Origin: Pseudopyrenochaeta lycopersici
Taxonomy: Eukaryota; Ascomycota; Dothideomycetes; Pleosporales; Pseudopyrenochaetaceae
Length of the DNA stretch: 51,110 nt
Direction of reading: 5' to 3'
Assembly: GCA_003313425.1 (NCBI GenBank)
Contig: NHZP01000122.1
Coordinates: 1 to 51,110 of the forward strand
Shown: positions 1 to 51,110 of the stretch, in pieces
How the letters are laid out: each line of letters opens with the position of its first letter
How positions within the stretch are numbered: the first letter of the stretch is position 1
Translations under genes and position numbers: made by a program
Notes under the pieces: generated by a model
What the model saw: the letters and a program-made list of their open reading frames with translations, nothing else
Told to the model about the DNA's origin: nothing
Database searches by the model: none

Positions 1-379
1 GGAACCACCATATCTATCCTGCCGCACCAGAACAGCTGCACACCATTATGACTGCCTTAGTAGGGTCAGACAAAAGGGCAGAAAAGATCATAAGCACCAG
101 CAATAGTGATGAGGTGAAGGACAAGCTGATGCAGGCTACCTCTTCGGCCTTCGAAGAGGGCGCCTTTGGATTGCCTTGGATGATTGGTGAGTATCCATCA
201 CAATCACTAACATCTTCCCGCACTTTTTGGTCAATCTTACGACAGCAGCTTACATTACTATAGCGACTAGCACGGATGGACACAAGGAATCATTCTGGGG
301 CATACAATCCATGGGTCAAGTATGCGACCACTTAGAGCTTCCTAGGCTTGAATACGGGGGTAAAAGAGCTCTTCTTTAA
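1..379 (+). CDS. Glutathione S-transferase kappa-like protein, 3' end (partial)
   Basis: Only the C-terminal part is in the window. GST kappa enzymes are DsbA/thioredoxin-fold glutathione transferases, often mitochondrial or peroxisomal. Reading from base 3, exon 1 runs to 186 and contains the family-typical stretch VKDKLMQATSSAFEEGAFGL followed by PWMI (helix, then the cis-proline loop). An intron at 187-263 (GTGAGT...TATAG, 77 nt) joins in phase 1 to a last exon reading ATSTDGHKESFWGIQSMGQV and so on, matching the family's 'FxG.dR...' terminal helix region, with stop TAA at 377-379. The family assignment rests on this motif order. The active-site N-terminus is outside the window, so I cannot say whether the gene is intact. 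Confidence 0.75.
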
Positions 380-2016
380 AAATGCCATTTATTTGTGTCT
401 ATCATCAGAGAAGAAAATTAGCCGCGAGCAGATCGGAAGGGCTTGCAGGAAGCGACTAGGGAAGATTTGGTTATTTTCATACGTTTGCAGGGGTCATGTC
501 GAAATACATTTACATGTCTGATTCAGATATGTTGGAAATGTAGGACTCTTCACTTGGAAAGCTCCTGACTTCTAAGAATCAAACTTCTCCTTGAACAATA
601 TGATGCAGCCCTGCGTTGCTACCGTTGTGGTTTCCCAAGAGTCAGCACTGTGCCGTTCCACGAATGCACGTCCGGAACGAGGAGAATAGACATGCACCTG
701 AGCTTCCATTATCTTTGATATCCGCACTTGCATACAATCTTGACACTGATCCGAGTCATATTATTACCGGACACAACAGTCTCTGAAGAAGGCACATTCT
801 TGTTTTGATCGGAGAAATCACCTGGTCTGGTTACACAACTCTCAGCTGCAGGAACCAAAGCATATGTAACAAACTGCAACACCAGAACCCCCAAAAGCTG
901 CCACCACCGGAGCCATAGAAAGTGCACTTGATTGGGACTCAGATAGCATCGATCAATAGTTGTGAAGACTGATACTTTCTGGCTCCACATTTATAGGAAC
1001 AAGCGACTTATACAACGACTAGATGGAGGCAGGCTGGATAAGTTTGCAGATGTAACCTAGACGTTCGCTGGAATTTAGGCTTAAGGAGTTTGATGGAATA
1101 CCTCTGCTTGCAATAAAGATGTCATGTGCCCTCATGGTACCATAGCGGTCGCACATCAGGCTAACTATTGAGTCTGCTTATGCATCTTCGCTACTCATAT
1201 TGGGATTTGGATGGAAACCCACCATGGTGGAACACCAACTGTGTGGAATACCATTCCATAGTAATCAGATAAACAAGCATAAGAAAGGGTAGGGAGGCGT
1301 TAGCAGAAAGTAAGCATGATACCGTAGTTTCGCTTGATGTTGGATTTGCACCTATAGCGCTTACGCTTGAGCGTGTTCTCATACTGTCAGCCACAATCAA
1401 GGTGCATCGCCATGTAGTGCCAGTTCATTCTGCTACGTCCCACCAAAAATGTTACCAGCTCTCCAACTACGTAACCTCGCGAGCTTGTCGGTGTGATCAT
1501 CATTAGAGATCGTGTCGTAAGGTGTTTCGCCAGATAAGCCAGGCTGGGTTGCTGGAGACAAGACAAGCCGGTGTAACGATCAATACACTTACATCATGTT
1601 GTGCTTCTTCAGTTACTGACCTCGGCAGCTCAATCACAAGCATCGACATGTGTGTATGTGTTGAGTAGCACTAATCGTGTAGCAGCGGTTCGCAGCATAG
1701 TGGCAGGAGGTGTAGAGAGAATATTTTAACATAGTAACATTAACGGAGAGCCATCAGATTTCTGCATGATCAGCTCGATTCCCTAGTACAGAACGCACGA
1801 TCTTCACAATTAATTCGTAAAAATTCCGCAACTTGAAGATTTCTATCCTGGCAACTTTCGCCAGCGACGTCTATTCTCCGCTCCACTGTTGCGATCGAAC
1901 TCAATTTGCATGCTCAAATGAGGCTGAGTAATAAGCGCAGGCAATTCGCCGAATAAGTGAGTCGCGACCCTCCTGCGAAGCGAACAACACGCTAACGTCT
2001 ATGCCGCCGCGCAGAT
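380..2016. other. Intergenic, no supported gene
   Basis: I see no convincing gene. A 93-codon open frame on the minus strand (709-990) has one hydrophobic stretch but no good start context or recognisable domain, and a 69-codon one at 1191-1400 looks like chance. The last roughly 150 bases before 2017 would hold the promoter of the next gene. Confidence 0.5.
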
Positions 2017-2655
2017 ATGAACGAACAATTTGGTTCTCGTTTCTTCAGCCTGCCCCCCGAACTCAGAAGCCGTGTCTATGTCGAGCTTCTATGCCCCAAA
2101 GCGCTCAGCTTCGCTGACCTCGCCCGATGCTCAAGTAGCTCTATCGCAAGGGACCAGCAAAGAACACTAATGAGGTCTCCGCTATATCCCGCCGTATTAT
2201 CCACATGTCGCAAAATACACGACGAAGCAATCGATTTCCTCTACGCACTGCACATATTCCATGCTCATCCATCATTGTTGACTGCTTTTCCCTACTACAG
2301 GCCACCGGTGAAAGATATCATTTATCCGGATGGCTTGTCGAGGATCAAACGATGGCAGATCACAATACGCTTAGATATTGATCCGCGCTTCGACCTCAAC
2401 CAATGCACCTCTGCCTTCTCTGGTGCCGAATACCTAGAGATATACGCTTGGCAAGCTGCGAGCAACTGCGCCGCAGAAGCAGTACTTAGCCTCTTTGAGG
2501 GAATACGAGGTGTGAGAGTAGCCAGGGTGCGCGGCAGTGTGGACGTCGGTTGGAGACTTTGGTTGGAGTCATGCATGACTAGCCCATGGGAACGAGATCA
2601 ACTCTTGCCAGTGCGGGGGTTAGACAAATCTCATTCATTGCAAAAGTTTTGGTAA
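2017..2655 (+). CDS. 2EXR/F-box-like hypothetical protein
   Basis: Single-exon 212-aa protein. The N-terminus reads FFSLPPELRSRVYVELL, the hydrophobic 'xLPxElRxxIYxxLL' opening found in fungal F-box-like and 2EXR proteins. It is followed by the characteristic 'LSTCRKIHDEAIDFLYALHIF' segment at about residues 68-88 (shown as family similarity: prior structures pair 'C+xixxEaxxxLY'). Such proteins are abundant and mostly uncharacterised in Dothideomycetes; canonical F-box proteins recruit substrates to SCF ubiquitin ligases, but that role is not shown here. No signal peptide or membrane segment is visible. The start at 2017 is the first ATG of the frame. Neighbours are unrelated. Confidence 0.7.
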   Translation: MNEQFGSRFFSLPPELRSRVYVELLCPKALSFADLARCSSSSIARDQQRTLMRSPLYPAVLSTCRKIHDEAIDFLYALHIFHAHPSLLTAFPYYRPPVKDIIYPDGLSRIKRWQITIRLDIDPRFDLNQCTSAFSGAEYLEIYAWQAASNCAAEAVLSLFEGIRGVRVARVRGSVDVGWRLWLESCMTSPWERDQLLPVRGLDKSHSLQKFW

Positions 2656-5600
2656 GATTATAAACTAGATCGGGTTCCGGACAGCACCCCTTGACCACAA
2701 ATGGTGCTCGCGCTCTTCGTCACAGAGAACAACAGTAGCTAGTCGACCGAACCTGAGAACATGTTCATACACAGGATACTCATGAGGTGAGCGCCGTAAG
2801 AGTACTTCATGTCTGCGGATCTGAGGCTCATGATGTCTAAAAGGCCTTCTATAGCAATACTACATTTAGCATAATGAGTCTAGCGGCTCTCCTTTTAGAC
2901 GCAACTGGGCGTCGTCGACCAAGACTGGGGCACCCAAAATCAGTCGGAGGGGAGCGTTAGCTGCAAAATCGTATAAGTCTTGGCATGATTTCGACACCTT
3001 AATGCGTTCCTGCCTAGACTTTAATGCTCATAGCCAGATTCTTGTCATAGAAAGACTCCACTTGACCTACATTTTTCGCCAAAAAATCATTCTTATGTTT
3101 GTTCTCATACTACCAAGCTAACATCGACGTGATTGCCGTCAGCAATTAGTCTCGTTAGCTGTTCCAAGCCTTACGTTAATCTGTTTCATAATATCCTTGC
3201 CTCATTGACTGCAACAAAGACAGCTGATCCTCAATGGTGCGAGCTCGGGCCTGCCCATCAAAACAAACGAGCTTCGTTGCGACCGTTATCCAAACGTTTC
3301 GACTCCAAATCACTCTTCATGAACACAGCGAACATCTTTGACCATACAGTACTTACCTCGTTTCCCGAGTTGACTAGGGTAGACAATCTAACCCGCTGAC
3401 TCGAGATTGCTGGATCTGGCCGTCAGCAACATGGGCGCCAAGGTTTTGGTAGGCTATCGTATCCACCTAGCGTCGGAAGATCATAGCGTTGGCACAACGG
3501 TGACTGGTGATGTTGAGCAATCGCTTTGTACAACCAGCCTTGGAGAGCGGGAAATGAGAGCCTCGGATGCCATTACTTAGCACTCATCCATCGCGGCACG
3601 GCCCGCACACAGTGCTGACAGTCATCGATATATGGCCCATTGCAGCATTATGGAATCTGTGACTGTAAGCAACATGGCACAAGCAATGGGTCTAGCAAGG
3701 GTGCTCAGCCCCATCGCCTTCCGTAAATAGTCAAGCGCTAACTGTCAGCATCATGATCAGCGACGCATGCAAGGGTTAAATCCAGATTACTGGTCAGCGA
3801 CCGACCTAGCAAGGGTCCACCGGGGGGCCAGCCCCAGTCAAAGTTTGCTGCCGATTTCGCTATTGTGTGTGTCACACGTGTGTGCTCTGAGCTCTAAAGA
3901 AGTCGGACGCTTTAGTCATGAGATGTGGTCCTAGGCTTACAGTGACTACGGGTCTTTGCAAACCCGGCCTCACCTTCTGCACAGCCAATACATTTGTACG
4001 ACTCCTGCTATGTTGGAATAATCCTAATTTGGACCAAGTGAACTATTGCTGATGCGTACAGTCTCAAATCAGCGAGATTGTCGCAGATTAGCTACTAACC
4101 CCTTACGCACTAGTCGCTCTAAGCACTTACCGCTCCGATCCGCCCGCAGTAAGCACAGAATACTCCGATGCAGCGAAGGCTGTCGGTATCTGATGCACGA
4201 ACAGCTCTGTAATAACTCACAATTACACAACTTATGCGACAAAAGCCGTCGGCACTTCGCCTGTCCTGTTACAGTTGCTTGCGAAACCGCCTGCACCTTT
4301 TTGCGCACACAAAGATTCTTGGCCCCCACTGCACTAGGACACCCATGCTGTTGTGTGGCCAATCATTTGCAAGGGTCAAAAATCCTCGTGTGCCCAAACG
4401 GTGAAGGCGGTTTCGCAAGCAACTGTACGACTTGTCCACCTGTACATCCTGTCACTTCAACCGCGTGTACTCGAAGCCAAAAGCCAATTGTGATTTCGTG
4501 ATGACCACAGGGTGACTTGGATGATTTTAATTCAGTAACTTGCTTATGACTTTGCCATCAAGCATCATGTCTAGACCAGACGATTTTGCACTCAACACTC
4601 GAACCACAAAAGCGTGTTTGATGCCCAGCAGGCGGTTAATTAGATTTTTGCGTAGGATATCAAGGATGTATGTCAAGAGCATTCCATGTTGTCCTCACAG
4701 AATATGTCGTTGAGAGTAGTTGGATCAATGATGTTCGACTAGCAATGCTGGCAGCATCATTCCTATGTTTACGTTGACTGGCTGGATGTGAAGCGGGAAA
4801 AGAATGACGATGATGCATGCTGTGTCTGCCTTCGTGCACGAAGGAATTTAACGTATGGCTAATATGTTCAATAAATTCAGTCTTTATCTAATTGCTCGGA
4901 TGCGACACATGACTACGTTTCAGCGCGATGCTTGTCATTGCTTGGTTGGCGGGTAGTCAAAAGAATGACTTCAACGCCGCTAAAGCTGCTAGCTAACCTT
5001 GTCCAATATCCGTCCATCTTCAGTCCCAAACCTTTCAGATGCAGGTTCAAGCTCAGCTTTCCTTCGACCAAGGGGACACGGAATTGGCAGGATGAAAGGA
5101 CCCAGTAGAACCAGCCGGAGCATAACTGCGGAGCGGTGTTCTATGACGTTACGCTCCTCGGTTGCTTCGCATGGGAACGGTAGTCTGAGGAAAAATCCAT
5201 GCAATTGTACTAGCAAAATGTTGAATCTCAAAAACGCACACTCGACTAATTACGACACGCTGGCGATGTAGAACGGCGAGGCCTCAGGTGATACCGCTGA
5301 CGATTTATATTCCGTGCTGTTCGCCGGCGGACGCATCTGGTCTGATTCGCCTGGGACTTCCGAGTAATAATAGTTGTGCGAGATTTGGAACCTCTGCGTG
5401 AGTTATTCTCTGAAAATTGTGATCCAAACGCTGATTGCGCACGTGTGTGCATCGCTTCGGTGAGCAAGAACACGAACTGATGTGATGGGTGTGTAGGTGC
5501 CGTCTATGGTACAAGTGGCTAGCTGGTGCTGTAGATGTTCCGTGAAGGAAGCGGTCGTGTACTGAGCGATATGTTCCATACAAGCAGGTACTTATATGAT

Positions 5601-6948
5601 CGCCAAGAGCTTATGCTTTAGTCGAGCTCACTAGCGGAGTGCAATCAATAGGGTATGATATCTGCCGGTAACTTGCAGCGATATGCGCACTTACAGCCCC
5701 GTAAGCATATCATATCATCTCTATGGGCAGATTGCTTTCCTGGTTGCGTATAGCAACTGCAGCTACAGTATCAACCATGTTATGTCGTGCTGACTAGATG
5801 AAAGGGACAGCAAATCACAATGGAGCGGAAGCATCAATTCGCAATCACACGACCATCGAAAGATGTCGGAGACAGAACGACCTATTCGGTTTGCGTGTCC
5901 GAGCGTATGGCAATGTTCCTTAAGGCCCGTTCCACGTACTTCAGAAGGGCACGACCAAGGCTCTATCGCGCTGCGAATGGACGCCAATATCTAGACCTAT
6001 GCCCGTATTCATATATGATGTACTACTTCTACTGACTTTTGTTGTGATGATACCAACAGATCCAATTCGGCTCAGACCTTACAGGAAGAGCGGATTTCAT
6101 TCACAAGCTGCGCGTCAGTGCGCGACTAGCAGAAAATTTTCCATGATTGATTTCTAGCTAAGAGGCGCTCCTCCCGGTTGATGCAAATTTTCTAGTCCCA
6201 GTCTTCCTACATGTTTGCGCGCAGAGTAATCGGACTCTGCAGTGGTGCATCTAACTACAACCAACCAGCGTTCTATCGCCACCACATGCCTACTCTGGCA
6301 CAGTCTTAGGGACAGGAAGCCAGTAGTGTCGGCATTCTCCAAGAATGTTCTTTTTCCAATAAGCACCCACTCAATTTTCAACGACCAGAAACAAGGACGG
6401 AGCAGTAGATCTGTGGGATAAAATGCTGAAATGCGCTTAGCGGAAATTGATGATTGCGATGATGGATTATGTGTTGATCAAGATTGTATTGATGGTGTTC
6501 TATCCCCCGCTTTTGCATGTATCTCCTCTACTTCCGGAGGTTCCGTAGATTAGCAATAGTTATCGGTCCTACTATTTATCGCTCTTTCCTATGTAGTACT
6601 TCTGAGCTTCTCTTTATATCTGACAAGATCACTCTACGTCTTTTCAAATGCTCACTGTCTACGAGTCACGTCTGGTGTTTATCAGTAGCTAGTATCCTCA
6701 TGCGCACTTCAAGGTCTTACATGGAGATATTACAAACAGCCTTAATGGTGTGTTTACAAAAATACCGTTGTGACGTTTCTTGAGCCATTTTGCGGAGTTT
6801 TTTTTTCGCACGTTTAAATCATAAACAACCCCACCAAGCGCGACATCTATTGGGCATTTATGGATTGCGGTATTGACTCAAATCTACCGTCAGATCTTGC
6901 GAGGTACACTGACCACATTATTTGAACACCACGCTCAAGAGCACCTTT
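2656..6948. other. 4.3-kb gene-poor stretch
   Basis: No gene can be supported. The longest frame (4046-4501, 151 codons, plus) is Cys-rich but has no signal peptide and no splice logic. Overlapping frames at 4989-5583 are shadows of one another. The stretch 3640-3830 holds imperfect copies of CTAGCAAGGGT followed by CAGCCCCA, and TGGTCCTAGGCTTACAGT near 3930 resembles CAGTCCTAGGCTTATAGT near 8870, hinting at diverged old repeats. A (TG)n/(CA)n patch is at 3862-3882. Confidence 0.45.
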
Positions 6949-7581
6949 TCAGGTCTTGTTCTCAGCAACACATCCATACTCAATCAAAAGAGCAGCGACC
7001 TCCAGCAGCTCTTCTACAGCCTTTTGCTCATTGGCAAGTGTTTCTTTCAGACTGGAGAGACGTGAGACAGTAGCCCTTATAAACACGTCACGAGCGTCCT
7101 CCACTCTTCTTGGGGTCGTGTTATGCGCGCCCATGCTCACTACCTCAGGATGGTCTTTGAAGGGGTTTGGGGTATTTGACACACTGGAATAGACCGAGTA
7201 GGATGACGCCACACTGGTTTGACACATCTCCGTGAAATTGGAAGTGACACCATACGGAAGATTGGATGAGGTCCACATAGGTTGGACGTTTTCAGCAGAA
7301 CCTTTCAATCGGTGAGGTGTGGTGGCATGCTGAATGTGCGATTGCTGCCGGTAGAACCCAGAGGAGTACTGGAAAGGATTTTCGGAAGCCAGGCTTGGGT
7401 CAAGTGGAAACTGTAGTGGGGACAGGAAGGACATTGGCTGGGGTGACGGTCGTGGAGGGACCGAGCAATCCACGCGCAAGTTCGGCTTGTCGCACGGCAT
7501 TCTCGTTCGCTTCCTTTCGGGTAAGCTCGTATGCTGCAACGGAGAAAGCAAGTGTTTTTCTCTGAGTGTTTCGAAATCCAT
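6949..7581 (-). CDS. Hypothetical protein with C-terminal coiled coil
   Basis: Open frame of 210 codons from ATG at 7581. The first 130 residues are Ser/Pro/Gln-rich and probably disordered. The last 50 (RDVFIRATVSRLSSLKETLA, then a leucine-spaced helix) look like a coiled coil. No catalytic motif or membrane segment is seen. The frame is open for 10 more codons upstream without an ATG, so a 5' exon is possible; CTCCGTTGCAG inside the frame could also act as a 3' splice site. I do not recognise the family. The length of the frame and the amphipathic C-terminus argue for a real gene, but an overlapping 116-codon frame (7305-7655) is an alternative. Confidence 0.45.
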   Translation of the reverse strand: MDFETLREKHLLSPLQHTSLPERKRTRMPCDKPNLRVDCSVPPRPSPQPMSFLSPLQFPLDPSLASENPFQYSSGFYRQQSHIQHATTPHRLKGSAENVQPMWTSSNLPYGVTSNFTEMCQTSVASSYSVYSSVSNTPNPFKDHPEVVSMGAHNTTPRRVEDARDVFIRATVSRLSSLKETLANEQKAVEELLEVAALLIEYGCVAENKT

Positions 7582-9041
7582 CGATGTATTGCTAGCACAG
7601 GAAACCGCCAAATAGTGCAGGTTGTAGGTTTGCGAGGTGTGAAACGGCTTCCCAAGTCTGACTGAAAACGGGAAGCGCTTCAGAAAGAACAGGTCAGTTC
7701 AATTGGTGGTATTTGTAGTATTGCATGTAGATACATACTCTTGCATCCGCGCGGACAGAGACAGCATCAGCCACGCAGTGTGCTACTCGACGTCAAATCA
7801 GCTAGATCATTCGTTCGGACCATATTGCCACCATGACAGGCCCTAATGCTATGGTACCATGTCGGTCGCTTACTATCGATGACGAAATTTGTAGACCATG
7901 GAACGGAGCCTCGCATGATGATCGTGTAGCATTACCTAGAACTAGATTCTTCAAAAAATCACGGCAAATTGGTTTTGGTATGATTACGGTGTCTTTCTTC
8001 ATTGCTTTGTGTGATATCACATTGTATATAGCTTACCAGACATCGATGCTATTTGTATGCATGTAGTGTACCGCCGCTTTTTGCTACAATCAGCGACAAG
8101 CATTTTGTGTGCATAGCAAACACAGATGCAAGAAATACTTGGAGGCGTGTTTTGTCAGAGATCGCAGAGTCGTCGCAGGGACTAGGATGGCTAGGCACAT
8201 TGGTGGTTCCACACACAACCGATCGCTTTGAGGTAGTGACAACGTTGAAACAAGGCCAATGCTTCTGAAATCTAAAGGCACAAGTGGCACAGGGCCACAC
8301 ACTGACTTCTTGCTCTTGAGACCGATTCTCGATATGCTGGTTGCATGGCAGATATCACAAGCTGCATAGTCATTGTTCTATGTGTCTTCGAATATCTAAC
8401 GTCTGTCGAAGGCCGAAATGGTAGAGTGGTGTGTACGAGCTGGAGCAAGCTGGGAATATTGGCGCAACAGCCAACTTCATTGGAAAGATTGGACAGACTT
8501 AACGTATGGGCCCTATGAAGATCAGGAACTGCAGAACTTTACGTCTACACTCTCCTGATCATTCCGACTTTGCGACCTGTATACATCGGCTGGTGATCTG
8601 AATTATGCATCGATGAGGTTCTATATTCTTCTAGCGTATCTTCCGAGGAGATATGCTGATACCGTCAATCGATAACTGAATATGACACCTGTCCGCAAAG
8701 TCGCGATCGAATTGCGTTAATGGATCACTTATGCGATTATGTGTAAGCAAGGTGGCACAAGTATTGGGCTTCGATGACCGTGTGCGTTCCATATGCGTAG
8801 GTACAAATATGTTATCTAGGCTCTGAATAGTTGGACGCATCAGTCATGCCTACAGAATAGCCACGGAACGCAGTCCTAGGCTTATAGTATAATACGAAGA
8901 TTGTGGATCGGTTTCATGTGACAGGTTGCCTAGACACTAAGCCTTTCGTTCCCTAGCTCCTGTTCGAAGCCAGAGCCGTTTCAAACTTGGAGCAGCTTCG
9001 CTAACCACCCTCTTACCTGCATCGGCCTGATACATTACGCC
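7582..9041. other. Intergenic, no supported gene
   Basis: Only short overlapping frames under 85 codons on both strands (7802-8302, 8631-8840). None has a recognisable domain or paired splice sites. Nothing else seen. Confidence 0.5.
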
Positions 9042-9888
9042 TCAAGCCTTGCCAGACAACTCTGGACGTGATCGCTTCCTGGCTTTTAAGCATTTCCTCC
9101 GTACATTTGTTCGACGCCAGCCATTCGCAATAGCCGTACGACTGACCCTAGATAGTGATGCAATTTCATCCTCGGCTCGCAGATGAGAGCCCCGCCCCAT
9201 CCCCTGTTTGCGAGGCATCTTCCTGCCCGTAACCCCAGCATTCTGTTTCGGCCCATCTTTGTCTACATTGCGGGTTGTAAGGTTCGCTAAAGCTGTATTT
9301 GCTCGCGGAACGTCCTTGACTTGGCTATCCGTGATATCGTAGATCTCTTCGTCTGAGCTGGCGCTGGGCTGGCTTGGGCTGGCAAGAAGCGGCTCGAAAT
9401 CCAGATCTCCCAGCAAAGCATACTCGTTAGCAACGGGGCCATCTTGGCGATGTGCCTGGTCCGTTGCAGCATAGCTAGCCCAAGACCCAAAAGACGAACA
9501 CGATGTTCCTGAAAGTTTAGGCCAGGTGGCAGGAGCAGAAAAGCATAGCTGACAGGCTTGAGTAGAGTCAGCAGGTGTCTGATGCGAGTTATGAAATCAA
9601 CGTACTAGCTGCATCGGGAGGTGCAGAGACTGTAGGAGAAGGATAGTCTCGCGCGGAATGCAGATTGACGCATTGGGCCATATGCTCATGGTCTAGCAGC
9701 TTCCCATACAGATCGGGATACAGAGATTCAGGCCATAGCGATGCACAATCGGCTTTCGTTGTATCGGGGCTCAATGGAAGTGCAGGTGCTTGATCCTGGA
9801 GGGTCCATAGATACTCTTCCACGTAAGAGATATCCTCTGTAAAGAGCATATCGGTTTTGTGCCGTGACCATGGCACATCTGCATCCAT
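9042..9888 (-). CDS. Hypothetical basic protein, two exons
   Basis: Two open frames join through a 49-nt intron at 9557-9605 (GTACGT donor, GCTGAC branch-like site, CTCAAG acceptor, phase 1) to give a 265-aa protein starting at ATG 9888. The N-terminal third is acidic and aromatic (DISYVEEYLWTLQDQ). The middle is Ser/Ala-rich with an acidic patch (SSDEEIYDITD). The last 70 residues are strongly basic (GRKMPRKQGMGRG, NGWRRTNVRRKCLKARKRSR), suggesting a nuclear or nucleic-acid-binding role (inference). It is divergent from the gene starting at 10239 and shares about 350 bp of promoter with it. No family recognised. Confidence 0.55.
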
Positions 9889-10238
9889 TTCTCTCCTGTC
9901 CGCTACGCGGCAAGGTCATCGGATGCAACTTCCTGTGATAGACGGCGCACTGCTCCTTCTTAACTGCGCTTGGAAACAGACGTGCTCCGACGCCTGCGCA
10001 GTACGTGGAAGCAAAATCAGCGGTGAAATCGCTCCGAGCTACTGCCATGGATCTGGTGCTGCGTTGATGTGCTCCCTTGTTCTAGGGCATTGACGATCTC
10101 AGCCGTCATCACTATAGCATCCCATTACGGCTGCATGACATAAATCCAGAAGTCAGCTAAAAAGCAAGAACGCACGGGATTTGATCCTATAAGGTCTTTG
10201 ATTGCATACTGACAAGTGTCTGCTGCAACACCTCTCTC

Positions 10239-10976
10239 ATGGCGGGTAAAAAGGATCTTCTGCGCAACGCCTTGGTAAGGCCCACGATACTCCTTCAATT
10301 TGCTGGAAGTCTCTTACACTCGCTCTCAGCGTACTGCTGCAATCATGAGAAGGCTATCGAGGTCCAAGACACAGGATCCAGTGTCCCGCGAAAAGGTCTG
10401 TCTGCATCCGGCAGTCCCTGCAAAATTTTGCTGTACTGGAGCTGATCGACTACGCCGCAGAATATCCAAGATTTATGCACTGTATTAGCGACAGTACTTT
10501 GCAGAAAGCAGAGCCGTGACGTGAGCATTGTCCGTCGCCGTAATCGGCTCCAAAGCATCCGTCGCCATCTGGCACAAGGTAAGCACCCTGATTTGGAAGG
10601 AGCCACTGTCAATCATGCTTACAAGTGGCAAGCGCACAGTGAAGTCCAAGTAAAGCGAAGCGACAGAATTCGGTCTCGTCGCGGGCCAAAGCCCTCGCCT
10701 GTAGCAACAACAACGTCACCGCGACGGCTTTCCCGTATTGACGTGGCTGCTCTTAGCTCTGAGTCTCAGGCCAAAACAGAACAAGAGCAACAATATGCAT
10801 CACCTTTAGATCATGAACAAGGTGAAATAGATGGCGCGACTGCATTGTATCCAGGAAGGAAGAGTGAAATTTCGTCTAAGGCCCGAGTGAGAAGCAGGCA
10901 ACGGCTTCTGTGGATGATGAGGATGATGACTGCGGTATCCGCAGCATTGGGTTATCTGAGCAAGCGGCCTGCGTGA
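10239..10976 (+). CDS. Hypothetical basic protein, three exons
   Basis: Exons 10239-10274, 10330-10395 and 10461-10976 join in phase 0 through introns of 55 nt (GTAAGG...CTCTCAG) and 65 nt (GTCTGT...CCGCAG) to give 205 aa. The sum is a whole number of codons, which supports the model. The protein is Arg/Lys-rich (VRRRNRLQSIRRHLAQG, KRSDRIRSRRGPKPSP) with a Ser/Gln/Glu-rich middle; near the C-terminus is a short hydrophobic patch. No domain recognised. It is head-to-head with the 9042-9888 gene. The first intron's exon is only 12 codons, so the 5' end is the least certain part. Confidence 0.45.
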
Positions 10977-12523
10977 TCGTTGGTTTACTCTGACTGCATC
11001 TCTTCTATATACTCGAAGAATGGATTAGAAGGATGTTCAGCGGTCAACTACAGGAAATTATCGCTGTTGCTGAAATATCAAGTAAACGCAGTAAACAAGA
11101 ATGCGCTCACTACCTAGCTGTTGCTACATTGTACACAGGTGTTTTGCTCTGCAGCCTCTCAGCAGCAGAGACAGAACATTTCTAATAAGTCTGCTTATTC
11201 TATAGTGCTCGAAATCTAAACTTAGGATCCATCGGTTGATGTTAGGAGCTAGTACAAGCGTCGAGATGCTTACACTAGCGAACGAACATCCGCTCTGTGA
11301 TGTTCACCCCCGGTGATTGCACAGCGCAAGGTCACAGGTTATGTAGCTTGTAGCTAGTTAATCAGCTGGACAACCTGCATCGAAGGTGAGAAAATATGTG
11401 AAAGGATATGACAAGTGGACGAAAAACCATCGAGGCTAATGATAAAGACGGTAGGCAGTATTCCTGTCAGCTGCAATGATGCAAGAAAAGGTCACAAGTG
11501 ATTTGGTGCCGGAAGTGGCGCAAGATGCGGACGGTTGTTTCTACATGCCTAGGATATCAAGGTTGGGTTGACTGGTTGACGTCTGGGCGGATGGATTAGA
11601 TTGCTCATGGTCGGACTCCGTATGTCGCATCGTCTCTCGGACTACTTATATAAGCTGCATCGTTGCTTTAGCTGCTATCAAGGTGCAATTAATTTGGTTG
11701 CAACAGTGCGTCGAGTGTCGCGAATGCTTCTCGGGCTGGTATTTTAGAGCGATGAATGGACTTAAGGGTCAGCATACACAAGATTGCGCAGGTCACTGCC
11801 TAGGATCTGACGACTAAGGATAGTTCGGGGCACGTTAGCTGGAGGACGATTCTCTGAAGGACGCATGCATTTCTGCCATAATTAGGAGCAAACCTGTACC
11901 GCAGGGGGCTTGGTCATTTTCATTTATGCTGACACATTGATTTCTGTCAGCGCACTCATTGTCACAGTCAGACGATGCGAAGTACGACTGTCTGGTATTT
12001 GGTCAAGCACATTTCTCTATCCTGGAGCGGAGTGGAGGATGCAGCATCTTCGCGCCTGTCGAGGTGTCGGCTGTCGTATTCCTAGCTGGAATATTATGTT
12101 GGTGTGATGTACCGCAAATATCCGCCAGCTATCGATCACAAGATAGTAGTTTTACAAGCAGCACTTTGCACATCCAGTATCACCTTTCGTACAATCAAAG
12201 AATTCTGTCAAGAGTGGGCTACTCAGCGCTTGCGCACAGCCAGGCTGCAAGCACTTACGGCTTCAACCCGTCGACCGTAAGCATGGAATCCTGGTGCGAG
12301 ACATCACATCTGGGAGCATGCAATGGGGGGAGAGCGATTTTGCGAGATTCCGTAGGCGCATTTTCAAGCTGGCTCGTCTCCCGTGTGTTCCGAGCTCTCT
12401 TGTTTCTGCAAAGCCATTTATCGACCGCAAACCCCACAAAAGCTTGAGCACATCTCTTTGGAACTCGGGCACTGCCCAAGGCGAGACGTTGATATCCCCA
12501 ACTCGACCATCCTTTCAGCCCAG
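10977..12523. other. Intergenic; promoter side of the MFS gene
   Basis: No gene I can defend. A TATATAAG box-like sequence lies near 11647. A 162-codon frame at 11959-12447 is hydrophobic in part but has no ATG with a good context, no domain, and competes with two other frames. The last few hundred bases presumably carry the upstream control region of the MFS gene starting at 12524. Confidence 0.4.
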
Positions 12524-12559
12524 ATGGAAGTGTCACTCGCCATCAGACTTGTCGGCAAT

Positions 12560-12640
12560 TCAATATTGATTGATAAGGGTGATATTGATATTGAATTGAT
12601 ATCCAGACCCAAGATTGATATTGAATTGATAATATTGCCA
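12560..12640. repeat. hAT subterminal repeats (left)
   Basis: A cluster of TTGATATTGA / TTGAATTGATA units just inside the left inverted repeat. The same units, mostly in the opposite orientation, lie at about 15200-15300 inside the right end. In hAT elements such subterminal repeats bind the transposase N-terminal BED finger; that function is inferred here. Confidence 0.7.
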
Positions 12641-12699
12641 AGAATCACCCGATTGGGACTAGCATATAGAATCTATGGTGTTTCAGACACTTTGGGCAC

Positions 12700-15001
12700 C
12701 TATAGTCCGGAAAGCCCATTGTCATCGCTTTCTACTTCGGCTGTGATATTGCCAGGATCTTCTGCCGGTATGTAGAGTGTCTGGATAAGCCCGTTCTTAT
12801 TCCAATTACCCAGAACCTCTGTCATCTCCACAATCCATGCTCCTAGCCTAGCTCTGTCCCATGAGATAGTTCTCCGTACGCCTGAGAAGACGCGCTCGGC
12901 TTCATCAGACATTGGAGGAATAGAAAGGATATCCATCGCCATTTGATGAAGCCGAGGGTATTCTAGTCGCTGCTCCTCTTTACACCACCACTCCAAAGGA
13001 GAGCAAGTGATCTTACAAGGCTTTGCGTTCACAAATTTCTCGAATTCATCCTCCTCTTCCTCCTCTTCCATAACGTCAAGCTCCGCCGCAAGCCTCTCAA
13101 ATTTTGAGAGTTCTGGTTGTGAATTATCCGCCTCCTTCTGCGACTTTAGAAGAGGCAGATCCTTATAATTTGCCCAAATCTCTCTTGCGGTAGTAAGGGC
13201 CGGTTCTCTCCAGGAGGATACCCAATTGATATCAATATACTTGAGGCGGCGTCGGGGATGGAGGAGGAGGGCTGTGGTATAGGCAGGCGCTTCGTCAGAG
13301 GATTTGTAATACTTGTCAAGGACATACCACCCCATATTAATGGAGTTGACTATATGGGAGTTGTTTTTATATTGAATCTACTTAAGATTAGCAGTATAAA
13401 TAAGTTTTTTATCAGCAACATACCTTTGCTTCCTCGTAGTGTTTAAAGAGGATATCCATTGTCCAGAGAGCTTGGTCAAGCGATGACCAGTTAGCTTCCT
13501 GTGTAAGTGTTGCTTGATTAAATGGCTGTAAGAATTCAAGAGTCATTGTAAGAGTCTCCCAATCTTCCGCAGAAAGAACAGCGCCACCAAGGGCTCTATG
13601 ATGCTTTTGACAGAACTTATTCAAAGCATCCTGCTTCTCAACGGCCAATGCAATCAACTTGTACCAGGAGTTCCAGCGTGTTGCGTTATCGATGCCCAGA
13701 AGCTTCCCAGCAAGTGCCTCCCACTCATCAGTCAATATAGTGGAGGAGCGAATATAGACAGCGATACCATGGAGGCTCCCAAGCGCTCCATTGGACTGCC
13801 ACCTAGCCTCGTTAAGGAGTCGCATTCTTTTGCCTTTCTTGTCGCCTCTCTTCTCACGAAGCTGCTCTTGCAATGCTTCAACCACAGTGATATCTGACTC
13901 CTCTTTTGCAGCCTCAATGGCAGCCTCAAGGGCTTCTACTGTAGTTGCAAAGAGGAAGGCATCAAGAGATAGATTGATTATATGACCGCTGCATCGAATC
14001 CGCCTCTTTTTTGCATTGAATAACACCCCAATTTTTGTAAGAGCATTTGCAATAGCCCTACAACAAGTGTCGTTACTGGAAGCATTATCCCCAATAATAT
14101 AGCCTGTCTTCTCCGTAACCTCATAGGCTTGTATTGTCTCGAGAATATGCCTTGCCATCGTCTCGCCGCTGTGAGAGAAGCGACACTGTGGGAGGGAGAG
14201 GAGAGCTTTGCGGAGGGTGTAGTCGTGTCCAACGAATTGCGCGCAGATGCCAAGGAATGATTTCCGGTTTGCCGATGACCAGAGATCGATAGAGTAGTGG
14301 ATTTGAGACTTTGCCCTGTGTAGGCGCTCCTTAATGGTAGCGTAGTGTGTTTTAAAGCTTCGCTCAATGTGGACAGGTATAGTAGTGTGTGACTCGATAA
14401 GTAGGTTTTCGACCTCTGGATTAACTGCCATTAGGAGCGCTTGGTATTCTGGCCATTCAACACAGTTGAAAGGCAAGCGGCGGCGAGTAACAAGCTGGAT
14501 TTGTGCCTCGTAGAAGGCGTCTTTGTTAAGCGCCTTCGTAAGAACCTCCTCCACATCCTCGGTATTCTTCTCTACCTGCTTCTTTACCGACATTTGAAGG
14601 GCTGCTTGGAGAGAGACTTGCCGTACTTTCTTTCCCTTCGGCTCTTCAACATCAACGTAGACTTGATGTAGATTCGCCATATGAGTCCTAGCGTTAGTGG
14701 TAATAGCAGTAGCCCAGGGTTTCCCATAGCCGTCACAGTCCTTACAATACATCAGTGATTGCCCTGACTTATCGCGCATTGCCTCATCATTCTCTGGCTT
14801 CCGAAAGTGTGTCCATATATCAGCAGCACGCCTCTTTCTTGACTTTACGTCCTCACGGCTACGGTCAGGTCGATGTGGTTTGTCATTGAGGAAGCGCCAT
14901 GGGCTAGGAGAGGCTCTGGAGGAAGGCGTAGTGGGTAGAGAGGGTGTGGATGAGGAGGAAGGAGGTCGGATAGGCCGACCTTGGGAGTTCTGGGAGGCCA
15001 T
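12700..15001 (-). CDS. hAT transposase (BED finger, RNase H-like core, hATC dimerisation domain)
   Basis: The CDS starts at ATG 15001 (MASQNSQGRPIRPP). The frame is open further up but that part is hydrophobic low-complexity sequence from the element end. A 46-nt intron at 13378-13423 (GTATGT...AAGTAG, phase 0) joins 526 and 225 codons into 751 aa. A BED-type zinc finger lies at about 61-112, with C86, C89, H107 and H112, after a basic NLS-like run (SRKRR). The central RNase H-like region includes YSIDLWSS and GDNASSNDTCC. The C-terminal hATC dimerisation domain has the classic PLEWW, YPRLHQMAMDILSIPPMSDE and AERVFSGVRRTISWDRARL blocks. The protein cuts and pastes the element in the nucleus. 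No stop or frameshift is seen, so it could be active. Confidence 0.92.
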
Positions 15002-15199
15002 AACGTTGTAGAATGGTTTATGGCGGTGGTTGTGGAGCATGCAGCAGAGAGATAAACCGGTAGATACCCTGGGATTTGCACGCAAAAGGTGCAAAAAAGG
15101 AAAACGCGAAAGGACGCGAAAGGGCGCGGAAGAACACCAAAAAAGGCGAAAAAAGGCGAAAAAAGCAAAAAGGTGGTGAGAAGTGGGTGTGCACGTGCC

Positions 15200-15300
15200 C
15201 TTATCAATACTTATCAATATTGAATTGATAACGATATCCCATATTGATATTGCCTACTTGGATGAATATTGATATTGATTGATAAGAACATTGATAAGCA
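15200..15300. repeat. hAT subterminal repeats (right)
   Basis: Multiple TTATCAATA / ATATTGATATTGA units mirroring the cluster near the left end. Their density between the transposase gene and the inverted repeat marks this as the probable transposase-binding and promoter region. Confidence 0.65.
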
Positions 15301-17656
15301 CATATTGCCGACAAGTCTGCTCGCCATGCTGCTCGCATCTCTCCTAGTCTTCACCTTCTTGATCGCTATCGATGCCACCAGTGTCGTCCTTGCCGTTTCA
15401 GTAAGGCTTCTTCTGTGCAACTCATATACGCAATCAATACCTAACAGATACACGACAGACAATCACCACAGACCTCGATGGCAATGCTACCGAAAGCTTT
15501 TGGATCGGAGCATCTTATTTGCTTGCCATGTGCATGTCACTGCCCATCCTGTCCAGACTGTCTAATGTATTCGACCGTAAAAGTGTTATCCTGGCATCCA
15601 TAATGATGCTTGGTGTCGGCTCACTGGTCTGCGAAAGTGCCGACACAATAGCCCTATTACTGATAGGGCGTATCGTTCAAGGCCTTGGTGCTGGTGGGCT
15701 CACGGTGCTTTCTTATGCGTTGTATGGAGATTTGGAGCCTCAAGACGGACTCAAGTTCTTGACCGCAATTAGTCTTTTCATTGCCGCCGGGACAGTTTGC
15801 GGACCTCTCATTGGTGCTGCCCTGAGCCATGGCAATCACTGGGTAAGTCCGCTCTGGAGGAGCCGACACGTCGAGCTAACAGCTACACCAGCGCTGGATC
15901 TTTCGCTTGAACGTTCCTTTGTGTGTGGTGCTCGGGGTGCTCGTGTACAATGCGGGCGACGTCGAAAAGCGAGTCTCCAGTGCTGCAAAGCTATCAGACA
16001 TAAGCCTGATCGCTGTTGCACTTTTCATCTCATCAATCGTTCCTCTGCTTGTAGGCCTGAGTCTTGCTGGTAGCCTCTACAAGTGGACAGACTGGCAGGT
16101 GATAGTCCCGGTTACTTCTGGAAGTATTTCTCTTCTGCTGCTCGTAGGCAAGGAGCTCATCCCAAATGAAGCCCGGTTGCCCTTTGGAAGCAGGATTGTC
16201 TCCAGCAAGCCATTGCTGGGGCTGAGGCGGCTCAGGAATTTGCACGGCGCAGCCACATTTGGAGGTGCAATGTTTCTCGGAGTGCTTGTCAGTCATCCTT
16301 TATACGCCACAACTACCCAGCCCTAACCAAGTACAGATGTATGCGTTGCTCTTCTTCCTACCCATCTACTACAGAGTCATCAAGGAGCAGTCCACGATCG
16401 CCACAGGCCTGCTTTTGCTTCCACAGACCGTCCTGATGGCGCCGTGTGCTGGTGTGGTACTTGCCCTCGTTACGGTGTTCCGTCTGTCGTACCGATGGAC
16501 GATCTTGCTGGGCTGGGTTTGCACTACGTGCGGTGTCGGCCTGCTGGCTTTGCTTGGCGCCGACAGGACGGTCGCGTTTGATATCCTGCTCAATCTGCTC
16601 TCTGGATTTGGCATCGGGATTCTTCTGCCAGCCTTGGCGCTCAGCGCCAAAGACAGCACGGACAGCGCAGATGCTCTTGAAGCACCGACGGTTCTGGTCT
16701 TCATGCGCTATCTAGGCAGCGCTTCGGGCTTGGTTGCTGTCGGACTTGTGTTCCAACGCGTGTTGCGGGACAATCTAGGGTCAACCAAATTCAAGAGTGA
16801 AGCTGACGAGATGACCAAGTATGCCACCACACTTATGTACTCGATTCGCGAGATGTCAAGTTCTCAAGACAAGCGGATTTTGATAGATGCGATCGAGACG
16901 ACGCTGCGTACCATCTGGCTAGCATTGTCGGTTGTTTCTTTCGCAGTGCTTGTGCTAAACTGCATCATGGTTGTGGTTACCATGAGGCAGAAGTCAAAGC
17001 CAACCAGCCAAATTTCCGAACCAGGCGTCGACAGTGCTCCAAAGCTGGTGCTAGAGACAGTGTCGGAGCCCGATTGTTCTTGGCTTGGTAAAGGCGACCT
17101 CAAAGCCTTCCTGGACAACCCTGTACGTCTTAACCACGCGCCTAACGAGACTACAAGAGCGTGAAGGAACGGCTTGCGATGCCTAAGCATGTGGACGGCT
17201 TAGCGACCAAGGGCGATATTAGATGTGGATCTGTTGGGAAAATGTGGCCTAGCATTGAGCCATAAGAGACTGTTTGTGGGGAAGAGGCAGCGGTGTTCCC
17301 GCACGCCGATTTACAAGTCCGCGAAACGTATAACTTACTCCAACCATTCGACTATCATTCTTTCTTTGAGATTAGATAGAACTTAATGGCAACGCATTTA
17401 GGCGAGTCACATCTGTTGCCTGGTTTTTGCCATTTTTTTTAATTCTCGAGTTCACATGCACCGTCTTGCGGAGCTGCGCTGAGCTGTGACGGGGACGGAG
17501 TAGGCTTAATCAATGCGATACTGTCACAGTCGAGCGCCTAGTAGCATCAACATCAATGGAGGCGAAATCAATACATTTAGCTAACGTTAAGTCAAACACA
17601 GCACGCAAACACTGCAGGATTACGCCGACAACCAGCCAGAGCCCACCAATGCAACC

Positions 17657-18781
17657 TTACAAGGTCTCATTCTTTACTTCCTGTGCAAGCAAAGCTTGGA
17701 CCCAAGCAGCCTGCATTGTCTCGAACCCATTAAGGACGTCAGAAAAGAGGATATCGACCTTCTCCAGGAGCTGCCACGTCCGACCTTCTGGACACATTGG
17801 AGGCATCTTTCTAACCTTCCGTCTCCTCGTTGATTCCAAGTATTCTCGGTACATTTCTGGCTGTCGTTCCTGCAGGATTGGATCAAAGTCTTTCCTTAAG
17901 CCGCCAGCTGCAAGAAAGCCACTCGAGCTACTCCGAATCGGCCCTCTGTAATCATAGCCTGCTTCTTTCCTTTTTTGGTATAACTTCTCTGCTTTGTCCT
18001 CGTCTTTGAGTCTCAGAAATACGGTAATATAGTATACGGTCTTGTGTTTTGAGTGGTACATAATCGCATCGACAACCTGGTAGTCAGTAATAACATTTAG
18101 CGTGTTTTGGCCCCTACACTCCGCCAAGAAATCTCGATCAACTCTGGCATGCAGTCCGTGACCATAGTCATCATCTTGGAAGGAGGCTTCTCCCTGGATC
18201 TGCTTTTGTTGAATCTGAGCCCATGTCACGAATTCATGCAGTCCGCTTTGGGCTTGGACGATGCAATGGGTACCGCCCGTCACTTGCTGGCAGTGGGTCT
18301 GCCTGCAGCTCAGAATGCTTTTCGCTATGATTCTGTAGTCCGAGGGTGGGTTGAGCTTAGGATTTTCTTCGTCGACAGCCATTTGAAAGCCATGGCTTTC
18401 GGTCTGTGACGCAGACATCACGACGTTGGAGGTACCGAAATCCAATATATGGCCCGGCTCCTCAGATGCTACAAGGGTGCCTTCTTCACACTGCTGGTAT
18501 TCCAGACTCGAAGCAGACATTTCAGGCACTGTACATAACATCATTGCATCTTTCTTAGCCTTGTTCTTTGTGGCTATGGCTTTGTTCACCGAGTTTTGGA
18601 GCGCTTTTGGTCCAATGGCGATTTTCGACGGCCACTTCGATTCTCTAGCAGATGATGCCCTCTTGGTACTGTGCGTCCCAGTTGAAATAGTAGTCTTCTT
18701 GGCGCTTCTTCCCATGACCTGTTGATTTCTGTTGTCACGGAACGATGCTATGTCTCGAGTGATTCTAGGGAATCGTCCCAA
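17657..18781 (-). CDS. Hypothetical protein, single exon
   Basis: An uninterrupted 374-codon frame from ATG 18781. The N-terminus is basic (ITRDIASFRDNRNQ, KRASSARESKWPSK) and probably disordered up to residue 130. The C-terminal 200 residues look folded, with YYITVFLRLKDEDKAEKLYQ, KEAGYDYRGPIRSSSSGFLA and a final helix (LLEKVDILFSDVLNGFETMQ). No catalytic motif, signal peptide or membrane segment. It converges with the MFS gene, whose stop is at 17164. I do not recognise the family; the long frame makes a real gene likely. Confidence 0.7.
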   Translation of the reverse strand: MGRFPRITRDIASFRDNRNQQVMGRSAKKTTISTGTHSTKRASSARESKWPSKIAIGPKALQNSVNKAIATKNKAKKDAMMLCTVPEMSASSLEYQQCEEGTLVASEEPGHILDFGTSNVVMSASQTESHGFQMAVDEENPKLNPPSDYRIIAKSILSCRQTHCQQVTGGTHCIVQAQSGLHEFVTWAQIQQKQIQGEASFQDDDYGHGLHARVDRDFLAECRGQNTLNVITDYQVVDAIMYHSKHKTVYYITVFLRLKDEDKAEKLYQKRKEAGYDYRGPIRSSSSGFLAAGGLRKDFDPILQERQPEMYREYLESTRRRKVRKMPPMCPEGRTWQLLEKVDILFSDVLNGFETMQAAWVQALLAQEVKNETL

Positions 18782-19389
18782 CTTCTGAACTTGGACTGCT
18801 CTCGTGGTTGAATATTTCCTCCTCCGTACAGTTGCAAGTATGCTGCTGTGCGAACCTTCTTATAGAGTATGTTCGAGTGTTGCTTGCTGCTGATGCTAGG
18901 ATAAGTTGCACTTTCAGATTATCTCACAACGTGACACAACATTATGCTCAAAGACGTCATGCAATCATATAATTACATGTGCATGAATCAGCATAAGCAC
19001 ACACGATGTTGCGATATTTGTACATCCACAGATCCCTGTAATAGCACGTGTTAAGCGTAGCCGTAAGACATTCGACGTGCTGATACTAGACTTGTCAGAA
19101 TTGTGAGATAACTGCCAATCTCTGAGAGACTAATGTATCGATGCTCCTGTAGACCTGACGTGCTCTGAGTTTTCTGGGTGGGCGTCCATTTGGATATACG
19201 TTGTTTATGTACCCTGATGCGTCACAACCATTGACTTCTTCTTAGTGAATATTTACCTCCTTGCAAAAGGTCTCTAAACAAACGGGTTCACGGACGCCAA
19301 GTAGGCAACGTTTTCCAGTAATCTCTATCTTCAATAGCACTTGTTTTCGAGTTGCTTGTTAGCGTTCGTCATTTGTGGTAAGTCCGACT
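18782..19389. other. Intergenic, divergent promoter region
   Basis: Lies between the minus-strand gene starting at 18781 and the plus-strand gene starting at 19390. No open frame of note. It should hold both promoters; I see no distinctive operator or repeat. Confidence 0.5.
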
Positions 19390-21356
19390 ATGTCGGGTCA
19401 AGATGATCTGGGTGGCATTGAAAACGAGCCTTGTGGCAGAGAAGAATGGTACTGCCCTCAATCTTGCTACACTGTGCTTCCTGATGACCAGTCTATAGCT
19501 TGGCCAACCTCGTGAGAATCCGTGATCTCCAGAAGAACCAGGATGAGTTGTGGGCTCGATTGGTTGACCTCTCCAAAACCGAAACGGAGCTGGCTGAGCA
19601 GGTCAAGTCCTTGGAATGCATCGTAAGTTGCCCCACCAGCAGTCTCACCGCTGGGCTAACAAGAACGATAGATTGTCTCTAGGAGCAAGAGGATCGGAGA
19701 ATTGGAACATCAAGTGAAAAGCTACAACGAGGAATTGTACACTGTTACACGTTGCCATGAGCAGTGCAAGCCTAATCTTGAAGCAGAGAAACAACGCAAT
19801 GAGAGTGAGAAGGTCGACTTGGAAGGCCAGATTGCAGCCCTCCTAGAGACGAACACAAAGCTGCTAAGCAGGCTAGCCGGAGACCGCCAGTCAGTGTCCG
19901 AACACACCAGAATTTCAGCACCTGCGTCTCTTCAATCGTTATCGAGAGACAACGACGAAGACCAAGCAGACACCTCCCCGCCAAGTCCAGGCTCAGTCGC
20001 GACCCCCGAAAGTGAAGCAAACGAGCTACGGCCATCGCTGCAGGCAGAGCTCATGTTGGTGAACTCAAGCGACGCTTCAGAGATAGACTGGTGGGATCAA
20101 GGTTCTAGTGCCGAAGACAACGACCTCATACCGTTGCATGACGAGTACAATGAGATGGCTAGGCAAGACGCCATGGGCCGACTGCCTGATGATGGCGCCC
20201 TAACCGAAGCTGCCTCGCTCACCCGACCTATGGAGCTTTCCTCGAACATCGTAGTCCACAAAGAATCCGCACTTGAAGTTGACCGTAACTGTTGTAATTC
20301 CTGCGTGCGATGTAAGCCGCAGACGAGACACGGGCGCAGGAGGCGAAGGCTAAAATGGAAAAACGCTCTACTTGCACGGCCACGGCGGACTACGCAGGAG
20401 GGCTGTCCGCAGCTAGGTCTACCTGGCGTGAAACTTCGCTGTGGGCATGAAGACTTCAGTCCCTCGGCTCAGCTGGTAATTGCAGACGACATCGCAGATC
20501 GCCTGCCATTTGCTACGACCACGATCCCAGGTAGGCAAACCGCAGAGAAAGCCGTCGTTGGAAAGTGGGACCTACGTTTTGGTAGCAACTCTTGCCTGTC
20601 TCCAAGCACCACGCGTGAATTCGGCGATCCAGAGCGGCGTTGGTGTAGTCCATCCACTCAAAGTCACCTTGCAGCGCATGAGCCCAACGATTCCGGCTCC
20701 TTGGCGGATCAGCACACCTCAAACGAACATACGACGAAGATAAGGCATCCTGATAGCAGAAGCAACTTTGAAGGACCACCACACTCGCACTATAGGTTCA
20801 GAATCGCTGAGAACGGGCGTGACGGGGAAGAAGGTACCAGATTTGACTTTGTCACGTAGCCCGATTATGCTAAGACTGAGTAGCAGGTTGGACACGCAAT
20901 CTAGAATACCACCCACGATCCCGTGATTCGACCCGCGTAAGCCTTATCTCCTTGCACAGTTGCGCCCTCCGACACGAGTTGGTAGATATTGTGGCGGTTG
21001 TGGCAGTTTGTGTCAACGGAGATGAGGACGAAAGCAGTGTCAGGATTTTCCTCAAGGACGAAAGCAGGATCGAAGCGCCCTCTGTTGCAGCTGTCATCTA
21101 TAGATCCCATGTCGCAGCGCTGCCAGAAGCTCGTGTGGGGGATTGCATACTGTTAAAGAGCTTTGCTGTCTGTTTCGACGGCAAGAAAATTCCTTACATT
21201 GAAAGCATAGGTAGCAGTACATGGTATGTATGGGGTGGCGCTGGAGCGCCTGCCTGCCATGAACATTCTATTCAACTCAGCGACGTGCAATCAAAAGAAA
21301 TGCAGCGTCTCTACAAATGGTGGCAATCACAATCCAACACTACACCATTTGTATGA
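19390..21356 (+). CDS. Coiled-coil protein with C-terminal POT1/Telo_bind OB fold
   Basis: Four exons, 19390-19448, 19499-19622, 19672-20833 and 20887-21356, join through introns of 50, 49 and 53 nt to exactly 605 codons (604 aa). Residues about 20-120 form a coiled coil (LQKNQDELWARLVDLSKTE, LEGQIAALLETNTKLLSRLA). Next come a long acidic/Ser-Pro-rich linker and an NLS-like run RHGRRRRRLKWK. The last 150 residues match the Telo_bind (POT1/Cdc13 OB) pattern of fungal proteins: SSVRIFLKDES, VIYRSHVAALPEARVGDCIL, LKSFAV and SSTWYVWGG. Family knowledge: this fold binds single-stranded telomeric G-strand DNA. Whether this is true Pot1 or one of the fungal Telo_bind paralogues is open; canonical Pot1 has OB folds at its N-terminus, here the domain is C-terminal. 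Confidence 0.7.
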
Positions 21357-21585
21357 TAGCTCTTTCGCTCCTTTCCCACGGCCATCCAGTTTGAATTGGT
21401 ACGACCATGTTTTGTAAGGCGTTCTTCATCTTTGCATGGGGGAGGTGTTGTGTACTGAATCCGGGGCAAAACAGGCCGACAGTTATCGTATTTCTTAGCT
21501 GGATAGATAAGGAATGGCTGGGATGACACCAGCACGAGAGACAATTGCAACCATTTTCAGACCTTCTTAGCTGCCAATTACTTGA

Positions 21586-22250
21586 TCAGCCAAACGCAGG
21601 ATTATCGTGGGCGATGCAGTCGTGCGAAATGTCCTATGAAATGTTATCTTTATTTAACTCAAGAAATTGTGCTAGACACACTTACTTGAACCACAACAGA
21701 CCCAGCGCGTACGATTGCGTCATCACCAACCCTGACACCCGTTTCAATAACGCAATTTGGGCCGATATACGCGTTCTGGCCGATGCAGACTTCTTGGGCA
21801 ATTCTCCTGCCGTCGGCTCCTTTCAGAGCTTATTGTCACTTGGAGTCTTGAGGGTTGTAATCGTGGCACGAGCGCCAATCTCAGTGTTCTTTCCGATGAA
21901 GATTTTGGCAGATTCATGGAATATGCAACGGGGTCCGATGACGACGTTGGCAGCGATGGAGAGAAGATATCCGTAGGCGCAATAAAAAGGCGCGGCTACG
22001 TGCACGTTTTCGCCAAGACGATCAATGGTAGCCATGAAACAACGTGCGAATTCGTTCACTGCGATGCTCACATCGGTGTTCGCCGTGTTGTTAAACTGAT
22101 ATACCGCACTCGAGCATTGTGTACGTTCATCTACCAACTGCTTATCGAACGGTAAAAATCGATTGGCCAGTCAGCATTTTCTCTTTTTCGGAATCGCGAA
22201 ACGCTGGCGGCGGTGCATGTTGGATCGGTGATCTTGTAGGAGGTACAATG
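21586..22250 (-). pseudogene. Maltose/galactoside O-acetyltransferase-like, frameshifted
   Basis: The minus strand encodes a Mac domain (FRDSEKEKMLTGQ, PFDKQLVDERTQCSSAVYQF) followed by left-handed beta-helix hexapeptide repeats (GENVHVAAPFYCAYGYLLSI, VVIGPRCIFHESAKIFIGKN, GQNAYIGPNCVIETGVRVGD) and the typical end DISHDCIAHDNPAFG, stop at 21586-21588. The last intron is GTAAGT...TTCATAG. Family role: acetyl-CoA-dependent acetylation of sugars. Two single-base frame breaks are visible: near 21830, where NK and LKG are out of frame, and in the T5 run near 22155, between TGQS and LPFDK. Both could be real decay or sequencing errors. A Pro-rich segment continues upstream in frame to about 22320, as in fungal fusions of this enzyme to other domains; no upstream domain was recognised. 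Confidence 0.75.
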
Positions 22251-22320
22251 GTGTTAGGAGCTGTTGATGGTGGAGGTGGATGTCGTTGTAGTGACGGCGG
22301 TTGCGGTAGCTGCTGCTTAG

Positions 22321-24254
22321 AGCGCTATAAAGACCTTGAACATTGAGCTGTCTCTTGGGATGCTCTGGAGGGTCGTGAGATGGGTGGCAATTGCAAAGAT
22401 GACTGGGAACATGTGCCATACACGGCATGACCACAGAGAGTTCGAACCAAGCAGGACACCTCTAGTCGCTTGAGATTGACTTACACAAGTGGCGCTGGTG
22501 CGTTGGCGAATACCTGGCTCGTGCTCTGTGGCGTGTGGTAGTGAATACCCGGATTTTGCTGCTTACAACGTACTGTAGCTCTTCAAAGAGAGATATGTGG
22601 TGAAGTGGCGCTACCTGCGGCTTATGGGTCGAATTGTCAGAGTGGACATGCTGTGTAGTATGTCCATGAAGATGCAAGACCGCCAATGGGGGGGTCGCTC
22701 TTGCTCATGCCGACCATTGTCACCACAACGACTAGGGGCTAACGAAATGGTATTGAGCTGTTCGCGAGCGCCCTTTGACCGTTCTGAGCTGTAGTTGCGT
22801 GCGAAGTCTTGCACAGCGGTGTATGTCTCGAAGTGCAAATCAAACGTCGGCTATCGACTGGCGCTAACCCCGCTGTTGTTCGCTCCTTTGCTTGAATCGA
22901 AGGTGATACCCTTGCCGCACCAGAGTAACTTGTTTGCATAACCCGTACAAACGAACCCACCTCGTACACAATTGTTACCTATTCACACGTTAAACATCAA
23001 CAGGGTAGAACACTGATTAGAGGATGTCCAAACCTACAGCCAGGTTTTGCTTCATCGCACTTCTTCTTTCGCCTTCCGCATGTGAAACAACCAGTCCTGC
23101 TTCGAGGTGCGTATTGCTATTCGAGGTTAATCTGGTCCACGAAATAGGCTGCCAAAGACGTACCCTTTCCTTATTCTTCAGTATCGCTGGCACGCCCACT
23201 CGGATCACCTGGGATGCGATTGCTTTTTCGAGGCAACCTGAATTGCTCGTAGCATCCATAGACAAGGGTAACACTGATACGTGGCCAATTCAATGGAGCC
23301 CTGTTCACGACGTAGTAATTCTTGGCCTATACTCTGAGGCACCTGGGGAGGTTCAGTGGTCCGTTGACCCTCAGCCTCTAAACCAACTTGACAAGGTAGA
23401 GTCCGATGCTGACTGTTCTCCATGCTGAATATTCCGTTCCCACCCGCAGCTTGGCATGGAATCATACAAGGCGTTCGCGACTAGGTGGCGTCAAACATAA
23501 TCCTCTTCCGTCAATTCCAAGCGTCTCCTCTTTGCGGACTCTTATGAGGCTTGTACCCACTTGGTACAGCAAGGGGATATACAAATGGACGGGAGACGGG
23601 TGCCTGTACTCGAGCAATCGGAACGCAGAGCCTCATGTATTGGCTACTTCCGATGTTGCTGCTACAAGTTCCGCTGGCTTGTGATGTCTCAATGTACGGG
23701 CTCAGATGGTTCCGATCATGGACCGAGGTGGGCGGAGCCACAGAACTCCGCTTTCCCTTCACGCAGTCGATGTGGAACAGAGCTGATCGATGGCGTTTGT
23801 AACACGGGCGATATGTCGAGCGACCTTTGTCCTATGGTCCGTCTACCTGACTGTAGTCGGAGCTTGTGGAATGTGAGCTTTGCGGAATGTTGTGTCGCGA
23901 GCTGCCTTGCCCTGTGGCCCCACCATGCAGTAGGCGTCTTTGGCGATTATAATAGTAGGAGCGGAGATTGAATCAGTCAAAGTCAAGCGTCGTATGCTAC
24001 AATGGTATTTTGACCAAGGGCTTGAACTCGAGATCTGCACCGCTGTGGTCGAGTATCGATTGGGAACCTGAAGCTACAAATGTTCGCGATGTTGTGGTGT
24101 TATGCGTGCTCCATTGCAAGACACCGACGGCTAACCAGCGAGCGCGCTGTTGTGGCGCAAGAATGGAATCGAGCGGTGGGGGGCGCCAGTGATGACAAGT
24201 TAAATGAAAAAGCGAGTGTTCGCTTCTTCTCTGCGGCACGGTTAAGCGTGCAGG
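22321..24254. other. Intergenic, no supported gene
   Basis: Many short competing frames on both strands; none has a domain or convincing splice sites. A 134-codon plus frame at 23024-23428 begins with a weak signal-like stretch (FCFIALLLSPSACETT) but lacks further support. Upstream exons of the acetyltransferase relic could lie at 22320-22840 on the minus strand. Confidence 0.4.
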
Positions 24255-24258
24255 CCAT
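24255..24258. repeat. Target-site duplication CCAT, left
   Basis: CCAT directly precedes the left inverted repeat and is repeated at 37281-37284 directly after the right one. A 4-bp duplication is typical of Ginger-type and some other integrase-like DNA transposons. Confidence 0.8.
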
Positions 24259-24404
24259 CTACGGTGGACTATTACGCCACGAAGGTCGGAAACCAAAATC
24301 CGAAAACCAAAACCTCGAACCTGAACAATAATAACCATTTACCCGCCCTTGCGCTCTACAACAGGGTATAAATAATAAAGTAATAGACTGTAATAGTTTT
24401 TATT
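24259..24404 (+). repeat. Left 146-bp terminal inverted repeat
   Basis: Begins CTACGGTGGACTATTACGCC and ends in GTAATAGTTTTTATT. It is the reverse complement of 37135-37280 with one difference in the middle (AATAACCAT against AATAGCCAT). It contains three copies of the element-wide GTAATAG motif, one within 15 bp of the tip. Confidence 0.95.
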
Positions 24405-24569
24405 TATAAATTAAATTTATTAATAAATAGTATTGTTGTATAAACCTTTGTCACGTGTCGCACACTTGGGGATAAATTTACCCCGCCCTCAGTTCTCTAC
24501 TCTGTTCTATTACAGACTATTACCAGCGTCTACAAGCTACATGCAAGACTATTGTTAATTATTACTAGC

Positions 24570-26259
24570 ATGCCTCAGCATAGTAAAGTAACTAAGTAAA
24601 GACTTTATATATAACACTAATTAAGCCTAGGGAAAGGAGGCAGGCCTCGTACAAACCTTGCCCTCTACGAGAAAGAATTAAAGGCGCTTTTTGAAGAAGG
24701 TCTTACATTCCGTCAGCTATCAGATTGGCTGTATGAGGAGTATTATGTTAAGTGTAGTATAACTACACTTAAAGATCGCTTTAAGAGATGGGAGGTTCGA
24801 CGTCGCATTACGCCTAACGTAGAGCAACTCCTTAAGAACCGGATTATTGTGCTGTTTTATCAGCTTAATCTAGACGACTCTGAGATTCTTCAGATGCTCT
24901 ATACTGAGGGCTATACTAGTCTTACAAAGGCAACTATTATAAGACTTCGGCTATTACTAGGACTAAAACGTCGTATCCGTAATAAGGATGACCAAGAGGT
25001 TGCTAATATACTAGCCTATGGGCTTATTGAAGAGGAGCTAAAGAAGGGTATTATTGATGGCTATGGGAAGCAGATGCTACAAGTCTACTTTAAGCAACAG
25101 TATATGTTCTTTTCACGCGATCGTCTTTTTAGAGCATACCGCTCTTTAAATCCAGAGGCAGTAGAGCGACGCCGTAACGATCAGCAACGAAGAAGAGGTG
25201 AATATATTGTGCCTGGCCCAAACTGGTGCTGGTCTATTGATGGCCATGATAAACTAAAACCCTTTGGAATCCAAATCTATGGCTGTATTGACGCGTACTC
25301 TCGGTATATTATATGGGCATATATTGGAGTATCTGCAGCAACTGCGCTTAGCGTGCTCCATCAATACTTATATACTATAGGAGACATAAAGGTGTTTCCG
25401 CAGTATCTTCGCTCTGATTGTGGTAGTGAGACTGGGCAGATCTCATACGCACATTATATGCTCTCAAAGTCAGGCCGACCAGATGTTACATGGGATGGGT
25501 GTTATATGTACGGTACAAGCACAGCAAACCAACGTATTGAATCTTGGTGGCAACAGCTATCAAAGGGTCTGCTCTTTCGGTGGAGGGTAAGTAAAGCTCT
25601 AGGCTCTCTGTTTAACGTAGCTTTGGACTATTACACTAACTATTACAGGTGTACTTCCGAGACCTACAGACTACTAATCATTTCTCAAAGGACCGCCTCT
25701 CTGATATGGTAGCAATGGTTGCTATATATCTCCCAGTCCTACGCCGTGAAATAAAGTCCTTCATCTTCTCATGGAATTGCCATCGTATACGGAAGCAGAA
25801 AAACCGTCCTAATGTTATTACTGGAAAACCTAATATGCTCTACATGTGTCCACCAGTAGGGACAGTAGACTATAAGCAGACTCTACCCCAAGATGAGTAC
25901 CAAAGAATCTGTCAAGAGGCACCAGCATGGGATATAGACGCTATCCTTCCCTTACCTACTCAGAGATGGTGTGACGTCCAGTTACAAGATATAGGCTTTA
26001 ATCCTTATACTGAAGACCTGGGCGGCATATATGAACGGAAACAGCCATTTGAGCGCTATTATTTAGAGCTGCGTCGTCGCGCTGCTCTCCATATTGAAAC
26101 AAGGCAAGTGCCTATACTTCAACTTCTTGAGTCACCAACTGGTGGCTGGGATTTCCAGGTTAGTTTAAGTGCTATTATTTATAACAAGGTACTAACGCGA
26201 TTACCTAGCCACCAGATATAGAAGGATGCGACTTTACAACTGATAATGTAGAAGGTTAA
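24570..26259 (+). CDS. DDE integrase-core transposase of the TIR element
   Basis: Exons 24570-24582, 24631-25586, 25649-26158 and 26209-26259 give 509 aa; introns are 48, 62 and 50 nt. Residues 5-12 form an AT-hook-like RKGGRPRT. Residues 15-120 form two helix-turn-helix-like units (FRQLSDWLYEEY; DSEILQMLYTEGYTSLT). The catalytic core at about 203-312 has D208 (WSIDGHDK), D267 (LRSDCGSE) and E308 (NQRIESWW), a D-58-D-40-E retroviral-integrase-like triad, with CIDAYSRYIIW between. The rest is a conserved-looking C-terminal domain of unknown role. It should bind the ends and perform strand transfer giving the 4-bp duplication. The first exon is only 13 nt and is the least certain part; a start inside exon 2 has no ATG before the HTH. 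No break seen, so it is potentially active. Confidence 0.88.
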
Positions 26260-26431
26260 TACAAGGAGAATTAGGAAGGGGTTTGTGTTTCGGGTAATGG
26301 TCGGTAATAGTCGGTAATAGTACCATTTCTAGCTTAGTCCCAGCCACAGTGTTAGCTCGCACACAACTATTTAAAGTCTATTTATCTATTAATTAGTCTA
26401 TCTATAATATACTCTTATTACTCTTCTAAAT

Positions 26432-27674
26432 ATGGCGGCTATATGGGGTCTATTCTGTATGGATAATGGTAGACCACACAACGACATGGACATCCTAGTT
26501 GGTCGTCATTGTACCTACTGCGGAATTCGAAACCCTGGGCTAAATAGCAGAGACAGTAGGCTAGTAGAGATAAACGTTGATACCTTACCAGAGCAGGACC
26601 AACTATCTCGGCGGTCAATGACTGTTGCAGTCTCCCAAATACAACCATCTCGAAAAGTTGATCAGCTCGCCCCGCTTGCCTCTACTGCACAGCGTGCCCA
26701 TCTTAAGAATGAGGCAGCTCTTCAGCGACTTAAATCAATTAATGGGCGGATAGGCGCCCAAGCCCGGCAAGCAAGTACTAGTAGTACAACAACAAAGTCT
26801 ATATTAGGTCAGGCTTCAATTGTTAAAGTTGCCTTTGACGTTACTTTCGTCCATCTAATTTGGAATGGCGGCACTATTATTGAGGCTATCAATCCATATG
26901 GTACGTAAATACTATTCCTTGTAATAGCCTGTAATAGTACTAACAGACCTAGGTGGTGATATTGGTGTTCAGATCGCAAGCACTGTTGAATTCTCCTCCC
27001 TCCACGACTTCGTGCAGGACTTTCTTCTTTCTGAAGTTAGCCAAGTACGCCTACGAGATATACTTAACCTACCTCGCACATATGCCATCAAACTAACTGG
27101 AACAACGCCTCAATATTTCCCAGAATCCGCGTATAAATGTACGTCTCTGCAATCGCTGCTTGAAAAGATACCATGGAAAGAAAGCAAGGATACTAGACGA
27201 TTTGTGGTTTGCTTTGAGGATCATACACAAGAGGAGGACTATAAGCTAGGGCTTACAACTCCAACACCTAAAAAGCCTAGACAAATCAGTCGGAGGCCTA
27301 AGATAAAATCAGAGTTACAAATTAAGGCAGAGAAGAGTAGCCTAGTTAAGGGCAAGGGCAAGGCTATCAGAGCTCTCAATACTGTTAGCAGCTTTGAAGA
27401 CTTTGCTGATATCGACGCACTAGACCTTACAGGCGATAGGGCTATTACGCCTACAGTAGAGACTATTACACGCAAGAGGGGTGTTTCACAGGTAGAGCAA
27501 CCACAAGCAAGTCGAACTACACCGACACACACTGTCCTAGAAGATACAAGCGAAGCTGAACTAAGTCCAACAAGCTCTACGTTTACAGACCAAACTCCCG
27601 TTAAGGATACGCCGCTAATAACTACTCGTTATGCTACTAGACGGAACCTAAGGGCTAAGCAAATATTTAATTAA
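26432..27674 (+). CDS. 396-aa protein of the TIR element, function unknown
   Basis: Two exons, 26432-26900 and 26953-27674, joined in phase 1 through a 52-nt intron (GTACGT...ACCTAG) that contains two GTAATAG motifs. The N-terminus has a possible metal-binding CTYCGIRNPG segment (two cysteines plus H26). The middle (VKVAFDVTFVHLIWNGGTII and FSSLHDFVQDFLLSEVSQVR) looks folded. The C-terminal 150 residues are basic and disordered (KPRQISRRPKIKSELQ, KGKGKAIR) and end in YATRRNLRAKQIF. It lies directly downstream of the transposase in the same orientation. A DNA- or chromatin-associated accessory protein is an inference from charge and context only. No family recognised. Confidence 0.75.
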
Positions 27675-27713
27675 ATGTACATTCTTTACTTAAATAATAA
27701 CGTTACTTTCTTT

Positions 27714-28313
27714 TTAGCTACTCTTGCCTTTTAACAGCTTCTGGCGTGTATCTTGTCGTGTACGTGGCTGGTTATGGGTCCAGTACTCTGAAAGCTCAAT
27801 GTTAAACGCTGGTAATCTACCAAACCTTGCTTTTGGTTGGAAGTTCATACGTTGGCTATAGGAAATACCCTCGTCTATAAGGATTTGATCGATAGATGGC
27901 CAAGCCTTAGAGCTATCAATCTCCTTAGCCTTCTGAACCCAATGAATACCAGCGTGGATCCTGTAGCCATTAACAGCTATTACATAAGCTATTACTCTGC
28001 GTCCATACATTGATAATATAGACTGTTGTCTAGAAAGCTTCTCTAGTTCTGCCTGCGCAAGCCTACGTTCCTCTTCGTCTAGCAAGCATAGCTGATCTTC
28101 CTTTAGCCGAAAAAGGGCAGCCTTTGCTTTACTAATATATGTATTATTTGCAGATCGTGCCTGAGCAATAAGGAGTTTAGAGCTCTTAGCCTCACGTAAC
28201 CGGTCGCGATATCTATTATTCTTCTGCGTAAATTTGTTCCTAGACTTGCGGCATCGTGTAAACGGGTCTGACGGAGAGGGTAGAGCGTGGGGTAATATTG
28301 CGTTGGTAGCCAT
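27714..28313 (-). CDS. 199-aa basic coiled-coil protein of the TIR element
   Basis: Single exon, ATG at 28313, converging with the 396-aa gene only 39 bp away. The N-terminal half is basic (CRKSRNKFTQKNNRYRDRLR) and runs into a helix (KAALFRLKEDQLCLLDEEER, RRLAQAELEKLSRQQ) that looks like a bZIP-style basic region plus coiled coil. The C-terminal half is compact (GRRVIAYVIAVNGYRIHAGI) with a basic tail (RTRQDTRQKLLKGK). A paired GTAATAG motif lies about 90 bp upstream of the start (28400-28427). A DNA-binding role, perhaps at that motif, is an inference. The family is unknown. Confidence 0.7.
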   Translation of the reverse strand: MATNAILPHALPSPSDPFTRCRKSRNKFTQKNNRYRDRLREAKSSKLLIAQARSANNTYISKAKAALFRLKEDQLCLLDEEERRLAQAELEKLSRQQSILSMYGRRVIAYVIAVNGYRIHAGIHWVQKAKEIDSSKAWPSIDQILIDEGISYSQRMNFQPKARFGRLPAFNIELSEYWTHNQPRTRQDTRQKLLKGKSS

Positions 28314-28798
28314 TAACGCTATAATAAGATTAGAACTTATTAAACAAGTACTTTAAGCAGGCAATAATACCTATGTAGATGCGTCCTTATAGGATATTCA
28401 CTGTAGCGGTAATAGTCTTGTAATAGTAGGTGTAGAGGCAGACGTATAGATAAGTGGACGGGGCCCTGCGTGCAAAATTAACTGAAGCTGATCTGGTGGG
28501 CCGTGCGCAAGAGTAGAACATTACGTAAGCATTTTTAAGTGAAGCGTTATTATTAGTAGAAACGGAGACAGAGGTAATAGTGTGTATTAACTAGAAAACT
28601 ATCTAGTTATATAGTTCAGAGGCATCCCAATATGCCAAAGTACTACAGCATTATCTACGTAAAAGCGCCTCAAAGCGCCTGGGTATTATGCAAACTTAAG
28701 GCTATTACAGAGAATGCCTAGACTATTACGATCTAGAATTGTAGTAGGCTCGTATTCTTTATCCATCTAAAGGATTAAAGAACATGTTGATGTGTTTC

Positions 28799-28972
28799 TG
28801 TCAGATACAAGCAGCGATCGTACGCGATACAGCATTGTAGCACAAAGCTCGGGTGTAACCACTTGGCACACACACACTACATAAAAAGGAAAAAAATAGC
28901 AAAGAACTTAATGATGAATACAATGAAAAACCTATCAACATACCTCATCGCATTTGAGCATTCTATCTGACA
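28799..28972 (+). repeat. Copia 5' LTR
   Basis: 174 bp, TG...CA ends with 9-bp inverted tips TGTCAGATA/TATCTGACA. Very short for an LTR. It matches 33868-34041 base for base by eye. Confidence 0.95.
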
Positions 28973-29009
28973 ATTAAGAGTCTCACTGTCTCAATTACAC
29001 TCTGAAACA

Positions 29010-30257
29010 ATGTCGCTGTCGACAATGCGAGAACCAACCGTACTCCTAATGGACTACACGACGTACACGCCATGGCTGCAACAGCTAGAAACGCGATGCG
29101 TCTCCCTTGACGTGTGGGAACAGATAGATCCTACTCAAAATACTCCTCTGAAAACGAAACCAAGAATCCCAACCGAGCCAGACATCACGAAGTACGAGAG
29201 AAAGACGACGCTTGGTATCGACGACAATGGAGCACCTCTGCGACCAGAGGCCCCGTCCGAGCTCTCAACAAACGGCCTCAAGGCGTGGAAGGAGGACACC
29301 GACTTCTACAAACTCCGCCTTGAGTCATACAAGATAGCAGACAGAGACTATCGCGAAGAACGGGCGAATATGGACAAAGTGGTGGTATATATCCAACAAT
29401 CAGTATCACCCCACCTCATGAAGAACTGCTGTAAGCCAGGTGAACCAATTCGAACGTGGCTCATCAGCCTGAAACAAACCGTCGGAATAGACGCCGAAGA
29501 AGAACGGTTGCGAGCACGTCACCGATACCTAGCCGCCCTCAAACCAATGAGACAGCCCGGGAGTTGGGACACCTGGCTCTCGGAATACGACCACGCCGCA
29601 ACGAACGCGGAGACCGAAGGGGTCGCTGAAATACAGAATATACAAGATATCGTACAAGACTTTCTTGACTCAGTCATGAAGATAGCACCAACCTGGGCAA
29701 CGACATTCCAGGACTATGGTCGGCGAGAACAAAATATGACTCGCAAAGAAATGATGAAACGCTTCCGAGAACACATGAGCAAGTACCACCCTTTAAAGGG
29801 GAAGCAGCAGAGGGGCGCCTTTACTGTAGGGAACACCTCATTTCTCGCTGCTGGTGGTGAATCCACCCCGGGCACTGACAGGGACGCCTCTCACGTTGCC
29901 GATAGCGCACCATCCACTCCAACCACACAGGGGAGTCGGGGAAGACCTCGTCAAAAACGAACTTTTGGTCAAAATACCATATCCAAGCAGTCCTCAACAG
30001 GGGATACAGCGGCAGCTGAAGGAGTAAAATGCCCTGCTTGTGAACAACGCCATGGACTAGAGAATTGTTACTATGTCCACACAAATAAAGCACCAGAGTG
30101 GTTCACACCTCGCTCAGGAATCGCAGCGATGGTAAGGCACCGACTGGAACATGACGCTGACCTGCAAGAACAGCTTAGGAGCGGGAAAAGAGCTCGCACA
30201 AAAACACCAACCATCAAAACGTCAACGTCTCAGACACCCGAAATGTCTACGGAGTGA
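29010..30257 (+). CDS. gag: Copia Gag
   Basis: 415-aa capsid-type protein. A helical N-terminal domain (YTTYTPWLQQLETRCVSLDV...) is followed by the Copia Gag core (ILQQSVSPHLMKN-like YIQQSVSPHLMKNC; RHRYLAALKPMRQPGSWDTW). The C-terminal part is basic and carries a zinc knuckle-like CPACEQRHGLENC (about residues 346-358). The stop is TGA at 30255-30257, followed in the same frame by CTAGAG and then an open frame into Pol. Gag forms the intracellular virus-like particle that packages the element RNA. The ATG at 29010 lies 37 bp after the 5' LTR. Confidence 0.92.
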   Translation: MSLSTMREPTVLLMDYTTYTPWLQQLETRCVSLDVWEQIDPTQNTPLKTKPRIPTEPDITKYERKTTLGIDDNGAPLRPEAPSELSTNGLKAWKEDTDFYKLRLESYKIADRDYREERANMDKVVVYIQQSVSPHLMKNCCKPGEPIRTWLISLKQTVGIDAEEERLRARHRYLAALKPMRQPGSWDTWLSEYDHAATNAETEGVAEIQNIQDIVQDFLDSVMKIAPTWATTFQDYGRREQNMTRKEMMKRFREHMSKYHPLKGKQQRGAFTVGNTSFLAAGGESTPGTDRDASHVADSAPSTPTTQGSRGRPRQKRTFGQNTISKQSSTGDTAAAEGVKCPACEQRHGLENCYYVHTNKAPEWFTPRSGIAAMVRHRLEHDADLQEQLRSGKRARTKTPTIKTSTSQTPEMSTE

Positions 30258-30261
30258 CTAG
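30255..30261 (+). promoter_or_regulatory. Probable stop-codon readthrough site UGA-CUA-G
   Basis: Gag and Pol are in the same frame, separated only by one TGA followed by CTAG. UGA CUA is a known leaky ('type II') stop context used by several RNA viruses and some cellular genes, normally with a downstream RNA structure, which I could not assess. No +1 or -1 slippery site is needed since the frame does not change. Confidence 0.75.
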
Positions 30262-33200
30262 AGGGACGGAAGATTTCAACGATTAATGCTGCCTTAACTG
30301 CTGCATCATTTCGAGCAGAAGCTTCAGACTATCCACTGAGGCACTCGTTTATTTTGGACTCAGGATCCACGATACACATCACGAACGATCGTAACCGAGT
30401 CCGAGACCTCAGTCCGCCTACGGCTGCAGACTGTATTTGGGCCGGAAATACACGGATCTGGATACAAGGATACGGATCAGTCCTACTCGACCTCATCGGA
30501 CCGAACGGGCCGACTAAACTCGAACTGCGCAACGTAGCCTGGTGTCCAGACATCCTGTGTAATTTGGTCTCTTTTAGACTACTCAGACAGCAAGGGATGT
30601 GGTGGGACAACCAGAGTGACCCTACTGCTCTGAAGAGACGGGATAACACTACAATCACACACCTGAAGGAGGCACATGGCCAATGGATACTCGAACACCA
30701 GGACAAGGGCGAAGCCGCCTTCTTCACGAAAGCAATCAACTCCCGCACCAAGCGATCAGCACAGAAGGCCGACGCCATGCGGTGGCATAGGCGAATGGGA
30801 CACCCAGGACCAGCAGCAATCGAGCACTTAGTCCAACAATCTGAGGGGGTGCGCATCAAAGGAATCACCACTGTACAATGCAACGCATGTGGAAGAGCCA
30901 AGACTAAACGCCAGATAAGACGCACACCCCGAGTACACGACCAAGGGCCTGGGGAAAGACTCGCTATTGACTTCCACACGTACGAGGAAGGAAGTTCAAC
31001 AAAAGAGAAGAGTCAGATGCTAGTTACTGATCGGTACTCTGGTTTCATGTGGGATTTCTACTTCAAGGACAATCGACTCGGAAAGTCCATTATCGGGTTC
31101 CTGGATATCATCGTCCGCTTCCTGAAGAAGCAGTACAACATTACAGTCAAGGTCATCGAATGCGACGGAGAGATCGCGACTACTAAACCCGAAGTTTCAA
31201 GATGGTGTACCGCGCGCTCAATTCGATTGGAGCCTTCCGCCCCAGACACTCAATCCCAGAACGGTGGAGCTGAACGCTCAGGGGGTGTGGTAAAAGACAA
31301 ATCGCGCACGATACGATTAGACGCAAACCTACCATGGGAACTGTGGCCAGAGATCGTACGAGCAGCAGTGTACCTATACAATCGAACGCCAAACTACTCA
31401 AACGCCTGGAAATCACCCTACGAAGTTTTCTTCACTACGGCAGCCCTGTACGATGGCATAATTACCTCCCCGCGGAAACCGAATCAAGCCCATCTTAAGG
31501 CATACGGTTGTAAGGCATTCGCCCTTACCGACGATACACTTCGAGGCAAATCGCGACTCCAACGTCTCGACCCCAGAGCATGGATAGGATACCTCGTTGG
31601 ATACCGATCCTCCAATATCTACAGAATCTGGATTCCATCCATGGCCAAAGTAATCAGCACTCGAGATGTAGTGTTTGATGAAGAATTAATATTTGACGGG
31701 AAGACGGAAGACCTTATGGACAACCTTATGCACAGCACGCTAAACGAGATAGCTGCATGGATGAGGACAGTTGAACTGCCAGAACCAACCCATGAGGAAC
31801 CAGAGACCCAAACGTTTTATGAAGACGACACCATTCAAGACTCTGAAACGACCCAGCAAGGTAACCAACCGGGTTACTATCAAGGGAGGAGGATCAACTA
31901 CACCTACCCCTCTCCGCCAACTACTCCGCCGCCAGTAGCTCTGCTTACGCAACTTTTATCTGGCGAGCATCAAGGAGATAGCCAAACAACATCTGGCTCA
32001 TCAAAAACGATTCCTTGGGAAGCGGCCTTTATAGCGGGCACCCAAGCAGGGCACGTTGGAACCCACAATGGGAAGATAATCGACAAGGCCCAGATGAAGC
32101 GAATGTTGGCCCAAGGATTAAAGCCACATCAAAGCGAGTTACCGCCGCTGCCAACTTCTCACACAGGAATTGAGAAACATCCTCTCTGCGAATGGTTCAA
32201 GGAAGCTGAGAAAGAGCACCTTAAAAGCCATCACAAGATGAAATCATGGTCCGAAGTGCCAATAAAGAAGATCAAACTGACAAGACAACAGATCCTCGAT
32301 TGTATGTGGGTGTATACCTACAAACTAGACAAGAACCATCACTTGCTGAAGTGTAAGGCGCGACTCGTCGTCCGAGGTGACCAACAAAGGAATATTACCT
32401 CACAAGACACTTACGCAGCTACTCTCGCCAGCCGTTCATTCCGAATGCTGATGGCAATAGCAGCTCACTACAATCTGGAGCTCAAGCAATACGATGTCAC
32501 GAACGCCTTTGTCCACGCAACCATGGATCAAGAAGTATACATGAGAATGCCCCACGGCTACCGAAAGCCCGGAACGATACTCCAGGTAAACAAGGCTTTA
32601 TACGGTCTCCGAATCTCCCCTCTCCTCTGGCAAAAGGAATTCACATCAACCCTCAAGAAACTTGGCTTTCAGAACGTCCCTCACGAGCCATGCTGCCTAA
32701 TTAAAGACGGAATTATCATATTCTTCTATGTCGACGATATCATTCTTGCATACAGCAAGCAGAAGGAGACTGAAGCCCAGCAAGCGATTCAACATCTTAG
32801 AGACAAGTACTCTATCACAGGTGGAGATGATCTTCAATGGTTTCTTGGAGTTGAAGTCATTAGGAACCGAGAGCAGCGCAAGATCCAGCTATCACAAGCA
32901 GCATACGCGGACAAGATCAGCCGCTTAGTCGGCAGAAAAGACATCCGACATGACACTCCAATGGCAGCCATTGAACTAAAGCCCCGAGACGGCCTAGCTA
33001 CTCCATCAGAAATCAACAAGTACCAACGCAAGATTGGATCTCTGCTATATGCAGCTGTTACAACCCGACCGGACATCGCCTTTGCAACATCAAGACTGGC
33101 CCGATTCCTTATGAACCCTGGCACTGAGCACCATACAGCAGCTGACCGAGTTCTCCTTTACCTCCAAAGCACCAAATCAAGAGCCCTTGAGCTTGGTGGA

Positions 33201-33764
33201 GATGACTGTCTTGAAGTAGCGAGCGATGCCTCGTTTGCAGACAACACAATCGATAGAAAGAGCTCGCAGGGATACACAATCAAGTTATTCGGCGGTTTGA
33301 TTGCTTGGAAAGCAAGTAAGCAAGATACAGTCACAACATCGACTACAGAAGCTGAGCTTCTTGCGCTATCACAAGTGGCAAAAGAAGCTATATTCATATC
33401 ACGACTACTTAAGGAACTGCAAATCAATCTGCCTGAGGACACAATCACGATACAATGCGATAACACTCAAACCATCCGGCTAATCAATAATGAAGTCTCA
33501 CGGCTGCAAACCAAGCTCCGGCATGTGGACATTCACAATCATTGGCTGAGACAGGAGGTGTCAAGAAGAAGTATTCGGGTCATCCATGTCCAATCGGCTG
33601 ACATGCTAGCTGATGGCTTTACAAAGGCGTTGCCAGCCAACAAATGGACACAGTTTCTAAGCCAAATGGGCCTGGTAGAACTCACAGGAAGCAGAGAAAT
33701 AACAGCAGCACGCCTTGAAGAGATCCAAAGCCAAATTGAGAAGCTAGAGATCGAACAGGCGTAG
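30258..33764 (+). CDS. pol: Copia Pol (protease, integrase, reverse transcriptase, RNase H)
   Basis: The frame is open from the codon after the Gag stop, so Gag-Pol would be a 1,584-residue readthrough product. Counting from 30354: the aspartic protease DSGST is at 2-6; the integrase zinc HHCC (HRRMGH... CNACGRAK) starts near 144; catalytic D (LAIDFHTY, about 204), D (IECDGE, about 270) and E (NGGAERSGG, about 310) follow. Reverse transcriptase has TYKLDKNHHLLKCKARLV near 660, NAFVHATMDQEVYMRMP and the YVDDI active site near 791. RNase H has ASDASFADN near 956, DRKSSQGY and STTEAELLALS. No stop or frameshift is seen. The lack of an ATG before the protease supports translation as a fusion. Confidence 0.95.
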   Translation, partial: LEGRKISTINAALTAASFRAEASDYPLRHSFILDSGSTIHITNDRNRVRDLSPPTAADCIWAGNTRIWIQGYGSVLLDLIGPNGPTKLELRNVAWCPDILCNLVSFRLLRQQGMWWDNQSDPTALKRRDNTTITHLKEAHGQWILEHQDKGEAAFFTKAINSRTKRSAQKADAMRWHRRMGHPGPAAIEHLVQQSEGVRIKGITTVQCNACGRAKTKRQIRRTPRVHDQGPGERLAIDFHTYEEGSSTKEKSQMLVTDRYSGFMWDFYFKDNRLGKSIIGFLDIIVRFLKKQYNITVKVIECDGEIATTKPEVSRWCTARSIRLEPSAPDTQSQNGGAERSGGVVKDKSRTIRLDANLPWELWPEIVRAAVYLYNRTPNYSNAWKSPYEVFFTTAALYDGIITSPRKPNQAHLKAYGCKAFALTDDTLRGKSRLQRLDPRAWIGYLVGYRSSNIYRIWIPSMAKVISTRDVVFDEELIFDGKTEDLMDNLMHSTLNEIAAWMRTVELPEPTHEEPETQTFYEDDTIQDSETTQQGNQPGYYQGRRINYTYPSPPTTPPPVALLTQLLSGEHQGDSQTTSGSSKTIPWEAAFIAGTQAGHVGTHNGKIIDKAQMKRMLAQGLKPHQSELPPLPTSHTGIEKHPLCEWFKEAEKEHLKSHHKMKSWSEVPIKKIKLTRQQILDCMWVYTYKLDKNHHLLKCKARLVVRGDQQRNITSQDTYAATLASRSFRMLMAIAAHYNLELKQYDVTNAFVHATMDQEVYMRMPHGYRKPGTILQVNKALYGLRISPLLWQKEFTSTLKKLGFQNVPHEPCCLIKDGIIIFFYVDDIILAYSKQKETEAQQAIQHLRDKYSITGGDDLQWFLGVEVIRNREQRKIQLSQAAYADKISRLVGRKDIRHDTPMAAIELKPRDGLATPSEINKYQRKIGSLLYAAVTTRPDIAFATSRLARFLMNPGTEHHTAADRVLLYLQSTKSRALELGGDDCLEVASDASFADNTIDRKSSQGYTIKLFGGLIAWKASKQDTVTTSTTEAELLALSQVAKEAIFISRLLKELQINLPEDTITIQCDNTQTIRLINNEVSRLQTKLRHVDIHNHWLRQEVSRRSIRVIHVQSADMLADGFTKALPANKWTQFLSQMGLVELTGSREITAARLEEIQSQIEKLEIEQA

Positions 33765-33867
33765 CTAGACGGCGATCAATGCTCCTTGTACACGACCTCG
33801 AGATTCACTAGAAGACAACGGAAGTGGTTCTTGTCCAGCTTGAAATGGTTTCCAAGCTGAGGGGGTG

Positions 33868-34041
33868 TGTCAGATACAAGCAGCGATCGTACGCGATACA
33901 GCATTGTAGCACAAAGCTCGGGTGTAACCACTTGGCACACACACACTACATAAAAAGGAAAAAAATAGCAAAGAACTTAATGATGAATACAATGAAAAAC
34001 CTATCAACATACCTCATCGCATTTGAGCATTCTATCTGACA
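33868..34041 (+). repeat. Copia 3' LTR
   Basis: 174 bp, preceded directly by a purine-rich GAGGGGGTG (33859-33867) that is the likely polypurine tract for plus-strand priming. Followed by the GTTTC target copy. Confidence 0.95.
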
Positions 34042-35550
34042 GTTTCTCTGAGGGCATATCGCCAGTTTTGCAGGTAACCATATTAATGAAGTATTTAGCC
34101 TTTTCTCCATCAAAGTGCTTAAGGGGGAACCTGTCAAAGGAGCTTATATATATTAGTAATAGTCTAGTAATAGTCTATGTCTCTGCTTACCGAGCGTCAA
34201 CAAGAGTGCGGTGATAGTATGGCCCAGGGAGAGATATTGGCAGCCCATCTCTTGCTAACTGGATCTTAGACGTTGCGAATATTCCCTCAAGCTGGCAAGT
34301 ATAGAACATAGCCAGAATAGTGCGTTCTGGTTTTGTAAATAGCCGCCAGAAAGGAAGCATTGGAAGCCTAGAATGACCGTCACACTCAAGACCACCTTTA
34401 TTTCGCGCAGTTGAGTGCTGATACACCCAGCGAAGGATACTACACTATATTACAGTTAATATTCATATCTAGTCTCTAAAAAATAAGGTCTTACCTTATC
34501 TCCTGGGCGTATGTATGGCCAGGCTCTATCAAATATTTGTGTAGACCCTGGTAGAAGAAGGCGGAGGATTGTCTATCTATGTATTAGCCCATGTAATAGT
34601 CAATGTATTAGTCGACTCTTACTTTATACTGCCTATTGTTCATGCGGCGCACGTAGGCTTCGAAGGGGTATTTCTCTAAATACTCCAATTTCTCTGAAGC
34701 TAATAGGATAGCTTTAGACCAATATCCCTGTACGTATTCCCAGGAATAAGATGTATGGAGTTTCAGCATATCAAACTCAGTCTCTCTAATAATTTTATCG
34801 TCAAGATCTGGGAGCCACGGATCAATCTCGTCGTCTTCAGGACTAGGATCTACAATCTTTATTGCAGTATCTTCATCCCACACCTCGAGATTTGGGAGGC
34901 TAGATGTAATAGTACCTGTAATAGTTGAGGAAGAAGCAAAGGCGTGAGTGGGTGGTGTAAAGTCTGGTCCTAGTTGAAAGATGCGACCCTGCGCTGTGAT
35001 GAAGTGACTCATTGGCAGAGTTGGCTCTGTAGGAAACTCATGTAGTAGTGTTTGCGACCAATGCTTGTTTGTAGTAAACCTAAATTCCCGTTAGAGCTAT
35101 TACAAGGACTATTACAAAATCTTACTGCTTATACACTAGAACATTTTTAGCCTGAATGCGTAGTTCTGCCATGAGACTTGGTTTATCTCCCTGGGCAGCA
35201 TTTTGTAGGAGGTGATGCGCAGCTGGAATGAATTTGAGGTTGAAGAATCGTGAAAGAGCAGTATTGAAAGCAGCTTTGCCTTTTGCCCTGCTGAAATCGC
35301 TTCCCTGCTGCTTCTCTCGACGAGCGTTGTTTTTGATAGTGTTTGGATTTGTTGAATATTGCCCATCAAGCTTTCTCTTCTTCCGATCAGGCTGCTCCAT
35401 ATTGATGTAATAGGCTGTAATAGACTGTAGTAGTAGAGTTATGGTGTAGAGTTGTAGGTTAAGAAGTAGCAAAGTTTTCTATATATACTACACAGGACAG
35501 CCGCTATTAGGGATTACGTAGCCACAGGTGAAGGCAGGTAAAGTGGGTAA

Positions 35551-36028
35551 GTGTAGATAGGATATACTACATTTACGTAGAAAACTGTCGCATTCTAAAG
35601 AAGACCTATTTCGTGATTGCATTAAGCAGCTAGTTCAGAAATGGGCTATTACAGTGACTATTACTCTACTGCTAAATTTTTCCAATTCTAAGGGTACCCA
35701 GAGCCTAGAGTAAATTTAACTGCTAGTAGGTGAAAGAAATAAGTGTAGATAGAGTATGCTAATTTTACGTAGAAAACTGTCGCATTCTAAAGAAGACCCA
35801 TTTCGTGATTGCATTAAGCAGCTAGTTCAGAAATGGGCTATTACAGTGACTATTACTCTACTGTCAAATTTTTCTAATTCTAAGGGTACCCAGAGCCTAG
35901 AGTAAATTTAACTTCTAGTAGGTGAAAGAAATAAGTGTAGATAGAGTATGCTAATTTTACGTAGAAAACTGTCGCATTCTAAAGAAGACCCATTTCGTGA
36001 TTGCATTAAGCAGCTAGTTCAGAGATGG
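35551..36028. repeat. 192-bp tandem repeat, about 2.5 copies
   Basis: Copies start at 35551, 35743 and 35935 (partial, to about 36028), each with GTGTAGATAG, then ACGTAGAAAACTGTCGCATT, the block AAGAAGACC(C/T)ATTTCGTGATT and the run CTATTACAGTGACTATTAC. Copies differ at a few positions. They lie between the divergent 399-aa and histone genes, so they may act as promoter or maintenance sequence. Their period is close to a nucleosome repeat length (an observation, not evidence of function). Confidence 0.9.
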
Positions 36029-36266
36029 GTTATAAACTATTACTACGACTAATACATCTGTTAATATGCGTATAGGCTTGCTTTTGTAGGCTTCTCTCAC
36101 CCACTTCACCTAACTTCACTTCACCTTCATATCTGTTGTCTACTAAATATATATATTGCTCTCTCCAGCCTTGTTCTACGACCTTACGCCCTCGCTCTCC
36201 TACCCCCTATACTAGAGCTACTTCAAAACCATTACAAACTATTACAACTATCTCAATTCAACTACA

Positions 36267-36989
36267 ATGGCTCGCACAAAGACTTCGCATAGGAAACAGG
36301 GAATGTATAGAGGCAAAGGGTCTAGGAAGACTACTACAAAGTCCGCCAGAAAGGCTCCTCGGAAATCTAATAAGGCTTCTCGTAATGATGCTAATGAAGG
36401 TAGTAGTTGTAATAGTCTGCCTAGTGCTCCCTTACTAATTGCCTACAGTTGTTCAACCACGGAAGGCGATCTCCTACAACTTTAATACTCCTAGAGCCGC
36501 TATCTACAGAGGGGTATCTAGTGGCGGCGTTAAAAAGAAGAAAACGCGCGGCGGTAAGCTTAAAGTACTGTAAATGAAAGACTATTACTAATTTGTAATA
36601 GTGGAAGCACTTCGTGAAATTCGGCACTACCAGAAATCAACTGGCACGCTCATACTGCCTACCCCATTCCGCCGCCTCGTTCGAGAGATCGCTGGAGAAG
36701 TGTCAGGAAGAACTACACAGCAAGGAGGGTGTCGCTGGCAGCCAGCAGCGCTTGACGCCCTACAGGAATCAGCTGAACACTTTCTAACTACTGTCCTCTC
36801 AGGTAAGAACTAATCGTAATAGTCTGTGTAATAGATTAATAACTATCTGCAGCCTCAAACTTAGCTGCTATTCATGCAAAGCGCATCACAATCCAGCAGA
36901 AGGATATGAGGTTAGCATTGAAGCTGTCAAGTATGCTGAGTTCGTGGGCTCCTATCGTGGACCAAGTATGCAAGACAATGGGCTACTAG
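36267..36989 (+). CDS. CenH3-like histone H3 variant encoded by the TIR element
   Basis: Four exons, 36267-36399, 36449-36553, 36602-36802 and 36853-36989 (introns 49, 48 and 50 nt, all phase 1), sum to exactly 192 codons (191 aa). The tail starts MARTKT like canonical H3 and is Lys/Arg-rich (RKTTTKSARKAPRKS). The histone fold runs about 82-171: EALREIRHYQKSTGTLI (alphaN), PFRRLVREIA (alpha1), loop 1, WQPAALDALQESAEHFL (alpha2), NLAAIHAKRITIQQKDMRLA (loop 2-alpha3). Loop 1 is about 6 residues longer than in canonical H3, and the residue after it is Trp (RWQ) instead of Phe, both hallmarks of CENP-A/Cse4/Cnp1-type centromeric histones. The C-terminus has a 20-residue extension. It would enter nucleosomes with H4; the role in the element is unknown. 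A TATATATATTG lies about 115 bp upstream and a GTAATAG-type pair near 36230-36245. Confidence 0.9.
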
Positions 36990-37134
36990 GACAGTAATAG
37001 TCGTAATAGTCTGATAAAGGCTATACTAGTCATAGGGTAGGCGGATAGGTTTACTCTGCGAAAGCGATTCATAAGAGAGGGAATTTCTCTATGACTCATA
37101 TGCGAGGTTTGGGGTTCAAATTCTAGATAGATTG
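36990..37134. other. Histone gene 3' flank up to the right inverted repeat
   Basis: Contains two GTAATAGTC copies directly after the histone stop (36994-37012) and an imperfect palindrome around AGAGAGGGAATTTCTCT at 37074-37090. No gene. Confidence 0.5.
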
Positions 37135-37280
37135 AATAAAAACTATTACAGTCTATTACTTTATTATTTATACCCTGTTGTAGAGCGCAAGGGCGGGTAA
37201 ATGGCTATTATTGTTCAGGTTCGAGGTTTTGGTTTTCGGATTTTGGTTTCCGACCTTCGTGGCGTAATAGTCCACCGTAG
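37135..37280 (-). repeat. Right 146-bp terminal inverted repeat
   Basis: Reverse complement of the left repeat, 145/146 by eye, followed directly by the CCAT duplication at 37281-37284. Near identity of the two ends suggests the element moved fairly recently. Confidence 0.95.
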
Positions 37281-37284
37281 CCAT

Positions 37285-39231
37285 CCCTGCCGTCCCCGCC
37301 GCCACGTTGGACCGAGCGGGCGCAACCTCCACACCTTCGCTTATCTTTTCCAGTCGGGATCACAGGGCTTATACTGAACCATTCGAGTGAAGACTTGTCG
37401 CAGGCCAAGGCATCATCTCAGGGAACCTGAGGAAGAACTGCATTAGTAATCTTGCCATATAATCTCAGACGTGCGGGGTCAGGTTTATAAGACCAAGACA
37501 CAATACACACACAATACAACTTTTCTGCTCATTATCAATTATTTTGACTTCTCATCATTTCAGCACGTCCAGTGCGACAAGACTCAACGCCTGCTCGCGG
37601 GACGCCCGTAATTTATCGTCGTTGACGATTGGCAAAAGGTACTATACACGCCTAATACTGCACGCACGTAGACTCGCGTGATTCACTATGCTTGGACGAG
37701 CGTGCACAGACGAGCGTGCACACGCTTTAGCGCCGCTAACGTGCCAGGGGAGACGAAATGCAGCGACTGAACAAGGGCTCTGGTTGGCGGAGGATTTCTC
37801 TCCTGTCACCAATTAGCACATGCTTTTCGACAGTCCGCCTGGTACATTCTTGAGCGTCGATATTCTGCTGCGCGCGCTGGATTTGCAGACATAAATCGAT
37901 CAAAATCGAGGCTCACTGCATCCGTAATCAAGCCAGGCAGGTACTATTGGATGTCGGCACTGAATTTGCTTCCTCGCGTCGTCGGGATTTCTGCGCTATA
38001 GTTAAAAAGCACACTGATCACTGTGTCCATCAACTCTCTCTGTGTCAGGAGCTGCCACTTGCCGAAGGAGGTGAGGGACTGACTGTGAAAAGGCTGAACT
38101 GCACCCTGTATACGAGTCCGCTGCACTGAAGCATAATTGCGAGATTATAACATCTGTCATGAGCGTCAGTTACGAGGCGGAGGGCCTCATGCGGCATTGC
38201 TACCGGACGTGGTAATCGAACCATACGCCGGTGTGAGGACAATTTAGCGGATGTAAAAGCAATAAATCGCACGATAGTTTAGGGCCTCGTGGTTATCACG
38301 GCCATTGTCATGAATGTCGCAGTACGCGCAAGGCGTCCCTTCTCCAGGAGTTGGAGGGAATTAACAGCAACTCTATCATGGCGACAGCTTTCATGCAAGC
38401 GCTGTACATGATAATTAGGTTCGGGTTATCGAAAATACCGGTTTGTATAGCTGTCCATGCATACATACCTAGCCCGTCGTGCTCACCTGCTCACGAGGCG
38501 AGGAGGTTTAGATGCAAAAACCAATGCTTCGTTACAGTACCACCGGTGGTGCAAACGGCTTTCTAGGTGGGGCGCACTGTAATTACCATCTCTAGCCCTA
38601 CGAATTTCTTTTTGCATTGTCGCATCCTCTCATTAGCATTGCTGCCTGCCACGAACTCAGAGGAGAGACTGCTCCGATGGCTAGTTTAGTGAACAGAGTT
38701 CTAAGCGTTTGTGGCCCCTTCGAGCATTTCAAAATATGGGAAAGCGACCACAGACTGGACGCCGGTGACCAGCCTGACCATTCAGGGACACTGTCTTTGG
38801 TATGCAAGTAGTCAAGGATTCATTATTTTCCTTGATAGCACCGCCCCTTTTATCTCTAGTGCAAGTCGACATATGACGCTCTTGGAAGCTGTTACATGGA
38901 AGATCCTTCGGTTCTTGTGCAAGTTGTAAAGGATGTGAACATGAAGGAGCACTTTGATACTTGGCATACCTCTGTCTTTGGCCAAGCTTAGTCTTACAAA
39001 GTAGATATGGGTATCGCTGAACGAATTGTGTACGTATCGTCTTGCATTGATTATAAAGCAAAAGCCAGTCTCAATCCATGGGACAGCTGGGATACTCATA
39101 TTAGACCTTTTACATCGAATCTGTTGGAATCCGCCAGAAACTACTGCCAGAGTGGTTGCAACCATCAATCCGGTCTATATATCGATAGTCAGATACACTC
39201 GTCAAAAGCAGGTTGAAGCATCAAATGGACA
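37285..39231. other. Intergenic right flank of the element, no supported gene
   Basis: GC-rich host DNA next to the element (CCGCCGCCACG near 37295). Only frames under 120 codons that overlap on opposite strands (38598-39168); none has a domain. Confidence 0.45.
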
Positions 39232-40206
39232 TCATTCTGCTCTTCCATAACCGCTTCTAACAGAATCTTCCCTGAGCTCTACCATCCTAGCTTCCACCGA
39301 GCCATCATCAGCCTGTTCTGAGCTATGTTCTAGCCAGCGAGCCAAAGCCTCTACTGCGGGCTCAATCGCTTTCTGGGTGAGAGAGCTGTTATGGTCAGCG
39401 GTATCGACGACAAACGCGAAATGGCTGATATCTCTCATGTCCTCCATGGTTTCCTGCTCTGAAAACTTTTCACGATCGTCCTTCGCGGGCGATCTGATGC
39501 TGATATATATGTCCCCATTGTGAAGAAGGCCCGAGGATGCCTTTGCCGCGTTGACCAGACCATGGAATGGATGCTCAGGGTAAGGGTCTTCCTGGACGCA
39601 GAGTGACGAGAGAAGTGCGTCCAGGGTTGATGTACCAACAGTTTCGGGGTTTGTTATGCCGTAATTGTGCGTCGTGATGTGGTCTGATGGCTCATGGGTT
39701 TTGCGGGGCTTCCATATGAATCTAGCCAAGTTTAGCTCGCTGCATGCTGAATGTCTTGGATGGACACTCGCCATACATATCACATCGCTTTTGTGCAGTT
39801 TCCGGGCCGTGGACTAGACGAGAGTTATCACATAGCTCTGCCAAGCTGCGCCTAAGCGTCAAAAAACCAGCCCATGCAGTGTAAGATGACGGAACTGCAC
39901 ATAGGCGAAAATAGTGCTCATGAATAAGTTTCAAAACGGGCCGACAATCCTCTGTCCCTTTTTTGAGGCGACCGAGAAGTATAGCGAGCGGGCTGTAGGT
40001 CGTAAGTGCTGACTGAATCGGAATCGTTACGTGGCATACCTTGAGACGCCACTGGCGCAGATGAAAGAGAAGAGCTGCCATGGCTCCGGGGCACGTTGGA
40101 GGCCGTTCCGCATTTGGATCTTTCTTAGTAGAACGTCGAGCAAGTCGAGTACATTCTCGGCCGACACGTCGCCTTTGAGTATCAACACATTACGGCGGGG
40201 TTCCAT
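39232..40206 (-). CDS. Hypothetical protein, at least three exons
   Basis: Starts at ATG 40206 (MEPRRNVLILKGDVSAENVL). A 47-nt intron at 39993-40039 (GTATGC...CTACAG) leads into SPLAILLGRLKKGTEDCRPV and FLTLRRSLAELC. A third exon ending at 39232 carries FIWKPRKTHEPSDHITTHNY, HPFHGLVNAAKASSGLLHNG, DIYISIRSP and a helical tail (EPAVEALARWLEHSSEQ). The exact second intron is unresolved; one possibility runs from a GTGATA donor to ATTCAG near 39743. All three segments look coding, but I do not recognise the family. No signal peptide or membrane segment. Confidence 0.55.
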
Positions 40207-40569
40207 GATGCTGGTATAGGAGGCAATGCTCGCGTTCCTGCTGTATTCAACCTCCTATCGCGGTATTGCACAGTAGGGGCCTGTCGACGTAACGATTGCT
40301 CATGAGTTGATCGCAAGGGTGACGCTTTTGTAACGGAAGCCACTTTCACGTCAGCGTTCACAATCAGTCAGACAGCGATAGCAATACTACAAGGTCGCAT
40401 CATCAGTAAGCTTCTAATGTGTATGCTTTACACAAAGATGACAAGCACGCAGTAGGCAAGCAAATCAAGAACAGATTTAAATTGAGTCCCGCCTACCTTC
40501 TCTACTACTGTGTCAAGATACACCATCGATTGCCGTTCTCTGAGACGCAAAACACGATTAATCTTCGCT

Positions 40570-41334
40570 ATGGATGCTAACCTTCGTTCTCACAAGTGGG
40601 TGTTACTTGCGTCACTTGTACTTCTTCTTGCGGCTATTGCTCTGTGCTTTCTTTGCGTTCTCTCCGGTGTACGTCCAGGATGGCTCAGTGACTACCACAT
40701 TGTCCGCGTAAGTCACCTTGTATGGACTGTCAGATAACAAAGAGCACTTACGCTAATCTATGGCCAGATTTCGGCTTTCCAAGACGCTCTCGAACAAATG
40801 GTGGGTACAGTCCCCGCTCTTGGTAGTGTATTAGGAACGACACTCGATAAGCTTTTGGAGAAGACTGGTGTCCCTGAATCTATTGCCATATATGCCACAA
40901 GCTACTGCAATCAAAGCCACAAAACAGGTCCTAATCTAACAACACAATGTTTCTCGCATGGGTCGTCAAGGTTTGATATCGCCACTGGCTTGCGCATCGC
41001 CATGGCCATTTGCTATGCGCTGAGTATCACTTCCACTGTGGTCAGTCTAGCTTTCTGGCTGCACTGGATGCGGCGCGATAGCGAGAAATCCAGACACCGG
41101 GCCAAAGCGTGCACATGGATTGCGTGTGGCGCGGTGGGCTTCGCATCCACCACTACTACGGTAGTTGCGTATGCAGTGTACATGGTGCTCGCCAAGAACC
41201 TGCCGCAAGCTGTTCTTTCCGTGAAGATCGGTGGCCAGTTCCTCGCCCTCACGTGGTCTGCCTGTATGTGCTTAGCGTTGGCATTGGCTATGACCCAGTC
41301 ATTGAAGATGCCGTATGCTCAGCAGCTTCACTGA
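40570..41334 (+). CDS. SUR7/PalI-type four-helix membrane protein
   Basis: Exons 40570-40707 and 40768-41334 with a 60-nt intron (GTAAGT...GGCCAG, phase 0) give 234 aa. TM1 is at about 8-32 (WVLLASLVLLLAAIALCFLC). A long extracellular loop follows with VPALGSVLGTTLDKLLEKTG and a YATSYCNQS patch, then three more helices (about 137-158, 176-200 and 210-228). This layout is that of fungal SUR7/PalI (Rim9) proteins, which act in cell-cortex eisosome domains or in ambient-pH signalling. The member type is not resolved. The first in-frame ATG of the ORF is at 40570. Confidence 0.7.
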
Positions 41335-41794
41335 AAACCTCGGGCCGTCAAGGCGGCTTTTCTGTTTGAGAATCGTGCGGTACGTCCAATGGGCTTAAAC
41401 ACTGGGTCTGGTATCTGGGACCAACCTATGGCCACAGCGGGGCCGCAAAAGTCTACTTTCTTTGGTCCACTGCTTGTGTGAGGAGTTTGTTCGAGTATCA
41501 GCGTACCCTTGCCATAAAATTAGGAACATGTTGTCTTATTGTGCCGTCTAAAACATAATACCATATATAAACAAACCCACCACAAAGAATTGTAACCCTT
41601 CTGACACCATGAGGTAGTAGTCAGCACGAATATGGCAGACGTTGAACAGACATGGCTCCGGTGAGGACTTTGTGTGTCATCAAAGCTCAGGCCACGCAGG
41701 AGCACGAACGAAGACTAGAGCAATGAAACCTACGCCGCTCAATATGGCCCAAGAAGTATATATTGTATGGATTGATACTGTATATGCGATCCTC

Positions 41795-44746
41795 TTAACG
41801 TAATCTAGGGCGTGTCAATGAAGAGCTCGTGTAGACAGCAGCAGTCGGATGTTCTGTGCTCCCAAGTCTCTCAGAAATGACAAAAACAGTCTCCAGCCCA
41901 TATCTTTCTATCGCTTGGTATAGTTGCTCATAGGTTGCAGCGTATCTCATTGTATCGTTATCCTTAAGTTTGTACCCGAATGTTGATAGTGAATCGATTC
42001 TTTTCTGGCTTTGCACGAACCGTTCGGTCGAGCGTGCATCGACTGGGGCACGATAGAACATACCGGGCTTCAGACTCGATTTATACAAGACGGAGCGGGG
42101 TCCCGTTTTGACAGGTTTGTCGGCCTCTATTTGAATGATGACCGTAGATTCTCTGGGTGCTCGTGGTACGACGGCTCCTACTGGAAGTGACTCTACAGCT
42201 AACCTACCTGTTTGACTGTGATATGGTAAGTCTATCTGAGACGTCGATGTACTTTGGTTGTCCTCTCGTAAAGGACAAGCCTGGTCTACTTGCGTCTCAT
42301 TCATAGTGGTATCTCCATCGCTTGAAAATGGATTGCTATGATACAGCAGCTCTGTATATGCCTCTATGGGATCAGACCTGCATATAATTCCCGAGTTCAT
42401 TACTTGAGGGGTCAGTGGGCGTCTATTAGGACTGTATATGCTAGGGCTATTCGTGATTATCGTTTTGGGAGAAGACTTTTCCACTGTAGAGTATCCTACC
42501 TCCAAGCTGCCACGCCAGTGATTCACGCTGCTGATTCTCTGTTGATGAGTGCTCGAAAATGGTGATTCAATGCAAAAGTCTTCTCGCGACACCTTTGGAC
42601 TCCATTCTGGTGACCAGACTCCTACTGATGGAACACTAGATGTGGACTTATAGGAGGACATATTACGGCTTCGGCGTCGCTTTGAGGGAGTAGAAGGGAA
42701 ACTAAAGTCCCGATCTTGTGTGGCATTCATTGTGAAAGTAGGTGGGAGCCTCTTCCTCATGCATTCTGTTGAATGCGTGGTATCTACAGCTGACGTCTTC
42801 TGCCCAACAATGGAGCCAGCCTGTGAGCGCACGGAAACTGTCTGGATGTGGGGGCGACGCCAAAGAACGCTCGCTGCGTCTAGCTCTGACTCGCTTGCTG
42901 CATGCGAAGACAAACCCGAGATAGAGTCTCGATCGTCAGCTGTGCAAAGGCTTGCGGGGCCTCTATCGCGGAAGGGAAAGTTTTCTAGCATAGCGTGGAA
43001 GGGGTCCAAGGACACTGTTGGCGAGTTGGGAGGTAATGGGTCTGCCTCGAAACCGGATGTGATGCCAAACAGAAAGATGCGAACAATGTGCTTCGCCATG
43101 GATGGCTGTGACAATAGAACCTCAGGAGGATCTCGTGTGTGAATCTGATCATAATATAGAAGGCTCGTAGCTGTTGCGCTTTTGAACAGTGAGACGCCAT
43201 GTCGTCTCATTACGTCGACGTCTTCCGAATCCGGATACCTTGACGATGTGTTTGCTGGTGTGTCTATTGCGATATCGTTTTCATCGCCGTCTGGGTTGCA
43301 TAGACTCGGAGTTATGTCGCCGACACAGAAGCGATGAATCTCCTGTTTAACTAGGTTCCTGAGTTGTGTTTTGCTGACCGATCCTTCAGGAAGTGCTGCC
43401 CGAATGGTGTGGAGGAAGACGTGTTGGTAACAACGGTCGACGAGCACGTCCTTCTGGAATGTGGAAGCTATGGATATCCTTCCAGATTGTGAAAGCATGT
43501 CGAATTCCCTTTCCAAGACTCTTTTGACTCGCTTTCGTAACGTATCGTGTCTCGCCCTCCTCATGCCGCCGAGTATGGGTGTCAGGGCTCTATGAACTCT
43601 CGACAACAGTAGCCGTACATCTTCTGCAAAAGTTGTCAAGGTCAAGATGGGACCTTGCCGGCAGACCGCCATCTTCACTGCCTCGCGGAGCGTTTTATCT
43701 GTTAACTGGGGAAGGATTTGTCCGCGCTCAAAGGTGTGGACAATGTAGTCGTGGTCAGCCTTCGATAGCTGTGGTGCTCGAGACTGCAGCATACGGATTG
43801 AATCAGGATCAATCGATCGTACCACTGTGGGGTGCCAATGTAGCGATATTTCTTGCCATTGGGATGCGATACCCTGGATGTAGTTGATGGCCTCCTGCAA
43901 TATGTTGGATACAAGCTAGATCAGAAACTGCGCGTCGGCTTCCACTTACTTCAGTACACCACGACTTGCGGATGTCGTTGAGATAGTTGAAGGACTTGGT
44001 CGTCCATATGGCGGGGAGCTGACCCAGCGGATGGAAAGCCTCAGGCACTCCTTTTGTGGAGCGGACCAGATGTGCAGCTTGATTCAGATCAGGCGTGAGC
44101 GGGTGCATGTACTGCAGCTGTATTGTCCCTGTGCGCTGTGTCGCTGCGCCAAGTATGCCGCAGACTGCTCTATGCTGACTGTTTAATGCTGCCTGATTGC
44201 TGTGAGAGCCGTCTGAATAAGCGCACGTTAGTGAAGAATAGATCAAATATAGTGCTAAAGCGGCTGAAGTCGTTTCCTTACATCCCTTGAACCGGTCATC
44301 GCTCGGGAGGTCGTCTTACCATCACGGAAGAAGTCAACAACCCACCATCGCTCTTGCGGTTCAAGTGAACCGAAGGTTTGGGCTAGTCCCCAGGCTGTGG
44401 ATGACCATGCAATTTCCAGCAGAGCTATTCCTCTTGTGATACATATTGTCGCTTCTTTCCGGAATCTTACGCAAGGAAATTCGTTCGTTTCCAACCTTCT
44501 CCAACCCGTCTCCGTTCTGCTTTCCCATGCGGACCTAGAGATTTCGGCTTGGAGATGTTTTTCCTTGAGCCATGGCTTGCAAACCTCGTGTCTGTATTGC
44601 TGGTCCAGTTTTTTTTGGGCGTCTCTACACTCGGGAGAGAGATGGTGAAAGGGATCAGGGTGGGGGTATCGTGCTATCTGGGATAGCTGTACTATGCCTG
44701 AGCCAAGATACCGTTCGTGGTCAGTACCAAATCCAGTATCTTCCAT
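41795..44746 (-). CDS. DUF3723-like protein
   Basis: Exons 44746-44320, 44212-43950 and 43894-41795 (introns 107 and 55 nt) give at least 929 aa. The segment near residue 250 (RSIDPDSIRMLQSRAPQLSK, then FERGQILPQLTDKTLREAV and GPILTLTTFAEDVRLL) matches the DUF3723 pattern of fungal proteins of unknown function. The long Ser-rich middle is probably disordered. The N-terminus has ERYLGSGIVQLSQIARYPHP and WWVVDFFRD. A further exon upstream, to about 44960 (NAEIADKVDQDAYWSASEHH), joins in frame through a 47-nt GTAATA...AATGAG intron, so the true start is probably beyond 44746. DUF3723 genes are frequent cargo of giant Starship elements, but no Starship captain is seen here. Confidence 0.65.
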
Positions 44747-44975
44747 GGCTCATTGTCGTGATCGTTTTCCTCAAAGAATTTTTGAAGTATTACCCTCGTG
44801 GGACCTATATTTCACGGGATGGTGCTCAGAGGCTGACCAGTAAGCGTCTTGGTCAACCTTATCAGCAATTTCAGCATTCGTGTATGCGCTGCCAGCCTTC
44901 ACTACTAATTCTGCCTTCTTCCGACGGTTTGCTTCATCATATCGACCGAATCATCTCACTTGCTGGACAGTAAAC

Positions 44976-45868
44976 ATGAGTGGGATTCTTAAACCGCTGC
45001 AACTTCTGCGGAATGTTAGAAGGGACATGATTTCTGGCAGACTTGAGGACGGAGACTATACTCCAGGACTATATCGGACAATTGGTAGCGTCACCTATTC
45101 CATCTTACCGAGACGCAAAAACCCTCGTCTGAACACGTTCGTCCTCAAAAAAGCTGTCTCGACCAACATCGCAGAAAAAACTTGCTGACCTAGGTCCTGT
45201 AAACACCCTTTTTACTTTCGAGGTGTATGCAAATGCAGCCATCATTCCAAGCTCCACCGATGCGGCAAGCCTAGAGGATATTCTGGTGGTGCGAGCTAGT
45301 TGGCCGTTCGATCCGGAACACAGCCGGATTCTAGTCGCAGACGTAAGCACGCCTCAACAGGTGACATACACACGCTGACAAGGCTAGATTCTTGCTGGCC
45401 TTTCCAGCCTACACAACGTCGGTTTGCAGAGAAATAGCTTCAATGTCAGCGACATACTTCTCGTTTGTCGTGACAATATGCATTTCTTCCAGATTGGTAA
45501 GGTCGCCAGAAACCCGATGGATTTTGCTAACACGAGAAGCTGGCATCGAATATTGCACATGCATCCACGGCCACGAACCGACAAATTCTGGAGAACTTCA
45601 GTCCTTGGTAGCCATGTTAAAGTACGTCCATGAGAGGATCGAATCAAGCAGGATCGTCTGGATCGAAGACTTTGTGCGTCTTTTGGGTACTTGTAGGACT
45701 CTTGACAGCACTTCGTTGAAGAAGGCGGCTCGTCATATTCCCGAGGATATCGATCAGCGTCGTAGAGAACTGGAGATCTATCTCCATGCCGTTCGCATAT
45801 TTGGCACCACTTTGGGTGGGAATTCTACCGAGAAGGGTGGCACGAGTAACGTAGCCATATGCGTGTAA
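44976..45868 (+). CDS. Hypothetical protein, three exons, possible frameshift
   Basis: ATG 44976 opens MSGILKPLQLLRNVRRDM and YTPGLYRTIGSVTYSILPRR. The frame changes by one base at an A6 run (45175-45180), after which LADLGPVNTLFTFEVYANAA and LVVRASWPFDPEHSR continue to 45342. Introns at 45343-45387 (45 nt) and 45497-45539 (43 nt) lead through SLHNVGLQRNSFNVSDILLV to the last exon with YVHERIESSRIVWIEDFVRL and IDQRRRELEIYLHAVRIFG, stop at 45868. The family is unknown. One base too many in the A run could be a sequencing error, true decay, or a sign that the first 60 codons are not part of the gene. It is head-to-head with the DUF3723-like gene. Confidence 0.5.
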
Positions 45869-47901
45869 GGAAGGATTCGTTCCGTTGCCAGTCAAACGCT
45901 GCTTTGATCGCCACTTTGTTTACTAGGTTCGACACGAAGTCGATGTGGGCTTGTTATTCGTTGGTCAGAGACAAGGTCGGAGAGTCAAAAGAAGTCACGT
46001 CTCAAGTTTGTTGTAGAGCTGCACGAGTTGTCAGGTACTATGCCAACTCCCGAGAAACATATACCTGTCTTACGTCGAGATTATCGTAAGACGACTCGTA
46101 TTCAAGCCCTTGAGGCTCTCACGCGCATAGCGAAAAGCAACACGCAATGAAGTACTGTTTAAGAGCTAATTTCTCCAATGGAGACCAAGTCTACAATAGG
46201 GACTCTTGCAGTGGTGGGTACACCAACGAGTATTCCTTGACGCCACTAGTCCGCTTGGTTGCCTTTGCTTAATCGTCAAACACAAAAGTTTAGAAGGGAG
46301 AGTCTATTGGAAGACACTATGTATTTATCATTTGAAGGTTACTCATACAAATATCCTGCGACTTCTTCCTAAACAGCAGAAAAGCCCTGAGAAGTCTCTC
46401 GTTGGCCAAGTACTTCTAGCGCATTTTGATATGTGTTGATATGCGCACTTCCTGCGGTAAAAGCCTACTATGTACTTAACACTATTTTCATCTTAGATTA
46501 ACCTCCTAGGGCAGTTGTGGCGTGTAGCGGAAGCTTCCCTTGGACACAAAAACGTGCTGACTCTTTCTGCCAACCGGGTACATTTGCATCGCTGCCGCTC
46601 CATCCGACAGCATCAGCACCATCATCAGCCACAGCAATGCGTGATGTCTTGTCATCCTTCTACGACGATACAATCAGTGCAGATTTTTGCAAAATTGTCC
46701 CCCTTATCACATGCTTCTAGCCCTTGTCGTACTAGGGTAGTCAATGCTTATGAATGGGAGGATAGTAAGCCATTAAGCGCTTGCAGACGAGAATACACTA
46801 GAGCACGAATCCATGATTTCCACAAAATTTGCTGATCTGAGACTGTACCTTGCATTAGAATGACCGCCTTGATTTGAACTAGGCTTCCTCCAACATGCGG
46901 CCTCCGTACACATTGTTTGAGATTTTGAAAGGGAAGGCTGAAGATATCAAAAGCCTGTTACTTTGGCTGTAATGCCATAAGATACAAGATACTGTAAGGT
47001 AATGTGTGGTATGCGGGGCGTTGACTGCGCCTCGGCCTAGCTTCTGTAAGTGCTGCTCTTTGATTCGTCCGGAGATGCTTACGACTAACTTACACTCGTG
47101 ATTGCTGACAAAAACGGTGATTATTATGAAAAGCTTCTTTTAGGCGAGACTGGACTGGTGTAAGATATATGATTTGTTGCTGGCAAGAACCGGAAGCCGG
47201 AAGTGCAACCAACTGTATTTCCAAGACAAGACTTGAAACGAAGCCCATTGCTGGCTGTTGGCATCACAGGCTTTCGTGGCACTAACAGTCTCACCGCCTG
47301 GATAGCGAGGCTTTTGTGGAACCACTGTGCGAAGTGTAGGTTTTACTAGCATGCCGTAACTTATGGCTCTGACAGCCAGTATGGCCATAAGTTGGTAGGG
47401 CGACGATGACAGATGGACTTGTTCCATCCGCTTAGAGCAATCTTGCGTAGCCTCATGAAATCAGGTACCTCCTGGCATATCAGGGATTATAACGCAATAC
47501 TTTGAAGTGATTCGTACGGCGCATCAGCTGGGTGGCTGTTGGCTTGAACACGGCGAGCACTGCTAGTCTGCTGTAGTCTCTTCTTCGCTCAAGAAAATTT
47601 CCGCCTATAAGCAATTACTGCAACTATGACAGAGCGTGGACAGCTCCAGCTCGTTAGATCATGCACTCTGGCACTGACTGTGCCAGACTGTCTCACCACA
47701 TCATACACGCAGAGCTGAAAGGATGTTATTGAAAAGCGATAAAACAGTATTGGTGCAATAAACTATCTGATGTGATTATTATATTGTGAGCAAATGGCGA
47801 CAAAAGCAAACGAACATTGAAAAGTCTAAAAAGCGTTCAACCGGCATGAGAAAAAGGAGCAGGGGTAAGCTGCTTCCATGGCTTGGAAGTGTAGACTTAG
47901 T
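45869..47901. other. 2-kb intergenic stretch, no supported gene
   Basis: Only short frames; a 95-codon minus frame at 47140-47427 lacks support. Sequence composition is as in the host. Nothing else seen. Confidence 0.45.
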
Positions 47902-49197
47902 CTAGAGCTTTGATTTCTTCAACATAGAGGTTATTTCTTTGATTTTTTGATCTTGCTTAGACAGTTTCGCGTTCATGTTCGCACCCTGTTCAGTCAGCTT
48001 ATCGAACAGCTGTCTAAATCCTTCGGAAATCATTCTGGCGTCTTCTGGGCCATACGTTTGGTGTCTCACAGTTCTGGGATCAATTCCCTTTTCCTTCAAG
48101 GCCCTTCAAGGTTTGTATCGTCGAAGAACTCGTCCGCTTTCTTGATGTCCTTCTTGTCCTTGCGGACGGCCGTGACGAATTGACTCCAGCTGCATAGAAG
48201 CGGGCCGGTGTATTTACAATTTGCTTTTGTCCTAGCATCCTGAAGATCTTCTTTCAGTTGCTCGTCCGTAAGCTCAAGAATAACCACTTTCCAGACCGTT
48301 TTGGGGCCGCGCTTGAAACCTGCACAGCCTCGCAAATTATATTTTGCACGATCCAACCTTTTGTAGATTGTGAGGCCAGCGATAAATTGTTTGTCTACTG
48401 TTGGAGCAAACCCTGGGACCTTTTCATGATGCATGCTATTCGCCGGAGCAGTTTTCAATCCGTCAATATCATACAACCCATTCTTTTTAATGAGACCACG
48501 TAATGTCTTTCCATCATTGCGTGCGTAAATGATCTTCCCTCCAGTAGACTGGGTCGCTTTTGGGCTGGTAACGGGCGTGCTAGTACTACGTCTGGGACTT
48601 GGCGATCGGCCTTTAGGACTTGGCGTGCTACGGTCAAGCGTATCCTCGTCGTCGTCGCTGTCGTCTTCGCTCTCGATATCGTTCCGTGCCTCATTCTCAC
48701 TCTCACTCTCATGTTCGCTCTCGTCGCCGTTGTCGGCATCTGTCACAGCGACACCTTCGGTATCATTCCCGGCATCATTCTCGTCCTTGATGGTATCGTT
48801 GCTATCATCCTGGTTTTCACTAGCGTCATTGTCATCTGGCTTGGAAGCCTTTGATCCCGAACGACGATGCGATGCTGCATCATTTCCGAATCTCTCGATA
48901 TAATCCTTTTTATTTCTCCCAAGCGCCTCACCAAATACAGATTTGGTCAACCACATAACATTCTCATGATCTTTTAGACGGAAGACGAAAAGGGTATATT
49001 TCCCGCCAAAGGGTATAACCGGTGGTCGGTTACCTTTTCGTAACCGGCAGATTTTAGAAGATCCTTGTGCTTCTCAGGACTGAAGTTGGGGAGGTCATCT
49101 TGATCCATCTTGCCTCGCTCCTCGCATTTCTCTGATTCCAGCACGTCGAAAGTGCCTCACATTCTACCAATCTCCACTTACTCCACGATGCTATCAT
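47902..49197 (-). CDS. Hypothetical acidic protein with two apparent homopolymer frameshifts
   Basis: ATG 49197, then an intron at 49132-49181 (50 nt, GTAAGT...ATCAG), leads to MDQDDLPNFSPEKHKDLLKS. The frame slips at an A4 run near 49042, then runs on as PPVIPFGGKYTLFVFRLKDH into the long 286-codon frame. That has an acidic low-complexity region (SEHESESENE, EDDSDDDEDTLD), a Ser/Pro/Arg-rich linker, and a folded part (KTLRGLIKKNGLYDIDGLKT, KTVWKVVILELTDEQLKEDL). A second slip at a GGG run near 48100 separates LEG from a coiled-coil end (FRQLFDKLTEQG, SKQDQKIKEITSMLK), stop at 47902. Each slip is one missing base in a homopolymer, which suggests sequencing error as much as a pseudogene. No family recognised. 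Confidence 0.55.
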
Positions 49198-51110
49198 TTG
49201 GAGGCAAGACGAATCTTCGGTGCTCGGAACAACATCATTGGGCCGAGATCTGTGGCTTTTGTCCCACGGCTTAACATGTTGTCCTTTGGCCGACGTTGCT
49301 TGGTGGTGTCCTTTGGCATTATGTCTTCTGGTCTCGAGGATTATGCCTGTTCTATGAAGATTCTTCTTGTGGAGGATGGCTCTGTCTGTTCATTCGTATG
49401 GCTCTGTTCTATTTATAAGAGTTCAGAGGTTGTGCAGGCGTTGCGATGACATATCATCGGCATTGTTACCGTGAGCAACGTTCAAGCGCCATAGTCGTTC
49501 ACTTTAGGGAAATGCTTACTCTGATTAGCCACCATAAGCTGCCACAATCATAGCACTCAGTCTGCTTACGATGCGCTTGTCATTGCTGATGCATATCGTA
49601 TGACCATGATCATGATATGATAGAGGGGTGGTCTGTATCCCTCTAAGCACGTCTAATCTATGGCTTACATCAGAGACAGTGTAAATCCTAGGTGGATTTC
49701 CTATTTGGCCAATGTCAGATGATTGGGTTATCAAGTCATTGTCATTGAAGCCATCATCGTCAGCAAGATTAATTCAAGGTTTTCTGGGAGAGAGAGATGG
49801 TGCGATGATTGAGAATCATTTTCAACTACTGGTGCACAGCTGATTCGTATGTCTGTGTTGCTTCAGTCAACCCCTCTGTGATCCTGATCGCTGCGACGTG
49901 TACAGTACTGCATGGACTTGTCGTCCTAGGTCATTACAATGCACATCTTGTTCACATAGCTGGAACTGACGGATGATATGCTTATTTGAATACTGTATGA
50001 ATCGAAAATTTGGCGAGAAATCAACACGGAGCTGATGAGCATGAGCTCAACTTTCCAAAAACGACGCGGTACTGCCTCAAACAGTGGTTAGACGTGCATA
50101 CAGGCACGCGATCTGTGCCCCGCCTAAGATGGCTATTTTACAGTCGCATTTCAATAATGACGGACGTCAATGCATCGCCTTCGTGAATGCAGTAATTGAT
50201 TAGATTCGCATCAGAGTGAAGACTACGGCAATGGAGTTGTAATGCAATGAAGAACTCGCAAAGAAGGCATCAGAGCATGTGAGAGCATAGAAAAAACTGT
50301 TCGAGCGTATTAGAGTGCGCGGGGATATTCTGATTGCTATGTAGCGTGGCCTAGACCGGGTTGTGGATGACCATGTTTTGAGAAAAGGAAGAATGGATCA
50401 TCCATCTGTGCATACATGTAGTACAGCACAACTAAGAACCATCGCGACAAGGCCTGGACCTTCCGCTGCTGATTGTCTCCACACGCCTTTGAATAAGCTA
50501 ATTTACCATGTACCATCCAATAGCTGCTCCGATCACACCGTTGACCAGGCCTAGGTGAGCTTCCATGGTCGGAGTAGCACACTAGCTGACACTTTTGATG
50601 TCTCAGCAGGCAGGATCTCTCCGGCTTTCGATAACAATTCTGAGGAAGTGCGGTAGCTGCATTACTGAAAACAGACCTGATCTCGCTGACGGCAGAGCTC
50701 GCCCGCGACTCTGCCGATTTGATCAGGCTTTGGACTTCCGAAGGAATTTCGAATATATCGACACATCGGCCAGGCCGGGGCTGATCTGGGCGTTGGTAAA
50801 CAATAAAGTAACAATGATGTATTTGGTTTCATAGCTTCGATGCCGCTTGCTCGAATTAGAAATCTTGCTTCTTTATCTGAAAACACGCAATTGGTGTAAT
50901 GCTTGTCAATGTAAGGTAAGACGCATCACCGAGCCAAGGGGGCGCGTTCATATAGTGTGCCCGGTCTCTCTTATTTCCAGTCCTTGGTAGACTGATGCAT
51001 AGTAAAAGCTCACGGGTGCCATAAGCACTACGTTATTGGTTACGGTACTCGTGCCCACATTGAATGACTCTGCCCAAGGCGGAATCGACAACGCGATCCC
51101 CAAGGCCAGC
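49198..51110. other. Gene-poor right end
   Basis: Only short competing frames. A minus-strand frame entering from the window edge and stopping at 50948-50950 (53 codons, LALGIALSIPPWAESFNVGT at its start) might be the last exon of a gene beyond the window, but this length is not far from chance. Confidence 0.35.

What the first reader, a model, noticed from the sequence alone, without database searches (positions are those of the whole stretch)
36267..36989. A DNA transposon carries its own centromere-type (CenH3-like) histone H3 gene
Inside the 146-bp inverted repeats lies a four-exon gene whose sum is exactly 192 codons and which encodes a complete histone fold. It keeps the H3 landmarks (EALREIRHYQKST, LVREIA, ALQESAE, NLAAIHAKRITI, KDM) but has a loop 1 about six residues longer than canonical H3 and RWQ in place of the RFQ of H3, both typical of Cse4/Cnp1/CENP-A. 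The N-terminal tail still starts MARTKT like ordinary H3. Its introns contain the element's own GTAATAG motif, so the gene is long resident, not a chance capture. I know of no described transposon encoding a CenH3. Possible roles: marking the element's own chromatin, targeting insertion to centromeres, or escaping silencing.
Basis: partly seen in the sequence, partly recalled or inferred. Interest (0 to 1): 0.96.

Follow-up and report, generated by a model that had tools for sequence, protein, structure and literature searches.

The report
Jumping gene with its own histone
A fungal DNA transposon carries a predicted four-exon gene for an H3-like histone in all nine copies found that keep the relevant end, and this histone likely helps the element to resist being silenced by its host.

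Summary
A 7.77-kb DNA transposon (plus a nested 5.2-kb Copia element) holds a four-exon gene with a complete H3-type histone fold (Pfam E 1.7e-26). Ends TACGG..CCGTA and a 6-bp target duplication fit the IS3EU superfamily. At least 11 copies occur in this 62.7-Mb genome; all 9 with a 3' end hold the gene. In the 8 others, 1158 of 1170 differences from the window (gene plus 300 bp upstream) are RIP-type; the window copy is the un-RIPed one. The CenH3 label is not supported: the tree does not group it with CenH3, but has little power, and an AU test does not reject a CenH3 clade. H3 in hAT transposons is already published (PMC3538342, PMC6710886). New: a second transposon superfamily with an intron-bearing H3 gene, in a genome that also holds a RIPed hAT-H3 family; and 46 GTAATAG motifs, mostly head-to-tail pairs about one DNA turn apart, chiefly in introns and between genes, like the target arrays of plant VANC anti-silencing proteins. 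Most likely role, inferred: chromatin-level counter-silencing cargo.

The parts
24254..24259 (.). 5' target site duplication GCCATC
   Evidence: Same six bases follow the other end at 37280-37285
24260..24404 (+). 5' terminal inverted repeat, begins TACGG
   Evidence: (146-nt arms, 99%), ends set
24570..26221 (+). Predicted three-exon transposase gene (24570-24582, 24631-25586, 25649-26221), 513 aa, DDE residues in SIDG, SDCG, RIES; first intron is one of five joins that keep the frame
   Evidence: Frame joins; PF24764 Integrase core E 1.4e-28; 75% identical over 496 residues to a Clathrospora elynae protein
26432..27674 (+). Predicted two-exon gene of unknown function (26432-26900, 26947-27674), 398 aa
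   Evidence: no Pfam family over its cut-off
27714..28313 (-). Open frame of unknown function, about 200 aa, rich in basic residues
   Evidence: no Pfam match
28799..34044 (+). Nested Copia-type retrotransposon (177-bp LTRs 99% alike; 428- and 1168-aa frames); not part of the transposon. Called Copia from its protein by recall, no family search made
   Evidence: the first C77 copy is uninterrupted
34187..35402 (-). Predicted multi-exon gene of unknown function (exon 1 35126-35402, exon 2 about 34611-35079, more downstream; model incomplete)
   Evidence: no Pfam family over its cut-off for three pieces
35548..36123 (+). Three tandem 192-bp repeats (second 95%, third 60% like the first) between the minus-strand gene and the histone gene; the first two each hold a GTAATAG pair, the third one motif
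36267..36399 (+). Histone H3-like gene, exon 1 (tail, MARTKT...)
36400..36448 (+). Predicted intron 1, one GTAATAG
36449..36553 (+). Histone H3-like gene, exon 2 (tail)
36554..36601 (+). Predicted intron 2, two motifs; its 3' end TAATAG is part of one
36602..36802 (+). Histone H3-like gene, exon 3 (start of the fold, long loop 1, RWQ)
36803..36852 (+). Predicted intron 3, two motifs
36853..36989 (+). Histone H3-like gene, exon 4 (end of the fold, extended C-terminus, stop)
24269..37270 (.). Array of 46 GTAATAG motifs across the element (Copia part excluded): 19 pairs and 8 single sites, chiefly outside reading frames
   Evidence: the pair GTAATAGTCNGTAATAG lies only in copies of this element, 13 of 13 genome hits (one search set)
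37135..37279 (-). 3' terminal inverted repeat, ends CCGTA
37280..37285 (.). 3' target site duplication GCCATC

Best explanation
A fungal IS3EU-type DNA transposon carries a predicted four-exon gene for an H3-like histone as standing cargo, and this histone would likely be built into chromatin to weaken the host's silencing of the element. Shown: the reading frame is complete in the window copy once the predicted introns are taken out, and the gene is present in all 9 copies found with a 3' end. Shown: the 8 other copies differ from it almost only by RIP-type changes, from which it follows that the gene was there when the family spread. Shown: its tail has no ARKS motif, the setting of lysine 27 (and, across an intron, lysine 9) in host H3. 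Shown: the element bears 46 GTAATAG motifs, mostly in pairs about one DNA turn apart, chiefly in introns and between genes. Inferred: a protein of the element (the transposase or one of three proteins of unknown function) reads these motifs as an address, and the variant histone is laid down there, making nucleosomes that the H3K9 or H3K27 methylation machinery reads poorly. Expression, deposition and effect are all untested.
For: Histone fold with AIHAKR and KD kept (that these serve H3-H3 and H4 contacts is recalled). 9 of 9 copies with a 3' end keep the gene. Motif array 46 against 2.3 expected, 3 in 38 kb of flanks, 0 in the nested Copia; 17 of 19 close pairs 9-13 bp apart, 16 of those head to tail; taking pairs as one, 4 of 27 clusters lie in frames that fill 63% of the element, binomial P 3.1e-7; 11 motifs in 301 bp of six predicted introns. 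Recurrence: hAT elements with H3 in Pyrenophora and Mycosphaerellaceae, a RIPed hAT-H3 family in this same genome, and now IS3EU. Precedents of anti-silencing cargo: transposon TET/JBP dioxygenases in fungi, IS3EU among them, and VANC proteins that read short tandem motifs in introns and intergenic parts of VANDAL elements.
Against: 8 of 8 other copies of the gene are RIPed, so carrying it did not protect the family from RIP. No expression data. Selection could not be measured: apart from RIP the copies are nearly identical. The tail keeps K4 and an R-K-S triplet (PRKS), so it may still be methylated. No DNA-binding domain was found in the unknown proteins. A seventh predicted intron (24583-24630) has no motif. 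The GTAATAG sites may simply be transposase sites, and 24 of the 46 follow a T, so their first base can be hit by RIP.
Confidence: 0.45

Rival explanations
1. Passenger: a host H3 or CenH3 gene caught once by the element and carried along without function (transduplication), kept open in this copy only because it is recent.
For: Capture by transposons is well documented, and the authors of the hAT cases call theirs transduplication and leave function open or see the copies as inactivated. The copies differ almost only by RIP, so the burst is recent relative to other mutation.
Against: Introns that bear the element's own motif, two of them in the fold at no place where host H3 or the host CenH3 candidate is interrupted, point to long residence. 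The protein is only about 55% identical to host H3 and host CenH3 candidate in the fold (45/82 and 52/96) yet has no stop and keeps core residues. H3 recurs in unrelated transposons.
Confidence: 0.3
2. A true centromeric histone (CenH3) that steers the element to centromeres or marks it as centromeric chromatin.
For: Loop 1 six residues longer than H3, RWQ, KDM, a W in the C-terminal part; best solved match is Cnp1. The AU test does not reject a clade with four CenH3 rows, p 0.276.
Against: The free tree puts it beside an algal H3 variant (96/86), with none of four CenH3 rows; but the same tree also leaves the host CenH3 candidate apart from the other three, so it has little power. Long loop 1 and RW also occur in rows that are not known CenH3. 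The tail starts like H3. Whether the copies lie near centromeres was not tested.
Confidence: 0.12
3. Part of the transposition machinery: the histone and the paired GTAATAG sites build a nucleoprotein complex that brings the ends together or protects the excised DNA.
For: GTAATAG sits within and beside the TIRs and in pairs about one helical turn apart; the tested pair is private to the element.
Against: Sites run through the whole 7.8 kb rather than clustering at the ends; another IS3EU-type element, Styx, is reported with other extra genes, no histone among its four.
Confidence: 0.13

Closest known systems
H3L-carrying hAT transposon of Pyrenophora tritici-repentis (PMC3538342; outline and passages seen)
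   Same: DNA transposon with TIRs, transposase, unknown central gene and an H3-like gene with altered tail that the authors place in neither H3 nor CenH3; ESTs found
   Different: hAT, about 5.6 kb (10 copies) and a 2.3-kb form (16 copies), little RIP; here IS3EU-type, 7.77 kb, other copies RIPed. The Ptr protein sequence was not at hand, so the two proteins were not aligned
H3-carrying hAT elements of Pseudocercospora, Cercospora, Sphaerulina (PMC6710886; parts 1-3 of 7 and part 1 of the Discussion read)
   Same: Amplified H3-like sequences inside a DNA transposon, RIPed copies
   Different: hAT with 8-bp duplications, intronless retrocopy, all element copies inactivated; here introns, one un-RIPed copy, 6-bp duplications
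IS3EU elements with cargo: TET/JBP IS3EU (PMC12730594; parts 1 and 5 of 7 and passages) and Styx of Zymoseptoria (PMC10853768; passages)
   Same: TET/JBP IS3EU: ends TAYGG..CCRTA, 6-bp duplications. Styx: 6-bp duplications, DDD/E transposase linked to IS3EU, 7927 bp with four frames
   Different: Cargo is TET/JBP, or proteins with GATA, CCHC and DUF3577 domains, not a histone
VANDAL transposons and VANC proteins of Arabidopsis (PMC5735166, passages; PMC10398659, abstract and outline)
   Same: Short motif repeated in introns, intergenic and terminal non-coding parts of the element
   Different: Plant elements; VANC is a DNA-binding protein and no histone is described; binding was shown there, not here
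Histones encoded by DNA viruses (PMC9145170; listing and start of abstract only)
   Same: Histone genes carried by parasitic DNA
   Different: Viruses, not transposons

Membership tests
IS3EU superfamily | Termini TAYGG..CCRTA and TIRs over 30 bp (as given for fungal TET IS3EU in PMC12730594) | tested here: met
   TACGG..CCGTA, TIRs 145 bp
IS3EU superfamily | 6-bp target site duplications | tested here: met
   Exact in 5 of 8 copies with both ends (C122, first C77 copy, C2, C4, C31), 5 of 6 bases in C33, none in C14 and C15 (compared by eye)
IS3EU superfamily | Transposase in the IS3EU clade | tested here: inconclusive
   PF24764 integrase core found over its cut-off, rve below it; no named IS3EU transposase was available to compare
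Centromeric histone CenH3 | H3-type histone fold | tested here: met
Centromeric histone CenH3 | Longer loop 1 and W in place of F (RWQ) | tested here: met
   13 against 7 residues; RWQ. Not specific: also in other divergent H3 rows
Centromeric histone CenH3 | Groups with CenH3 in a tree | tested here: inconclusive
   Not grouped in the free tree of 32 rows, 95 columns, which does not unite the four CenH3 rows either; AU p 0.276, not rejected
Centromeric histone CenH3 | Localises to centromeres, Scm3 and CENP-C binding | not testable with these tools
   needs ChIP and binding assays
hAT-H3L transposons | hAT transposase | tested here: not met
   Window element has an integrase-core transposase. 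The other H3 family of this genome does match hAT: PF05699 E 8.6e-13 for one of two pieces of one copy, of at least 12 copies
VANC/VANDAL-like anti-silencing | Short motif enriched in non-coding parts of the element | tested here: met
VANC/VANDAL-like anti-silencing | Element-encoded protein that binds the motif and removes silent marks | not testable with these tools
   no DNA-binding domain found in the unknown proteins

The most novel reading that the evidence does not exclude
A transposon that writes its own chromatin: it encodes both a private histone H3 variant and a private address (46 mostly paired GTAATAG sites), so that its variant nucleosomes are laid on itself and keep it out of host heterochromatin. 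This would be the first sequence-addressed histone of a mobile element.
Probability: 0.2. Interest if true: 0.92.

Novelty: new variant of a known kind. Interest (0 to 1): 0.7.

Why it matters
Histone H3 has now turned up as cargo in two unrelated transposon superfamilies, and in two families within one genome. A fungal genome has some twelve thousand genes (12,141 in P. tritici-repentis); a return to the same one suggests that owning a histone pays. If the histone changes chromatin, it is a parasite's lever on one of the host's most conserved proteins, and a natural altered-tail H3 whose effect on H3K9 and H3K27 silencing can be tested directly. The paired motif array gives the hypothesis a defined address to test.

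Tried and rejected
Pfam Histone search of the genome: of 20 matches only one was a copy of this family, the window's; 12 belong to another repeat, a RIPed hAT, and are not counted as copies of this element. The RIPed copies were found only by DNA or by the H3-like protein itself; so absence of a Pfam hit near other relatives of the transposase (C11, C15, C19, C26, C32) is no evidence that they lack a histone.

Best hit as a test of CenH3: rejected, since the host CenH3 candidate (named by me from RWQ and its loop 1) scores Cnp1 at 143 bits and H3 at 140.8.

One origin for the window histone and the hAT histone: not rejected (AU p 0.175), but they are less alike (39/83) than the hAT one is to host H3 (51/74). 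A clade of the window histone with three other ascomycete H3-like proteins was not rejected either (p 0.327). Unresolved; I lean to two captures. The tree's bootstrap had not settled.

Near relatives of the histone: none seen among the best 120 of 1169 proteins listed; the rest of the list is not shown. Selection test within the family: no usable non-RIP differences. Presence of the gene in Clathrospora elynae: no fungal genomes other than this one are held, not tested.

A reading that I dropped on checking: that RIP cannot touch the motif. It has no CpA inside, but 24 of 46 follow a T, which makes the first G a target; RIPed copies keep 21 and 19 of 21 motifs in the 5' part (first C77 copy, C33) and 17, 15 and 12 of 25 in the 3' part (first C77 copy, C2, C68).

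The second transposase intron was computed wrongly (acceptor 3 kb away) and corrected; the share of motifs in frames is quoted only.

Papers: the search for IS3EU with histone listed 7; passages of two were read, five were not opened, and none of the titles or abstract starts reports an IS3EU-borne histone. Other searches. Only open-licence PMC papers are held.

Full report
WHAT IS THERE. The window is a whole contig (C122) of a 62.7-Mb genome in 188 contigs, fungal by its genes. It holds a DNA transposon at 24260-37279 with 145-bp terminal inverted repeats and a 6-bp target duplication GCCATC. A Copia-type retrotransposon (28799-34044; named by recall) sits inside it; without it the element is about 7.77 kb, and a copy on C77 (95720-103492) is uninterrupted. 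Predicted genes: a three-exon transposase, 513 aa, with an integrase core and DDE residues, 75% identical over 496 residues to a Clathrospora elynae protein; a two-exon gene, one open frame and one multi-exon gene, none with a Pfam family over its cut-off; and the H3-like gene.

THE HISTONE. Four exons join in frame to 191 codons and a stop. Pfam Histone E 1.7e-26. The tail begins MARTKT and runs longer than that of H3; its R-K places are HRKQ, SRKT, ARKA, PRKS and PRKA, with no ARKS, the setting of K27 and, across an intron, K9 in host H3 (L063). The fold keeps ALREIR, QKST, PFRRLVREIA, ALQES, NLAAIHAKR, KDM; loop 1 has 13 residues against 7. In the fold it matches the host CenH3 candidate at 52 of 96 and host H3 at 45 of 82 aligned residues. 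Among the best 120 of 1169 proteins listed no near relative was seen.

IS IT A CenH3? Undecided, leaning no. In a tree of 32 rows and 95 columns it stands beside an Apatococcus protein (support 96/86), apart from four CenH3 rows and from canonical H3. The tree is weak: 16 of 27 inner branches are open, the bootstrap had not settled, and the host CenH3 candidate does not join the other three CenH3 rows. Holding the window histone with CenH3 is not rejected (AU p 0.276). Long loop 1 and RW occur in rows that are not known CenH3. Best hits do not discriminate, as the host CenH3 control shows.

COPIES. TIR and body matches give at least 11 copies. Nine keep a 3' end: C122, C77 (first), C33, C15, C2, C31, C14, C4, C68; all nine hold the histone gene. 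In the other two no match to the 3' end was found: C5 stops at base 2053 of the 5' query, the second C77 copy at base 1813 of the 3' query, before the gene. Over the gene and 300 bp before it (three copies start 9 bases and one 58 bases in), the eight others differ from the window by 1170 bases, 1158 of them C to T or G to A (sum over). In ten longer stretches from these eight copies 39-92% of CpA sites and 13-62% of CpG sites are hit, against 1-8% of CpT and CpC. So the copies were nearly identical before RIP, the histone gene was there when the element spread, and the window copy is the un-RIPed one.

THE MOTIF ARRAY. GTAATAG occurs 46 times in 7774 bp; 300 first-order Markov simulations gave a mean of 2.3 and a maximum of 7; flanks hold 3 in 38,090 bp, the Copia none. 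Of 19 neighbours within 25 bp, 17 lie 9-13 bp apart and 18 are head to tail. The 46 form 19 pairs and 8 single sites; 4 of these 27 clusters (7 of 46 motifs) are in reading frames, which fill 63% of the element (P 3.1e-7 by cluster; frame borders approximate). Six predicted introns of 301 bp in all hold 11 motifs; a seventh, 24583-24630, holds none. The pair GTAATAGTCNGTAATAG has 13 hits in the genome, all within the ranges of these copies. The motif has no CpA inside, but 24 of 46 follow a T, so RIP can hit their first base; RIPed copies keep 21 and 19 of 21 motifs in the 5' part and 17, 15 and 12 of 25 in the 3' part (five stretches).

A SECOND HISTONE FAMILY IN THE SAME GENOME. Twelve further Pfam Histone hits are another repeat, 91.5-97.3% alike over the aligned parts (11 against L008), with no DNA match to the window element in the 3.2-kb loci held. 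Of two pieces of one copy read on the other strand with X at stops, one shows a hAT dimerisation domain, E 8.6e-13, the other no family. It is the kind of element described in PMC3538342 and PMC6710886. In the tree its protein pairs with an Alternaria gaisen protein (98/92), and these two with three CenH3 rows at unstarred support (87/80); by identity it is nearest to host H3 (51 of 74).

INTRONS. Within the fold, host H3 is open from STGG to HAKRVTI and the host CenH3 candidate is broken only at QRLV/REIA. The two H3-like introns of the fold, before VEALRE and between VLS and ASNLAA, are at neither place; the tail intron cannot be compared. The six motif-bearing introns are 46-62 bp, so they were likely gained or remade inside the element; this is unlike the intronless retrocopy of PMC6710886.

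HOW IT MOST LIKELY WORKS (inferred). The histone is cargo that acts on chromatin. The nearest logic is that of fungal transposons with TET/JBP dioxygenases, IS3EU included, thought to escape silencing by removing marks, and of VANDAL elements, whose VANC proteins bind short tandem motifs in introns and intergenic parts and bring loss of DNA methylation. Here the motif array could be the address and the variant H3 the payload. Against it: RIP struck every other copy, expression is unknown, and no reader of the motif was identified. A passenger gene is the main rival.

NOVELTY. Histone H3 in a DNA transposon is known from hAT elements (2013, 2019). I found no report of an IS3EU element with a histone in the open-licence papers searched. 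New variant of a known kind; its weight is the recurrence and the motif array.

LIMITS. Splicing is predicted. Only this genome could be searched for DNA copies. Copy numbers are lower bounds, as the search tool states.

Noticed in passing
L008-L010, L012-L020 (e.g. C89:58751-58921): A second, hAT-type transposon family with its own RIPed H3-like gene, at least 12 copies, in the same genome.
   Followed up: partly
window 28799-34044: Copia-type element with 177-bp LTRs 99% alike and two long open frames (428 and 1168 aa), nested in the transposon; open frames suggest that RIP spared it, not tested.
   Followed up: no
window 35548-36123: Three tandem 192-bp repeats just before the histone gene, close to a nucleosome repeat in length, with GTAATAG sites in each.
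   Followed up: partly
P0007 and P0006 (protein search): An H3 variant of the alga Apatococcus and a metagenome protein share PFRRL, ALDALQE and KDMRLA with the window histone and group with it in the tree; their genomic setting is unknown.
   Followed up: no
P0121 (protein search): Alternaria gaisen H3-like protein of 163 aa groups with the hAT histone (98/92); possibly another transposon-borne H3.
   Followed up: no
G000 C11:184972-185907: A relative of the transposase, 49% identical, with 9 stops in 312 codons against 19-34 in the other long copies; its surroundings could not be fetched.
   Followed up: no
window contig C122: The only un-RIPed copy found of the element lies on a 51-kb contig of its own; why it escaped RIP is unexplained.
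   Followed up: no
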